From: Ignavibacteriota bacterium
GTDB taxonomy: Bacteria > Bacteroidota > Ignavibacteria > UBA10030 > SZUA-254
Length of the DNA stretch: 53,375 nt
Assembly: GCA_025358305.1 (NCBI GenBank)
Contig: JANYJZ010000017.1
Coordinates: forward strand, 1-53,375
Direction: 5' to 3'
Made by a program: the position numbers and the translations under genes. This document shows, in pieces, positions 1 through 53,375 of the stretch (position 1 is its first letter; each line of letters starts with the position of its first letter). A model generated the notes under the pieces. It worked only from the letters and a program-made list of their open reading frames with translations. It ran no database searches and was not told where the DNA came from.

Positions 1-1
1 C

Positions 2-280
2 GTCATTGTGAACCTCGTCCTTCCGGGCGCGATGAACTCTGATGATGATGCAGCAGGTCTGCCGCTGTCCAACTGGACGTACGGCTGGAACTATGACAAC
101 GATCCGACGGCCAGCTTCTCGGCCTCCGGCGCGGTCACGGGAAATGCTGTGCACCTTTCGATCAACTCCAATGCAGCGACCGGTTTGTTCCTCGGTGCGA
201 CCGTTACCGTTCCGCCGACCGCGTTCCCCGGAACCTACACTGCCCAGATCATCGGCTCTGCAGTCTATACCGGCAACTAA
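2..280 (+). CDS. C-terminal end of a DUF4402-like surface/secreted protein (partial)
   Basis: An open frame runs in from the left edge and stops at a TAA ending at 280, so only the last ~92 residues are seen and the true start lies outside the window. The piece is rich in Gly, Ala, Ser, Thr and Asn, has no charged clusters, and ends in a beta-strand-like segment (GTYTAQIIGSAVYTGN) of the kind that closes DUF4402/spore-coat-U-like beta-sandwich domains. Such proteins are usually exported. A GTG at 8 could be read as a start but the frame is open before it and there is no ribosome-binding site. It is followed 15 bases later by a strong terminator, so it closes its transcription unit. Family assignment is tentative. 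Confidence 0.55.
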   Translation, partial: VIVNLVLPGAMNSDDDAAGLPLSNWTYGWNYDNDPTASFSASGAVTGNAVHLSINSNAATGLFLGATVTVPPTAFPGTYTAQIIGSAVYTGN

Positions 281-294
281 GTTGTAACTCTTTC

Positions 295-330
295 AAAAGT
301 GACCGCCCAGCCGGGCGGTCACTTTTTTTA
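295..330 (+). terminator. Rho-independent terminator after the left-edge gene
   Basis: A perfect 14-bp inverted repeat (295-308 with 313-326) has a four-base loop and runs into a seven-T tract (323-329). It lies just after the stop of the left-edge gene and separates it from recG. The A-run on the left arm means it may also work on the minus strand. Confidence 0.93.
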
Positions 331-377
331 TACCCCGGCCGACGTTCCCTCAAACCCTCCGTTCCGCGCCCCGGCGG

Positions 378-406
378 TTGCAATTCCACTGCTCCCTTCG
401 TATCTT
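378..406 (+). promoter_or_regulatory. Putative promoter of recG (leaderless)
   Basis: TTGCAA (378-383) and TATCTT (401-406) are separated by 17 bases. The recG ATG begins at 415, only 8 bases after the -10 box, so a start site at the usual distance would fall on or next to the start codon. No Shine-Dalgarno sequence lies between. Confidence 0.5.
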
Positions 407-414
407 CTTGCACG

Positions 415-2625
415 ATGTCTCAGAAGAATTCACTCTCCACGCCGATCCAGTACCTCAAGGGAATCGGTCCCCGACGCTCCGAAGTCCTTGCGGAACTCGG
501 AATCGTTACCGTTCGGGACCTCCTGTATTATTTTCCATACGGGTACGTCGATCTGAGCAGCGTCCAGACGATCGCAGGCCTGAAGTCCACCGCCATTGGT
601 GCCTCCTGGGTCACCGTCATCGGCACCGTCCGGACGTTCGATCTGCTCGGCAGGCCGCCGAAGCAGCGCTTCGTTGTCGTCCTCGGCGACGCTACCGGCA
701 CGATCCAGCTCGTCTTTTTCCGCCAGGTGCACTACTTCAAGAAAGCCTTCCAGATCGGAGAGACCTTGGCCGTGTCAGGTAAAGTGACACTCTTCGGCCG
801 CACCCCGCAGATCGTCCATCCATCGATCGACCGCTTGAACAGCGGCGGCGACGAGGAGGAGGGGGACCAAGAGGGCTTCCTGCACACCCGGGGATTCGTA
901 CCGAAATACGGCTCCACCGGAGAATTGAAGGAAGTGCACCTCCACGTGAAGGGTCTCCGAAAAGTAATGCGGACCGCCGTCGACGACTATGTCGACCTAG
1001 TGGAAGAGCCTCTCCCCGAGGAGCTTCGCGGCCGCCTCTCCCTGGCGCCGGTGCGAGAGGCGCTCCGGGGGATCCACTTCCCGGACTCCGTCGAGGCGCT
1101 CGAGCGCGCCCGGCACCGCCTGAAGTTCGACGAGCTCTTCTTCATGCAGCTCATGCTCGCCACCCGGCGCAACAGCCTCAAAACGGACCTCCCCGGCATA
1201 CCGTTCAAGGTCGAGAGCTCGCTCGCCCGGGCCCTGAAAGAGCGTCTTCCCTTCACCCTCACCCAGGCCCAGATCAAGGTCATCCGGGAGATCACCGACG
1301 ACATGCGATCGCCCAAGCCCATGAGCCGGCTCCTGCAGGGAGATGTGGGGAGCGGGAAGACGATCGTCGCCCTCTTCGCCATGCTCATTGCCGTCGAGAA
1401 CGGCTATCAGGCCGCGTTCATGGCTCCGACGGAGATCCTCGCGGAACAGCATTTCCGGACGCTTTCCGGGCTCCTCGCCGGGGCTCCGGTGAACTTGCGC
1501 CTCCTGGTGGGGAGCCAGCGAACGAAGCTCCGGGAGGACGTCCTCGAGGACGTTCGGCGCGGGTCAGCGCAGATCGTCGTCGGCACGCACGCCCTGATCC
1601 AGGAATCGGTCCACTTCAACAAGCTGGGGCTCATTGTTATCGACGAACAGCACCGGTTCGGCGTCTCCCAACGCCTGGCGTTGAAGGAGAAAGCGGCCGT
1701 GGAGGGTAAAAACCTCCCTTTTCCCGACCTCCTCGTCATGACGGCGACGCCAATACCGCGCACGCTCTCCCTGACGCTCTATGGCGACCTGGACGTGTCC
1801 GTCATCAATGAACTGCCCGCCCACCGCAAGGAGATCCGGACCGCGTTGCGTCCCGAGTCGAAGACCGACGCGGTCTACGACTTCGTCCGGGAACAGGTGA
1901 AGGAGGGGCGGCAGGCCTATATCGTCTACCCGCTCATCGAGGAATCGGAAAAACTTGACCTGAGGGCAGCGACCGAGAGCTACGAGCTCTTGCGGAAGGA
2001 GGTCTTCGCGGACCTCCGGCTGGCCCTCCTCCACGGGAAGATGGCGTCCAACGAAAAGGAGGAGGTGATGGGCCGACTGAAACGGGGGGAGATCGACATC
2101 CTTGTCGCCACGACCGTCATCGAGGTGGGGATCGACGTCCCGAACGCGTCGGTCATGGTCATCGAGCATGCCGAACGGTTCGGTCTGTCGCAGCTCCACC
2201 AGCTCCGGGGGAGGGTGGGGAGGGGTTCGGCGCAGTCGTACTGCATCCTCATCGCACCCGATTGGCTCACGAAAGTGAGCCGCCGCGCTCCCGTCCTACC
2301 CGGGATCGACGGGGAGAACGACGACAAGCAGAAATCGGCGAAGCGGCTGCAGACGATGGTCGAGACGACCGACGGGTTCAAAATCGCTGAAATTGACCTA
2401 GAAATACGGGGTCCGGGGGAGTTCTTCGGGACGCGTCAGAGCGGCATCCCCCAACTCCAGCTTGCGAACCTGATGACCGACGGCTCGCTTCTCCTTGAGG
2501 CGCGCGAGGAAGCGTACCGCATCATCGCCGACGACCCGCACCTCCGACGCATCGATCATGGAACGTTGCGCACGTACTTCGACGAGCGTCTCGCCGACGC
2601 GATGACGATGGTCCAAGGAGGGTAG
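415..2625 (+). CDS. recG: ATP-dependent DNA helicase RecG
   Basis: RecG is a monomeric superfamily 2 helicase that drives branch migration and fork regression at stalled replication forks. The 736-residue product is slightly longer than the E. coli protein. It has an N-terminal wedge/OB domain (about residues 1-250), Walker A GDVGSGKT at 309-316, the DEQH box at 410-413, the TATPIPRTL motif, and a C-terminal helicase half with the QLRGRVGRG motif. The ATG at 415 is chosen because the protein begins at the usual family start (QYLKGIGPRRSEVL follows within 12 residues). There is no Shine-Dalgarno site, and a promoter 8 bases upstream points to a leaderless message. The gene stands alone between a terminator and a GC-rich hairpin. 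Confidence 0.97.
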   Translation: MSQKNSLSTPIQYLKGIGPRRSEVLAELGIVTVRDLLYYFPYGYVDLSSVQTIAGLKSTAIGASWVTVIGTVRTFDLLGRPPKQRFVVVLGDATGTIQLVFFRQVHYFKKAFQIGETLAVSGKVTLFGRTPQIVHPSIDRLNSGGDEEEGDQEGFLHTRGFVPKYGSTGELKEVHLHVKGLRKVMRTAVDDYVDLVEEPLPEELRGRLSLAPVREALRGIHFPDSVEALERARHRLKFDELFFMQLMLATRRNSLKTDLPGIPFKVESSLARALKERLPFTLTQAQIKVIREITDDMRSPKPMSRLLQGDVGSGKTIVALFAMLIAVENGYQAAFMAPTEILAEQHFRTLSGLLAGAPVNLRLLVGSQRTKLREDVLEDVRRGSAQIVVGTHALIQESVHFNKLGLIVIDEQHRFGVSQRLALKEKAAVEGKNLPFPDLLVMTATPIPRTLSLTLYGDLDVSVINELPAHRKEIRTALRPESKTDAVYDFVREQVKEGRQAYIVYPLIEESEKLDLRAATESYELLRKEVFADLRLALLHGKMASNEKEEVMGRLKRGEIDILVATTVIEVGIDVPNASVMVIEHAERFGLSQLHQLRGRVGRGSAQSYCILIAPDWLTKVSRRAPVLPGIDGENDDKQKSAKRLQTMVETTDGFKIAEIDLEIRGPGEFFGTRQSGIPQLQLANLMTDGSLLLEAREEAYRIIADDPHLRRIDHGTLRTYFDERLADAMTMVQGG

Positions 2626-2633
2626 CGTCGCTT

Positions 2634-2658
2634 CGCCGCGAGATTTTTTCTCGCGGCG
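2634..2658 (+). terminator. GC-rich inverted repeat after recG
   Basis: A 10-bp perfect inverted repeat (2634-2643 with 2649-2658) encloses a TTTTT loop, 8 bases after the recG stop. There is no T tract behind the stem, so this is a weak or factor-assisted end at best. A second GC-rich palindromic stretch (about 2660-2682) follows, then an AT-rich promoter region. Bases 2683-2838 hold no gene that I can support. Confidence 0.4.
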
Positions 2659-2724
2659 ATCGAGTCGCGCTCACTCGCGCGATGCAAAATGTTTTCAGAT
2701 CTTCCCGAAAAATGCACTTTTATC

Positions 2725-2752
2725 TTGACAAAGAATGTAAAATCATTATATT
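2725..2752 (+). promoter_or_regulatory. Promoter of the ATP-grasp/GNAT/KamA operon
   Basis: A consensus TTGACA (2725-2730) is followed after 16 bases by TATATT (2747-2752) in a markedly AT-rich stretch within GC-rich DNA. Transcription would start near 2759, leaving a leader of about 80 bases before the first gene. It is one of the best promoter matches in the window, suggesting strong basal expression. Confidence 0.75.
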
Positions 2753-2838
2753 ACACATGTGTTTGATGATGCAAGTGCGGCAGAGCATCACTTCACAGTT
2801 CATCTTGTCCAACTTTTTGAGAGGGTTTCACGAGTTAC

Positions 2839-4002
2839 TTGCTAGATCTTCCTGTGAACACGACACCGTTGCGTATCGCGCTTGTCTACAATCAGAAAAA
2901 GGAAGACACCAACACACAATCTGTTTCCGGTGACCTCACCGAGCCTCCGAGTCTGAGCGGTTCCTCTGCTCATCCCGCTGTCCTCCTGACATCCACTCGC
3001 TCCAACACTCAACAGCAACACGATCTTTACGCAGAATGGGACACCTTCGCGACCATTGATGCGATGCGCGCGGCCTTGTCCGAGGTCCACGATGTGACGC
3101 TCATCGAAGCGGACGAGTTCGCGTATGAAAAACTCCGCGCGGAGCGCCCGCAGATCGTCTTCAACACGACCGAAGGGCTTTACGGCGTCTCCCGGGAAGC
3201 GCAAGTTCCGGCCATGCTCGAAATGCTCCAGATCCCCTACACGGGATCCGACCCGCTGACGCTCGCCGTCTGCCTCGATAAATCGCGCGCGAAGGAGATC
3301 CTCTCCTATTATAGTATACCGACCCCCCGGTTCCGGGTCGTCTCCGAGCCTTCTCAGCTCCGGGGGCTTGCGCTTTCGCTCCCCTGCATGGTGAAGCCCC
3401 TCCACGAGGGGTCGAGCAAGGGGATCTTCGACGCATCGCTCGTCACGAGCGCCGCGGAACTCGAACGGCAGGTCCTTGCGGTGCTCGCGCAGTACCATGA
3501 ACCGGCGCTCGTGGAGGAATTCCTCCCCGGACGCGAGTTCACGGTCGCCATGCTCGGCAACGGCAAGAACCTCACCGTCCTGCCCATCGTCGAGATCAAG
3601 TTTGATTCCCTCCCGAACGGGGTGAATCCGATCTACTCCTATGAAGCGAAATGGATCTGGGACCGTTCGGACGCACCCTTGGACATCTTCGAGTGCCCGG
3701 CGAAGCTCACTCCGGACTTGCGCGCTGGGATCGAATCGATCTGCCGCGAGGCGTACACCGTGCTTCGGTGCCGGGATTGGTCGAGGATCGACGTGCGGCT
3801 CGACGCCGCCGGGAAGCCGCACATCATCGAGCTCAATCCGCTCCCGGGCATCCTGCCGAACCCGGAAGATAATTCGTGTTTTCCCAAAGCGGCCAGAGCG
3901 GCCGGTCTGAAGTACTCGCAGCTCATCCAAACCGTCCTGGCGATCGCCGCACAACGGTGCAACATCACGTCCGGGGAACCGGTCCTGCGTCCCATCGTCT
4001 AA
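2839..4002 (+). CDS. D-Ala-D-Ala ligase-like ATP-grasp enzyme A
   Basis: This ATP-grasp protein (387 aa from the TTG at 2839) probably joins an amino group to an acyl phosphate made with ATP. It carries the ligase-family landmarks: an ITYTGSDPLTL-like segment (IPYTGSDPLTL), the loop KPLHEGSSKG, EAKW, CRDWSRIDVR and the metal-binding IELNPLPG. However, the N-terminal GGxSxE motif that binds the first D-Ala in true Ddl enzymes is absent; the protein begins RIALVYNQKKED. The substrate is therefore unknown. A GAGAGGG stretch lies about 13 bases before the TTG; a GTG at 2854 is an alternative start. It is first of four genes with gaps of 9, 0 and 22 bases, ending in a lysine-aminomutase homologue, so a lysine-derived substrate is a reasonable guess, no more. 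Confidence 0.85.
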   Translation: MLDLPVNTTPLRIALVYNQKKEDTNTQSVSGDLTEPPSLSGSSAHPAVLLTSTRSNTQQQHDLYAEWDTFATIDAMRAALSEVHDVTLIEADEFAYEKLRAERPQIVFNTTEGLYGVSREAQVPAMLEMLQIPYTGSDPLTLAVCLDKSRAKEILSYYSIPTPRFRVVSEPSQLRGLALSLPCMVKPLHEGSSKGIFDASLVTSAAELERQVLAVLAQYHEPALVEEFLPGREFTVAMLGNGKNLTVLPIVEIKFDSLPNGVNPIYSYEAKWIWDRSDAPLDIFECPAKLTPDLRAGIESICREAYTVLRCRDWSRIDVRLDAAGKPHIIELNPLPGILPNPEDNSCFPKAARAAGLKYSQLIQTVLAIAAQRCNITSGEPVLRPIV

Positions 4003-4011
4003 GGAATGTCC

Positions 4012-5088
4012 ATGAGAAAGAAGATCCACGTCGCGGTCGTCTATAACAAGCCTGTCGTCGAGCCCGAGACAGAACGGAAGTTCGTCTCGGAGGCGGGGCT
4101 GCTCGAGGCCGGCGCGACATCCTCACGCCTGGTGGCCGAGGTGGACATGTCTGAAGTGGGCGTCCTGGAAGAGCGGGAGGACATCTCTCGGGCCCTCGCC
4201 GCACGGGGATACAAGACCTCTATCTTCAGCGTCGAAGGCGACATCAGCCTGCTCATCAAATTTCTCAAGGAAGAAAAGCCCGATCTCGTCTTCAATCTCT
4301 GCGAAGGGATACTGAACGTGGCGGTCCACGAGGCGCACGCGGTCGGCATCTACGAGCTCCTCGGGATCCAGTATACCGGTTCCGATCCCTTGACCCTCGG
4401 CACGGCCCTCAATAAGGTCCGCGTGAAGGAGATCCTGTCATACTACGGCCTTCCGACGCCGCGGTTCCAGCTCGTGAAAAGCGCCGTTCGGGTGAACATC
4501 GACCCCGGTATGCGCTATCCCATGATCGTCAAGCCGTCTCGGGAGGACGCGAGCATCGGCATCGAAACGGCCTCTGTCGTCAATACCCTCGCTGAGCTTC
4601 GCAAGCGGGTGAAGCACGTCATCGAGCAGCATGACCAGCCGGCCCTTGTGGAGGAGTACATCGATGGACGCGAACTGAACGTCGGGATCCTCGGCAATCG
4701 CAAGCCGGTGGTATTCCCGATCTCCGAGATCGACATGTCGACCCTGCCGAAGCAGTACCACCGGATCATCACGTACAACGCGAAATGGATGAAAGGGACC
4801 GACGAGTACGAGCACACGAAGGGGATCTGCCCCGCGCCGTTGCCGCCCGCCCTCGAGGCATCGATCAAGGAGATGGCCCTCAAGGCCTACCAGATCCTCG
4901 GATGCAGGGACTATGCGCGCGTTGATTTTCGACTCAGCAAGGAGAACAAGCCCTATATCCTCGAAGTGAACCCGAACCCAGACATCAGCGACGACGCCGG
5001 GTTCGCGCGTTCGGCAAGAGCCTACGGGTACGACTTCGACGAGCTGGCGGGGAAGATCGTGGAGTGCGCGCTCGAGAGAGCGCCCTAA
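4012..5088 (+). CDS. D-Ala-D-Ala ligase-like ATP-grasp enzyme B
   Basis: This is a second, diverged ATP-grasp ligase (358 aa) paralogous to the gene before it, sharing YTGSDPLTL, KEILSYY, PTPRF and the metal-binding acidic residues (RVDFR, LEVNPNPD). Its phosphate-binding loop differs (KPSREDASIG rather than a Gly-Ser-Ser loop), and the region after the catalytic Asn lacks the D-Ala-binding serine loop of Ddl. The start is set at the ATG at 4012 because an AAGGA site (4001-4005) overlaps the previous stop and sits 6 bases upstream; the in-frame ATG at 4006 touches the same site and is too close. The two ligases may act in sequence or form a heteromer. The substrate is unknown. Confidence 0.85.
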   Translation: MRKKIHVAVVYNKPVVEPETERKFVSEAGLLEAGATSSRLVAEVDMSEVGVLEEREDISRALAARGYKTSIFSVEGDISLLIKFLKEEKPDLVFNLCEGILNVAVHEAHAVGIYELLGIQYTGSDPLTLGTALNKVRVKEILSYYGLPTPRFQLVKSAVRVNIDPGMRYPMIVKPSREDASIGIETASVVNTLAELRKRVKHVIEQHDQPALVEEYIDGRELNVGILGNRKPVVFPISEIDMSTLPKQYHRIITYNAKWMKGTDEYEHTKGICPAPLPPALEASIKEMALKAYQILGCRDYARVDFRLSKENKPYILEVNPNPDISDDAGFARSARAYGYDFDELAGKIVECALERAP

Positions 5089-5565
5089 ATGACGATCCGG
5101 CCCCTGGTCCGCGAGGACCGCGAGCCGCTTCGGCGGATCCTGTTTGAAACCGGCGTCTTCACCGAGGACGAGGTCGATGTCGCCTTGGAGCTCATCGACG
5201 TGGTTCTCGACCGGGAAGGGCAGAAGGATTACGTGATCTACACGGCGGTTGCGGACCGAGAGGAAGTGGCGGGTTACTTCTGCATCGGACCGACGCCGGT
5301 GACCAGTGGGACGTTCGACCTCTACTGGATCGCGGTCAAGCCGAGTATGCACGGCAAAGGGGTGGGAAAGCAGCTCCTGGCGGCGGCCGAAGGGTATATA
5401 CGAACACGGGGCGGAAGACTGATCGTGGCGGAGACCTCCTCGCGCGAGACCTACGAGAGCACCCGTATGTTCTACGCCCGGACGGCGTTCGTCGAAGCGG
5501 CAAGGATCAAGGATTATTACCACGTGGGCGACGATCTTGTCGTCTACGCCAAATATCTCTCATAA
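5089..5565 (+). CDS. GNAT-family N-acetyltransferase
   Basis: A compact 158-residue GNAT protein starts directly after the stop of the preceding ligase. Acetyl-CoA-binding motif A is visible as VKPSMHGKGVGKQLL (about residues 84-98), preceded by the beta-4 strand FDLYWIAV, and the C-terminal half has the MFYARTAF motif usual for the beta-5/alpha-4 region. It would transfer an acetyl group to an amine. Because it is followed by a KamA-family aminomutase, a product like N-acetyl-beta-lysine comes to mind, but the known beta-lysine acetyltransferase AblB is about 100 residues longer, so the acceptor here cannot be assigned. Confidence 0.9.
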   Translation: MTIRPLVREDREPLRRILFETGVFTEDEVDVALELIDVVLDREGQKDYVIYTAVADREEVAGYFCIGPTPVTSGTFDLYWIAVKPSMHGKGVGKQLLAAAEGYIRTRGGRLIVAETSSRETYESTRMFYARTAFVEAARIKDYYHVGDDLVVYAKYLS

Positions 5566-5587
5566 ACAGGAAGGAAGATTCATCGTC

Positions 5588-6730
5588 ATGGAACTCTGGC
5601 AGGAAATGTTGCGTCAAAGCGTCGATAGCGGCAAGGACCTCGTGGAGCGTTTCGGATTTGATAAGGAGATCTCGGAAAAGCTCAATTCGCTGTTTCATAC
5701 GCGGATCAACCCCTACTACCTCTCGCTCATCCGCACCCCCGGGGACCCCATCTGGCTCCAGTGCATCCCTGATGCCCGAGAGCTGGAGGAGGACGGTCTT
5801 CCAGAAGATCCCCTGGCGGAGGACTCCCACAGCCCCGTTCCGAGCATCGTCCACAGGTATCCTGACCGCGTCCTGTTCCTGACGACGAGCCAGTGCTCCA
5901 TGTACTGCCGGTTCTGCACCCGCAAGCGGAAGGTCGGCGACTCGAGCAAGATCAATATGAAGTACATTCAGGACGGGATCGACTACATCGCGGCGAACCC
6001 GCAGATCCGGGACGTCATCCTTTCCGGCGGCGACCCCCTGATGCTCACGGATTTCCTCCTGGAGCGCGTCCTCAAGGGCTTGCGCGCCATTCCCCATGTG
6101 GAGATCATACGGCTCGGCACGAAGATGCCCTGCGTATTGCCGCAGCGCATCACGCCGAAGCTCTGCCGGATGATCAAGAAATATCACCCCATCTATGTCA
6201 ATACGCACTTCAACCACCCGTGGGAGTGCACGCTGGAAGCGAAACGCGCCTGCGAGATGCTCGCCGACGCCGGCGTCCCTGTCGGGAACCAGGCCGTGCT
6301 CATGAAGGGCGTCAATGACGACGCCGCGGTCATGCTGGAACTCGTCCGGAAGCTTCTCACGATGCGCGTACGGCCGTACTACCTCTACCAGGCCGACATC
6401 ACGAAGGGGACCAACTACTTCCGCACGCCGGTGAGCAAGGGGCTCGAGATCATGGACGCCTTGCGCGGCCATACCTCCGGGCTTGCCATTCCCGCGTACG
6501 TCATCGACGCACCCGGCGGCGGAGGGAAGATACCGATCCTGCCGCAGTATGTCATCGGCCGGGCCGGCCATCAGATCATCCTCAGGAACTACAAGAACGA
6601 GATCTTCACCTACCCGGACGTAGAGGAAAAGTCCGAAGCGACGTCTTCTCCGGTGGAGCAGCAGTTCATGCGGAAGCGCAAGAACGGCAAGAATCATCCG
6701 GAACCGGAGAAGGTCGAAGTCGAACTGTAA
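5588..6730 (+). CDS. kamA: KamA-family radical SAM aminomutase (lysine 2,3-aminomutase-like)
   Basis: The product (380 aa) is a radical-SAM, PLP-dependent aminomutase, predicted to convert L-lysine to beta-lysine. The cluster-binding CSMYCRFC gives C103, C107 and C110, with R112 in the position that holds the substrate carboxylate. D270 and D307 match the two aspartates that bind the lysine epsilon-amino group in the clostridial enzyme (identical 37-residue spacing), and K314 matches the PLP lysine seven residues later (DAPGGGGK). Glutamate-specific relatives replace these aspartates, so lysine is favoured. The start is the ATG at 5588, 10 bases after AGGAAGGAAG (5568-5577); the frame extends further upstream into the GNAT gene without a better site. 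It is the last gene of its operon, and the tail after residue 345 is charged and probably disordered. Confidence 0.9.
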   Translation: MELWQEMLRQSVDSGKDLVERFGFDKEISEKLNSLFHTRINPYYLSLIRTPGDPIWLQCIPDARELEEDGLPEDPLAEDSHSPVPSIVHRYPDRVLFLTTSQCSMYCRFCTRKRKVGDSSKINMKYIQDGIDYIAANPQIRDVILSGGDPLMLTDFLLERVLKGLRAIPHVEIIRLGTKMPCVLPQRITPKLCRMIKKYHPIYVNTHFNHPWECTLEAKRACEMLADAGVPVGNQAVLMKGVNDDAAVMLELVRKLLTMRVRPYYLYQADITKGTNYFRTPVSKGLEIMDALRGHTSGLAIPAYVIDAPGGGGKIPILPQYVIGRAGHQIILRNYKNEIFTYPDVEEKSEATSSPVEQQFMRKRKNGKNHPEPEKVEVEL

Positions 6731-6808
6731 GCTCGGGGATCGCTCTGCCGAACTAGCCCCTTGGCACCCGCCGGGGGCGACCATGCCTTTGAAGGCCTTG
6801 CCACCTGG

Positions 6809-6840
6809 GCCGGAGGTCCGAACCCATTCTGACCTCCGGC
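6809..6840. terminator. Hairpin between kamA and dnaG
   Basis: A perfect 10-bp stem (6809-6818 with 6831-6840) has a 12-base loop and no immediate T tract, 78 bases after the kamA stop. A smaller stem lies at 6786-6797. The 200-base gap (6731-6930) otherwise holds only the dnaG promoter. The hairpin may end the operon, or be part of an untranslated structured RNA. Confidence 0.4.
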
Positions 6841-6844
6841 ATCC

Positions 6845-6873
6845 TTGCTTCGCTAATCGCTTTTTCTTACCTT
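6845..6873 (+). promoter_or_regulatory. Putative promoter of dnaG
   Basis: TTGCTT (6845-6850) and TACCTT (6868-6873) are 17 bases apart, directly after the hairpin. The predicted start near 6880 would leave about 50 bases of leader. The same pair of hexamers with the same spacing recurs at 44270-44298. Confidence 0.4.
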
Positions 6874-6930
6874 GTCGGTGCAGGCACCCATTCTCCGAAC
6901 ATTGGCACATCCTTTAGTCCCTGGATTTCC

Positions 6931-8799
6931 GTGCGCATTCCGCCCGAAAAGATCGATGAAATACGCAATGCGGCCGACATCGTCGACACGATCGGCGCCG
7001 TCGTCAAGCTGAAGAAGCGCGGCAAGAACTTCATCGGGCTCTGCCCGTTCCACACCGAAAAGACCCCCTCGTTCAACGTGTCGCAGGACCGGCAGATGTA
7101 CCACTGCTTCGGCTGCGGCGTCGGCGGCAACGTCATCACCTTCGTCATGGAGTATGAAAAGCTCACGTTCGTCGAAGCCGTCCGGTCCCTGGCCGAGCGG
7201 CTCGGGATTGCGCTTCCGGCTGCTACGGACCAGGACGCCGGGTTGGCGAGCGAACAGGAGCAGCTCTATCAGGTCATGCGGCTCGCCGGCAAGTACTTTT
7301 ATACAGCGCTGACCGAAAGCGCCGAAGGGAAGCCCGCCCTCGACTACCTCAAGGACCGCGGCTTCACGCCGGAGACCATGAAGACGTTCGGACTCGGCTA
7401 CGCGCCCAATTCGTGGGACGGCTTCGTCAAGCACGCCACCGAAAACGGCTTCGCGACAGCGCATCTTGAAAAAGCGGGCCTGGCTCGGAAGCGTCCGGAC
7501 GGCACGTACTACGACTATTTCCGCGGGAGAGCGATGTTCCCGATCTTCTCCACCGCCGGAAAGGTCATCGGCTTCGGCGCGCGGAAACTCCGGGAGGACG
7601 ATCCGCTGGCGAAGTACATCAACTCTCCCGAGACCCCCATTTATAATAAGAGCCGCGTCCTCTACGGGCTCTACCACGCGAAGGACGCCGTCCGGGAGGC
7701 CGACAGCGCGATCCTCGTCGAGGGGTACGCTGATCTCCTCGCCGTCTTCCAGGCGGGGATCAAGAATATCGTCGCCTCGAGCGGGACCGCGCTCACCGTT
7801 GACCAGATCCAGCTCATCAGCCGCTCCACGAAGAACATCACGATCGTCTACGACGCCGATTCCGCAGGTTCGAAGGCCGCCCTGAGAGGCGTCGACCTCA
7901 TCCTCGCGAGCGATCTCGACGTCCGGGTCGCTTCGCTTCCGGAAGGGGATGACCCCGACTCCTTCGTGCGCAAAAATGGCGGCGCCGCGTTCCAGGCCCT
8001 TCTGGAAAGATCCGTCTCGTTCATCGACTTCATCTCCCAGGCGTACGAGAAGCAGGGGAAGCTCTCAACCCCCGAAGGCCAGGCCCTGGCGGTGCGCACG
8101 ATCGTCCAGTCGATCGCGAGCATGAAGGACGAGCTGAAGCAAAATTTCTACATCAAGCAGGTTGCGGAGAAGTACAAGATCTACGAGTCGACGCTCTTTC
8201 GGGAGCTCGAACGCCTCCGGGGCGATACACGTAGGCGCGAGGGCGGAGCACCGAATGCCGCCCCGCCCCGCCAGAGCGCGCCAGTGCAGGCCCGAACATC
8301 CGAAGCACCCCTTCCGACCGACGAACGGAACCTCGTCCACGCGATGCTCGAAGGAGGCGCACCGGTCATCACGGAGATCTTCGCGCAGATCGTCCTCGAG
8401 GATTTCACGCACCCGGCGGCCCGGTCGCTCGCGGGCTTTCTTCAGGCGCGTGCGCTCAAGGAGGAGCCGCTTGACCCGTCGGCCCTCGTGAATGACCTCG
8501 ACGATCCGGCGCAGAAAAAACTCGTCAGTGAGCTCCTCTTCTCGAAATACCAGGTCCGGCTCGACGACGGGACGGATTTTCCCCAGGCGGACCCCAGGAA
8601 GATCGCCAAGGACTCCATCGTCGTGCTTCGAAAGAACGCATTGACGCGCATGATGAAGGAGAACCAGCTGGAAATGAAGAGCGCCATCTCTCGCGGCGAG
8701 GACGGCATACCGTATTTGGAGCGGGACAGACAGATGTCGGCAGAATTGAAGCAGCTAGAGCAGGGAGCGCATCCGGCGGAGTCCGGACTGGCGTCATAA
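6931..8799 (+). CDS. dnaG: DNA primase DnaG
   Basis: DnaG makes the RNA primers for replication. The 622-residue protein has the N-terminal CHCC zinc ribbon (C38, H41, C59, C62), the RNA polymerase core with the RGR motif, and a TOPRIM fold with E264 (VEGYADLL) and the metal-binding pair D308/D310 (DADSAG). The C-terminal 200 residues, after a Pro/Ala-rich linker near residues 440-455, form the helicase-binding region. The GTG at 6931 gives the standard start (RIPPEKIDEIRNAADIVD); no ATG lies upstream in frame and there is no clear Shine-Dalgarno site. The gene begins a unit with the PLP decarboxylase downstream (36-base gap). Confidence 0.97.
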   Translation: MRIPPEKIDEIRNAADIVDTIGAVVKLKKRGKNFIGLCPFHTEKTPSFNVSQDRQMYHCFGCGVGGNVITFVMEYEKLTFVEAVRSLAERLGIALPAATDQDAGLASEQEQLYQVMRLAGKYFYTALTESAEGKPALDYLKDRGFTPETMKTFGLGYAPNSWDGFVKHATENGFATAHLEKAGLARKRPDGTYYDYFRGRAMFPIFSTAGKVIGFGARKLREDDPLAKYINSPETPIYNKSRVLYGLYHAKDAVREADSAILVEGYADLLAVFQAGIKNIVASSGTALTVDQIQLISRSTKNITIVYDADSAGSKAALRGVDLILASDLDVRVASLPEGDDPDSFVRKNGGAAFQALLERSVSFIDFISQAYEKQGKLSTPEGQALAVRTIVQSIASMKDELKQNFYIKQVAEKYKIYESTLFRELERLRGDTRRREGGAPNAAPPRQSAPVQARTSEAPLPTDERNLVHAMLEGGAPVITEIFAQIVLEDFTHPAARSLAGFLQARALKEEPLDPSALVNDLDDPAQKKLVSELLFSKYQVRLDDGTDFPQADPRKIAKDSIVVLRKNALTRMMKENQLEMKSAISRGEDGIPYLERDRQMSAELKQLEQGAHPAESGLAS

Positions 8800-8835
8800 A
8801 CCCTTCCCCTTACGTCAACACAATCTGACGATCGT

Positions 8836-10281
8836 ATGAGAGAAGAGATCCAACAGCTTGAACGCATCGCGCGGATGCTCGAACCGCAGGCGGACGTGCG
8901 CGCCTCCCTGCGCGACGATGTGGTCGCCTACGCCGAAGAGTTCCTCTCCAAGATCGACGACCTCCCGGCATACGTCGTCACCGAGGACAAGGGGATCGGC
9001 ATTGCCGATTCGCCGATCATCGAAGGTCCCGGGACGCTCGCCGAAGCGATCCAGCTTCTCCGATTTAACGTCGACCGCCCGGGACTCAATCCCGCGTCCG
9101 GCGGGCACCTCGGATACATTCCCGGCGGCGGGATCTACCCATCGGCCCTCGGCGATTACCTCGCCGACGTCATGAATCGCTACGCGGGCGTCCACTTTGG
9201 GAGCCCCGGCGCCGTCTACCTTGAGAACATGCTCATCGACTGGATGGCGGAGCTCGTCGGGTACCCGAAGGGGTGCGGAGGGAACCTTACCTCCGGCGGG
9301 AGTATCGCCAACCTCATCGGTATCGTCGCGGCGAGGGACGCGCACGGGCTTGCGTCCGCCGACATCCCCCGGAGTACCATCTATCTCACACGTCAGGTGC
9401 ATCACAGCGTCGACAAGGCGATCCGCATCGCCGGGCTGAAGGAGTGCGTGCTCCGATTCGTGCCGATGGACCGGAACTTCCGCATGGATGCGGCGGCCCT
9501 CGACATGATGATCGGCGCCGACCTCGCCTCCGGACTGCGGCCGTGGCTCCTCATCGCGTCGGCCGGCACGACCGATACCGGCGCGGTCGATCCGCTCGCC
9601 GATCTGGGCGACATCGCCCGGGACCGGGGGCTCTGGTACCATATCGACGGCGCGTATGGCGCATTTTTCATCCTGTGCGACGAGGGCCGAAAGATACTTC
9701 GCGGCATGGAGCGATCGGACTCCCTCGTCATGGACCCGCACAAGGGGCTCTTCCTCCCGTACGGCACCGGCACGGTGCTCGTCAAGGACAACGCTAAACT
9801 TTACGATGCGTTCTGGTACCAGGCGGCGTACCTCCAGGACGCGCTCAACTCCGCCACGATCCATTCGCCCGCCGACCTCTCTCCGGAACTCACGAAGCAC
9901 TTTCGGGGCCTCAGGATGTGGCTTCCACTGAAACTGTTCGGCGTAGCGCCGTTCCGGGCTGCCATCGAGGAGAAGTTGCTCCTCGCGCGGTATTTCTACG
10001 AGGAGATCCAGCGGCTTCCAGGGTTCGAGGTCGGGAACGCACCCGACCTCTCCATCGTGACCTACCGCTATGTGCCGGCGAAAGGGGATGCCAACGTCTT
10101 CAACGAGGCGCTCGTCAAGGAGGTCCACAAAGACGGAAGGGTGTTCCTCTCTTCAACGATGATCGACGGGAAGTTCACGCTGCGTCTCGCCGTCCTTTCG
10201 TTCCGGACCCATCTCCGAACGATCGATCTCACGCTCGAGATCCTCAAAGAAAAGGCGCATATGCTCGAAACGACGCTCTGA
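8836..10281 (+). CDS. PLP-dependent group II decarboxylase
   Basis: This is a fold-type I PLP enzyme of the aromatic-amino-acid/glutamate decarboxylase family (481 aa, usual length). The PLP lysine is K303 in DPHKGLF; other landmarks are the PLP-ring-stacking histidine region (VHHSVDKA), the HIDGAYGAF segment whose Asp contacts the pyridine nitrogen, and LTSGGSIANL near the N-terminal third. It decarboxylates an amino acid to an amine; which one cannot be told from sequence. The next gene starts 7 bases downstream, so the two are probably co-transcribed. Confidence 0.93.
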   Translation: MREEIQQLERIARMLEPQADVRASLRDDVVAYAEEFLSKIDDLPAYVVTEDKGIGIADSPIIEGPGTLAEAIQLLRFNVDRPGLNPASGGHLGYIPGGGIYPSALGDYLADVMNRYAGVHFGSPGAVYLENMLIDWMAELVGYPKGCGGNLTSGGSIANLIGIVAARDAHGLASADIPRSTIYLTRQVHHSVDKAIRIAGLKECVLRFVPMDRNFRMDAAALDMMIGADLASGLRPWLLIASAGTTDTGAVDPLADLGDIARDRGLWYHIDGAYGAFFILCDEGRKILRGMERSDSLVMDPHKGLFLPYGTGTVLVKDNAKLYDAFWYQAAYLQDALNSATIHSPADLSPELTKHFRGLRMWLPLKLFGVAPFRAAIEEKLLLARYFYEEIQRLPGFEVGNAPDLSIVTYRYVPAKGDANVFNEALVKEVHKDGRVFLSSTMIDGKFTLRLAVLSFRTHLRTIDLTLEILKEKAHMLETTL

Positions 10282-10288
10282 GCCTTGG

Positions 10289-11194
10289 ATGCTGAACGTG
10301 GAAGTCATACCGTACGGGGGATGGGAGCGCTGCCTGCGGATCCGCAACCGGCGCATCGAAGCGGTAATCACCTCCGAGGTCGGCCCTCGCGTCATCCGTT
10401 TCGGGTTCATCGGCGGTCTGAACGAGTTCGTGGAGTACCCCGAGCAGATGGGACTATCGGGCGGGGAAGCCTACCGGAGCTATGGCGGCCACCGCCTCTG
10501 GGTCGCGCCCGAGGACCGGATCCGCACGTATGCCCCGGATAACGGGGCCGTCGAGTGGCGTGTCGAGGGTGAGGCGCTGCGGGTGACGGCTCCCACCGAG
10601 CGAATGACGGGGCTCAGAAAGGAGATCGAATTCTGGATCGATCCAGAGATCGATACGATGCACCTCATCCACCGAATCAGGAACTGCGGCAGCACCTCGG
10701 TCGAGATCGCCGCATGGGCCCTGAGCGTCATGGCCCCCGGCGGAAAAGTTCTCATACCCCAGGAGCCGTTCATTCCCCATCCCGACGCGCTTCTCCCGTC
10801 GCGGCCGATCGTGCTTTGGAGCTATACGGACATGACGGATCCGCGCTGGATCTGGGGGAAGGAGCTCATCCAGCTCTCCCAGGATCCCGCTTCGGCGCGC
10901 CCCCAGAAGATCGGCCTCTTGAACAAACGGGGCTGGCTGGCGTACGCGAACGGGGAACGGCTCTTCCTCAAGACGCACGCCACGAAGGTTGATGCGGCCT
11001 ACCCTGATTACGGATCGAGTGCGGAAGTGTTCACCAATGCGCGGATGCTGGAACTCGAAACACTCAGCCCGTTGACGCTCCTGGTTCCGGGAGCCGTCCT
11101 CGAGCATGAGGAACACTGGTTCTTATACGGCGGTGTTCGGCTCGGCGGAGACGAGGCGGCCGTCATGCGCTCGCTCAGCGCGATACGATCATGA
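10289..11194 (+). CDS. DUF4380-type protein (mutarotase-like fold)
   Basis: A 301-residue protein without signal peptide or membrane segment. The pattern of short beta strands, an HRLWVAPED motif near residue 69 and the segment EIEFWIDPEIDTMHLIHRIRNCG are typical of the DUF4380 family, whose fold resembles galactose mutarotase/aldose epimerases. Binding of a sugar or sugar-like ligand is likely by analogy, but no activity can be assigned. It follows the decarboxylase by 7 bases. Confidence 0.75.
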   Translation: MLNVEVIPYGGWERCLRIRNRRIEAVITSEVGPRVIRFGFIGGLNEFVEYPEQMGLSGGEAYRSYGGHRLWVAPEDRIRTYAPDNGAVEWRVEGEALRVTAPTERMTGLRKEIEFWIDPEIDTMHLIHRIRNCGSTSVEIAAWALSVMAPGGKVLIPQEPFIPHPDALLPSRPIVLWSYTDMTDPRWIWGKELIQLSQDPASARPQKIGLLNKRGWLAYANGERLFLKTHATKVDAAYPDYGSSAEVFTNARMLELETLSPLTLLVPGAVLEHEEHWFLYGGVRLGGDEAAVMRSLSAIRS

Positions 11195-11249
11195 CGCGTC
11201 CTCCGCTGTTCTTCAAAAGAACGCATAGTTCCACAACGACTGACCTGCC

Positions 11250-12392
11250 ATGAACACGAGACTCCGAATGTGCTCCTCGCTGGTCGGGAGCGTCCTCTTC
11301 TCGATGATCCTCTGCATTCCTTTCACGGGAAATGTCCAGGGGGGAGAAGGATCGCTGCGCGAGAACCTGAAGAAGATCCGCCTTCCCCACGGTTTTTCCA
11401 TCGAACTCTTTGCCGCCAATGTCCCTGGTGCGCGTTCCCTCACGATGGGGGACAGGGGCACGATCTTCGTCGGCACGCGCGGCGAGGGGAGGGTGTACGC
11501 GCTGTGCGACGACAACCACGACCACCGCGCGGATTCCGTGCGCCTGTTCGCCGAAGGTCTCGACGTTCCGAACGGCGTCGCCTTCCGGAATGGTGCCCTC
11601 TGCGTCGCCGAGCATAACCGCGTCCTCCGGTTCGATTCCGCCGAGACGCGCCGGCCGGGACATCCCGCCGTCGTCAACGACTCCTTTCCCTCCGACGCGC
11701 TCCATGGCTGGAAGTACATGAGGTTCGGCCCCGACGGGAAGCTCTACGTTCCGGTGGGCGCTCCGTGCAACGTCTGCGAGCGCGACGACAAGCGCTACGC
11801 CTCCATCATGCGGATGAACCCCGATGGGACCGGTCTCGAACTCTTCGCTTCCGGCGTCAGGAACACCGTCGGATTCGACTGGCATCCCGTCACCGGCAAC
11901 CTCTGGTTCACCGACAACGGGAGGGACATGCTGGGCGACGACCTCCCACCGGATGAACTCAATACCGCGCCGAGGAAAGGAATGCATTTCGGATTCCCCT
12001 ACTTTCACGGAAACGGCATCCCCGACCCCGAGTACGGCGCCGGAAAGGACGCTGCAGACTATGTGCCGCCTGCGATGGCGCTGGGGCCCCACGTCGCATC
12101 CCTCGGCATGCGCTTCTACACGGGGACGATGTTTCCACAGGAGTACCGAAACCAGATCTTCATCGCGGAGCATGGCTCCTGGAACCGCACCGACCCGATC
12201 GGCTACCGCGTCACGCTGGTCCGACTCGAGGGGAACCGCGCCGTCTCCTACCTACCGTTCGCCGAAGGGTGGCTCGAACTCGGCCGCCCCTGGGGCCGCC
12301 CCGTCGATCTCCTCGTCATGCCGGACGGCGCCCTGCTCGTCTCAGACGACTATGCGGGAGCCATCTACCGTATCAGCTATACCGGCAAATAG
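11250..12392 (+). CDS. Secreted sorbosone/glucose dehydrogenase-like beta-propeller
   Basis: This 380-residue protein has a signal peptide (about residues 1-31, hydrophobic SSLVGSVLFSMILCIPF) and then a six-bladed propeller of the PQQ-type glucose/sorbosone dehydrogenase family. Visible landmarks are LPHGFSIELFAANVPGARSL at the start, the NGVAF and WKYMRFGPDGKLY blades, the GAPCNVC pair of cysteines, and the SGVRNTVGFDWHP and FGFPYFHGNG motifs. It would act in the periplasm or outside the cell on sugars or other alcohols, with PQQ or a haem domain as partner; no PQQ-biosynthesis gene is in the window. It is separated from the next gene by 133 bases containing a CT-repeat (about 12396-12416) and a promoter. 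Confidence 0.88.
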   Translation: MNTRLRMCSSLVGSVLFSMILCIPFTGNVQGGEGSLRENLKKIRLPHGFSIELFAANVPGARSLTMGDRGTIFVGTRGEGRVYALCDDNHDHRADSVRLFAEGLDVPNGVAFRNGALCVAEHNRVLRFDSAETRRPGHPAVVNDSFPSDALHGWKYMRFGPDGKLYVPVGAPCNVCERDDKRYASIMRMNPDGTGLELFASGVRNTVGFDWHPVTGNLWFTDNGRDMLGDDLPPDELNTAPRKGMHFGFPYFHGNGIPDPEYGAGKDAADYVPPAMALGPHVASLGMRFYTGTMFPQEYRNQIFIAEHGSWNRTDPIGYRVTLVRLEGNRAVSYLPFAEGWLELGRPWGRPVDLLVMPDGALLVSDDYAGAIYRISYTGK

Positions 12393-12466
12393 CGATCTCT
12401 CTCTCTCTTTTCTCTCGCGCGAGGTGTGTCGAGTGCAAGCCGCTTCCGCGCAATACCTGCAAGTCG

Positions 12467-12495
12467 TTGCAATTAAGGCACATTCAGCGTATATT
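12467..12495 (+). promoter_or_regulatory. Promoter of the glycosyltransferase operon
   Basis: TTGCAA (12467-12472) and TATATT (12490-12495) are 17 bases apart in an AT-rich patch. The start would be near 12502, giving a leader of about 24 bases that includes the AGGAG ribosome-binding site at 12509-12513. Confidence 0.6.
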
Positions 12496-12525
12496 AAAGA
12501 AAGATCTCAGGAGCCGTGAGCAACG

Positions 12526-13590
12526 TTGCACCAGCAGTATCGTCATATCTTGATCGTGCGGACCGACAGGATCGGGGATGTTCTCCTGACCCTCCCGATG
12601 GCGCAGGCCCTCAAACGCCTCTTCCCGGAAGCCCGTATCGCCATGCTCATCCGCAAGTACACAACGGAACTTGTGGACGATAACCCCTACGTCGATTCCC
12701 TGCTCCTCTACGACGACGGCGAAGCCCAAACCCCATTCTTCTTCCTCACTGCGGAACTCCGGGCGCAGAAATTCGACATCGTCTTCCACACCCATCCTCG
12801 TTTCAGAGCAGCCCTCATGACCCGCCTTGCGGGGATCCCCGAGCGCGTCGGGACGGGGTACCGGTGGTACTCATGGCTCTTCAACAAGAAGGTGTACGAG
12901 CACCGCAAGGACGCGAAACACCATGAATTGGAGTACAATCTGCATCTCTTGAAGGCCATCGGTGCCTCGGTGGACCCGGCAACGGTCACGCCGGAGATCC
13001 GCGTGACTGCCGGGTCCGCCGAGTTCGTGCGGGCGCTCCTGGCGTCCGTTGGCATCACCCCTGGAGAGCGTGTCGTCATCCTCCATCCGGGGAGCGGCAG
13101 CTCCGCCCGGGACTGGCACCGGACGCATTTCGGCACACTCGCCGCGAAACTCAAAGCCCTCCCGTCGCTCAGGGTGGTCGTGACCGGCGGGCGTGACGAA
13201 CACGACATCGTCCGGACCGTCCGCGACATCGGGGGGGAAGGCGTCGTGGGGATCGTCGACCGACTGACGCTCCACCAGTTCGCCGCCCTCGCCCAGGCGG
13301 CGGCCCTCTTCATCGCCAACTCGACCGGGCCGCTGCACGTGGCCGCGGCCGTCGGCACGCCCGTCATCGGCTTCTATCCCCAGATCACCCCCTTGAGCGC
13401 GGCGCGCTGGGGTCCCTACACGACTCGCAAGACGATCTTCACCCCCGCTGGAATGCCAGCTGACTGCAAGGTGTGCCTCGCTCCCGGCGTCCAGGGCTGC
13501 GCGTGCATGGATTCCATCAGCGTGGACGAGGTGTTCCGGGCCGCCGTGGCGTCTCTCGAGCGGTATCATCCGGTCCAAGCGCATGCGTAA
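12526..13590 (+). CDS. Glycosyltransferase family 9 (heptosyltransferase-like)
   Basis: The 354-residue protein belongs to the ADP-heptose:LPS heptosyltransferase family and probably adds a sugar to a lipopolysaccharide or another surface glycan on the cytoplasmic face of the inner membrane. It has the N-terminal RTDRIGDVLL motif (residues 12-21), the LHPGSGSSARDW segment, and the C-terminal ANSTGPLHVAAAVGTP donor-binding motif. The C-terminus has a small Cys cluster (CKVC, CAC). Start: TTG at 12526, 12 bases after AGGAG; the nearby GTG at 12516 is out of frame. It overlaps the next gene by 8 bases and heads a four-gene coupled operon. Confidence 0.93.
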   Translation: MHQQYRHILIVRTDRIGDVLLTLPMAQALKRLFPEARIAMLIRKYTTELVDDNPYVDSLLLYDDGEAQTPFFFLTAELRAQKFDIVFHTHPRFRAALMTRLAGIPERVGTGYRWYSWLFNKKVYEHRKDAKHHELEYNLHLLKAIGASVDPATVTPEIRVTAGSAEFVRALLASVGITPGERVVILHPGSGSSARDWHRTHFGTLAAKLKALPSLRVVVTGGRDEHDIVRTVRDIGGEGVVGIVDRLTLHQFAALAQAAALFIANSTGPLHVAAAVGTPVIGFYPQITPLSAARWGPYTTRKTIFTPAGMPADCKVCLAPGVQGCACMDSISVDEVFRAAVASLERYHPVQAHA

Positions 13591-14431
13591 GCTGCTCCTC
13601 GCCCTCGTCTCGTGTTCGCTTTTGTCCTCCGGTGGCGCGTTGCAGGTTGCCGAACGCAGCCTGCCGCAGGCCGTGTCGGCCACTCCGGCGGTCCCGGATT
13701 TCGTCATCCCGGACACGATGCGCGCCATGGCGAACTTCGCCTTCACGGGTGGGGAATACCTTCAGTTCGACGTCCATTTCGGGTTCGTCACGGCCGGCGT
13801 GGCGACCATGACGGTCTCGGACACTCTCGTCTACGACCACCGGAAGGCCTACAAGGTCGATTTCATCATCGAGTCGAAGCCGTTCTTCGACTTCTTCTAC
13901 AAGGTCCGCGACCACTATGAGACGATCATCGACTCCGCGGGGCTCTTCCCGTGGAGGTTCGAACAGCATATCCGGGAAGGCAACTTCTCGCGCGACTTCG
14001 TCGCGGAGTTCGACCAGGTGAACCACCGCGCGAAGACGACGGGGGGGACGTACGCGACGAGTCCGTACGTTCACGACATCATGTCGGCGTTCTACTTTTC
14101 CAGAACGGTCGACTACAAGAACTTCCGCCCCGGTCAGCGCGTCCACTTGCGGAACTTCTACAAGGACTCGACCTACACGCTCGACGTCAAGTACAAAGGA
14201 AGGCAGGAGATCGAGGTCGACGCGGGGAAGTTCAATTGCATCATCATCGAGCCCCTCGCCCAAGAAGGAGGTCTCTTCAAGGGGGACGGAAAGATCCTCA
14301 TCTGGATCACGGATGACGATCGGAAGATGCCGGTGAAGGTCAGCACGCAGGTGCCCATCGGTTCGATCAACTCAGAACTCACCGCGTACCACGGGCTCAA
14401 CGGCCCGCTTCACGGAAAAATCGAGGAATGA
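13583..14431 (+). CDS. DUF3108 envelope protein
   Basis: A 282-residue protein with a signal peptide (MRKLLLALVSCSLLSSGGA) and a single beta-rich domain of the DUF3108 family, shown by GEYLQFDVHFGFVTAGVATM near residue 54, the repeated antiparallel strands, and the terminal WITDDDRKMPVKVSTQVPIGS segment. The family is periplasmic or outer-membrane associated and of unknown role. Its start lies 8 bases inside the glycosyltransferase gene and its stop overlaps the next start (ATGA), so translation of all three is coupled. This suggests a task in envelope glycan or lipid assembly. Confidence 0.85.
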   Translation: MRKLLLALVSCSLLSSGGALQVAERSLPQAVSATPAVPDFVIPDTMRAMANFAFTGGEYLQFDVHFGFVTAGVATMTVSDTLVYDHRKAYKVDFIIESKPFFDFFYKVRDHYETIIDSAGLFPWRFEQHIREGNFSRDFVAEFDQVNHRAKTTGGTYATSPYVHDIMSAFYFSRTVDYKNFRPGQRVHLRNFYKDSTYTLDVKYKGRQEIEVDAGKFNCIIIEPLAQEGGLFKGDGKILIWITDDDRKMPVKVSTQVPIGSINSELTAYHGLNGPLHGKIEE

Positions 14432-15402
14432 CCATGAGAACAGGGTCCAGGTTCACGAAGATCGACCTTTCGGGGGTGAAGACCATCTCCATCAGGAAAC
14501 GCAAGAGCAAGGTCCGGTTCCAGGAGTTCGCCCGCGTCTACGACCCGGGGAAGCAGTCCTTCCGGGCGTACGTCGACTCGCTCCCGCGGTTCCTCGTGGC
14601 GAACGACCTCGTGGCGTTCGCCTCGTGCATCGCTCGGGCGCGCCGCCGGTCCAAACCCGTCATTGCCATGATCGGTGCACACGTGGTGAAGGTGGGCCTT
14701 TCCCCGCTCCTCATCGATCTCCTCACACGAAAGATCGTCACATGCGTGGCGATGAACAGCGCAGCCGCCATCCACGACGTGGAGACCGCCAAATGGGGGA
14801 CAACGTCGGAAGATGTCGAAACGAACCTCCAGGACGGCACCTTCGGCATGTCGATGGAGACCGGCGGGTTCATCAACACGACGCTCTCAAAGGCCATGGC
14901 GGAGAGTGGGGAGATCGGGTACGGCGAAGCTCTCGGGCGTGCACTGCAGAACGCCCCCTACCGCAACATGAGCATCCTCGCGACGTGCTACCGGCTCGGC
15001 GTTCCGGCGACCGTCCACGCCGCGATCGGGACCGACATCGTCCATCAGCAGCCGACGATGGACGGGGCCGCGACCGGCGAGCTCTCCTTCCGGGACTTCC
15101 GTCTGCTCTGCAACGAGGTGAAGGAGCTCCGCAAGGGCAGCGTCGTCATGAATATCGGCTCCGCGGTGATCCTTCCGGAGGTCTTTCTCAAGGCCCTCAC
15201 GGTGGGCCGGAACCTGGGCCATCCTACCCGGGGGTTCACGACCGCGAATTTCGACATGATCCAGCAGTACCGGCCGCGCATGAACGTTGTCTCGCGTCCG
15301 ACGAAGGGCTCCCCAGGCAAAGGGTACATGTTCACGGGGCACCACGAGATCATGATCCCGCTCCTCTGCGCGATGATCAAAGACCGGCTCCGGGCGCGAT
15401 GA
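14428..15402 (+). CDS. Deoxyhypusine synthase-like protein
   Basis: A 324-residue cytoplasmic protein. Segments in order resemble deoxyhypusine synthase (DHS): KPVIAMIGAHVVKVGLSPLL, VTCVAMNSAAAIHDVE (where DHS has its TTAGGVEED NAD-binding strand), LATCYRLGVPATVHAAIGTD (DHS: GIPVFSPALTDGS), a Gly-rich strand GSVVMNIGSAV, and FTGHHEIMIPLLCAMI near the end (DHS: ADASLVFPLL). The active-site SWGK lysine motif of DHS is not clearly kept; a KGSPGKG stretch sits near that position. Bacteria lack eIF5A, so bacterial homologues act on other polyamine-type or unknown substrates. Start ATG overlaps the previous stop by 4 bases and its own stop overlaps the next ATG. The family call is from motif comparison only. 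Confidence 0.55.
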   Translation: MTMRTGSRFTKIDLSGVKTISIRKRKSKVRFQEFARVYDPGKQSFRAYVDSLPRFLVANDLVAFASCIARARRRSKPVIAMIGAHVVKVGLSPLLIDLLTRKIVTCVAMNSAAAIHDVETAKWGTTSEDVETNLQDGTFGMSMETGGFINTTLSKAMAESGEIGYGEALGRALQNAPYRNMSILATCYRLGVPATVHAAIGTDIVHQQPTMDGAATGELSFRDFRLLCNEVKELRKGSVVMNIGSAVILPEVFLKALTVGRNLGHPTRGFTTANFDMIQQYRPRMNVVSRPTKGSPGKGYMFTGHHEIMIPLLCAMIKDRLRAR

Positions 15403-16364
15403 CCGAGCTTTCTCCTGAGGATCTCCGCAGGGCCGCCGAGACCGGGGATCCGCCTTCGCCCGCCATACCGTTCATTGACCGGCACGGGATCACGCCCCTT
15501 GCGTTCGCGAGCATCTGCCTCGTCTTCCTGTTCCTGCTCTACCAGGTCGTCGGCGGGACGATATCGTTTCTCCTCTTCGGGCTCTCGCCCGGCCCGGAGG
15601 ACATCTTCGGGCTGCGCGCCGTGACGGGCCTCGGCCAGCTCCTTCTTCTATTCCTGCCGACGCTCCTCCTCGTGCGGCTAGTGTCGTTCTCCCCCAGAGA
15701 GTACCTGCGGCTGCGAGCGCCGCGCCTCCAACCTGTGCTTCTCGCCCTCCTGGGCATCATTTCGCTCCAGCAGATCCTCCAGATCTACCTCGTCCTGCAG
15801 GACAAGATACCTCTGCCCGAGGAACTCGGGCATCAACTCGACCGATACCGCGAGATGGTAGAGGAGTCGATGAAGATGCTCGTGGGCGCGGGGTCCGTTC
15901 CGGAACTTCTCTGGGTCATTCTCGTCATTGCGCTCATCCCCGCCGTCGTTGAGGAGTTCCTTTTCCGCGGCCTCATCCAGCGGAGCATCGAGCGTGGATC
16001 GTCGCCGATCCACGGCGCGATCGTCACGGGGATCGTCTTCGGTGCGTACCATCTTCTTCCATCGTCGATCGTGCCGCTGTCGCTCCTCGGGATCTATCTC
16101 GGCTTTCTCGCCTACCGGTCGGATTGCCTTTGGGTCTCGGTCATCGCGCATTTCTTCAACAATGCTGTGGCCTGCGTCGCGACGTACCTGCGGATGGACG
16201 ACAACGCCGTCCTCACGGGCAACCCCAAGGAGATGTCACTGGCGATGCTTCTCGGCACATTGTGGTTCTTTGGTATCCTGTTCCTCCTGACGACGTATTA
16301 TTTCTTCCGGGTGACGGGCCGGATCGACGAGGATCCCTCTTCGCCAACGGGGTCTAACGCATGA
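15399..16364 (+). CDS. CPBP-family intramembrane metalloprotease
   Basis: A polytopic membrane protein (321 aa) of the CAAX-protease/bacteriocin-processing (CPBP, Abi) family. Motif 1 is EEFLFRG with E185, E186 and R190; motif 2 is FGAYH with H218; motif 3 is HFFNN with H251 and N255, the expected metal-site set. About seven hydrophobic segments are visible, starting near residue 34. It begins at the ATG at 15399, inside the stop of the gene before (ATGA); the frame is open further upstream but only as an out-of-frame reading of that gene. Substrates of bacterial CPBP proteins are mostly unknown. Last gene of the glycosyltransferase operon. Confidence 0.9.
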   Translation: MTELSPEDLRRAAETGDPPSPAIPFIDRHGITPLAFASICLVFLFLLYQVVGGTISFLLFGLSPGPEDIFGLRAVTGLGQLLLLFLPTLLLVRLVSFSPREYLRLRAPRLQPVLLALLGIISLQQILQIYLVLQDKIPLPEELGHQLDRYREMVEESMKMLVGAGSVPELLWVILVIALIPAVVEEFLFRGLIQRSIERGSSPIHGAIVTGIVFGAYHLLPSSIVPLSLLGIYLGFLAYRSDCLWVSVIAHFFNNAVACVATYLRMDDNAVLTGNPKEMSLAMLLGTLWFFGILFLLTTYYFFRVTGRIDEDPSSPTGSNA

Positions 16365-16407
16365 CGCGCCGACATACATTCCCATCACCGAGCAAAAGGA
16401 GTCCCTT

Positions 16408-17355
16408 GTGAGTAACCTTGCCCAGCGGGTACTGACCGCCCTCGTCGCCATTCCCATCATCCTCTGGATCTGCATGGCAGGGGGGATCTTCTTTTTCCTC
16501 TTCGTCGCCGTCATTTCGGCTATGGCCCTGAAGGAGCTCTACGCGCTCGCCGAAGGGAAGGGGGCGAAACCGCTCGTTCCCTTAGGCATCGCGGCCGGAT
16601 TCTGCGTCAACGCGTCGTTCTATTACCCGGCCCTCCGGACGTTCGTCGTGGGGCTCTTCCACGACCGCGGCGTCGAGATCCCGTTCCCGGCGCAGTCCCA
16701 GCTCCTCCTCATGACCCTCCTGGTGACGGTCGTCGTCCTGAGCATCGTCGAGCTCTTCCGCAACAAGGGGTCCGCGATCCTCAATCTGGGCACGACGTTC
16801 CTCGGCATTCTCTACGTCTCCCTCTTCTTTGGGACGTTCATCGGGCTTCGCGAGCTCTTCGTCCCCGGGGACTTCCCCATCCTGCGGTTCCTTCCCGACC
16901 AGGCGACCTACCTGTCGAGCGCGGCCGTTGAGAAGGTCTACCGGTGGGGCGGGTACACCGTCATCTCCGTCTTCGCGATGATCTGGATCTGCGACAGCGC
17001 CGCGTTCCACGCGGGCACGGCGATCGGGAAGCACAAGATGTCCCCCCGCGTCAGCCCGAACAAGAGCTGGGAGGGGGCACTGTTCGGGTTCCTCTTCGCC
17101 ATCGGGACGGCGGTCGCGGCGAAGTACCTCGTCCTGGACTACCTGAGCCTCGGACAGGCTGCCGTCCTCGGGGTGATCGTCGGGACGGTGGGTCAGACCG
17201 GCGACCTCATCGAGTCGCTCATGAAGCGCGACGCGGGCGTCAAGGACTCCTCGGCGCTCATCCCGGGTCACGGCGGGGTGTTCGACCGTTTTGACAGCTT
17301 GCTATTGGTGTCACCTCTTGTGTATCTTTATATAGATTTTATCCTCCTCAGCTGA
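16408..17355 (+). CDS. cdsA: Phosphatidate cytidylyltransferase CdsA
   Basis: CdsA makes CDP-diacylglycerol from phosphatidic acid and CTP, the branch point of phospholipid synthesis. The 315-residue integral membrane protein ends with the CDS signature, here SLMKRDAGVKDSS followed by PGHGGVFDRFDSLL, and has about eight hydrophobic segments. The GTG at 16408 follows an AAAGGAG site (16395-16401) by 6 bases. It is 43 bases after the CPBP gene and 4 bases before rimO, probably in one transcript. Confidence 0.95.
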   Translation: MSNLAQRVLTALVAIPIILWICMAGGIFFFLFVAVISAMALKELYALAEGKGAKPLVPLGIAAGFCVNASFYYPALRTFVVGLFHDRGVEIPFPAQSQLLLMTLLVTVVVLSIVELFRNKGSAILNLGTTFLGILYVSLFFGTFIGLRELFVPGDFPILRFLPDQATYLSSAAVEKVYRWGGYTVISVFAMIWICDSAAFHAGTAIGKHKMSPRVSPNKSWEGALFGFLFAIGTAVAAKYLVLDYLSLGQAAVLGVIVGTVGQTGDLIESLMKRDAGVKDSSALIPGHGGVFDRFDSLLLVSPLVYLYIDFILLS

Positions 17356-17359
17356 GCAC

Positions 17360-18667
17360 ATGCCCGAAAAGAAAGAGATCATCAACGTGATCACGCTGGG
17401 CTGTTCCAAGAACATCGTGGATTCCGAGGTCCTCATGGGGCAGCTCGCCAGAAACAAATTCGGCCTTTCGGCGGATTCGGAAGGGGCGGACGTTGCCGTG
17501 ATCAACACGTGCGGCTTCATCGAAGCGGCGAAGCAGGAATCGATCGACACGATCCTCCAGGCGGTCGCCCTGAAGAAGGAGGGCCGATTGAAGAAGGTCA
17601 TCGTCATGGGGTGCCTCTCCGAGCGGTACGCGGCCGAACTCCGGAAGGAGATCCCTGAGGTGGACGCGTACATCGGGGCGAATAAAATGGACAAGGTCGT
17701 CCTCGAACTGGGGGGCGATCTGAAGCAGGAGCTCCTCGGCGAACGCCTCCTCACCACGCCCACGCATTACGCGTATCTCAAGATCTCCGAAGGATGCGAC
17801 CGCCCCTGCGCGTTCTGTTCGATACCCATCATGCGCGGCGGACACATCTCCAAACCCATGGAACGCATCGTGCTCGAAGCGACGCGTTTGGCGGCCCTCG
17901 GGGTCCGGGAACTCATCCTCATCGCCCAGGACAGCACATACTACGGGCTCGATCTGTACGGGAAGCGCGTCCTCGCGTCACTCCTCGACAAGCTCGGCAC
18001 GGTGGAGGGGATCGAGTGGATTCGGCTCATGTATGCCTTCCCGGCCGGGTTTCCGACGGATATCCTCCGGCAGATCGCCGACAATCCAAAGGTCTGCCGG
18101 TACCTCGATATGCCCGTGCAGCACGTCTCCGATCCGGTGCTCGCCTCGATGCGCCGCGGGATCACCTCGAGCCAGCTTCGGACGCTCATCGCGCAGATCC
18201 GGGAGACCGTCCCGGGGATCGCCCTGCGCTCGACGCTTATCGTCGGGTATCCCGGGGAAGGGGAGAAGGAGTTCCAGGAGCTCCTCGCGTTCGTGAAGGA
18301 GACGGAATTCGACAGGCTGGGCGTCTTCCTCTATTCCCAGGAGGACGGCACGACGGCGTTTCCGCTGGGCGACCCGGTCCCGCAGGCAGTGAAAGAGGAA
18401 CGGCACGCGGCGATCATGGAGGCGCAGCAGGAGATCGCGTTCCGGAAGAACCAGCGCCTCGTCGGCACGACGATGACGGTCCTCGTCGATTCGACGGAAA
18501 ACGGCTCGGCGGTCGGCCGGACCTCCCACGACGCCCCGGAGGTGGACAACGAGGTCACGATCCATTCCGCCGCGGGCCTCACCGTCGGCAACTTCTATCC
18601 CGTGACGATCGTCGAAGCGGAAGAGTACGATCTGTTTGGCATACCGGCGTCATCCGCCGGGACATGA
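17360..18667 (+). CDS. rimO: Ribosomal protein S12 methylthiotransferase RimO
   Basis: RimO is a radical-SAM enzyme that methylthiolates a conserved Asp of ribosomal protein S12. The 435-residue product has the N-terminal UPF0004 domain with its three cluster cysteines (C15, C51, C85), the radical-SAM CxxxCxxC (C146, C150, C153; CDRPCAFC), and a C-terminal TRAM domain from about residue 365. The sequence ITLGCSKNIVDSE at the start separates RimO from MiaB. It lies 4 bases after cdsA. Confidence 0.95.
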   Translation: MPEKKEIINVITLGCSKNIVDSEVLMGQLARNKFGLSADSEGADVAVINTCGFIEAAKQESIDTILQAVALKKEGRLKKVIVMGCLSERYAAELRKEIPEVDAYIGANKMDKVVLELGGDLKQELLGERLLTTPTHYAYLKISEGCDRPCAFCSIPIMRGGHISKPMERIVLEATRLAALGVRELILIAQDSTYYGLDLYGKRVLASLLDKLGTVEGIEWIRLMYAFPAGFPTDILRQIADNPKVCRYLDMPVQHVSDPVLASMRRGITSSQLRTLIAQIRETVPGIALRSTLIVGYPGEGEKEFQELLAFVKETEFDRLGVFLYSQEDGTTAFPLGDPVPQAVKEERHAAIMEAQQEIAFRKNQRLVGTTMTVLVDSTENGSAVGRTSHDAPEVDNEVTIHSAAGLTVGNFYPVTIVEAEEYDLFGIPASSAGT

Positions 18668-18694
18668 TGTCTCCTCTATCCCCGAGGTGCTGAA

Positions 18695-20023
18695 ATGAGA
18701 ACCTGGTCCGCCGCGCAGCCGTTTTCCCGTGTGTTCCGAACGATCGCCGCCTGTTGCCTCATCGCTTCGGCCTCCGTGCAGGCCCAGGACGAGGGACCCA
18801 CGCTCCAGCTCCCCGAATTCTCCCGCTTCTTCGTCGACGCCATGAGCTTCGCCTCGGACTCCGCCGGGGCGAGCCGCCTCGACGTCTACGTCGAGGTCCC
18901 CCACCACAGCCTCCAGTTCACGAAAGAGGGAGATCTCTTCCACGCGGGATTCGAGGTCAACTTGACGCTCTACGACACGACAGAGCACCAGGTCGCCGAC
19001 CGCTTCTGGCGGGATGCGATTGACACGAAGGACTATGAGGTCACGACCTCCCTGAAGATGGCGAAGCTCAGCCTGAAGAGCTTCCTCCTCGCCCCCGGGA
19101 CGTATACGGTCCTGGTCCAGCTGACCGACACGGAGACGAAGAAGACGAGCCGCGTCAAGCGCGTCGCCGTCGTTCGTCCATACAACGCGGATGCGCTCTC
19201 CATTTCGGATCTGATGCTCATCCTTCGGCTCTCCCAGAAGGGGGACGAGAAGGTGATCTCCCCAAATATCGAAGGAAATGTGGGAGAGACGAGCGACAGC
19301 TTCTACGTGTTCTTCGAGGCGTACAACCACCGCGCCCCAGATACCGCCGAGGTCCGCGTGGCGGTCAGGAACATGCGCGGAGAGGTCGTGAGCGCTGACT
19401 CATCCCGGCAGTTCCTCCCGACGGGGAGAAAGGCGTGTTTCGCGAAAGTGACGAGTTCCGGGCTCATCGCCGGGGACTATTCGATCGAGATCCGGGCGAC
19501 GCTCGCCGCGAGCGTCGCGCCGCCGGGGACGCCTGTGCAGACCGCGTTTGCCGCGCGCCCGTGCATCGTCCGTTGGCACGGCGTGCCGGTGTCGATCGTC
19601 GACCTTGACGTCGCCCTCGACGAGCTCCAGTACCTCGCCGACGGGGACAAGATCGACGACATGAAGAAGCTCCCTCCGGACGAAAAGCGGAACGCCTTCC
19701 AGGAGTTTTGGAAGAAGCGCGATCCGTCCCCCAACAGCGAGCGCAACGAACTTATGGAGGAGTACTACTCCCGCGTCGCCTACGCGAACAAGAACTTCGG
19801 CCACTATATGGACGGCTGGAAGACTGACCGCGGTATGGTATATATCATCTTCGGGTCCCCGAGCAACATCGAGCGCCACCCGTTCGATACCGACGCCAAA
19901 CCGTACGAGATCTGGACCTATTACCAGCTTGACCGGGAATTCATCTTCATTGACGCGACGGGATTCGGCGACTATCGGCTGCAGTCTCCGATCTGGGACG
20001 TCTGGCGAACGCGGCCGCGCTAG
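18695..20023 (+). CDS. GWxTD-domain secreted protein
   Basis: A 442-residue exported protein (hydrophobic signal segment within residues 12-30, VFRTIAACCLIASASVQAQ). The C-terminal part has the family signature GWKTDRGMVYIIFGSP (about residues 372-387) preceded by NKNFGHYMD, then a domain with an IWTYYQLDREF strand. The first 300 residues look like immunoglobulin-type beta sandwiches. The GWxTD family is found mainly in FCB and related phyla and has no known activity. The Omp85-type gene begins 16 bases downstream, so the two likely work together at the outer membrane. Confidence 0.9.
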   Translation: MRTWSAAQPFSRVFRTIAACCLIASASVQAQDEGPTLQLPEFSRFFVDAMSFASDSAGASRLDVYVEVPHHSLQFTKEGDLFHAGFEVNLTLYDTTEHQVADRFWRDAIDTKDYEVTTSLKMAKLSLKSFLLAPGTYTVLVQLTDTETKKTSRVKRVAVVRPYNADALSISDLMLILRLSQKGDEKVISPNIEGNVGETSDSFYVFFEAYNHRAPDTAEVRVAVRNMRGEVVSADSSRQFLPTGRKACFAKVTSSGLIAGDYSIEIRATLAASVAPPGTPVQTAFAARPCIVRWHGVPVSIVDLDVALDELQYLADGDKIDDMKKLPPDEKRNAFQEFWKKRDPSPNSERNELMEEYYSRVAYANKNFGHYMDGWKTDRGMVYIIFGSPSNIERHPFDTDAKPYEIWTYYQLDREFIFIDATGFGDYRLQSPIWDVWRTRPR

Positions 20024-20039
20024 GGGGAACTCTTCCGCA

Positions 20040-21776
20040 ATGGTCCGATCCGTCCTTCTCCTCGTCTGCTGCGCCTCCCAGCTGTCGCTCAGCGCTCCCG
20101 CCATCCGTTCCATCCGCTTGAACGGCTGCGCCGCGCGGTCCGAACACGAACTCCTCGGAGCGATCTCTTCGCGTCCCGGCCATCCCTATTCCCCCGCAGC
20201 GCTCCGGGCCGATCTCGCCTCGATCGAGGAGATCTATCACGCGGACGGCTACGCGTTCGCCTCTGCCGGCGTCGACACGCTCCTGTTCACCGGCGACAGC
20301 GCCGCGGTGGACGTGGTACTCGGCATTCGGGAGGGGGACCGGTACCTCGTCGGTGCGATCACGATCGCGGGCCGGCAGGGTCTCCCGGAGGAGCCCGTCC
20401 GCAATGCCATAGCCACTCACGCGGGCTCGATCCTCGCTCCGGAGGCGCTGGAGGCCGATATCGCGAAGATCCTCACGCTCTACGAACGGGCAGGGTACCC
20501 GTTCGCGTCCGTTCGGGTGGCGGCGATCGAGGCGCACGCGGAGACGGCCACGCTCGACGTCCGGCTCCAGATCGACGAAGGCGCCCGTGTGGAGATCACG
20601 GAGATCCGCGTCGAGGGGAACGCCTCGACCCAGGACGAGGTGATCCTCCGGGAAGCGCGGATGCACCTCCCGGAACTCTACGACGAGGAAAAACTCGCGC
20701 GGATCAGCAATCGGCTCAGGAGGCTCAATTTGTTCACCGGCGTGAGCGAGCCGAAGCTTCTCATGTCCGACCGCGGCGGCATCCTCGTCCTCCGGGTCGA
20801 GGAGGGGAGGACGAGCACGTTCGACGGAATCGTCGGTTACGCGCCGGCGCCTCAGGCCGGCGGAAGCGGGGTCGTCGCGGGATCGGTGAATATCGGCCTT
20901 CGGAACCTCTTTGGCACGGCGAGGATCCTCAACGTCCGATGGCAGAAGGACGACCAGGTCTCCCAAGATATACGCCTCCAGTACGTCGAACCGTGGCTGT
21001 TCCATCTGCCGATCAATCTCGGCGGTGCGTTCCAGCAGCGCCAACAGGACACCTCATATCTTCGGCGCGTCGAGGAGCTGCAGTCGAGCATCCTTCTGTC
21101 GGAGTCCTTCTCCCTCGGCGGGTCCGTGGGCCATGAGGAGACGATCCCGTCCGCGGGTGCGGGTCCCCGTCCCGTCGCGAACAGCAGGACGCTCACCGCC
21201 GGCGTCGAGATCCTCTTCGACTCCCGGAATGACAACATCAGTCCCACCTCCGGGATCTATTATCACAATGCCTACGCCATCGGGAACAAGAAGATCCTCG
21301 GGTCGACGCCGCCCGGCGCCTCCGCCGAGGCGTCCGCGCTCCAGCGCGTGAGCCTGGACCTCCAGTGGTACACCTCCCCGGTCGTTCGGAACGTCATTCT
21401 CGTCGGCCTCCACGGGAGGCAGGTGACGAACGACCGCCTCGAAGCGAGCGATCTTTATCGATTCGGCGGCACCAACACGCTCCGGGGCTACCGCGAGCTG
21501 CAGTTCTCCGGCTCGAGGATCGCCTGGACGAACCTCGAATACCGGGTCCTTCTTGCGCCGCGCTCCTTCGCCTTCGGTTTCTTTGACTCGGGCTACTATT
21601 TTCTGCCGGAGGATCCGGCCCTCAGTGCCCCCTCCTCACAGAGCGTCAAGTACGGCTACGGCGTAGGGATCAGGCTCGAGACCGCGCTCGGCAACGTCGG
21701 CGTGAGCTTCGCGCTGGGAGGAGGCGACGGCCTGTCCCAGGGAAAGATCCACTTCGGTCTCATCAATGAGTTCTAA
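20040..21776 (+). CDS. Omp85-family outer membrane protein (BamA/TamA-like)
   Basis: A 578-residue outer membrane protein: signal peptide (VRSVLLLVCCASQLSLSAPA), three POTRA-like repeats (about residues 20-250; for example VEITEIRVEGNASTQDEVI) and a C-terminal 16-strand barrel of the bacterial surface antigen (D15) family with the FGGTNTLRGYRE motif, the conserved RGY loop that plugs the barrel. It is shorter than BamA (which has five POTRA domains), closer to TamA in layout. The ATG at 20040 follows a GGGGGA site; the frame is open upstream but runs within the GWxTD gene. Role: assembly or transport of outer-membrane or surface proteins, by family. It is coupled to the GWxTD gene and followed 3 bases later by rnhB. 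Confidence 0.9.
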   Translation: MVRSVLLLVCCASQLSLSAPAIRSIRLNGCAARSEHELLGAISSRPGHPYSPAALRADLASIEEIYHADGYAFASAGVDTLLFTGDSAAVDVVLGIREGDRYLVGAITIAGRQGLPEEPVRNAIATHAGSILAPEALEADIAKILTLYERAGYPFASVRVAAIEAHAETATLDVRLQIDEGARVEITEIRVEGNASTQDEVILREARMHLPELYDEEKLARISNRLRRLNLFTGVSEPKLLMSDRGGILVLRVEEGRTSTFDGIVGYAPAPQAGGSGVVAGSVNIGLRNLFGTARILNVRWQKDDQVSQDIRLQYVEPWLFHLPINLGGAFQQRQQDTSYLRRVEELQSSILLSESFSLGGSVGHEETIPSAGAGPRPVANSRTLTAGVEILFDSRNDNISPTSGIYYHNAYAIGNKKILGSTPPGASAEASALQRVSLDLQWYTSPVVRNVILVGLHGRQVTNDRLEASDLYRFGGTNTLRGYRELQFSGSRIAWTNLEYRVLLAPRSFAFGFFDSGYYFLPEDPALSAPSSQSVKYGYGVGIRLETALGNVGVSFALGGGDGLSQGKIHFGLINEF

Positions 21777-21779
21777 GCC

Positions 21780-22382
21780 GTGGTAAACTACGCGTACGAG
21801 CGGACCTGCTGGAAACTGGGGGCCGAGACCGTCGCCGGCGTGGACGAGGCGGGCCGAGGACCGCTTGCCGGCCCCGTCGTTGCGGCTGCCGTGATCTTCC
21901 CGGCGGAGGTCTGGATCCACGGCGTCGATGATTCGAAGAAACTGTCTTCGGGCCGCAGGGAGGAACTCAGCGCCCTCATTCGGCAATGCGCCTTGAGCGT
22001 CGGCGTCGGCATCGTTCCGAGCGAGGTCATCGACGAGGTCAACATCTATCAGGCGACGCTTCGGGCGATGGCCGAAGCCGTCGGGCGACTCTCCCCGCAG
22101 CCCCGGCATCTCCTCATCGACGGGCCGCGCTACCAGAAGAGCGCCATCCCCTACAACGCGATCGTCGGAGGTGACGCACTCTGCTTCTCGATCGCTGCCG
22201 CGTCGATCATCGCGAAGGTGGAACGAGACGCGATCATGCGGGCCTACGATGCGGAATTTCCACAATACGGATTTGCGAAGCACAAGGGGTACGGCACGCA
22301 GGCACATCGCGACGCGATACGCGCGCACGGGCCGTGCCCCATCCACCGCAGGAGCTTCCGGATGCCCGCCTCCGGCGCGTGA
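21780..22382 (+). CDS. rnhB: Ribonuclease HII
   Basis: RNase HII removes ribonucleotides from DNA. The 200-residue protein has the GVDEAGRGPLAGPVVAAAV motif with D22 and E23, then D114 (LLIDG) and D132 (GGDAL), together the DEDD metal-binding active site. GTG start at 21780, three bases after the Omp85 stop. A GC-rich hairpin overlaps its stop codon. Confidence 0.95.
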   Translation: MVNYAYERTCWKLGAETVAGVDEAGRGPLAGPVVAAAVIFPAEVWIHGVDDSKKLSSGRREELSALIRQCALSVGVGIVPSEVIDEVNIYQATLRAMAEAVGRLSPQPRHLLIDGPRYQKSAIPYNAIVGGDALCFSIAAASIIAKVERDAIMRAYDAEFPQYGFAKHKGYGTQAHRDAIRAHGPCPIHRRSFRMPASGA

Positions 22383-22391
22383 TGCGCCGGA
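22371..22391 (+). terminator. Possible weak terminator at the rnhB stop
   Basis: An 8-bp perfect stem (22371-22378 with 22384-22391) spans the rnhB TGA, followed by a pyrimidine-rich stretch with only three consecutive T. It could reduce readthrough from the long operon into cstA, which has its own promoter just downstream. Confidence 0.35.
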
Positions 22392-22404
22392 AGCTCTTTC
22401 GTCA

Positions 22405-22433
22405 TTGACTCTGTCGTAAAAAAACGGTATCGT
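22405..22433 (+). promoter_or_regulatory. Putative promoter of cstA
   Basis: TTGACT (22405-22410) and TATCGT (22428-22433) are 17 bases apart. Transcription would start near 22440, about 87 bases before the cstA ATG. The rest of the gap (22441-22526) shows nothing else recognisable. Confidence 0.5.
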
Positions 22434-22526
22434 GTCACCGGCGTGGTTGCGGACGTTCCTCTCCGGTCGAGTGACGGGAGGCGCGGTGCGGCGGCCGCGG
22501 AGTCGATCACTCATCCGGAACAGACT

Positions 22527-24200
22527 ATGAGCCTCCCTCTCCTTGCGGTCTCCTTTCTCGTCCTCCTCGTCGCGGCCTACCACCTGTACGGCCGATGGGT
22601 CGCGCGCCAGTTCGCCATCAACGACGAGACCCCGACCCCGGCGCACACGATGAGCGACGGGGTCGACTATGTCCCGACCTCGAAGTTCTACCTCTTCGCG
22701 CAGCACTTTTCGGCGATCGCGGCCGCCGGTCCGATCGCCGGTCCGATCCTCGCCTGCCAGTCGTGGGGGTGGCTGCCGTGTCTCTTCTGGATCAGCCTCG
22801 GCGTGGTCTTCATCGGGGCCGTCCACGACTTCAGTACGCTTACTGCGTCGGTGCGGCACGGTGCGCTTTCCATCGCGGAGATCACGAAGGAGCACCTCGG
22901 TCCGAAAGCGGGCCTCGCAATGATGCTCTTCATCTGGATAGCCCTCATCTACGTCATCGTGGCGTTCGCGGACATCACTGCCTCGAGCTTCACCGGAGTG
23001 ACGGAGGAGCTCGCCGGCTCGCAGCTCTCCTTCAATCCCGGCGGTGCCGTCGCGGCGGCCTCGATCATGTACCTCCTCCTCGCCGTGGTCCTCGGCGTCG
23101 TCCAGCGGCTCTTCAACCCGCCGCTCTGGCTCGTCACCATCACCTTTGTCCCGATGACCCTCGCGCTGTCCTGGTTTGGGACGCAGATCTCTCAGTTCTT
23201 CCTCCTCGACGGACGCACCTGGGGCATCCTCATCCTCCTCTACTGCGGCGTGGCGTCGGTCATCCCCGTCTGGGCGCTGCTCCAGCCGAGGGGTTACCTC
23301 GGGGGGTTCGTGCTCTACCTCGCTCTCGGCCTCGGCGTCATCGGGGTCTTCTTCGGCGGCTACGAGATCAAGGCGGCGGCATTCACGACGTGGGATTTTG
23401 GGGGGATGACGGGGTCTTTGTTCCCGTTCCTCTTCGTGACGATCGCCTGCGGGGCCTGCTCCGGGTTTCACGGGCTGGTCTGTTCCGGGACGACGTCGAA
23501 GCAGGTCGACCGGGAGTCGCACATGCAAAGCGTCGGGTACGGCGGGATGCTCGCAGAGGCGTTCGTCGCGCTCATCGCGCTCGTCACGATCATGATCGTG
23601 ACCCCCGAGGAGATCAAGGGCCTGAAACCGGGGACGATCTACGGGAACGGGATCGGCGGCTTCATGACGATCCTTATCGGGAAGAAGAACCTCCAGTTCG
23701 CCATCACATTCGGTGCGATGGCGTTCTCGACGTTCGTATTCGACACGCTCGACGTCTGCACGCGGCTCGGCCGCTACATCCTGCAGGAACTTTTTCGCTG
23801 GAAATCGCGCGCGGGGGCCCTCGGCGCGACGGCGATTACAGTGGCGCTGCCGGCGTATTTTCTCCTCTTCTCAAAGGAGGGGGCCTGGGTGAAGTTCTGG
23901 ACGCTCTTCGGGGCGTCGAACCAGCTCCTGGCGGCGCTCTCGCTGCTTGCCGTCACGATCTGGCTCTACCGTTCGCGCAGGAGGATATGGTTCACCATCC
24001 TGCCGATGCTGTTCGTGCTCGTGATAACGCTCTGGTCACTCGGGAGTATCGTGCTGGCGAATCTTCAGGCGGCGGACGGGGCGGGCATGGAGACGATCAT
24101 CGCGGCGACGGCGTGCGCGTTCATCCTGCTCGCGCTCTACCTCGCCGTGACGGCGCTCGTGGCCGTACGCGAGGAACGCGTGCGGCGGGCCCGCGCCTAG
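22527..24200 (+). CDS. cstA: Carbon starvation protein CstA (pyruvate/peptide transporter family)
   Basis: A polytopic inner-membrane protein of 557 residues, the short form of the CstA family (E. coli CstA has 701). It has the family's DGVDYVPTSKFYLFAQHFSA segment near residue 45, followed by AGPIAGPILA, and the CGACSGFHGLVCSGTTSKQ motif in the middle, with about 15 hydrophobic segments. Members import pyruvate and perhaps peptides and are induced in starvation. The ATG at 22527 is preferred: the upstream in-frame stretch from 22443 encodes an Arg/Gly-rich sequence unlike the family. A promoter lies about 95-120 bases upstream. Confidence 0.92.
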   Translation: MSLPLLAVSFLVLLVAAYHLYGRWVARQFAINDETPTPAHTMSDGVDYVPTSKFYLFAQHFSAIAAAGPIAGPILACQSWGWLPCLFWISLGVVFIGAVHDFSTLTASVRHGALSIAEITKEHLGPKAGLAMMLFIWIALIYVIVAFADITASSFTGVTEELAGSQLSFNPGGAVAAASIMYLLLAVVLGVVQRLFNPPLWLVTITFVPMTLALSWFGTQISQFFLLDGRTWGILILLYCGVASVIPVWALLQPRGYLGGFVLYLALGLGVIGVFFGGYEIKAAAFTTWDFGGMTGSLFPFLFVTIACGACSGFHGLVCSGTTSKQVDRESHMQSVGYGGMLAEAFVALIALVTIMIVTPEEIKGLKPGTIYGNGIGGFMTILIGKKNLQFAITFGAMAFSTFVFDTLDVCTRLGRYILQELFRWKSRAGALGATAITVALPAYFLLFSKEGAWVKFWTLFGASNQLLAALSLLAVTIWLYRSRRRIWFTILPMLFVLVITLWSLGSIVLANLQAADGAGMETIIAATACAFILLALYLAVTALVAVREERVRRARA

Positions 24201-24218
24201 AACCCGGAGACGAGGGAA

Positions 24219-24602
24219 TTACTGTTTACTCTGGAGGTGCGCCCGCTTCATCCGGCGGACGACGATGCTCCGGCCGACGAAGCCCCCAAAATAGCTGGCG
24301 GAAAGCGCCAAGGCTGGGAGGAAGACGAGGAACGACGCAGCGAGAGAGGTGTCCTCCGGGCGCTTCCCAAAAAGCCAGAGCCACCCAAGATAGAGGATGC
24401 TTGGCATGACCGCGATGAAGCCGATCCGTGACGCATTCAGGGGCCAGCGAAGGCTTGCAAACAATCCCACGAGCGCGTACGAGATGCACGTGCCCGCCAT
24501 GAGTCCAAACTGGCCGCCGTAGAGGTTCGCGGCCACAGAGACGATGAGCGCAACGACGGCGCCAAAGAGCACGAAGGGTATTGCCTGGTTCGTCTTGGTC
24601 AT
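24219..24602 (-). CDS. Small four-helix membrane protein, unknown function
   Basis: A 127-residue protein with four hydrophobic segments (roughly residues 9-27, 33-50, 60-77, 87-107) and a basic C-terminus (VVRRMKRAHLQSKQ), the layout of small unknown inner-membrane proteins. I do not recognise the family. It lies 59 bases downstream of the thiolase gene on the same strand and converges on cstA with an 18-base gap. Confidence 0.7.
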   Translation of the reverse strand: MTKTNQAIPFVLFGAVVALIVSVAANLYGGQFGLMAGTCISYALVGLFASLRWPLNASRIGFIAVMPSILYLGWLWLFGKRPEDTSLAASFLVFLPALALSASYFGGFVGRSIVVRRMKRAHLQSKQ

Positions 24603-24661
24603 GTGAGTCCTTTCAGATGTAGAGAATGACGTCTGCGGTCTTCATTGGTCACACCTATCCA

Positions 24662-25867
24662 TTATGTTCGTTCTACGATGGTCGCGATTCCTTGGCCGAC
24701 GCCGATGCACATCGTGGCGATGCCGTACCGCACCTTCCGCCGGCGCATCTCGTGGAGAAGGGTCGTCATGATCCGGGCGCCGCTGCACCCGAGGGGGTGC
24801 CCGAGCGCGATCGCCCCTCCGTTGACATTGACGATGGTCGGGTCCATGCCGAGGTCGCGGATGACGGCGAGCGACTGCGCCGCGAACGCTTCATTGAGTT
24901 CAATCAGACCGATATCTCCGATCGCGAGCCCTGCTTTTTTCAGAGCCTGCGTGACCGCGGGAACGGGGCCGAGCCCCATGTACCGGGGGTCCACGCCCGC
25001 CGTGCCCGTGGCAACGATGCGGCCGAGCGGGCCATGCCGGTGATTCCGGGCCGCCTCTTCGCTCGTGATAAGGACTGCTGCTGCGCCGTCATTGAGCGAC
25101 GAGGAGTTCCCGGCAGTGACCGTGCCGTTCTTTCGGAACGCGGGGGAGAGTTTCGAGAGTTTTTCGACGGATGTGTCCGGCCTCGGGCCTTCGTCGGAGA
25201 GAAGGAGAGCCGGGGCTGCGCCTTTCGCGGCGGGGAGCTCGACGCCGGTGATTTCGTCAGCAAACGTGCCCTTCGATTGCGCGGCGGCGGCCTTCATGTG
25301 GCTTTGCCAGGCGAAGGCATCTTGGTCTGCGCGCGTGATCGCGTATTTCTCGGCGACGTTCTCCGCCGTTTCCCCCATTGATTCGAGGGGAAAGAGCGAT
25401 TCGAGCCGCGGATTGGGATAGCGCCATCCTAGGGCGGTGTCGTAGGCGGTCACGTTGCCGAAGGAGCCCGACTGGTTCTTGGGGACGGAATACGGCGCGC
25501 GAGTCATGCTCTCCGCACCGCCGGCGATCAGGCATGTCAGGTCTCCGCTCCAGACGGCGCGGGCGGCCTGATTGATCGATTCGAGGCTCGAGCCGCACAG
25601 CCTATTGACCGTGGCTGCGGGAACGCTGTACGGGAGTCCGGCGAGGAGTGCCGCCATCCGTCCGACGTTGCGGTTGTCCTCTCCCGCCTGGTTCGCGCAT
25701 CCCCAGAGGACGTCGTCGATGGAGGCCGGCGGGACGCCGGTCCGGCCGATGAGCGCTCTGATGGCCGTGGCGCTGAGATCATCCGGCCGTACGGAGCGCA
25801 ACATTCCACCGTACTTTCCTACGGGGGTTCGGACCGCATCGACGATGAATGCTTCAGTGCGCGACAT
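24662..25867 (-). CDS. Acetyl-CoA acyltransferase (thiolase)
   Basis: A 401-residue thiolase (the family is usually about 390-400). The nucleophilic Cys is C91 in NRLCGSSLESIN; near the C-terminus are GGAIALGHPLGCSGAR, giving the catalytic His and second Cys, and NEAFAAQ. It cleaves 3-ketoacyl-CoA or condenses two acyl-CoA. The start is the ATG at 25867, with an AGAGAGG site 4 bases upstream; the frame continues further but into AT-rich promoter DNA. Together with the hydroxyacyl-CoA dehydrogenase and crotonase-fold genes at 27.5-31.6 kb it forms a beta-oxidation-type set, although DUF1573 genes lie between. It has its own promoter. Confidence 0.95.
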   Translation of the reverse strand: MSRTEAFIVDAVRTPVGKYGGMLRSVRPDDLSATAIRALIGRTGVPPASIDDVLWGCANQAGEDNRNVGRMAALLAGLPYSVPAATVNRLCGSSLESINQAARAVWSGDLTCLIAGGAESMTRAPYSVPKNQSGSFGNVTAYDTALGWRYPNPRLESLFPLESMGETAENVAEKYAITRADQDAFAWQSHMKAAAAQSKGTFADEITGVELPAAKGAAPALLLSDEGPRPDTSVEKLSKLSPAFRKNGTVTAGNSSSLNDGAAAVLITSEEAARNHRHGPLGRIVATGTAGVDPRYMGLGPVPAVTQALKKAGLAIGDIGLIELNEAFAAQSLAVIRDLGMDPTIVNVNGGAIALGHPLGCSGARIMTTLLHEMRRRKVRYGIATMCIGVGQGIATIVERT

Positions 25868-25897
25868 TGCCTCTCTTGTACCTAGTTTGACTGCCCC

Positions 25898-25926
25898 AAA
25901 ATACGATAATCCCCAAAATAATCCAA
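25898..25926 (-). promoter_or_regulatory. Putative promoter of the thiolase gene
   Basis: Read on the minus strand, TTGGAT (25926-25921) and TATTTT (25903-25898) are 17 bases apart and the -10 is followed by GGGG. The start site would be near 25891, about 24 bases before the ATG. It lies in an AT-rich gap between thiolase and the DUF1573 pair. Confidence 0.55.
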
Positions 25927-26026
25927 TCAGGGATGTGATTCCTGTCGTGGGGGTACTTGCGTCGGTAGGAAGGGGCGGGAGAGGCCTCAATGACCGAAAA
26001 AGGGAGGGTTTTCCTGATGCCGCCGG

Positions 26027-26740
26027 TTACTTGTTACCGCCGGAGGCGGGAGAGGGCTCTGCGTCCTTGACGAGCGCGAAATACCTCAGGGAAATGACCG
26101 GGACGTTCGGATCGTCCGTCGTGAATGTGATATTGCCTTTTTGCGCCCCGCTGTGGTCCGGCGTGAAGACGCATTGCACGGTCACAGGCTGGGACGGCTC
26201 CAAGGTCTTGTCGAACGGCCCGATGACGAGGAGGGGGGAACTGCTCTTCGCGGAGAGGATCGCGACGGGCTTTGCCGTGGCGTTGGAGAACCCGAGTACG
26301 GCCGTGTCGGGCCGGCCGACCGTCGTGTGAAACATGAGATATTCGGGCTCGACCTCAATGACTTTCGCGATAGTCGCCGTGAAGACCATGTGCGGCTTCG
26401 GGTTCGCGGGGTCGTTCGTCTTCATCGAGACCCCCTTTTCGACCGCTCCGGTGAATCGCCGGGGATCGAAGGCGATCTCAAGCGTCGTGCTGTCATGCGG
26501 CGGAACCGCCGGCTGCGACAACAGGGCCGCGGTGCAGCCGCAGGACGTGCTCACGTCGGTGATATTGAGGGTGTCCGAGCCGTCGTTCCGGATGGTGATG
26601 AGCTTCTTCACCTTCAGCGTACTGTAGAGCGTGCCGAAGTCGAAGGTGAGACCTCCGACGATGTTGGCTTTCGGCTGGCTGAGGAGGAATGCGGGGCAGA
26701 GCACGGCCAGCGTGCAGAGAAGCGCGACGCTTCTCCGCAC
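26027..26740 (-). CDS. DUF1573 protein, second of a tandem pair
   Basis: A 237-residue exported protein with an Arg-Arg n-region and hydrophobic signal segment (RRSVALLCTLAVLCPAFLLS), then two immunoglobulin-like repeats. The first is a DUF1573 domain with the typical TIRNDGSDTLNITDVSTSCGC segment; the Cys-Gly-Cys is characteristic. The GTG at 26740 is chosen since it starts directly at the signal peptide; an ATG at 26794 is possible but would overlap the upstream gene by 38 bases and put a hydrophilic stretch before the signal. Proteins of this family are common in Bacteroidota and are thought to be periplasmic; no activity is known. Clearly a paralogue of the gene before it. Confidence 0.85.
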   Translation of the reverse strand: MRRSVALLCTLAVLCPAFLLSQPKANIVGGLTFDFGTLYSTLKVKKLITIRNDGSDTLNITDVSTSCGCTAALLSQPAVPPHDSTTLEIAFDPRRFTGAVEKGVSMKTNDPANPKPHMVFTATIAKVIEVEPEYLMFHTTVGRPDTAVLGFSNATAKPVAILSAKSSSPLLVIGPFDKTLEPSQPVTVQCVFTPDHSGAQKGNITFTTDDPNVPVISLRYFALVKDAEPSPASGGNK

Positions 26741-26756
26741 GCCGGGTGCGACATCC

Positions 26757-27446
26757 TTACTTGCGGTTGACAAACGCGACGACCCTGATCTCATATTTGG
26801 GCTGGTTCGGATTGTCGGTCATGATCTCGATCGACCCGTTCAGCGTGCCCGACTTCAGGGGCTTGAGGACGGCCTGAAGCTGGGTCTGTTCGCCGGGCAT
26901 GAGCTGGTTCTTCATGAGCGTGACCTCGAGCTGTTCGAACTTCGAGGTGACCGAGAGGATCTTCACGGCATCCTTCGCAGACGGGTTGCTCACCGTGATG
27001 ATCTTCGTGTAGGCTGAATCCACTTTTGCCGCGTCGAACGCGAGCATCTTCGGCGTCACGTCGAGGACGTTCAGCACGTTCGCGGAGAAGCGGATGGTCA
27101 CTTTCGGACTCGCGGGGTCATTCGAGGAGACGTACACTTCCTTCGACGCCTTGCCGTTGACGCCGTTCGTATTGAAGGAGATCGAGAGCTTTCCCGAATC
27201 CTTCGGCGCAAGCCTCTTCTCGGTCATGAATGTCGCGGTGCATCCGCACTGGGCTTTCACCTCCGTGATGAGAAGCGTGTCGGTGCCGGTGTTCTTGACG
27301 AACGTGATGCGCTCGGCCTTTTGGCCGCTGTACACATCGCCCATGTCAAGCGTCGGGCCCGTGGTGATCTCGATCTTCGGCTGTGCGAGGAGGCCCGCCG
27401 CGCAGAAGAACAGGCCAATGGTGCAAAAAAGCATGAAACGACTCAT
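26757..27446 (-). CDS. DUF1573 protein, first of a tandem pair
   Basis: A 229-residue exported protein: signal peptide MSRFMLFCTIGLFFCAAGLLA, then a DUF1573 domain with VKNTGTDTLLITEVKAQCGC and a second Ig-like repeat (SKEVYVSSNDPASPKVTIRFSANV). The ATG at 27446 has a GGAG site 9 bases upstream. It is followed after 16 bases by a paralogue in the same orientation, so the pair arose by tandem duplication. A promoter lies directly upstream. Function is unknown beyond a periplasmic location. Confidence 0.88.
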   Translation of the reverse strand: MSRFMLFCTIGLFFCAAGLLAQPKIEITTGPTLDMGDVYSGQKAERITFVKNTGTDTLLITEVKAQCGCTATFMTEKRLAPKDSGKLSISFNTNGVNGKASKEVYVSSNDPASPKVTIRFSANVLNVLDVTPKMLAFDAAKVDSAYTKIITVSNPSAKDAVKILSVTSKFEQLEVTLMKNQLMPGEQTQLQAVLKPLKSGTLNGSIEIMTDNPNQPKYEIRVVAFVNRK

Positions 27447-27481
27447 AAAAGGGACTCCGTTGAAGTGAGGGTATACCTTAA

Positions 27482-27509
27482 AATATACAAGAAATCTACT
27501 GATTATCAA
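27482..27509 (-). promoter_or_regulatory. Promoter of the DUF1573 pair
   Basis: On the minus strand TTGATA (27509-27504) and TATATT (27487-27482) are 16 bases apart. The -35 box lies over the stop codon of the upstream gene (27506-27508). The start would be near 27475, leaving a leader of about 30 bases. Confidence 0.65.
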
Positions 27510-28252
27510 GTTTCCCACCAGCGGTTCCCCCCGGCAAAGTGCCGCAGGAGAGGCGCGATCCGATACCGCTCCTCCCCCAGGTCCCGGTAGAGCGCCTCCA
27601 GGACGGCCGTTACCTGATGAAAACCGATGGCATTCGCCCATTCGATGGGCCCCGAGGGATAGTTCGTCCCGAGTTTCATCGCCGTGTCGATGTCGGCCGG
27701 CGTGGCGACGTTCTCCCCTGCGGCGAAGCAGGCCTCGTTGATGACCATGCAGACCATCCTCGGGAGGACCATGCCGACCCTGTCCTGAATGACGGCGACC
27801 TCCTTGTTCAGTCGCGTGAAGAAGGCCTGTGAGCGCGCGAGTGCGTCCTTGCCCGTCTGGGGAGCCGGCGCCATTTCGATGAGCTTTCGGCCGCCGAAGG
27901 TCGGCAGCGCAGCGATCCCGATGAGGCGTTCAGGGTGCGCGATCCAGGAGGCTTGCTCGTGCGCCGCGACGGTGACCGACGAACTCAACAGGAGGGCTCC
28001 CTTGGGAAGCGCTCCGTCGAGGAACTTCAGGTTCTTGCGCTTGAGGTCGGTGCGGACGTTCGTCAGTTCCATCGCCACGGTCGCAGAGCGCGGGACGAGC
28101 GTGCTCTTCCGGAAGAACACGGGGAGCTTTCGCCGGACGGGGCCAGGGTGCGCTGTTCCGGTGACGCGGTAGCCCGCCTGGTAACAGAGGAGGCCGAACT
28201 CTTCAACAAGCTCGTGGTCTCCGGTCAGGTACACCGATTGCTCGTATGCCAT
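27506..28252 (-). CDS. 3-hydroxyacyl-CoA dehydrogenase-like protein, probably degenerate
   Basis: A 248-residue protein whose C-terminal half matches the 3-hydroxyacyl-CoA dehydrogenase C-domain (MVCMVINEACFAAGENVATPADIDTAM, then YPSGPIEWAN). The N-terminal half, however, is short and lacks the NAD-binding GxGxxG loop seen in the neighbour at 29906 (VGAGTMGTGIA); it begins VYLTGDHELVEEF. The catalytic histidine in HFFNPA is also missing: the matching segment reads GIAALPTFGGRKLIEM. It may bind acyl-CoA or another partner without redox activity, or act on something else. It lies 16 bases after the M1 peptidase gene. Confidence 0.8.
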   Translation of the reverse strand: MAYEQSVYLTGDHELVEEFGLLCYQAGYRVTGTAHPGPVRRKLPVFFRKSTLVPRSATVAMELTNVRTDLKRKNLKFLDGALPKGALLLSSSVTVAAHEQASWIAHPERLIGIAALPTFGGRKLIEMAPAPQTGKDALARSQAFFTRLNKEVAVIQDRVGMVLPRMVCMVINEACFAAGENVATPADIDTAMKLGTNYPSGPIEWANAIGFHQVTAVLEALYRDLGEERYRIAPLLRHFAGGNRWWET

Positions 28253-28268
28253 GGTTGGTCGGTCCTTT

Positions 28269-29909
28269 TTACTGTTGGAGGTCGAAAAAAAGCCGGTGTT
28301 CCTTGTCGAGGACGACCCGGTCCGGTTTCAACGGGACGGTCCATCGGAAGGTCTGACGGTCAAGGCTGTCCACAACGGGAAAGACCCGGTCCTGGCCGCC
28401 TCCGGCGAGCGTGACATTGAACGGAAGCCGGTAGAGGAGCTCGGCCGCATACTTTTGTATCACCGTCACCGTGACATCGTAGGAAGATCCGGACGGCACG
28501 GCAGACCAGTCGAGTTTCAGCGTGGGGCGGTCGATCGACGCTGGGGAGGCGAAGATCCATTGATCGAAGAACCACCCCAGGTCCTTGCCGTACGCCGCCT
28601 CGCACTCGCGGATGAAGTCCTGTGTCGTCGCGTTGCCATAGCGGGTCAAGGGGTTCTGGAGGTGCGTCCGCATGACCTGAAAGAACATGCTGTCCCCCAT
28701 CATCGCGCGAAGCATATGGAGGACGATCGCCCCTTTGAAGTAGACCCTCGCGCCGAACGAATCCCAGAACGCTGTGTCGGATCTGCCGATCACCGAGCCC
28801 TTGAATGCGCCCACGGGAGCACGCATAAGTGTGTCCATGTACGCGGCGTACGCCGGGGCGCCGCTCTCATGTTCACGGTAGAGCGCCTCGGCGTACGTCC
28901 CGAACCCCTCGTTGAGCCAGGTGTGGTTCCACGTAGTCGGCGTGACCAGGTCGCCCCACCAGTGGTGCGAGAGCTCGTGCACGAAGGTCATCTCGTGCTC
29001 GCCCGTCCCCGTGATGAGTGTCCCCTGGACGCTCACGAGCGTCTGATTCTCCATCGTCAGGTCGCCGTCGACCTCCGCGTAGCCGAACTTTTCGTTGAGA
29101 AACGGGTACTCTCCGAAGCGTTCCGCGAAGAACCGGAGGATGGCAGGAGTGTCCGAGAAGTCGCGCCGGGCCTTCTCAAGGTCCTTCTTGTAGACATAGT
29201 ACTGAATCGGCATCGTCGTGCCGTCGAGGGCTGTGTAGGTCTGTGAGAACGTCTCGTAGGGGGCGGCGGCGACGGAGACAAGATACGTCGCGATCGGGTA
29301 GCGGGTCTCCCAGCGAAACGAGCGTTCGCCTTTACCGTCGGTGACCGAGGTGAGGAGCCCGTTCGAGACCGCTGTGAGCGGCAGGGGAACAGTGGCGGTG
29401 ACGGTTGCGGTCGCCTTGTCCGAAGGAACATCCTTACAGGGCCACCAGCGCCGCGCGAAGCTCGGCTCTCCCATCGTGGCGATATGCGCGTTCCCAAGGT
29501 CGTCGCGGGAGAAGTACACGCCGCCGTTGTCGTATTCTCCGTGAAAGGTCGAGGAGCCCCGATAATAGACCCTGACGCGCACCGTATCTCCCCGCTTCCC
29601 CAAGGACGCGAGCCGGATGGTGAGGGTGTCGCCGGAACGCGAGAACGGGAGTTTGAGCGCGCCGTGCATGACCGAATCGATCGTCAGGAGAGGCTGATAC
29701 GCGTGAAGGAGCATCTCATTGCCAGGTGCGCGCCGGAGAGCGGTCACGCCGACCGAACCGCCGAACGTTTCCCGGGCGGCGTCGAAGTGCACCGCGAGAT
29801 CGTAATGAAGGACGTCGAACCGGTCCCACGGACCGGAGGGTCTCGCCGACGCGAAAAGGGAGAGGAAGAGGATCCCTGAAAGGCAGACCGCAGATCGAAG
29901 GAGCGTCAT
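28269..29909 (-). CDS. Secreted M1-family metallopeptidase
   Basis: A 546-residue zinc aminopeptidase of family M1. Signal peptide at residues 1-22 (LLRSAVCLSGILFLSLFASA). The zinc site HELSHHWW gives H311, E312 and H315, with E334 (WLNEGF) as the third ligand, and an exopeptidase-type MENQT motif sits at 286-290 where the family has GAMEN. The C-terminal helical domain is short. It acts in the periplasm or outside. The ATG overlaps the stop of the hydroxyacyl-CoA dehydrogenase gene by 4 bases (ATGA), so it is translationally coupled to a metabolic gene of unrelated function. Confidence 0.93.
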   Translation of the reverse strand: MTLLRSAVCLSGILFLSLFASARPSGPWDRFDVLHYDLAVHFDAARETFGGSVGVTALRRAPGNEMLLHAYQPLLTIDSVMHGALKLPFSRSGDTLTIRLASLGKRGDTVRVRVYYRGSSTFHGEYDNGGVYFSRDDLGNAHIATMGEPSFARRWWPCKDVPSDKATATVTATVPLPLTAVSNGLLTSVTDGKGERSFRWETRYPIATYLVSVAAAPYETFSQTYTALDGTTMPIQYYVYKKDLEKARRDFSDTPAILRFFAERFGEYPFLNEKFGYAEVDGDLTMENQTLVSVQGTLITGTGEHEMTFVHELSHHWWGDLVTPTTWNHTWLNEGFGTYAEALYREHESGAPAYAAYMDTLMRAPVGAFKGSVIGRSDTAFWDSFGARVYFKGAIVLHMLRAMMGDSMFFQVMRTHLQNPLTRYGNATTQDFIRECEAAYGKDLGWFFDQWIFASPASIDRPTLKLDWSAVPSGSSYDVTVTVIQKYAAELLYRLPFNVTLAGGGQDRVFPVVDSLDRQTFRWTVPLKPDRVVLDKEHRLFFDLQQ

Positions 29910-30763
29910 GGAGGATAGCTGTAGAACCCCCGTTTTGTCTTTCGGCCGAGGAGCCCTGCGTGCACCATCTGCTGCTGGATGATGTGTGGGCGGTACCGGG
30001 GCTCGCCGAAGGTCTGCTCGTACATCGATTTTGTCACCGCAAAATTGATGTCGATGCCGATGAGGTCCATGAGTTCGAACGGACCCATCTTGAAATTGCC
30101 TTCCAGGCGGGCGATCCGGTCGATCTCCTCGGCCGTCGTCACTCCTTCCCCCAGGAGGCGCAGTGCCTCGCCGTAGAACGGACGCGCGACGCGGTTGACG
30201 ATGAACCCGGGCGTGTCCTTCGCCATGACGGGTTTCTTGCCCATGGCCTCGGCGAGTCCACGCGCCGCTGCGAGGGCGTCCGGGGATGTCTGGTGGCCCT
30301 CGACGATCTCGACGAGTTTCATGATATGCGCGGGATTGAAGAAGTGCATCCCCACGACCCGCTCCGGGGACGATACGCCACTGGCGATCGCGGTGACGGA
30401 GAGGGAGGACGTATTGGTCGCCAAGATCGCATCCGAGGCGCAGATCCCGGAAAGAGTCCGGAACAGCTCTTGTTTCACCGCGAGGTCCTCGACGATCGCT
30501 TCGATGACCGCGCCGCAGGGGGCCAGGTCGGCGAGCGCCCCCGTCGTCCGGATACGCGAAAGGATCTCTTCCGAGCGTTCCGGAGAAAGCTTTCCCTTCT
30601 CGACGCTCTGCCGGATGTCCGCGCGGAGCTTGCCAAATCCGCGCTCGAGCGCCTCGGCGGTGACGTCATAGAGGAGGGCGTCCATGGAGGCAAGGGCGGC
30701 CGCGTAGGCGATCCCGGTCCCCATGGTCCCTGCCCCGACAACTCCGACTGTGGTCATATGCAT
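29906..30763 (-). CDS. 3-hydroxyacyl-CoA (3-hydroxybutyryl-CoA) dehydrogenase
   Basis: A 285-residue NAD-dependent dehydrogenase of the short 3-hydroxybutyryl-CoA type. The NAD loop is VGAGTMGTGIA (residues 9-19); the catalytic dyad is H140 (MHFFNPAHIMKL) and E152; the C-domain has PGFIVNRVARPFYGEA and GPFELMDLIGID. It interconverts 3-hydroxyacyl-CoA and 3-oxoacyl-CoA. The crotonase-fold gene is 91 bases upstream and the M1 peptidase gene overlaps its stop. An ATG two codons in is an equally possible start. Confidence 0.95.
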   Translation of the reverse strand: MHMTTVGVVGAGTMGTGIAYAAALASMDALLYDVTAEALERGFGKLRADIRQSVEKGKLSPERSEEILSRIRTTGALADLAPCGAVIEAIVEDLAVKQELFRTLSGICASDAILATNTSSLSVTAIASGVSSPERVVGMHFFNPAHIMKLVEIVEGHQTSPDALAAARGLAEAMGKKPVMAKDTPGFIVNRVARPFYGEALRLLGEGVTTAEEIDRIARLEGNFKMGPFELMDLIGIDINFAVTKSMYEQTFGEPRYRPHIIQQQMVHAGLLGRKTKRGFYSYPP

Positions 30764-30854
30764 CTATTGGCAAGTGGTAGAAGGATAGGAGCGGCGTCAA
30801 CCGACGCCGCTAGAATTGAGGGTAACGTACAGAAATCCGGGCGGATAATCAACG

Positions 30855-31640
30855 TCATTTCCCTGTGAACCGAGCCGGGCGCTTCTCGAGGAATGCCTGT
30901 AGTCCTTCCTGGTGGTCGTGGGTCTCCGATGCGACCTGCTGGATGACCGCCTCGTAATCGAGGGCGGCGTCGAGGTCGCAGGCGAGCGACTTGTTGAGCG
31001 TCCGTTTGATGAGCCCGATCGATCTGGTGGGAGCTTGGGCGAACCGGGAGGCAAGCGCCATCGTTTCGACTTCCAGTTGGTCCGGAGGGAGCACCCTGTT
31101 CACGAGTCCCGTCCGTTCGGCCTCCTCTGCGGTAATGTCGCGTCCGGTGGCCGCATATTCGAACGCGCGCGCCATGCCGACGAGGCGCGGGAGGATCCAG
31201 TGCGACCCTGAATCCGGCACGAGCCCGATCCGGATGAAGACCTCGATGAGTTTCGCGTTCGACGCCATGATGCGCATGTCGCACGCAAGGGCGAGGCTGC
31301 AGCCCGCCCCGGCAGCAACCCCGTTGATCATCGCGATAATGGGCTTCTCCATGGCGCGCATCCGCCGTACCATGGGATTGTAGCTCCTTTCCAGCGATTC
31401 CTTCAGCGAGCGCTTGGACCCTTGGTGTTCCTTCAGATCCTGGCCGGAGCAAAACGCCTTGTCGCCCGCGCCGCGGATGACGAGACATCGGACGGCAGAG
31501 TCCTTCTCGGCCTCCTTCAGCGCGTCGTTGATCTCCTTCTTCATCTGTTCGTTGAACGCGTTGTAGACCTCCGGACGGTTCAGCGTGATGACGCAGACGC
31601 CGTCGTGGAGCTGGTAGAGAAGGGTGGTGAATGTCGGCAT
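30855..31640 (-). CDS. Enoyl-CoA hydratase/isomerase (crotonase fold, PaaG-like)
   Basis: A 261-residue crotonase-superfamily protein. The oxyanion-hole segments are KAFCSGQDLKEH (about 61-72) and INGVAAGAGCSLALACD (105-121). The two catalytic glutamates of the classical hydratase seem to be replaced (S115 in GAGCS and F135 before RIGLVPDSG), and the VPDSGSHWILPRLVG segment is like that of PaaG-type isomerases. So hydration of simple enoyl-CoA is not certain; isomerisation of a double bond or epoxide is an alternative. Found with dehydrogenase and thiolase genes. It starts 33 bases after the T9SS-cargo gene. Confidence 0.92.
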   Translation of the reverse strand: MPTFTTLLYQLHDGVCVITLNRPEVYNAFNEQMKKEINDALKEAEKDSAVRCLVIRGAGDKAFCSGQDLKEHQGSKRSLKESLERSYNPMVRRMRAMEKPIIAMINGVAAGAGCSLALACDMRIMASNAKLIEVFIRIGLVPDSGSHWILPRLVGMARAFEYAATGRDITAEEAERTGLVNRVLPPDQLEVETMALASRFAQAPTRSIGLIKRTLNKSLACDLDAALDYEAVIQQVASETHDHQEGLQAFLEKRPARFTGK

Positions 31641-31673
31641 ACGGAGTCTTGGCCTGTGGATGTGTGTGAACGT

Positions 31674-34600
31674 CTATTTCATCAGGAGCATCTTGAGCGT
31701 CGAGGTGAACCGTCCCGACGTGAGTCTCGCGAGATAGACCCCGGACGGCAGGTCCCCGGCATTCCACCGTACCGTGTAGGAACCCGCGCTTTTCCGGCCG
31801 TCGATAAGCTGGGCGACCTCTTCACCGAGAAGCGAGTAGACCGATAGCCGTACGTCCGCGTCGGAGGGCAGCTCGTACCGAATGATCGTCGCAGGATTGA
31901 ACGGGTTCGGATAATTCTGATGGAGGGCGAACTCCTCCGGGAGTCCTGGCGCTGACGGCCCACCCGACGAGAGCGTGAGGGCTCTAGGCTGTGCGAGCAC
32001 GACCGATCCGCTTCCCTCGAGAGCGATCCGTTCCATTCCGGCATGCAGGTCGGCATGCAGGTCGGCCGATGGCGAACCCGGCGTGCAGTTCCAGGCGACC
32101 GTCACTGGAAATATGCAAGACGTCAGCAAAATGGGGACCTCCTTCGAAACGGACGCGGTAAAGAGCTCAGCAAGGCGGTTCGAGGCGAAGCGCACGTCGA
32201 AGCCTCCCGAAGGCGGCAACGGAGGGGCCTCGAACGTTTCGGGAGTCATGCCACTGACCGGCGACCCGAAGTAGAGCGTCTGGCTGCGGGAGTCCGCGCC
32301 GGTAACGGTGATCGAGCTCATCTGTCCGAGCAGGGCGAGAGGGCCCGGTGCGCCTGATTTCGCCGCGACGACCGACGAACGCACGAGTTCTCCGGATCCG
32401 GTGCATTTCACCCAGTAGCCGGCGCCAGGCCGGAGCGAGTCGGCGGCGGCGTAACTTCCGTTATAACCGTAATACAACGTGGACACAAGCCCTGGAGGGT
32501 CCTGTTCGATGTTCGCGATGGCGCAGGGGGTGGTGAGGGAACCGACGAGATTCCAGCCGCCGTGCACCGCTATGGTGTCAGAGGCAACCGTGTCCCCGGA
32601 GAGCGCAACGAGCCCGTCCGCGCCGAACTTGATCCAGTACCCGGAGCCTTCTTTGAGCGAATCGACGGATGTATACGTCGTCCCGAAGGTGAACGCCTTC
32701 GAGGTGGCGCCCGGGAAATTTGCCGCAAGACCGTGGTCGGAAACCGCGACCGGGAGCGAGAGCAAATTCCACAACGTATGATACTCCACGATGTTGCCGT
32801 CGAGGTAGATGACGAACGGATGCACGCTTTGCGCCGCGATCGTCGTGTCCGTGGTGGAGACCACACGCACGCGCGCACTAAGGGTTAGCGATGTCGGGAT
32901 GGTCCAGACGTACTGCGAAACGGTGTTCGGCACATTGTCGGCGATGAGGTTCCAGGTCGTTCCGTTGTTCGTCGAGTATTGAAGCCGTACCGTTGACAGG
33001 AGGGCATGTTCCCAGCTGATGGTCTCGATGGTCCCCGCCTTCCAGTGCTCGCCGCCCGCGGGCGCTACGACAGAGATCCAGGGGAAGTTCCCCGGCATCC
33101 GTCTCTCGAACGCGCCGTTGCCGTGCGTGGCGATCCGAAGCGTCCTGTTGGACGGCGTCATCGTGAGGTCGGAGACGAGCACCGCTTCCGGCAAGCCGTC
33201 GTTGAAGACGTTCCAGGAAGTCCCGCTGTTCGTCGAGACGTAGACCCCGAGGTCCGTCCCGACATACACATTGCCCGGATTCCGGGGGTCGACGAGAAGC
33301 GCCGTCGCGGGGATGTCGGGAAGCGAGCCGCTGACGTCGGTCCATGAGACCCCCGCATTCGATGATCGGAAGACGTGCCCGGTGCCGTAGCCTCCGTAGG
33401 CGGCATAGACATTCCGGGAATTGCTTGGATCGACGGCGAGATCGAGGGGATACCGGTCGGGGAGAGATCCCGTGACGTTCGTCCAGGCCGAGCCGCCGTT
33501 CGTCGTGCGGAAGACATGCGGCGACGTTGCGATGGGCGCGGTCCCGACGTAGAGCGTGTCGGGGCTCGTGGCGGAAATGGCGATGGAGATCGCAGGATTG
33601 CCGTCGAGTTCGAGGTTGCCGTTCGTCGCGGAAAAGTTTGCGCCGGAGTTGACCGATTTATAGATCCGAGTTTGACCGGCGTAGATCGTCGAGCGGTTCG
33701 ACGGCGAGACGATGATGGGGGAGTTCCAGGCGCCCGTCGAGCCCAGCCCTACGCTGAAATTGAACGTCACGCCCCGATCCGTCGATCGATAGAAGTTCCC
33801 ACCGTACCGGTCGACGGCGTACATGAGCGAATCATTCACGGGGTCGATCGCGGTCCAGCCGGACTCGTCGACGACGCTGAATGCCCACGTCGACGAACCG
33901 TCGAAGCGGTACCCGGGGATGTGGTCCTGGGACTGTGTGATGGCGAGAAGCGAATCGGTGGAAGAATTGGCGAATCCGTTGTAGAGCTGACCCGTGCCGA
34001 GGCCGACGCTGACGTGCGTGAAGTTCGAGCCGAAATCCGTGGATCGATAGATGCCGTCGTCGTTCGCCGAATAGAGGATGTTGGGGTTTGTCGGATCGTA
34101 CGCGAAGTCGTGGTTGTCGGAGTAGAGGCCGTTCGTCTGGGAGAAGGTGACACCCCCGTTCGTCGAGCGGTCCGCATTCACAGAGGCATGGAAAACGATG
34201 CTCGGATTCGTCGGGTAGACGGCGACGTAGTGCGAGTACCATCCTTGGACGCCGAAGATGCCGTTCGTGTTGCTGTTGCTCACCTGAATCCACGAACTTC
34301 CGAAGTTGGTTGACTTCCAAAGCCCACCGATGCCCGTCGTGTCGTCAGCGATGCTCGCAAACACGATGTCCGGAAAGGACGGAGGGGAATCGAGAAGCGC
34401 CTTCCCCGTGAAGTCAATCGGCGACACTTGGTCCCAGGTCGTGCCGCCGTCGGTCGTCCGAAAGATGCTCGGCGTGAGATGGAGGTTTCCCGAGGTGATC
34501 ATGACGCGGTTCGTGTCCGTGGCATGGATGACGATATCCTCGCACATAAAGAGAATGAGCAACTGCGTCCAGCTTCCTCCGGCATCCGTCGACTTGTACA

Positions 34601-35300
34601 CGCCTTCGGTCGTGGCGGCCCAGACCGTGTTCGGGTTGAGCGGATTGATCTTAACGGACTGAACCCCGCGCTCTTCATTGTAGCTCCAGTCGAGGCTCTT
34701 CGTCCAGGAGGTTCCGCCGTCGGTGGTCTTGAGGATCCCCATGCCATAGCTTCCCCTCGTCGTCCGGACGGCGAGGCCGCCCGCGGCACCCTGATAGCGG
34801 TAGACCTCGCCCGTCCCGATGTACATGACGTTCGAGTCCGCGGGTGAGATCGCGATCGCGCCAACCCCAAGGACAGGGTACCCCGTCGCGACGCGCTTCC
34901 AGTCGCCGGCGACGCCGCCGGTATACGAGCGCCAGAGCCCGCCGCTCGCCGAACCTGCGTAGATCGTGGACGGATTGAGCGGATTGAGGGCGACGCTGAT
35001 CGTCCGGCCCGCAAGGTTGTCGGGGCCGATGTAGCGCCACCCGGGGCCTCCGCCGGAAAGTGTCCTCGGCTCGGATTTGAACCGGCGCTTACTGAGTTGA
35101 AACGCTGCGTTGTACTTGTCGGGAGGGATGTCCTTGAAGGGATATGCTCGGGAATCAGACCAGAATTCGAGCGCGGCCATCGCACCGGAGCGTGCTTCTC
35201 GGGAATCTTCGCTGTGCCGGGGTGTCTTGGCGGAGTAGACGGCCGCCATCGTCGCGCAGAAGACAAGAGGGACAAGAAGGAAACGGTAGTATCTCTTCAT
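31674..35300 (-). CDS. Giant secreted BNR/VPS10-like propeller protein with T9SS sorting domain
   Basis: A 1208-residue exported protein: signal peptide (RYYRFLLVPLVFCATMAAVYSA), then about 700 residues of sortilin/BNR-type propeller repeats. At least ten Asp-box-like motifs are visible (TTDGGTSW, STDAGGSW, TTDGGTTW, STDRGVTF, TTNGGSAW, SSNAGVSW, STNSGTSW). Next come an Ig-like domain and two similar segments with GSGYWIKFG and GAGYWVKCTG. The C-terminus from residue 1131 (PNPFNPATI to FTSTLKMLLMK) is a type A sorting domain, cleaved as the type IX secretion system moves the protein across the outer membrane. Likely surface-attached or released; carbohydrate or protein binding is possible. 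Own promoter upstream. A 12-bp tandem repeat encodes its DLHADLHA stretch. Confidence 0.93.
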   Translation of the reverse strand: MKRYYRFLLVPLVFCATMAAVYSAKTPRHSEDSREARSGAMAALEFWSDSRAYPFKDIPPDKYNAAFQLSKRRFKSEPRTLSGGGPGWRYIGPDNLAGRTISVALNPLNPSTIYAGSASGGLWRSYTGGVAGDWKRVATGYPVLGVGAIAISPADSNVMYIGTGEVYRYQGAAGGLAVRTTRGSYGMGILKTTDGGTSWTKSLDWSYNEERGVQSVKINPLNPNTVWAATTEGVYKSTDAGGSWTQLLILFMCEDIVIHATDTNRVMITSGNLHLTPSIFRTTDGGTTWDQVSPIDFTGKALLDSPPSFPDIVFASIADDTTGIGGLWKSTNFGSSWIQVSNSNTNGIFGVQGWYSHYVAVYPTNPSIVFHASVNADRSTNGGVTFSQTNGLYSDNHDFAYDPTNPNILYSANDDGIYRSTDFGSNFTHVSVGLGTGQLYNGFANSSTDSLLAITQSQDHIPGYRFDGSSTWAFSVVDESGWTAIDPVNDSLMYAVDRYGGNFYRSTDRGVTFNFSVGLGSTGAWNSPIIVSPSNRSTIYAGQTRIYKSVNSGANFSATNGNLELDGNPAISIAISATSPDTLYVGTAPIATSPHVFRTTNGGSAWTNVTGSLPDRYPLDLAVDPSNSRNVYAAYGGYGTGHVFRSSNAGVSWTDVSGSLPDIPATALLVDPRNPGNVYVGTDLGVYVSTNSGTSWNVFNDGLPEAVLVSDLTMTPSNRTLRIATHGNGAFERRMPGNFPWISVVAPAGGEHWKAGTIETISWEHALLSTVRLQYSTNNGTTWNLIADNVPNTVSQYVWTIPTSLTLSARVRVVSTTDTTIAAQSVHPFVIYLDGNIVEYHTLWNLLSLPVAVSDHGLAANFPGATSKAFTFGTTYTSVDSLKEGSGYWIKFGADGLVALSGDTVASDTIAVHGGWNLVGSLTTPCAIANIEQDPPGLVSTLYYGYNGSYAAADSLRPGAGYWVKCTGSGELVRSSVVAAKSGAPGPLALLGQMSSITVTGADSRSQTLYFGSPVSGMTPETFEAPPLPPSGGFDVRFASNRLAELFTASVSKEVPILLTSCIFPVTVAWNCTPGSPSADLHADLHAGMERIALEGSGSVVLAQPRALTLSSGGPSAPGLPEEFALHQNYPNPFNPATIIRYELPSDADVRLSVYSLLGEEVAQLIDGRKSAGSYTVRWNAGDLPSGVYLARLTSGRFTSTLKMLLMK
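32041..32064. repeat. Two-copy 12-bp tandem repeat inside the T9SS-cargo gene
   Basis: The unit gcatgcaggtcg is repeated exactly (32041-32052 and 32053-32064). It keeps the frame and encodes the DLHADLHA duplication on the minus strand. Most likely a slippage event. Confidence 0.85.
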
Positions 35301-35342
35301 ACGATGTCCTTTTGAGGGTGAAGGCGATCCTTCGATTCTAAC

Positions 35343-35371
35343 AAACTACTCAATACCGAACTTGAAATCAA
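35343..35371 (-). promoter_or_regulatory. Putative promoter of the T9SS-cargo gene
   Basis: On the minus strand TTGATT (35371-35366) and TAGTTT followed by G (35348-35343) are 17 bases apart, close to the Bacteroidota pattern. The start would be near 35336, giving a 36-base leader. A short 6-bp stem (35413-35418 with 35422-35427) at the end of the upstream gene has no T tract. Confidence 0.5.
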
Positions 35372-35426
35372 ATCACACCATCGGTTAGGCTGTCCTCATT
35401 CGATGGGCTTTGACCTCCTTTGGAGG

Positions 35427-35729
35427 TTATGAAGGAGAACTTCCGCCGCCGGCAGTGCGGGATGATATATAAAATGATCGGTGGGAGAACACGATCACCA
35501 CGAACGCCAGATAGATCGCGAAGGCTTTGAACGACCACTTCATAACATCTAACGTGTGCAGGTTATAGATATTGATGTCGTTGATCTGATAGTAAGAAAG
35601 TGTGGCGATATCCGTGTCCCGAGTAATGGTGTGGTCCGGCCTCTGGAGAGGAGACGTATACATGCGCATCGTCCATAAGAAAGCAATCGTCGCCAAGACC
35701 AAGAGTGCAAAGTGAATGTGTTTTTTCAT
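35427..35729 (-). CDS. Small two-helix membrane protein, AT-rich, unknown function
   Basis: A 100-residue protein with an N-terminal hydrophobic helix (HIHFALLVLATIAFLW), a polar middle rich in Asp, Thr, Asn and Ile (ITRDTDIATLSYYQIND) and a second helix (AFAIYLAFVVIVFS), ending in a Gly/Ser tail. The ATG at 35729 has a strong GGAGGAAG site 1-2 bases closer than usual, so translation signals look real. By eye the gene is much less GC-rich than its neighbours, with codons such as AUA, UUA and AAU, suggesting recent acquisition. I do not recognise the family. Confidence 0.7.
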   Translation of the reverse strand: MKKHIHFALLVLATIAFLWTMRMYTSPLQRPDHTITRDTDIATLSYYQINDINIYNLHTLDVMKWSFKAFAIYLAFVVIVFSHRSFYISSRTAGGGSSPS

Positions 35730-35884
35730 GCTTCCTCCGTTTGTGTGTGTTGGATTTGGACTAACGTATCCCGCCTTTGCTCCCCCGATCATAGTTCAGC
35801 AGATCCTTCTGCCTCCAAATGTGTGTCGTCAGGCCCGCTTCCATTGCCGGAGTACAGCGCAAGGCCTCATTGACCCGTAGATCG

Positions 35885-36397
35885 TCAGGAGGAGGGGGGA
35901 AGCGGTTGCAGCCGGTAGTACGCTACAAGGTCCGTTGCAACCGCCTTCGCGCCATGCTGCCGCAGCATCGTCACGATCTGCCCCCGGTGGTACGTCGAGT
36001 GGTTGACGAGGTGCTGCATCAGCTGCCAGAGGGCCTGAGAATACGGATTTCCCTTGAGGTCCTTGTACGCGATAACGGCGTGGAGCGCTTCGTCCGTGGT
36101 CAGGGAGCGGGAGAACGCCACAAGCGAACGGTCGATCTCCGACAAGCGCTCCGATACGGCCGCGAACGTCGGAAAGTCCTCCGGAGCGTAGAAGCGCGAA
36201 GGGCTCTCCCCGTTCCAGCGCTTCAACCAGATCTCGTCCGCACCCATGGTGTGGACGAGCGTTCCGTGGACGCCCCCGTGGCTCGAATGGAGGTCGTTTG
36301 TATATTGCTCTGGGGTCAGCGCGCGGACTGCTTCAAGGATGCGCGCGTTAGCCCACGAGTTGAACTCGTAGAATGAATGGATGTCACTTGTCTGCAT
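35885..36397 (-). CDS. DinB-family protein
   Basis: A 170-residue four-helix-bundle protein of the DinB/YfiT family. The three metal-binding histidines are H49 (LVHTMGADEIW), H133 and H137 (HLVNHSTYHRGQI), at family spacing. Members bind a divalent metal; some are thiol-dependent S-transferases, most are uncharacterised, often stress-induced. It is 21 bases after the M24 peptidase gene. The 155-base stretch downstream (35730-35884) holds nothing I can name. Confidence 0.9.
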   Translation of the reverse strand: MQTSDIHSFYEFNSWANARILEAVRALTPEQYTNDLHSSHGGVHGTLVHTMGADEIWLKRWNGESPSRFYAPEDFPTFAAVSERLSEIDRSLVAFSRSLTTDEALHAVIAYKDLKGNPYSQALWQLMQHLVNHSTYHRGQIVTMLRQHGAKAVATDLVAYYRLQPLPPSS

Positions 36398-36418
36398 TGG
36401 ATTCGCGCCTGTTCGAAG

Positions 36419-37660
36419 TTAGAAGATCTGTTCCAGGCTCGGTGCCTGCGGGAGGAGGAGCTTCGCGCCGTCCGGCGTGATGAGCATCTCGTCTTCGAGC
36501 CTGATCCCGAATTCGCCCGGGATGTAGATGCCCGGTTCGTTGCTGTGGGTCTCCCCGGCGAGCTCGGGACGCGTATTACCCCGAACGAGATAGTACCACT
36601 CGTGGCCTTCCAGGCCGATGCCGTGGCCGAGCCGGTGCGTGAAGTACTTGTAGTCGGGGCCGTAGCCCGCGTCGACGATGACCTTCCGGGCAGCGGCATC
36701 GATCTGTTCGGCCGGGACGCCCGGCTTCGCGGCCGCGAGGCCCGCACTCTGGGCATTCCGGACGATGCGCCAGACCTCCTTCATCTTGTCGGTCGGTGTT
36801 CCGAAGACGGTCGTTCTGGTGATGTCCGACGAATACCCGCCCACGGAACACCCTCCGTCGATGAGGACGATGTCCCCTTCCTTCAGTGTGTGCACCTTCT
36901 CGGAACCGTGCGGGTAGGCTGAGGCTTCCCCGAAGAGGACGAGCGCCCCGCCGGAGACCCCGAACTCCGCGAAGAGTTTCGTAATGGTGGCGCCGAATTC
37001 CTTTTCCGTCAGCCCCTCATGTAGGCTCGAGAGCGAACTCTTGAATACCTCGGCGGTGATATCATCGGCGATCTGCATGAGCTCAATCTCTTCGGCCGTC
37101 TTCACGGCGCGGCAGCCGGCCGTGACAGGGGTGCCGCTGGTCAGCGTGACTCCCGGGATCTCCTTGCGCAAGCGTTCCGTCACGAAGCTCCGCGTCGACT
37201 CTTCGATGCCAAGCGTCCCGGAGGCTGCGCCGGTGTCCTGGAGAAGCGTCCGGATGCGGTCGTACGGGCTCTGGTCCTCCTCCCAGGTGAGGAGCCGTGC
37301 GGTGCCGACTTGCTCGCGCGCGCGGGCTTCCTCGAACTTCGGGGCGATGTACGCAGGTTCTCCGACGCGGGGGAGGAGCATCGCGAAGAGCCGCTCGCTC
37401 CGGCCCCAGGATGCGCCCGTATAGTATCCGAGCGTCACGCCCCCTTCGCACAATAGGGCGTCCATCCCCGCCTCGCTCATGAGCCGCTGTGCTTTCTCGA
37501 TGCGCGCGCGGCGATGTTCGGCCGTCACGGGGCGGATCCGCCCCGTGAGCTCCTTGATGCGGGGGTTCGGCGCGTGATCCTGCTGGGCGAAGGAGGAGGA
37601 GAGAACGATGGGGGCTGCGGCGCCGGCCGCTGCGGTCTTCAGAAATTGTCTTCGCTGCAT
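36419..37660 (-). CDS. Tat-exported M24-family (Xaa-Pro) peptidase
   Basis: A 413-residue peptidase of the pita-bread (aminopeptidase P/creatinase) family. The N-terminus QRRQFLKTAAAGAAAPIVL is a twin-arginine signal (RRQFLK), so the protein is exported folded, with its metals. The five metal ligands are visible: Asp in LIDGGCSVGGYSSDITRT (two), His in HRLGHGIGLEGHE, Glu in NEPGIYIPGEFG and Glu in RLEDEMLI. It would remove an N-terminal residue ahead of proline, or hydrolyse a similar bond. It lies 24 bases downstream of mutS. Confidence 0.93.
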   Translation of the reverse strand: MQRRQFLKTAAAGAAAPIVLSSSFAQQDHAPNPRIKELTGRIRPVTAEHRRARIEKAQRLMSEAGMDALLCEGGVTLGYYTGASWGRSERLFAMLLPRVGEPAYIAPKFEEARAREQVGTARLLTWEEDQSPYDRIRTLLQDTGAASGTLGIEESTRSFVTERLRKEIPGVTLTSGTPVTAGCRAVKTAEEIELMQIADDITAEVFKSSLSSLHEGLTEKEFGATITKLFAEFGVSGGALVLFGEASAYPHGSEKVHTLKEGDIVLIDGGCSVGGYSSDITRTTVFGTPTDKMKEVWRIVRNAQSAGLAAAKPGVPAEQIDAAARKVIVDAGYGPDYKYFTHRLGHGIGLEGHEWYYLVRGNTRPELAGETHSNEPGIYIPGEFGIRLEDEMLITPDGAKLLLPQAPSLEQIF

Positions 37661-37684
37661 ATGATCCTTTCCGAGGTGAGAAAG

Positions 37685-40291
37685 CTAGACCTGCTTCTTG
37701 AGTTCTGAAAGTTTCTGGAGCGCTTCGAGGGGCGTCATGTGTTCGATGTCCATCGCGCGCAGCGTCTCCCGGAGTGCGTCGTCGCGCATCTCGAAGAGAG
37801 TCATCTGGGGGTCGGGGGGGCCGATCCTCCGACTGGAGGTCCCGGACGCGGGCTCCCCATGGACGCTGAGGTCGGATCCCTCGAGATTCTTGAGAATGCC
37901 CTTCGCCCGGGACGTGAGCTCGTCGGGGAGGCCCGCCATCTGCGCGACCTGTATGCCGTACGAATGGTCCGCCGAGCCCGGGGTCACCTTGTGCAGGAAG
38001 ATCACCTTGTCGCCGTACTCCCGGACGTCCACTTTGTAGTTGACGATCCGGGGGAGGAGATCCGCGAGCTCGTTGAGCTCATGGTAGTGCGTCGCGAAGA
38101 GCGTCTTCGCGCCGATGCGGTTGTGGATGTATTCCGTGAGAGCCCAGGCGATGCTGATGCCGTCGAACGTGCTCGTCCCGCGGCCGATCTCGTCGAGGAG
38201 GATGAGGCTCCGGGACGTCGCGGTATTGACGATGTTCGCCGCCTCGTGCATCTCGACGAGGAACGTGCTTTCCCCGGAGGCAATGTTGTCGCTCGCGCCG
38301 ACCCTCGTGTAGATCCTGTCGACGATCCCGATCGTGGCCCGAGAGGCCGGCACGAAGCTGCCGATCTGGGCGAGAAGCGTGATAAGGCCGACCTGGCGGA
38401 GATAGCTCGACTTGCCGCTCATGTTCGGCCCGGTGATGATGATGATCTGGTTTGAGCGCGTATCGAGCTGGGTGTGGTTTGCCGTATATCCCTCGCCCGG
38501 GAGCAGAAGCTGCTCGATCACCGGGTGGCGTCCGTCCTGGATCTCGATCGCATCGCCCTCGTTGATCTCGGGTCGGACGTAGCGGTTCTCGACGGCGGCC
38601 TCGGCCAGCGACGCGAGGCAGTCGAGTTCCGCCGCCGATTGTGCGTTGTCCTGGATCATGGCGGCATGCTCCGCGATCCGCATCCGAAGCTCCGTGAAGA
38701 GCGCAGTCTCGAGGGCGAGGATCTTCTCCTGTGCGTGAAGGATCTTTTCCTCGTAGTCCTTCAGTTCCGGCGTCACGAACCGCTCGGCGTTGGCGAGGGT
38801 CTGCTTGCGGATATAGCGATCCGGCACCTTGTCCTTGTGCGTGTGCGTTATCTCGAGGTAGTACCCGAAGACGTTGTTGAAGCCGACCTTCAGGGAGGAG
38901 ATCCCCGTCCGTTCGCGCTCGGTCCTCTGAAGCTCTGCGATCCAGCCTTTGCCGTTCACGGTGACGGCGCGGAGATCGTCGAGATCGGCATTGTACCCGC
39001 GGCGGATGACCCCGCCGTCGGCAAGAGCGAGCGGTGGCGCGTCGGCGATCGCGGCTGAGATCGCCGCGACAAGATCTTCGAGCGGCGCGATCCGGTCCCG
39101 GAGCACCCCGAGCGCACTCGATCGCACGGTCGCGAGCGCTGAACGGAGACGGCCCGATCCGACAAGCATCGACCCGAGTGCAGCGAGTTCGCGGGGATTC
39201 GCCCGGTTCGTGCAGATCTTCGCGATGAGCCGTTCCATATCGCCGATGCCGGAGAGAATGCCGGCGACGGCGCCGCGCAGGTCTCGCTCTCCGTGGAGTT
39301 CGGCGACGGCATCGAGCCGCGCGTCGATCGGGGCCGCGGAGCGCAAAGGAAGATGGATCCAACGCTTCAAAAGGCGCCCGCCCATCGGCGTCTTGGTCTT
39401 GTCGAGGACCCAAAAGAGCGTCCCATCGGAAGTGTCATTGATCGAGCGGGTGATCTCCAGGTTGCGCTTCGTCGAATCATCGAGATGGATGTATTCGCTG
39501 ACGGCGTACGGGACAATCTTGTTGAGATGGAGGAGGTTCGCCTTTTGCGTTTCCTGAAGGTAGTTGAGGACCGCGCCTGCGGCGACAACGCCGACCGAGA
39601 GCTCCTCGATGCCGAATCCCTTGAGGGACTGCGTCTTGAAGTGGCCGGTGAGGAGTTCGTAGGCGTACTCGCGGTGGAAGATCCAGTCGTCGAGCGCCGT
39701 GAAGGGGCCGCTGTAGGCCCGGTCGAGGAGCCGCTGAACGGTCTCCTTGTCCCGCTTCTGCACGAGGATCTCCGCAGGAGAGAGCGAGCCGATCTGCTCG
39801 ATGAGCTGCCTGAGGGGGAGCTCTGCCGCCCGGAACTCGGCCGTGGTGACGTCGATGAACGCGAGACCAGCCGTATCGTCCCCCGTAGCGAGAGAGTGGG
39901 GGAGCACGACGGCGCAGAGATAGTTGTTCTGCTTTTGGTCGAGGAGCTTGTCGGAGAACGCCACGCCGGGAGTGACCACCTCTATGACATCCCTCCTGAC
40001 GATGCCCTTGGCGAGCTTCGGGTCCTCCATCTGCTCACAGATCGCGACGCGGTATCCCGCCTTGAGGAGCTTCGGCATGTAGGCGTCGAGCGCGTGGTAC
40101 GGGAAACCGGCGAGCGGCGTCTCGTTGGCGGAGCCGTTCCCCCGCTTCGTCAGCGTGATCCCGAGGACCTTCGAGGCAATCCGCGCGTCGTCCTCGAACG
40201 TTTCATAGAAATCTCCGAGACGGAAGAGAAGTACGGTGTCGGGGTACTTCGCCTTCATGGAGGAATATTGCCTCATGAGCGGGGTGGACAT
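37685..40291 (-). CDS. mutS: DNA mismatch repair protein MutS
   Basis: MutS recognises mismatches and small loops. The 868-residue protein has the mismatch-binding FxE motif within GDFYETF near residue 28, the connector, core and clamp domains, and a C-terminal ATPase with Walker A GPNMSGKS (about residue 621), the DEIGRGT motif and the HYHEL segment. This is the MutS1 type. A pfk gene lies 173 bases upstream with a hairpin between; no clear promoter could be picked in the gap, which is AT-rich at 40340-40390. Confidence 0.97.
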   Translation of the reverse strand: MSTPLMRQYSSMKAKYPDTVLLFRLGDFYETFEDDARIASKVLGITLTKRGNGSANETPLAGFPYHALDAYMPKLLKAGYRVAICEQMEDPKLAKGIVRRDVIEVVTPGVAFSDKLLDQKQNNYLCAVVLPHSLATGDDTAGLAFIDVTTAEFRAAELPLRQLIEQIGSLSPAEILVQKRDKETVQRLLDRAYSGPFTALDDWIFHREYAYELLTGHFKTQSLKGFGIEELSVGVVAAGAVLNYLQETQKANLLHLNKIVPYAVSEYIHLDDSTKRNLEITRSINDTSDGTLFWVLDKTKTPMGGRLLKRWIHLPLRSAAPIDARLDAVAELHGERDLRGAVAGILSGIGDMERLIAKICTNRANPRELAALGSMLVGSGRLRSALATVRSSALGVLRDRIAPLEDLVAAISAAIADAPPLALADGGVIRRGYNADLDDLRAVTVNGKGWIAELQRTERERTGISSLKVGFNNVFGYYLEITHTHKDKVPDRYIRKQTLANAERFVTPELKDYEEKILHAQEKILALETALFTELRMRIAEHAAMIQDNAQSAAELDCLASLAEAAVENRYVRPEINEGDAIEIQDGRHPVIEQLLLPGEGYTANHTQLDTRSNQIIIITGPNMSGKSSYLRQVGLITLLAQIGSFVPASRATIGIVDRIYTRVGASDNIASGESTFLVEMHEAANIVNTATSRSLILLDEIGRGTSTFDGISIAWALTEYIHNRIGAKTLFATHYHELNELADLLPRIVNYKVDVREYGDKVIFLHKVTPGSADHSYGIQVAQMAGLPDELTSRAKGILKNLEGSDLSVHGEPASGTSSRRIGPPDPQMTLFEMRDDALRETLRAMDIEHMTPLEALQKLSELKKQV

Positions 40292-40412
40292 GACCCTATC
40301 GGCGTGTGGAATATTCTTGAGTGAACGGTGTCGGGTTACGGACGATGGACGAGCAAAAACCGAATAAATGTGGGGAAAAAACGGCTGAAATGCAACAGTC
40401 CGAGAAGCGACA

Positions 40413-40440
40413 CAGGCCGGTCGCGTGAGCGGCCGGCCTG
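40413..40440 (-). terminator. Strong hairpin between pfk and mutS
   Basis: A 12-bp stem with one G-T pair (40413-40424 with 40429-40440) and a GTGA tetraloop lies 24 bases after the phosphofructokinase stop. A five-G/five-C stem sits at the stop itself (about 40450-40464). No T tract follows on the minus strand for about 35 bases, so termination is possible but not typical. Confidence 0.45.
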
Positions 40441-40464
40441 CGGAAACATGGGGGGAGAGACCCC

Positions 40465-41622
40465 CTAGTATAAGAACATCGGTTTGCCCAGGAGGTGCGT
40501 GATCTTCGGGCGGTACTTCTCGATGTCGTAGAGCTCGTTCACGTCGACCCGTTTCTTGCCTTCGGTGATACTGCTCGCGGAGACCGTCGTATACTTGCCG
40601 TCCCGGAGCGCCACCATCCTTCCGCTCTGCTTCTTCAGGAGCAGGTCGGTCGCCAGATAGCCGTAGCTCGTCGAGACCATGAGGTCGAGCGCGTCCGGCG
40701 CACCGCTCCGCATGAGATACGCGAGCTGCTGGTAGACGGTGCGGATGCCGGAGCGTCGTTCGATCTCGCGGGCGACGAAATCGCCGACTCCTCCGAGCTT
40801 CTTGTGGCCGTACGCATCCTCTTCGCCGCTCAGGTGCATGTCGCCGCCGATCGGCTTGGCGCCTTCGGAGATCGTCATGATGGCGTACCCGCTCGGGTTG
40901 GACGCACGGTCCTCGACGAGGAACGAGACGAGCTTCTCCGTGTCGAAGTCCACCTCGGAGATGACCGCCCGGTCGACGCCTGCGAGGTACGCCGAGATGA
41001 GTGACGTCTCGCCGGAATAGCGCCCGAAGAGCTCCACGACAGCGATGCGCTCGTGGGACCCGGTGGGCGTGCGCAGCGCGTGGATGAATTCGACGCTCCG
41101 CGTGACGGCCGTGGAGAACCCGATGCAGTAATCGGTCCCGTAGACGTCATTGTCCATCGTCTTCGGTATGCAGACCATGGGAAAGTTCTCTTTGTGGAGC
41201 CGGACGGCATAACTCAGCGTGTCATCGCCGCCGATGGCGATGAGGGCGTTGACCTTGAGATGCTCGAGGACGCGCAAGACATGCTTTGTGCAGTCGACCG
41301 GCTTCTCCTTATCCGAGGTCTCGAACTCGGCCTGGAGGAACCCCGGGATCTCTTTCTGTTTGACGCGGCCTGGGTTCGTCCGCGAGGTATGGAGGTATGT
41401 GCCGCCGGTGCGGTCGATCGTGCGGGTGTTCACTCTCGTCAGGGGCACGACATGATCCGCCTGGGAGGAGGGGTCCTCCGGGTTGAAGTTCAGGAGCCCG
41501 CCCCATCCGCGGCGGAAGCCGATCACCTCATGGCCCTCCTCGCTTGCGCGATAGACGGCCGCTTTGATGCAGGGATTGAGTCCGGGGACGTCGCCGCCGC
41601 CGGTGAGTATTCCTATTTTCAT
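40465..41622 (-). CDS. 6-phosphofructokinase, predicted pyrophosphate-dependent
   Basis: A 385-residue group II-type phosphofructokinase that phosphorylates fructose 6-phosphate. The phosphoryl-donor site reads GGDDT (131-135) and PKTMDND (153-159). In ATP-dependent enzymes both discriminating positions are Gly (E. coli G104 and G124); here they are D134 and K154, the pair typical of PPi-dependent enzymes, which run reversibly in glycolysis and gluconeogenesis. The catalytic base Asp is D157. The N-terminal GGGDVPGLN and the GRYSG and ISEGA segments are normal. Own promoter; possibly co-transcribed with mutS. Confidence 0.93.
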
Positions 41623-41668
41623 TGGTACTTTCTCTCTCAGAAGTTGGTTTCAGACGTCGTACGAGCAC

Positions 41669-41697
41669 AAAATACGCAAAAAAGCATCATGAATCAA
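41669..41697 (-). promoter_or_regulatory. Putative promoter of the phosphofructokinase gene
   Basis: On the minus strand TTGATT (41697-41692) and TATTTT followed by G (41674-41669) are 17 bases apart; the start would be near 41662, leaving about 40 bases of leader. It is back-to-back with the sigma-fusion promoter. Confidence 0.55.
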
Positions 41698-41729
41698 TTT
41701 CGGGGACGGTTTGCGAAGAGACGCCAAGA

Positions 41730-41758
41730 TTGCATTTGGGCGAAAGTCTGCCTATTTT
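41730..41758 (+). promoter_or_regulatory. Putative promoter of the sigma/anti-sigma fusion gene
   Basis: TTGCAT (41730-41735) and TATTTT followed by TG (41753-41758) are 17 bases apart; the -10 fits the Bacteroidota TAnnTTTG exactly. The start would be near 41765, 42 bases before the ATG. I see no separate ECF-type element, but its own recognition sequence is unknown. Confidence 0.5.
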
Positions 41759-41806
41759 TGCGGGTTCACTGGTCCATCTTTCGTTCATAGCACGCGTTAC
41801 GGATCC

Positions 41807-43291
41807 ATGGCGACAAACCCGCATAAAGCATCACGGCTCGCAGACCACCCGCGTCAGGCAGAGGAGGATTGCACATTTCTTCTCGGCGTCTCCGCCGGCC
41901 AGGAGGAGGCGCTTACGGAGCTCTACGACGCGTACGCTCCCATGCTCCTCGCCCTCGCCTTGAAAATGCTGCGCTCCGTCTCCGACGCGGAAGAGATCGT
42001 CCAGGAGCTCTTTCAGGACATATGGAGGAACGTCTTTTCCGCGATGGAAGGGACGGTGCATACCTGGATGGTGACGAGCACGCGCGACCGGGCGCTCTCG
42101 CGGCTCCGGGCTCGCGGCCAGCGGAGGCAGCCTCAGGCGTTCGATCCGCAAAGCGCTTGGGTCATTCCGGGACTCATCCCAGCCTCCGCCGATGGAATGG
42201 CCCGCGAGGAGATCGTCGCCGCCCTGAAAACGACCAGCCGTGAGGAGCAACAAGTGCTCGCCCTCGCCTACTATGAAGGATTCACCGAGACCGAGATCGC
42301 CGACGTCCTCAGCCGTCCCGTGGCCACGGTCCGGACCCAGCTGAACACGTCGATCATGGCCTTGCACCACGCGACGCCGTGGCATGGTACCACCGCGCCG
42401 TCCCACGAGGGATTCACTCCGGAGAGTTATGCGAGCCGCGCGCTCATGGTGCTTGACGGGGACGATGCCAGGCGGTTCGATGCACATCTCGCCTTGCCGT
42501 GCGAAGCCTGCCTCTCCTATCTGCGCGGAGTGAAGCAGACCGTCGCACTCCTCCCGATCGTCCTTGCCCCGGTCCCCCCCTCGCCCGACATCAAAGAGCG
42601 GATCCTGTTCTCGATACGGCTCTCCCGCGTCGCGGAGGCCGATCTCGGTATCCGCGACATGAGGCCCGATCCGCTTCCGTCGGCGGCCCCCCCCGATCTC
42701 CCGGAGTCGCCCTCCAAAGGCAAGCGCATCCCTTGGCTGATGATAGGCGGCATGTTTCTCGTCCTGTTCATACTCGTCGGTCTGGCTGCGTACGTCGACA
42801 CGCTCATCGACAAGGTCGGCGGCCAGTACGAGTTCATCCAGGGTCAGGCGCACGAGCTCTCTGCACTAAAGACCGAACTGAGCGGAACGAGAGAGATCCT
42901 CTCGGTATTGGATTCGCCCATGCTCGAGATCGTCCGGCTGAGCGGGTTGTCCCCCAGTCCGGAAAGCCACGGCAATCTCTTCTGGGATGCGGAGAGCAAG
43001 ATGGCGGTCCTCGAGGTGACAGAGCTGCCGTATGCGTCAGACGGGACCGAGTACCAGCTCTGGATCATCCTGAAGGACAAATCGATACTGCGGTCAACTT
43101 TGGCGGCCGTTGCGGGTCCCGATTCGGCGAAGATGTATCTCACGGCGGTCCGGCTGCCGGCGGAATTCCAGGACCATGTCGATGTTGTCGCGGTCGTACG
43201 CGTGAGGAAGGACGCTGGGGCTGAGGCGCCGGGAGAGATGTACCTCCAGGGGAGCGCCGGGCCCGGAGGCGCGGATCAGCGGACGAAGTAG
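41807..43291 (+). CDS. ECF sigma factor fused to a membrane anti-sigma factor (RskA type)
   Basis: One 494-residue frame holds both partners of a signalling pair. Residues 34-102 are ECF sigma region 2 (AEEIVQELFQDIW), residues 135-190 region 4 (REEQQVLALAYYEGFTETEI then a helix-turn-helix). After a 15-residue linker comes an anti-sigma domain (204-270) with H227, C232 and C235 in the ZAS zinc position (one residue more than the usual HxxxCxxC). A Pro-rich linker and one transmembrane helix (309-330) follow, then a coiled coil (335-365) and an RskA-type outer domain (370-485; LFWDAESKMAVLEV, EYQLWIILKD). Normally these are two proteins. The sigma part must be freed by proteolysis or act while tethered. 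Start at ATG 41807; no internal start with a ribosome-binding site is seen at the junction. Confidence 0.9.
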   Translation: MATNPHKASRLADHPRQAEEDCTFLLGVSAGQEEALTELYDAYAPMLLALALKMLRSVSDAEEIVQELFQDIWRNVFSAMEGTVHTWMVTSTRDRALSRLRARGQRRQPQAFDPQSAWVIPGLIPASADGMAREEIVAALKTTSREEQQVLALAYYEGFTETEIADVLSRPVATVRTQLNTSIMALHHATPWHGTTAPSHEGFTPESYASRALMVLDGDDARRFDAHLALPCEACLSYLRGVKQTVALLPIVLAPVPPSPDIKERILFSIRLSRVAEADLGIRDMRPDPLPSAAPPDLPESPSKGKRIPWLMIGGMFLVLFILVGLAAYVDTLIDKVGGQYEFIQGQAHELSALKTELSGTREILSVLDSPMLEIVRLSGLSPSPESHGNLFWDAESKMAVLEVTELPYASDGTEYQLWIILKDKSILRSTLAAVAGPDSAKMYLTAVRLPAEFQDHVDVVAVVRVRKDAGAEAPGEMYLQGSAGPGGADQRTK

Positions 43292-44175
43292 TTGATCATC
43301 TTGGAAGCGAGTTTCGCGGCTGTGAGGTCCGGATGGTGGAGTCCCTGTATCGGCGCGAATTCGACGATGTCGCAACCGACGACGGTCTTGCGCTTTCCGA
43401 GCTTCTGGAGAAGTCTCATCGTCTCATCCCAATAGAGGCCGCCGGGCTCCGGCGTCCCGGTCGCGGGCATGACCGACGGATCGAGGCCGTCGACGTCGAA
43501 ACTCACGTAGACGTGTTCCGTCAGCTGATCGATCGCATGGTCGTCCCACCCCTTTGATCCCCGAGTGTATGTGCCGTTCCGGAGTTCATGAGCGTAATGC
43601 GTATGGACGCCGTGCTTGCGGATGAACGCGGCTTCCTCGATGCACTGCGCGCGGATCCCGACCTGGACGAGCCTCCGAGGGTCGATGATCTCGCAGACGC
43701 GCGCCATGATCGAGGCGTGGCTGTACGGCGAGCCCTGATACTCGGCCCTCAGGTCGGAATGGGCGTCGATCTGAAGCACGGAAAGGTTCTTATAGACCGC
43801 GGCGTACGCCCCGATCGGGGCCTGAGAGATCGTATGCTCCCCGCCGAGTGTGAGAACGAACTTCTTCTTGCGAAGGAGAGCGGCGGTCGTCCGGCGTAGC
43901 GCCTCGAGGTACGCCCGGTCCTTCTTCGCGCCGGCGCTGAAGGGGGGAAGCGTGGCGATTCCCACCTCGCGGAAGACCTCGCGCCGGGTCTCTTCGTCGT
44001 AGAATTCGACGTAATGCGACGCCTTCAGGATCGCACCGGGACCCTTCTTGGTGCCCCCGCCGTAGCTTACGGTCCGTTCGTAGGGGACAGGCAGGATCAC
44101 GACACGCGAGGAATCGAAGCGGGAGAACCGTGATTCCGTCGCGAGAAAATTGGACCGGATGCCGAGCGTCTTCAT
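43276..44175 (-). CDS. speB: Agmatinase/arginase-family ureohydrolase
   Basis: A 299-residue ureohydrolase. The binuclear manganese ligands are all in place: H114 (GGEH), D137, H139 and D141 (DAHSD), D227 and D229 (SFDVDGLDP). The substrate loop GSPYSHAS with H153 is as in agmatinases, favouring agmatine to putrescine plus urea over arginine or guanidinobutyrate. The start is the ATG at 44175; the frame continues upstream across the promoter. It converges on the sigma-fusion gene, overlapping its 3' end by 16 bases. Confidence 0.92.
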   Translation of the reverse strand: MKTLGIRSNFLATESRFSRFDSSRVVILPVPYERTVSYGGGTKKGPGAILKASHYVEFYDEETRREVFREVGIATLPPFSAGAKKDRAYLEALRRTTAALLRKKKFVLTLGGEHTISQAPIGAYAAVYKNLSVLQIDAHSDLRAEYQGSPYSHASIMARVCEIIDPRRLVQVGIRAQCIEEAAFIRKHGVHTHYAHELRNGTYTRGSKGWDDHAIDQLTEHVYVSFDVDGLDPSVMPATGTPEPGGLYWDETMRLLQKLGKRKTVVGCDIVEFAPIQGLHHPDLTAAKLASKMINYFVR

Positions 44176-44219
44176 GGAGAGGCCGCAGTGAGATGGTGAT
44201 CGTTCAGAATTCTGAGTCG

Positions 44220-44248
44220 AATATAGCAGATTCCCCGCTGAAATACAA
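44220..44248 (-). promoter_or_regulatory. Putative promoter of speB
   Basis: On the minus strand TTGTAT (44248-44243) and TATATT (44225-44220) are 17 bases apart. The start would be near 44213, within a 10-base palindrome (44205-44214) that could be an operator. Confidence 0.55.
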
Positions 44249-44269
44249 CGGTCGCGCGTTCCACACTGG

Positions 44270-44298
44270 TTGCTTCTCACGGTTTTTTCACCTACCTT
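44270..44298 (+). promoter_or_regulatory. Putative promoter of the DUF2085 gene
   Basis: TTGCTT (44270-44275) and TACCTT (44293-44298) are 17 bases apart, followed by T-rich DNA. The ATG at 44312 is 13 bases further, so the leader would be only about 7 bases and without a Shine-Dalgarno site. Weak by E. coli rules; supported by the identical hexamers before dnaG. Confidence 0.4.
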
Positions 44299-44311
44299 TT
44301 TTCAACCCCGC

Positions 44312-44794
44312 ATGAACGAGACCAGACGCGCATACCAGATCCTCCTTACCGCAGCGACGCTGTGGTGTGCGCTCGTCGTGTCGCCCTGTGTCGTACGCGC
44401 ACTCGCCCCCGGCGCCGCATTCCCGGATATCGTCTATGCGTTCTTCTCGCGCATCTGCCATCAGTGGGATTCCCACTCGCTGCACCTCTTCGGCGTCAAG
44501 TTCGCCGTCTGCGAACGCTGCTCTGCCATCTATGCCGGCACGCTCGCCGGGATACTCCTCGTCCCTGTCGTCCGCGCGTCCCGCCCGATGAAGGAGCGCT
44601 GGCTCTGGCTTCTCGCGGTGGCGCCGATGGCGGCCGACGTCCTCCTGAACGCGACTCCCTGGTACGCCACGTCGCTCGCAAGCCGCGTGGCGACCGGCGG
44701 GTTCTTCGGCGTCGTCGCGGGCCTTCTCATCGCACCGACATTTTTGAACGCATGCGCATCGCTCCTCCACCTCCACGACCCATTACAATCGTGA
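44312..44794 (+). CDS. DUF2085 membrane protein
   Basis: A 160-residue membrane protein with four hydrophobic segments. Between the first two lies the DUF2085 signature: RICHQWDSHSLHLFGVKFAV followed by CERCSAIYAG, giving a conserved Cys-His and Cys-x-x-Cys set that may bind metal. The family is of unknown function. The ATG at 44312 is chosen as it opens directly before the first helix. The next gene follows after 4 bases. Confidence 0.85.
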   Translation: MNETRRAYQILLTAATLWCALVVSPCVVRALAPGAAFPDIVYAFFSRICHQWDSHSLHLFGVKFAVCERCSAIYAGTLAGILLVPVVRASRPMKERWLWLLAVAPMAADVLLNATPWYATSLASRVATGGFFGVVAGLLIAPTFLNACASLLHLHDPLQS

Positions 44795-44798
44795 ACGT

Positions 44799-45317
44799 AT
44801 GAATCAGCAACCCGATAAGTTCATTCCTGCGCTGTACGGCGGGATCATCATGGGGCTCCTCAGTGCCATCCCGTTCGTCAATCTCATCAACTGTTTCTGC
44901 TGCGCCGGGGTCATCCTCGGCGGCGTCGCGGCGGTCTACTTCTACAGGAGCAGCTTCACGCCCGACATGCCGCCCTTCACCTCCGGGGACTGCCTCCTCG
45001 TCGGATTGCTCGCGGGATTCATCGGGGCGTTCGTCGGAACGGCGTTGTCGCTCCTGGTGAGTGCGATCCTCGGAGATCTCATGCGCGAGTTCGCGCAGAA
45101 CGTCCTCCTTCATTCCAATCTGCCGCTCCCGGACGACATCCGGGCGAAGCTCGAGGAGGCGTTCCAGGAGAAGAGCAAGCCGGGCGCGATGATCATCGTG
45201 ACCTACGTCTTCGCGCTCATCATCGACATGATCTTCGGCCTTATCGGTGGGCTCATCGGATACGGGATCTTTAAGCCAAAAGTTGACGCAATGCCGCCGA
45301 TGCCGAAGCCCTTCTGA
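44799..45317 (+). CDS. Membrane protein of unknown function
   Basis: A 172-residue protein with three to four hydrophobic, Gly-rich segments (about 10-50, 64-92, 128-156), a Cys-Phe-Cys-Cys cluster in the first (NCFCCAGVILGG), and a charged amphipathic loop (LPDDIRAKLEEAFQEKSK) between. The ending PKVDAMPPMPKPF is Pro-rich. Its stop overlaps the ATG of the M1-like protease (TGATG), so the two are coupled; it could serve as a membrane partner of that protease. I do not recognise the family. Confidence 0.75.
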   Translation: MNQQPDKFIPALYGGIIMGLLSAIPFVNLINCFCCAGVILGGVAAVYFYRSSFTPDMPPFTSGDCLLVGLLAGFIGAFVGTALSLLVSAILGDLMREFAQNVLLHSNLPLPDDIRAKLEEAFQEKSKPGAMIIVTYVFALIIDMIFGLIGGLIGYGIFKPKVDAMPPMPKPF

Positions 45318-47422
45318 TGACTATCGTGCCACGGCGCAGGGAGGCGCTCCTGCGCCTCTGTGTCTTCGTGTTGGCGCTCGCGCCGAGTCTCCTCCGGGCC
45401 CAGGACGACTCCACGTACGAGATAATCTCCCACCGGTATCATCTCGATCTCTTTCCCACGGAGCAGGCGCTACGGTGTACCGATACGCTCGGACTCCGGG
45501 CGCGCACCGGCGGCGGCCGGTTCGCGCTGCGGCTCTTTCCGGTCTACCGCGTATCCGACGTCCGTGCAGGAGGCCGAAAGGTGGAATTCACCGTCTCGGA
45601 CGATCGCCTTCTCCTGTCCGGGCTCCCCCGGGACTCCGTCGTGGACGTTGCCGTCGAGTATGCGGGCCGGCTTCCGGTCGCCACCGAGTTCACGCAGATC
45701 TCAGCGGACCGGGCGGTCTTTCATGAGGACGGCGTCCTGCCGCACGGCTTGTCCGCGGTCCGCTTCGTCCGGGGAGCCATCACGGTGCCGCGCCCCTGGG
45801 AGGCGATCGCAGTCGGCGCGCTCATCGAAAAGCAGGAGTCAAAGGACTCCACGACCTACGTTTGGGAGTTCGATCAGCCCGTTCCCAGCCTCGGCTGGAT
45901 CTGTGCGGGCGCCTTCGACCGACGCGACCTCGCCTTCGGAAGCACGGCCCTCAGCACGTATCTTCTCCCGGAGGACTCCGCATCATCCGGCCCGCTCCTC
46001 GAAAAAATGAAGGACGTCCTCACGCAATACAACGGCTGGTTCACCCCATACCGATTCCCGAAGCTCGCCCTCGTCGAAGTGGACAACGCGGTTGCGGGCC
46101 GCAATGTCCTCGCCGTGGCCGCGCCGTCCTTCATCCTGGTGAAGAAGATCGCGTTCGAGACGAAGGACGCCTTCAACCGGGCAGAGGCCATCCTTCCGCA
46201 TGAGATCGCGCACCAGTGGTGGCCCGCAACGGTCTTCATCGACGACGCCGATGCGGCGTTTCTCTCCGAGGGCCTCTGCGAATACTCCGCACTCCTCTAC
46301 GCGGAGGCGTCGGGGACGCGCACATCGCGCGATTCCCTCGGGCATCACCCGCTTCTTCGATCGCTGCTTGCGCGGGTCGCCCGGGGGGAGGACCAGCCGC
46401 TCCAGCAGAAGGCCGACCTTCGCGCGATCCCGACGCAGTACCTCAAGGCCTCCTATGTGCACAACATGCTTCGCAGCATCATGGGCGACTCACTCTTCCG
46501 CCGGCTGTATCCCGAGTACGCACGCCGGTACGCGCTCGGCAAGGCAACCCTCGCAAACTTTCAATCGACCGCGGAAGCGCTTTACGGAAGACCGCTTGGA
46601 TGGTTCTTCCGGCAGTGGGTAGAGCGGAGCGGGATACCGCGGCTGAAGATCTATCGCGTCGCGGCCGAACCGTCCGGCACAGGATGGATCACGCGCGGGA
46701 GGGTCCGGATGGTCGGATACGAGAAGTACACGGTTTACCTCAGGGTCGGCGTGGAGACGGCCGGAGCAAGCGCCGGGACGGCGCTCTGGATCGGGACCGA
46801 TTCGGCCGGAACGTACCGCAACGATGTGCCGTTCGAAATCCGTTCGGCGGAGAAGCCGCTTCGCGCTCTCCTCGATCCCGGGGGGGACCTTCTCAAGGTC
46901 CAGAAGATCGCGGTGAAGTTCGGCGAGCTCCGAGACCCGGCCGACGGCGTGATGATCGTCGGGACGGTGCAAAACAGGGGTCATCTCCTGGCGCTGGCGC
47001 GCCACGATTCCGCGGCGATGGAGGAAAGCGGCTGGTCCATCTCGGTGAAGACGGACTCCGCCGTCACGCTCGCCGATTTGCAGCGTGAGCGGGTGTTCCT
47101 CTACGGCACGTCAGCGGAGAACAGCGTTGCGGCGGGACTCGCTGCGAAGTTCCCGATGAAATGCGACGGGGATTCGGCGGTCGTGGAAGGGGAGACGGTC
47201 CGCGACAGCACGCTCGCGCTCCTTCAGGCGGTTGAGAATCCATACCGCTCCTCCGGCATGCTCTGCTGGATCGCGCCGTTGAGCGCCGCGGCGCGGCCGG
47301 AACTCCTGCCGTACGACTTTTCATGGGTGCTTGCGCGGGGGACCGATCTTGTGGCGCACGGTTCGTGGGAAACGACGGATGAGGATATCGTGGTCGATCT
47401 GAGCGGAAGTCCGAAGAGGTAG
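45317..47422 (+). CDS. Secreted M1-like metallopeptidase, diverged
   Basis: A 701-residue exported protein (signal within ALLRLCVFVLALAPSLLRA) with an M1-type zinc site: HEIAHQWW gives H295, E296 and H299, and E318 in LSEGLCEY is the third ligand. The N-terminal 250 residues form the beta-sandwich common to M1 enzymes; the region after residue 440 differs from the usual helical C-domain and looks beta-rich. The exopeptidase GAMEN motif is not evident: the matching place reads DNAVAGRNVLAVAAPSF, so exopeptidase activity is doubtful. The start ATG overlaps the stop of the upstream membrane protein gene. It converges on the histidine kinase gene with a 70-base gap. Confidence 0.88.
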   Translation: MTIVPRRREALLRLCVFVLALAPSLLRAQDDSTYEIISHRYHLDLFPTEQALRCTDTLGLRARTGGGRFALRLFPVYRVSDVRAGGRKVEFTVSDDRLLLSGLPRDSVVDVAVEYAGRLPVATEFTQISADRAVFHEDGVLPHGLSAVRFVRGAITVPRPWEAIAVGALIEKQESKDSTTYVWEFDQPVPSLGWICAGAFDRRDLAFGSTALSTYLLPEDSASSGPLLEKMKDVLTQYNGWFTPYRFPKLALVEVDNAVAGRNVLAVAAPSFILVKKIAFETKDAFNRAEAILPHEIAHQWWPATVFIDDADAAFLSEGLCEYSALLYAEASGTRTSRDSLGHHPLLRSLLARVARGEDQPLQQKADLRAIPTQYLKASYVHNMLRSIMGDSLFRRLYPEYARRYALGKATLANFQSTAEALYGRPLGWFFRQWVERSGIPRLKIYRVAAEPSGTGWITRGRVRMVGYEKYTVYLRVGVETAGASAGTALWIGTDSAGTYRNDVPFEIRSAEKPLRALLDPGGDLLKVQKIAVKFGELRDPADGVMIVGTVQNRGHLLALARHDSAAMEESGWSISVKTDSAVTLADLQRERVFLYGTSAENSVAAGLAAKFPMKCDGDSAVVEGETVRDSTLALLQAVENPYRSSGMLCWIAPLSAAARPELLPYDFSWVLARGTDLVAHGSWETTDEDIVVDLSGSPKR

Positions 47423-47492
47423 TCCGACCGGTTTCCGCGGCGCCCAAGCGTGGGGGAGGGGAGAACAACACGTGTGCAAAGAGAAGGAGGGT

Positions 47493-48710
47493 CTACTTCA
47501 CCAGTCTGATGCGGAACGTCGTGCCTTTTCCGATGCGGCTTTCCTTGACGAAGATCTTCCCTTTGTGATACGTTTCGATGATCCTGCGGGAGAGGCTCAG
47601 GCCGAGGCCCCAGCCGCGCTGCTTCGTGCTGTACCCGGGCCGAAAGATATCCTGCTTCGCCTTCACGTCGATGCCCTTGCCCGTATCCTTCACATCGATG
47701 AAGAGGGCATCACCTTTTTCCTCGAAGGTGAACGTGATAGTCCCGTTGCCGTCCTCCATCGCATCGACGGCGTTCTTGATGAGGTTCTCGATCACCCAGC
47801 TGAAGAGGTCCCGATTGATCATCGCCACGGGCCGGGTATCGGCGTCGATGCTGATGGTGATGTTCTTCCGGTCCGGCGTCCTCGCCGGGAGCCGCCGCTG
47901 GAAGTAGACGATGACACCCTCGATGACCTCGTACACGTTCTCTTCCCGGAGACTCGGTTTCGAACCGATCTTTGAAAATCTCTCCGTGACGATCTGGAGC
48001 CGCTTGATGTCGTTCTCCATCTCCGCGATGGTGACGAGTTGCTTCGGGTTCTCCTCCGCGTAGCCCTTCATGATCTCGATCCAGCCCATGAGGCTCGACA
48101 ATGGCGTGCCGAGTTGGTGCGCCGTTTCCTTCGACATCCCCACCCAGATGCTGCTCTGCTCGCTCCGCTTGATGTAGCTGAACCCGACATACCCGAGGAG
48201 GATGAACATGCCGGCGACGGCGAACTCGATGTACGGAAGCCACCGAAGCCGCGTGATGAACGCGGATTCGCCGTAATGGACGTAGCTGAGGACGATCGTG
48301 TCCTGGACCGAGATCTTGATCGGCGGGTTCTGCGCATCCAGTTCGGCGATGACCCGGCGGAAGAGCGCCGCCTGCGCCGATTCCGAGAGCGTCGAATCGA
48401 TTTCAATGTTGCGGGCGCTCGTTTTGTACGGGAAGATGGGCTGCTGGTGCGCGTCCGTGAGGACCATGGGGAAGTCGATCGTCCGGATCACCTCATCGAA
48501 GATGAAGCTGTAGTCCGTCATATCGACGCCGAGCTCGCTGGGAGGGTTGGCGATGAACTGGAGCGACTTCGCGTAGAGCGCCGCCCCCTGCCGCTCTTTC
48601 TCCAGGAGTTCGTTGACGATGCGCTGGGTATAGAAGAGCGTCCCCACGACGATGAGCACCGCCACGAGAACGAGGGCGGCCTTGATATTTGCCGATCGAG
48701 GGGTCGCCAT
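47493..48710 (-). CDS. Membrane sensor histidine kinase
   Basis: A 405-residue two-helix sensor kinase. Transmembrane helices at about 9-28 and 158-180 enclose a 130-residue periplasmic sensor domain of no clear family. No HAMP domain is seen. The phosphoacceptor is H198 in KETAHQLGTPLSSL, followed by the N box (ENLIKNAVDAM), DTGKGI and GWGLGLSLSRRI of the ATPase. The response regulator is not in the window. The start is the ATG at 48710, 5 bases after the purA stop, so it is probably made from the purA transcript. Confidence 0.92.
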   Translation of the reverse strand: MATPRSANIKAALVLVAVLIVVGTLFYTQRIVNELLEKERQGAALYAKSLQFIANPPSELGVDMTDYSFIFDEVIRTIDFPMVLTDAHQQPIFPYKTSARNIEIDSTLSESAQAALFRRVIAELDAQNPPIKISVQDTIVLSYVHYGESAFITRLRWLPYIEFAVAGMFILLGYVGFSYIKRSEQSSIWVGMSKETAHQLGTPLSSLMGWIEIMKGYAEENPKQLVTIAEMENDIKRLQIVTERFSKIGSKPSLREENVYEVIEGVIVYFQRRLPARTPDRKNITISIDADTRPVAMINRDLFSWVIENLIKNAVDAMEDGNGTITFTFEEKGDALFIDVKDTGKGIDVKAKQDIFRPGYSTKQRGWGLGLSLSRRIIETYHKGKIFVKESRIGKGTTFRIRLVK

Positions 48711-48715
48711 GCGTG

Positions 48716-49987
48716 TCAGTGTACGAAGATCGTCTGGTCCCGACGGGCGCCGACTGAGATCATGTGGACCTCCGTCCCCGTGAGCGCATTCATCGCGTCG
48801 ATGTACCGGCGCGCGTTCGGCGGGAGCGCGGGGTACGACGTAATCGCCGACGTGGGGCTTTTCCATCCTTCGAACGTTTCATACAAGGGCACGATCGCGT
48901 TGAGCGACGGGATGTCGGTCGGGAACGTCTTCAGGAGCTTGCCGCCGTACTGATATCCGATGCAGACCTTGACCTCGTCGAAGTCGTCGAGGACGTCGAG
49001 CTTCGTGACGGCGATCTGACGGATGCCGTTGATCATCGCGGAATACCGGAGGCTCACCGCATCGAGCCATCCGCAACGGCGCGGCCGTCCGGTTGTTGCG
49101 CCGTACTCGCCGCCCGTCTCCCGGAGCCGAGCCCCGGTCTCGTTCTCGAGTTCGGTCGGGAACGGACCGTTCCCGACGCGCGTGGAGTAGGCCTTCACGA
49201 CGCCGAGGACGGAGGTGATGGCCGTCGGGGGGATGCCGAGTCCCGTGCAGGCGCCGCCGCTCGTCGGGTTCGAGGAGGTTACGAACGGATAGGTCCCGTG
49301 GTCGACGTCGAGGAGGGCACCCTGGGCGCCTTCGGCGAGGATGCGTCTCCCGTCTCGGAGGGCCCGGTTGAGATAGAGTGCACTGTCCGTGACGTACTCG
49401 TCGATCTTCTTGTCGAACTCCTCGTATTCCGTCACGATCGCGTCGACGTCGAGCTCCGTCTTGCCGTAGATCTTGCTCAGGATCTGATTCTTCTCCTCGA
49501 TGTTCCGCTTGAGCTTTGCGGCGAAGACATCCCTGTTGAGGAGATCGACGATCCGGATCCCGACGCGCATGCACTTGTCGATGTATGCCGGACCGATGCC
49601 GCGGCCCGTCGTTCCGATCTTCTCCGTCGTCTGTTCCCGGATAGAGTCGAGGAACTTGTGGTACGGCATGATGAGGTGTGCGTTGTGGCTGATGAGGAGC
49701 CTGCCCGTGATGTCGATGTTGAGCTCGCGGAGCTGGCGGATCTCGTCGAGGAGCGCGATGGGGTCGATGACCACACCATTGCCGATGACGCAGGTGACGT
49801 TCTCGTGGAAGATGCCGGAGGGGATGAGGTGGAGGACGTATTCCTTGTCGCCAATGACGACCGTATGACCGGCGTTGGCGCCGCCCTGATACCGGGCGAC
49901 GATGTCGACGTGTTCGCTCAAGTGGTCGACGATCTTTCCTTTTCCCTCGTCGCCCCACTGGGCGCCGACAATGATCTGTACTGGCAT
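48716..49987 (-). CDS. purA: Adenylosuccinate synthase PurA
   Basis: PurA joins IMP and aspartate with GTP, the first step from IMP to AMP. The 423-residue protein is of standard length with WGDEGKGK at 11-18, catalytic D13 and H41 (GANAGHT), the TTGRGIGP loop, and a GTP-binding TKLDVLDD segment. An AAGGA ribosome-binding site lies 7 bases before the ATG. Directly upstream is an intrinsic terminator only 15-20 bases from the start codon, so purA needs readthrough or a control by attenuation. Confidence 0.97.
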   Translation of the reverse strand: MPVQIIVGAQWGDEGKGKIVDHLSEHVDIVARYQGGANAGHTVVIGDKEYVLHLIPSGIFHENVTCVIGNGVVIDPIALLDEIRQLRELNIDITGRLLISHNAHLIMPYHKFLDSIREQTTEKIGTTGRGIGPAYIDKCMRVGIRIVDLLNRDVFAAKLKRNIEEKNQILSKIYGKTELDVDAIVTEYEEFDKKIDEYVTDSALYLNRALRDGRRILAEGAQGALLDVDHGTYPFVTSSNPTSGGACTGLGIPPTAITSVLGVVKAYSTRVGNGPFPTELENETGARLRETGGEYGATTGRPRRCGWLDAVSLRYSAMINGIRQIAVTKLDVLDDFDEVKVCIGYQYGGKLLKTFPTDIPSLNAIVPLYETFEGWKSPTSAITSYPALPPNARRYIDAMNALTGTEVHMISVGARRDQTIFVH

Positions 49988-50005
49988 GGGTGGTCCTTAG
50001 AAAGC

Positions 50006-50040
50006 AAAAACTCCGATGGAGTGAAGGATCACATCGGAGT
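50006..50040 (-). terminator. Intrinsic terminator/attenuator between STAS gene and purA
   Basis: Read on the minus strand, a perfect 9-bp stem (50040-50032 with 50018-50010) is followed by TTTTT (50010-50006). It is 23 bases after the STAS stop and 18 bases ahead of the purA ATG, with the purA ribosome-binding site immediately after. Confidence 0.8.
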
Positions 50041-50063
50041 CGTGAGGCATGGGAAATAGCACG

Positions 50064-50405
50064 TTACTCTTGAAAGCTGGCGACGGCCTTTTTCACGGAA
50101 GGAAACAGGGTAAAGACGGTCGAAAGCTTCGTGATGACCAAGAGGCTCTCGATCTTCTTCGAGGCGGCCGCGATCGCAAGATGGCCGCCGGCATTCCTGA
50201 CGGTCGTCAGTGCGCCGATGAGCATCGTGAGCCCGGAACTGTTCATCGTGTGCACCTCGGCGAGATCGAGGACGAGCTTCTTCTTCTTTTTCTCCACGAG
50301 CTTGTGGAGAAGATCGTTGAGCGCGGTCGCGTCAGGACCTCCAAGGACGCTGCCTTCGAGCGCGACCACGGTGATGCCGTCCGAATCACTTGTGGAGAGC
50401 TTCAT
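50064..50405 (-). CDS. STAS-domain anti-sigma factor antagonist
   Basis: A 113-residue single STAS domain of the SpoIIAA/RsbV type. The segment VLDLAEVHTMNSSGLTMLIGAL carries the phosphorylatable serine (S56 or S57) at the start of helix 2, as in proteins phosphorylated by a kinase/anti-sigma factor. It would bind and release an anti-sigma factor or regulate another partner. No such kinase is nearby. It begins 2 bases after the secF stop and precedes a terminator, so it is the last gene of the secDF transcript. Confidence 0.9.
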   Translation of the reverse strand: MKLSTSDSDGITVVALEGSVLGGPDATALNDLLHKLVEKKKKKLVLDLAEVHTMNSSGLTMLIGALTTVRNAGGHLAIAAASKKIESLLVITKLSTVFTLFPSVKKAVASFQE

Positions 50406-50407
50406 AG

Positions 50408-51349
50408 CTAGGCCTTTTGTATGGCGACCGTAGCGCCCTTCGACTTGAGCTTGCGGTTCGTATAGTCGAGAGCAATGGCGCTGGCGATGTAGATCGAGGA
50501 ATATGTGCCGGTCGTGATGCCGATCGTCAGGGCGAACGCGAAGCCTCGGTTCACCTCACCGCCGAAGAAGAAGAGGATGAGGGTGATGACGAAGATCGTG
50601 CCGGACGTGATGATCGTGCGGCCCAGGGCCTCATTGATGCTCTTGTTGATGAGATCCACCAGGCTGATCGACCGGTGGACCTTCTTATTCTCCCGGATAC
50701 GGTCGAAGATCACGACAGTGTCGTTCATCGAAAGGCCGACGATCGTGAGAAAGGCCGCGATCATGTTCTGATCGATCTCGAAGTTCGTGTACGGCGTGAG
50801 GCCGTCAAAGATCGAGACGCATCCCAAGGCCACTGCGACGTCGTGAAAGAGCGCCACCACCGCGCCGAGGCCGTAGATGAACTCGAACCGGAAGGCGACG
50901 TAGACACCCATGGCGATGAGGGAGAAGATGACCGCGAACAGGGCGTTTCGGCGCAGTTCACTGCCGACCTTGGGGCCGATCTTCTGCTCCTGGAGGACCT
51001 TCGGGTGGAGTTCAGGAAAGCTCTTCTCGAAGGAGGTCCGGATCTTCTCGCCGATTGAGGTCCCTTCACCTTGCTGCTCGGTGCGCACAAGGACTCTGGT
51101 GGGAAGACCGTACCCTTTGATCTCCGCCTTCTGGAAGCCCGCATCATCCATGACGCTGCGGATCTTGCTGATGTCCGGCGGCTGGGAGAACTCGACGATG
51201 AGCTCCGTGCCGCCGAGGAAGTCGATCCCGAAATGGAGCCCCTTCACCGCGACGGAAAGAAAGCCCACCATGATCACGATAGCCGAGATCATGTACCACA
51301 TCTTCCGCTTTCCCATGAAATCTATATGTGTAGCCTTAAAAAATCGCAT
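50408..51349 (-). CDS. secF: Protein translocase subunit SecF
   Basis: SecF works with SecD to drive late steps of Sec export using the proton gradient. The 313-residue protein has six membrane segments, the N-terminal GIDFLGGTELIVEF motif in the first periplasmic loop, and the C-terminal SMNDTVVIFDRIREN and DLINKSINEALGRTI motifs of the RND-like half. It lies 28 bases after secD. Confidence 0.96.
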   Translation of the reverse strand: MRFFKATHIDFMGKRKMWYMISAIVIMVGFLSVAVKGLHFGIDFLGGTELIVEFSQPPDISKIRSVMDDAGFQKAEIKGYGLPTRVLVRTEQQGEGTSIGEKIRTSFEKSFPELHPKVLQEQKIGPKVGSELRRNALFAVIFSLIAMGVYVAFRFEFIYGLGAVVALFHDVAVALGCVSIFDGLTPYTNFEIDQNMIAAFLTIVGLSMNDTVVIFDRIRENKKVHRSISLVDLINKSINEALGRTIITSGTIFVITLILFFFGGEVNRGFAFALTIGITTGTYSSIYIASAIALDYTNRKLKSKGATVAIQKA

Positions 51350-51377
51350 TCAATTCTCCAAGAGTTAAGGTACGGTC

Positions 51378-53258
51378 TTAATCGAACTTGACGTGGACGC
51401 CGCGCGCGATGAGGATCTCAATGATGGCGCGGCTGACGACGACGGCGCTGAACACGCTGGCGACGATGCCGATCATCAGTGTGAGCGCGAAGCCCTGCAC
51501 CGGCCCGCTTCCGAACTGGAAGAGGATGACGCCGGTGATGAACGCCGTGAGGTTGGAATCGAAGATCGCCGAGAACGCCTTGCTGTAGCCGGCGTCGATC
51601 GCGGCGGAGAGCGTCTTTCCTGTCACCGATTCCTCGCGGATGCGCTCGTAGATGAGCACGTTGGCGTCGACCGCGACGGCAACCGTTAGGATGAGCCCCG
51701 CGATGCCGGGAAGGGTGAGCGTTCCATGGAACGCCGCTAAGACGCCCATGACGAACAGGATGTTGAGCATGAGTGCGATGTCCGCCATCATTCCGCCCGT
51801 GCTGTAGTAGACCACCATGAAGACGGCAGTAAGCGCAAGGGCCAGGGCGGTCGCCCAGATGCCCTGCTGGATGGAGTCCTCGCCGAGCGACGGTCCGACC
51901 GTCGCCTGCTGGATGATGTCGACCGGTGCGGGAAGTGCGCCAGCCTTTAGGACGATCTCAAGAAGCTTCGCCTCTTCCACGTTGTCCATCCCCTCGATCT
52001 GGGAATGTCCGCCCGTGATCTTCGACCGGACGACCGGGGCGGAGAACACTGCGTTATCCATGACGATCGCGATCCGCTTGTTGACGTTCGCGCCGGTGAT
52101 GCGGGCCCACTCGCGCGATCCGTCGCTGTTCATTTCCATCGTCACGACGGCCTTGTTGTACGTCGGGTCGATGGTGGCCTGGGCCTTGACGACGACCCCG
52201 CCGTTGATCTCCGCTCTTGCCTTGAGGCCGTAGAGCGCGAAATACTTCTTGCCTTCGGCTATGAAGGCGGGCTTCGCCGACCACGCAAAGCTCATGTCAT
52301 GCGGGAGGAGTTGCTTGATCTCTGGCTGTTCGAGGACGCGCATCACTTTTCCGCGGTCACCCTCGGCGCTGAACAGTTCGCCGTTCCATGCCTGGCCCTG
52401 CTGCTGGTTGGGCCGTGCGAGGAAGAAGAACGGATGGTCCTTCTTTTCCTTGTCGGACGCCTTGAGTTGGTCTTCGGGGAGCGGGATGGATGATGTGTCG
52501 GTCTTGGACGTGTCAGCGTCGGCGATCGCCTTGGAACTGTCGGTCGCAGTGGAATCGTTGACCGGCTTCCCGGCAAGGGTCCGGTCGACGGACTCATAGA
52601 CCTTCAAGGCGATGTCGGGATCGATCAGGAGTTTGAACTCGAGAAGGGCCGTGCCCTGGAGCAGCTGGCGGACCTCCGCCTCCTTGGTCACGCCGGGGAG
52701 TTCGACGATGATCCTGCGGCTGCCCTGTTTCTGGATGGAGGGTTCCGACACGCCGTACTGATCGACGCGGTTCCGAACGATCTCCATGCCGCGGTCGACG
52801 GCGTTCGTCGATTCATCGCGCAGACGCTTCATGATGTCGTCGTCGGAGTCGCGGATGTTGCCGAAGTAGCGGCTCATCCTCACCTGTTTCTCCTGGAACT
52901 TCCGCTGGAAGATGTCGATGATGTCTACGTCGGACGTCTTGGCGGCCTCGCGGATCTCCGCAATGATGGCGTTGAACGCATCATCCTTGTTCTTGGCGAG
53001 ATCCTCAAGGAGCTTCAGCGTGTTCACTTCAAGAACGACGCGCATGCCGCCCTGGAGATCGAGGCCGAGCTTGATGCGTTTCGCGCGGGCGTCACGGATA
53101 TCGTTATCGTGCGTCTCGAAGTACTTCAGGCTATCATCGCCCGTCAGTCCGCGACCATCCTTTGTCAACTTGTAGTCTTGGTAGGTCGGGTACAGGAAAT
53201 AGAACGAGAGGAGGACGCAGGCGATGATAAAAATCAGCTTACCACGATTTTTCTTCAC
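51378..53258 (-). CDS. secD: Protein translocase subunit SecD
   Basis: SecD, the partner of SecF, in the inner membrane. The 626-residue protein has an N-terminal helix (8-24), the GLDLQGGMRVVLEV motif (65-78), a large periplasmic domain with RNRVDQYGVSEPSIQKQG, and five further helices after residue 450, with the DANVLIYERIREE motif. A hydrophilic stretch rich in Ser, Thr, Asp and Lys (about residues 232-275) is an insertion in the periplasmic domain. GTG start at 53258 after an AGGAG site; a clear promoter lies upstream. First gene of secD-secF-STAS. Confidence 0.96.
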   Translation of the reverse strand: MKKNRGKLIFIIACVLLSFYFLYPTYQDYKLTKDGRGLTGDDSLKYFETHDNDIRDARAKRIKLGLDLQGGMRVVLEVNTLKLLEDLAKNKDDAFNAIIAEIREAAKTSDVDIIDIFQRKFQEKQVRMSRYFGNIRDSDDDIMKRLRDESTNAVDRGMEIVRNRVDQYGVSEPSIQKQGSRRIIVELPGVTKEAEVRQLLQGTALLEFKLLIDPDIALKVYESVDRTLAGKPVNDSTATDSSKAIADADTSKTDTSSIPLPEDQLKASDKEKKDHPFFFLARPNQQQGQAWNGELFSAEGDRGKVMRVLEQPEIKQLLPHDMSFAWSAKPAFIAEGKKYFALYGLKARAEINGGVVVKAQATIDPTYNKAVVTMEMNSDGSREWARITGANVNKRIAIVMDNAVFSAPVVRSKITGGHSQIEGMDNVEEAKLLEIVLKAGALPAPVDIIQQATVGPSLGEDSIQQGIWATALALALTAVFMVVYYSTGGMMADIALMLNILFVMGVLAAFHGTLTLPGIAGLILTVAVAVDANVLIYERIREESVTGKTLSAAIDAGYSKAFSAIFDSNLTAFITGVILFQFGSGPVQGFALTLMIGIVASVFSAVVVSRAIIEILIARGVHVKFD

Positions 53259-53326
53259 GGGCGGTTTGGAACTCCTAATTCGAGAAATTAGTGAAAAAAG
53301 GTCAGTTTCTAAAACTCTGGAATGAA

Positions 53327-53355
53327 AATATAACGTAATTCTTTTTGAAAGTCAA
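53327..53355 (-). promoter_or_regulatory. Promoter of the secD-secF-STAS operon
   Basis: On the minus strand TTGACT (53355-53350) and TATATT followed by TTC (53332-53327) are 17 bases apart in an AT-rich stretch. The start would be near 53320, giving a leader of about 62 bases with the AGGAG site before the GTG. Confidence 0.75.
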
Positions 53356-53375
53356 TCGAATTCCCCGATTTCTGT

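Follow-up and report, generated by a model that had tools for sequence, protein, structure and literature searches.

SigK and RskA of M. tuberculosis (ECF19-type) bring together sigma regions, a class I anti-sigma domain, one membrane helix and an RskA_C domain in the form of two separate proteins. RskA is described as independent of the zinc motif (PMC7406223, in which Hx3Cx2C is used as the class I anti-sigma zinc signature) and as able also to activate SigK, an effect that truncations of its C-terminal part produce (PMC7509140). Single chains holding both functions are known as well. According to PMC5411451 and PMC8999054, cuts made by Prc and RseP activate IutY of Pseudomonas putida (ECF243) and free its sigma domain, and for ECF52 (SCO4117), ECF48 and ECF53, in which sigma, a zinc-finger (likely anti-sigma) and one or two membrane helices are joined, proteolysis has been proposed (PMC8999054 and PMC5826349).

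The gene described here lies in the window, that is, the whole 53,375-nucleotide stretch of DNA that was analysed, and its product has the same elements as SigK/RskA, with SigK as its best sequence match among solved structures and its best structural match (4nqw). It differs in being a single polypeptide and in carrying a zinc motif, H-x4-C-x2-C, of which RskA is described as independent. As in IutY, sigma and a membrane anti-sigma factor form one chain; however, IutY comes from Pseudomonas and the window fusion from the Ignavibacteria/Chlorobi branch, and IutY is described as having a periplasmic signalling domain that answers a siderophore receptor and the order sigma, membrane segment, periplasmic anti-sigma domain. 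The sequence of sigma, zinc-finger and membrane helix in one chain is also that of ECF52, ECF48 and ECF53, but these groups are actinobacterial and ECF52 is presented in the same sources with a proline-rich region and a carbohydrate-binding outer domain, and no RskA_C. In the literature searched, which covered few subscription journals and included the available parts of PMC7509140 and PMC7406223, we found no description of an RskA-type sigma/anti-sigma fusion. Sigma and anti-sigma in one polypeptide with a membrane helix is an already known kind of fusion (ECF243, ECF48/52/53), from which that of the window is set apart by its lineage and its outer domain. An earlier note on this DNA, made from the sequence alone, had stated that fusions exist in a few ECF groups of other phyla, for example ECF53; they do, and IutY extends them beyond the actinobacteria.

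The gene reads as one intact open frame, for which the chance of a stop-free run this long is ∼2e-6 at a composition of 64% GC. We placed its start at ATG 41807, the first in-frame ATG 3′ of a promoter-like site; a longer ORF with a TTG start at 41711 would begin 5′ of that site. Regions 2 and 4 are both recognisable, as in ECF (group IV) sigma-70 factors: Pfam Sigma70_r2 (2.2e-10) and Sigma70_r4_2 (residues 134-179, 3.2e-7) matched over cut-off and the NCBIfam sigma70-ECF model gave 53.7 bits, above its cut-off of 42.9. A cytoplasmic helical domain, one membrane helix and an RskA_C outer domain make up the rest of the chain, as in RskA-type class I anti-sigma factors. RskA_C reached 28.6 bits with the window protein alone, just below the cut-off of 29.4, and 30.5 bits in the search of the window genome with its neighbours; it gave 30.5 bits in the fused protein of a second genus (genome G013), 77.6 and 67.0 bits in the split relatives G008 and G003 and 21.7 bits, below cut-off, in G004. 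The NCBIfam anti-sigma model NF052375 matched over residues 212-425 (8e-15, 55 bits, below its cut-off of 100). By the curated cut-off rule the window protein is related to the SigK-type subfamilies but is not a member of them (PRK09646, 90.8 of 226 bits; PRK12519, 101.6 of 222). Among the 15 region-2 matches of the window genome that of the fusion gene is the weakest, and its RskA_C match is the only one. The uninterrupted 494-codon frame and the domain order proposed in the earlier note were thus borne out, the two sigma profiles over cut-off and, with the protein alone, the RskA_C and anti-sigma profiles below it. Table 1 lists the features.

Table 1. Features of the sigma/anti-sigma fusion locus (window coordinates).
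Feature	Position	Strand	Basis or remark
Divergent conserved neighbour, presumably pfkA	40465..41622	-	same protein beside locus in relatives
Promoter-like site TTGCATTT-N5-AAANWCT-N3-TANNTT	41730..41758	+	at orthologous site in 9 of 15 family genomes
Sigma/anti-sigma fusion gene	41807..43291	+	494 codons plus stop
Sigma region 2, residues 39-104	41921..42118	+	Pfam PF04542
Sigma region 4, residues 134-186	42206..42364	+	Pfam PF08281 / PF04545
-35-recognition helix PVATVRTQLNTSIMALH, residues 171-187, diverged vs orthologues	42317..42367	+	score 12.8
Fusion junction ACC ACC GCG	42389..42397	+	codon comparison and protein alignment vs G008
Class I anti-sigma domain, residues about 205-280, H227-x4-C232-x2-C235	42419..42646	+	NCBIfam NF052375, invariant H/C/C, model helices
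Single predicted membrane helix, residues about 310-331	42734..42799	+	hydrophobic run in sequence; model helix 310-368
Coiled-coil-like helix extension past membrane, to residue 368	42800..42910	+	model
RskA-type outer beta-sandwich domain, residues 373-483	42923..43255	+	Pfam RskA_C 347-429; model strands 373-483
Convergent conserved neighbour, presumably speB-like	43276..44280	-	same protein beside locus in relatives

We compared the locus in a family sample of 15 genomes, in nine of which both sigma and anti-sigma were readable there. Three carried the fusion, namely the window genome (G000) and two genomes of one other genus, G007 and G013. Five had a single in-frame stop between the two parts (TAA in G008, G006 and G003, TAG in G010, TGA in G004), and in G001 the two ORFs were split by an ATGA overlap. 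G012 yielded only fragments at contig ends, with pfkA beside the sigma fragment, and in G002, G005, G009 (61% complete), G011 and G014 the search, at its chosen thresholds, brought up no pair of this kind. The gene or pair lies in a conserved order between a divergent gene that we take to be pfkA, of the 6-phosphofructokinase family, and a convergent one that is presumably a speB-like gene of the agmatinase/arginase family. The first adjoins the locus in 8 of the 9 readable genomes (G003 has mutS instead), and the second was seen in the examined stretch in 8 of 9, lying farther downstream in G010 and being absent from that of G008. The search for homologues of the same order thus recovered fused relatives at the orthologous locus. 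The earlier note had held that homologues always split at residue about 195 would betray an assembly artefact; six of the nine are split there and three are fused.

Beyond the family, the matches listed for 98 order genomes, with up to 15 candidates scored in each, included no further stop-free full-length fusion, and G000 and G007 were the only fused ones among the matches in a phylum sample of 395 genomes (at most 3 candidates per genome, E up to 1e-40). A contig scan with the single window protein as query found no relatives, and an alignment-based search of the contigs gave 351 candidates, of which 79 loci were kept. Both domains occurred in one ORF only in G000, G007 and G013 among 164 loci examined. 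The in-frame one-stop layout is one that recurs outside the family, as far as the sequences go: full-length sigma/anti-sigma matches were broken by a single TAA in four other genomes of the phylum (G146, G151, G171 and G217). In all eight loci L090-L097, from MAGs named Dadabacteria, Thermodesulfobacteriota/-iales or Deltaproteobacteria, the anti-sigma ATG comes directly after the sigma stop and in frame with it, so that readthrough of one stop would give a fusion; other Deltaproteobacteria loci, such as L145, have a different layout. At two further loci (L023 in G014 and L041 in G010) a different sigma gene precedes an ORF of another kind, whose match to the anti-sigma profile is weak (E about 1e-12).

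Where only one stop divides a pair that is otherwise in a common frame, a single change would, judged by the codons, produce a fused frame. At the junction, G008 reads CAG GAG AAG ATG TAA ACG ATG, with stop, one codon and start at its end, and the window reads CCG TGG CAT GGT ACC ACC GCG in a gapless alignment. Three features of G008, namely the stop, the start codon after it and the GGAG stretch, have been replaced in the window and there is no indel, so a single sequencing error cannot explain the fusion. G007 and G013 have one extra codon and neither stop nor start at this place. From these comparisons we concluded that the reality of the gene fusion is well supported.

Marker genes were used to ask how often it arose. 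In the MutS tree the fused G007 and G013 grouped with the split G001 and G004 (100/99), apart from G000, and in the MutS+PurA tree with G001, G004 and G009 (100/99). PurA alone placed them beside G009 and not with G001 and G004, so that this grouping rests on MutS and the concatenate. A single origin of the three fusions was rejected by MutS+PurA (AU p 0.0009), and likewise by MutS (p 0.033) and by PurA (p 0.014) taken singly. The sigma/anti-sigma concatenate, with its long branches, did not clearly reject a single origin (p 0.077), the values by part being 0.27 for sigma, 0.10 for the sigma2 part and 0.047 for the anti-sigma part; the pair's own sequences are weak in this respect and do not contradict two origins. 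The fusion probably arose twice independently within the family, in keeping with the separate origin that the earlier note had suggested.

All three zinc ligands, H227, C232 and C235, are present in the window protein and invariant across the 14 rows of a wider alignment. The protein has H-x4-C-x2-C and not the Hx3Cx2C signature, and so the extra residue between His and the first Cys pointed out previously is real. The same spacing occurs in 5 split orthologues and in 8 more distant split pairs, and it is therefore an ancestral trait of this anti-sigma family, unrelated to the fusion; we rejected it as a novelty of the fused protein.

A promoter-like site precedes the gene. The exact pattern with fixed spacing was found at the orthologous site in 9 of the 15 genomes (G000, G001, G004, G006, G007, G008, G010, G012 and G013), with one extra site in G001, and G003 lacks it; it is common to split and fused genes. 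Without the spacer element the pattern has 12 sites in the window genome against 0 for the reversed control, and at 7 of the 11 other sites the start codon of a frame of at least 400 codons follows within 63 bases downstream. We take the site to resemble the -33/-7 housekeeping type of Bacteroidota, and from its distribution it looks like a general promoter type. The spacer AAA[G/C][T/A]CT, which 9 family genomes share at the orthologous position with unchanged spacing, has its only other strict match among the 15 genomes in G001, and might be an operator or a hitherto undescribed promoter element. Autoregulation of the gene through its own promoter was considered and is not supported, the site being general in the window genome and kept where the recognition helix of the sigma part has changed, observations that are not decisive.

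To examine the arrangement of the chain we used AlphaFold models of moderate confidence (window protein, pLDDT 72.1, pTM 0.51; G013 fusion, 71.2 and 0.49). The window model, with helices at 205-280 and 310-368 and strands at 373-483, has low confidence in the linker between the anti-sigma domain and the membrane helix. Its best match was 4nqw_A, SigK with RskA, on which regions 2 and 4 superposed together over 146 of 148 residues (Z 14.0, 1.9 Å), and the same structure was the best match of the G013 model (148 of 148 residues, Z 13.4, 2.4 Å). Sigma factors in other states fitted less well: the RNA polymerase-bound sigmaE 6jbq_F gave an rmsd of 27.5 Å (window) and 28.1 Å (G013), sigmaE bound to RseA (1or7) 13.7 Å in both, and 6in7 14.3 Å (window). 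Because other anti-sigma-bound sigmas superpose poorly as a whole, the match is to the SigK/RskA arrangement and not to inhibited sigmas generally, a prediction that may be influenced by a learned 4nqw. In both fused chains regions 2 and 4 are thus predicted to take the relative positions that they have in M. tuberculosis SigK when RskA holds it, and we infer from the models that the chain's own anti-sigma domain would sit between them. The proposal that the factor is anchored by its own inhibitor is supported by this whole-chain prediction. The modelled outer domain (42923-43255) can be superposed on several beta-sandwiches, among them Cu,Zn superoxide dismutase (6flh, Z 10.1, 105 residues, 3.0 Å, 10% identity), a likeness of fold only.

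Taken together, we consider it fairly probable that the gene encodes a self-inhibited, membrane-tethered sigma factor of SigK/RskA type, made one polypeptide by stop loss and needing proteolysis to act. The comparison of split and fused loci shows that the ECF sigma and the membrane anti-sigma factor became one chain through loss of the in-frame stop between them, and the models suggest that the anti-sigma domain may fold back on regions 2 and 4 in cis, holding sigma off at the membrane. The fusion would fix the sigma:anti-sigma ratio at 1:1 and exclude free sigma unless the chain is cut. By analogy with IutY and RskA, an envelope signal on the RskA outer domain might lead to cleavage of the outer part and then to a cut in the membrane helix by a site-2 protease, after which transcription would be acted on by the cytoplasmic stub, or by sigma once the anti-sigma domain had been trimmed off. 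Release by proteolysis is suggested by that analogy; because the anti-sigma domain would stay attached after intramembrane cleavage, further trimming or an RskA-like activating stub would be needed, and since C-terminal truncations of RskA can activate SigK, a sigma/anti-sigma stub could be active once released from the membrane. The window genome has 3 matches to the site-2 protease family (PF02163), which is also matched in all 14 control genomes, so that their presence is non-specific. The domain order, the open frame, the orthologous locus with pfkA and speB, the one-stop split orthologues, the SigK/RskA-type match of both fused models, the IutY precedent and the selection found in the G007/G013 genus favour this reading. 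The departure of the recognition helix from the canonical orthologues and the moderate confidence of the models weigh against it, and the IutY mechanism carries over incompletely to a chain whose anti-sigma domain is cytoplasmic.

The divergence of the sigma part, on which the earlier note is silent, opens another reading. Sigma regions were scored against complete reference ECFs, with fragments dropped and the references scored leave-one-out. For the recognition helix (119 references, mean 37.4, sd 12.2), the canonical split orthologues G008, G006, G010 and G003 scored 37-47, and G007 (-7.4), G013 (-8.6), G004 (-1.8) and G001 (-10.3) fell below all references. The sigma may accordingly have been retired from promoter recognition and become a tethered mimic that occupies its own anti-sigma domain, or binds RNA polymerase, in cis; a signal would then alter how far the anti-sigma domain is free to bind another ECF, and fusion would be tolerated since sigma need not leave. 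We regard this as possible though unlikely. It agrees with region 2.3/2.4 of G007/G013, below all 115 references, with an ordinary region 4.1 in G000, G004, G007 and G013, and with the low scores of the split G004 and G001, from which the helix change probably predates fusion in the G001/G004/G007/G013 clade. Against it, the fused proteins score low in region 2.1/2.2 as well, part of which binds the polymerase (10 of 121 references lower for G000, 7 of 121 for G007/G013), so the divergence extends beyond promoter contacts; region 4.1 is low in G001 too (2 of 121), and altered contact residues may mean a new promoter specificity. For the window protein itself the case is weak: 5 of 119 references score lower in the recognition helix and 39 of 115 in region 2.3/2.4, which is ordinary (G001 is low there, with 6 lower). 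As the helices of seven other sigmas of the window genome score from 10.0 to 34.5, including 10.0, 13.2 and 14.6, the G000 helix is unusual for its orthologous group and not for ECFs generally. A precedent for a sigma-like domain working through an anti-sigma factor exists in PhyR. The sigma-like domain of PhyR has lost DNA recognition. PhyR shares with this reading an ECF-like domain acting on an anti-sigma factor, but there is no receiver domain among the Pfam matches of the window protein, and PF22233 (PhyR sigma-like) gave only E 0.1.

These sigma parts are nonetheless constrained. Between G007 and G013, dN/dS came to 0.02 for the sigma2-sigma4 linker, 0.10 for sigma2 and 0.15 for the anti-sigma domain; farther along the chain it was 0.23 for the outer domain, 0.33 for the helix before it and 0.49 for the linker/membrane part. 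MutS gave 0.06, and sigma4, with saturated synonymous sites, had a pN/pS of 0.14. The fused product is therefore maintained in this genus, and its sigma part is, by these ratios, under strong purifying selection, as a domain retained for a role other than promoter recognition would also be. The best conserved part of the two G007 and G013 loci (L015/L016) is the sigma2-sigma4 linker, residues about 101-128, with 96% identity. The unexpected combination of divergent promoter contacts and maintained selection is thus seen mainly in G007/G013 and in the split G001/G004, and a promoter-blind sigma is best supported in this group and weakly for the window. That an ECF sigma has here been becoming the cytoplasmic half of a membrane receptor, having lost promoter recognition while still split, then been fused at least twice, and now signalling via the anti-sigma domain or polymerase binding and not as a releasable promoter-specific sigma, strikes us as rather doubtful.

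Two working proteins might still be made, if translation also started inside the gene near ATG 42356 or if the chain were constitutively cut at the junction. That ATG is in frame, further start-like codons lie inside the anti-sigma domain, and between G007 and G013 the junction has a pN of 0.21, above the 0.08-0.11 of sigma2, sigma4 and the anti-sigma domain. However, the ancestral start codon is lost, no purine-rich ribosome-binding-like sequence was seen before the internal start-like codons, and internal initiation would yield free anti-sigma and never free sigma, which makes this explanation improbable.

A decaying, non-functional pair that had lost its stop codon would account for several diverged sigma regions and for the long branches of the sigma+anti-sigma tree (1.85 for G000 and 1.65 for the G007/G013 stem, versus 0.16-0.41 in G008, G003, G010 and G006). 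When terminal or stem branches of the sigma part are divided by those of MutS+PurA, a rough measure because the topologies differ, G008, G010, G006 and G003 have ratios of 1.2-2.9, whereas G000 reaches about 5, G001 and G004 about 9 and the stem of G007/G013 about 19. Decay is nevertheless quite improbable in view of the sigma2 dN/dS between G007 and G013 given above, 494 open codons with folded domains predicted, the conserved promoter-like site and locus and the retained zinc ligands. Finally, a sequencing or assembly error at the stop codon, to which the single genome of the window's genus might lend itself, is scarcely credible and was rejected, as three junction elements changed without an indel and an independent fusion lies at the same locus in two genomes of another genus.

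The self-inhibited, membrane-tethered sigma factor that we favour belongs to a natural series at one conserved locus, which runs from a pair split out of frame, through pairs separated by one in-frame stop, to fused genes with two probable independent fusions. This series offers a means of learning whether a sigma factor has to be able to part from its inhibitor and what activates one that is tethered. Within one clade the promoter contacts of sigma have strongly diverged, probably before fusion, while sigma is constrained in the fused genus, which may be one way for a transcription factor to become a signalling domain.
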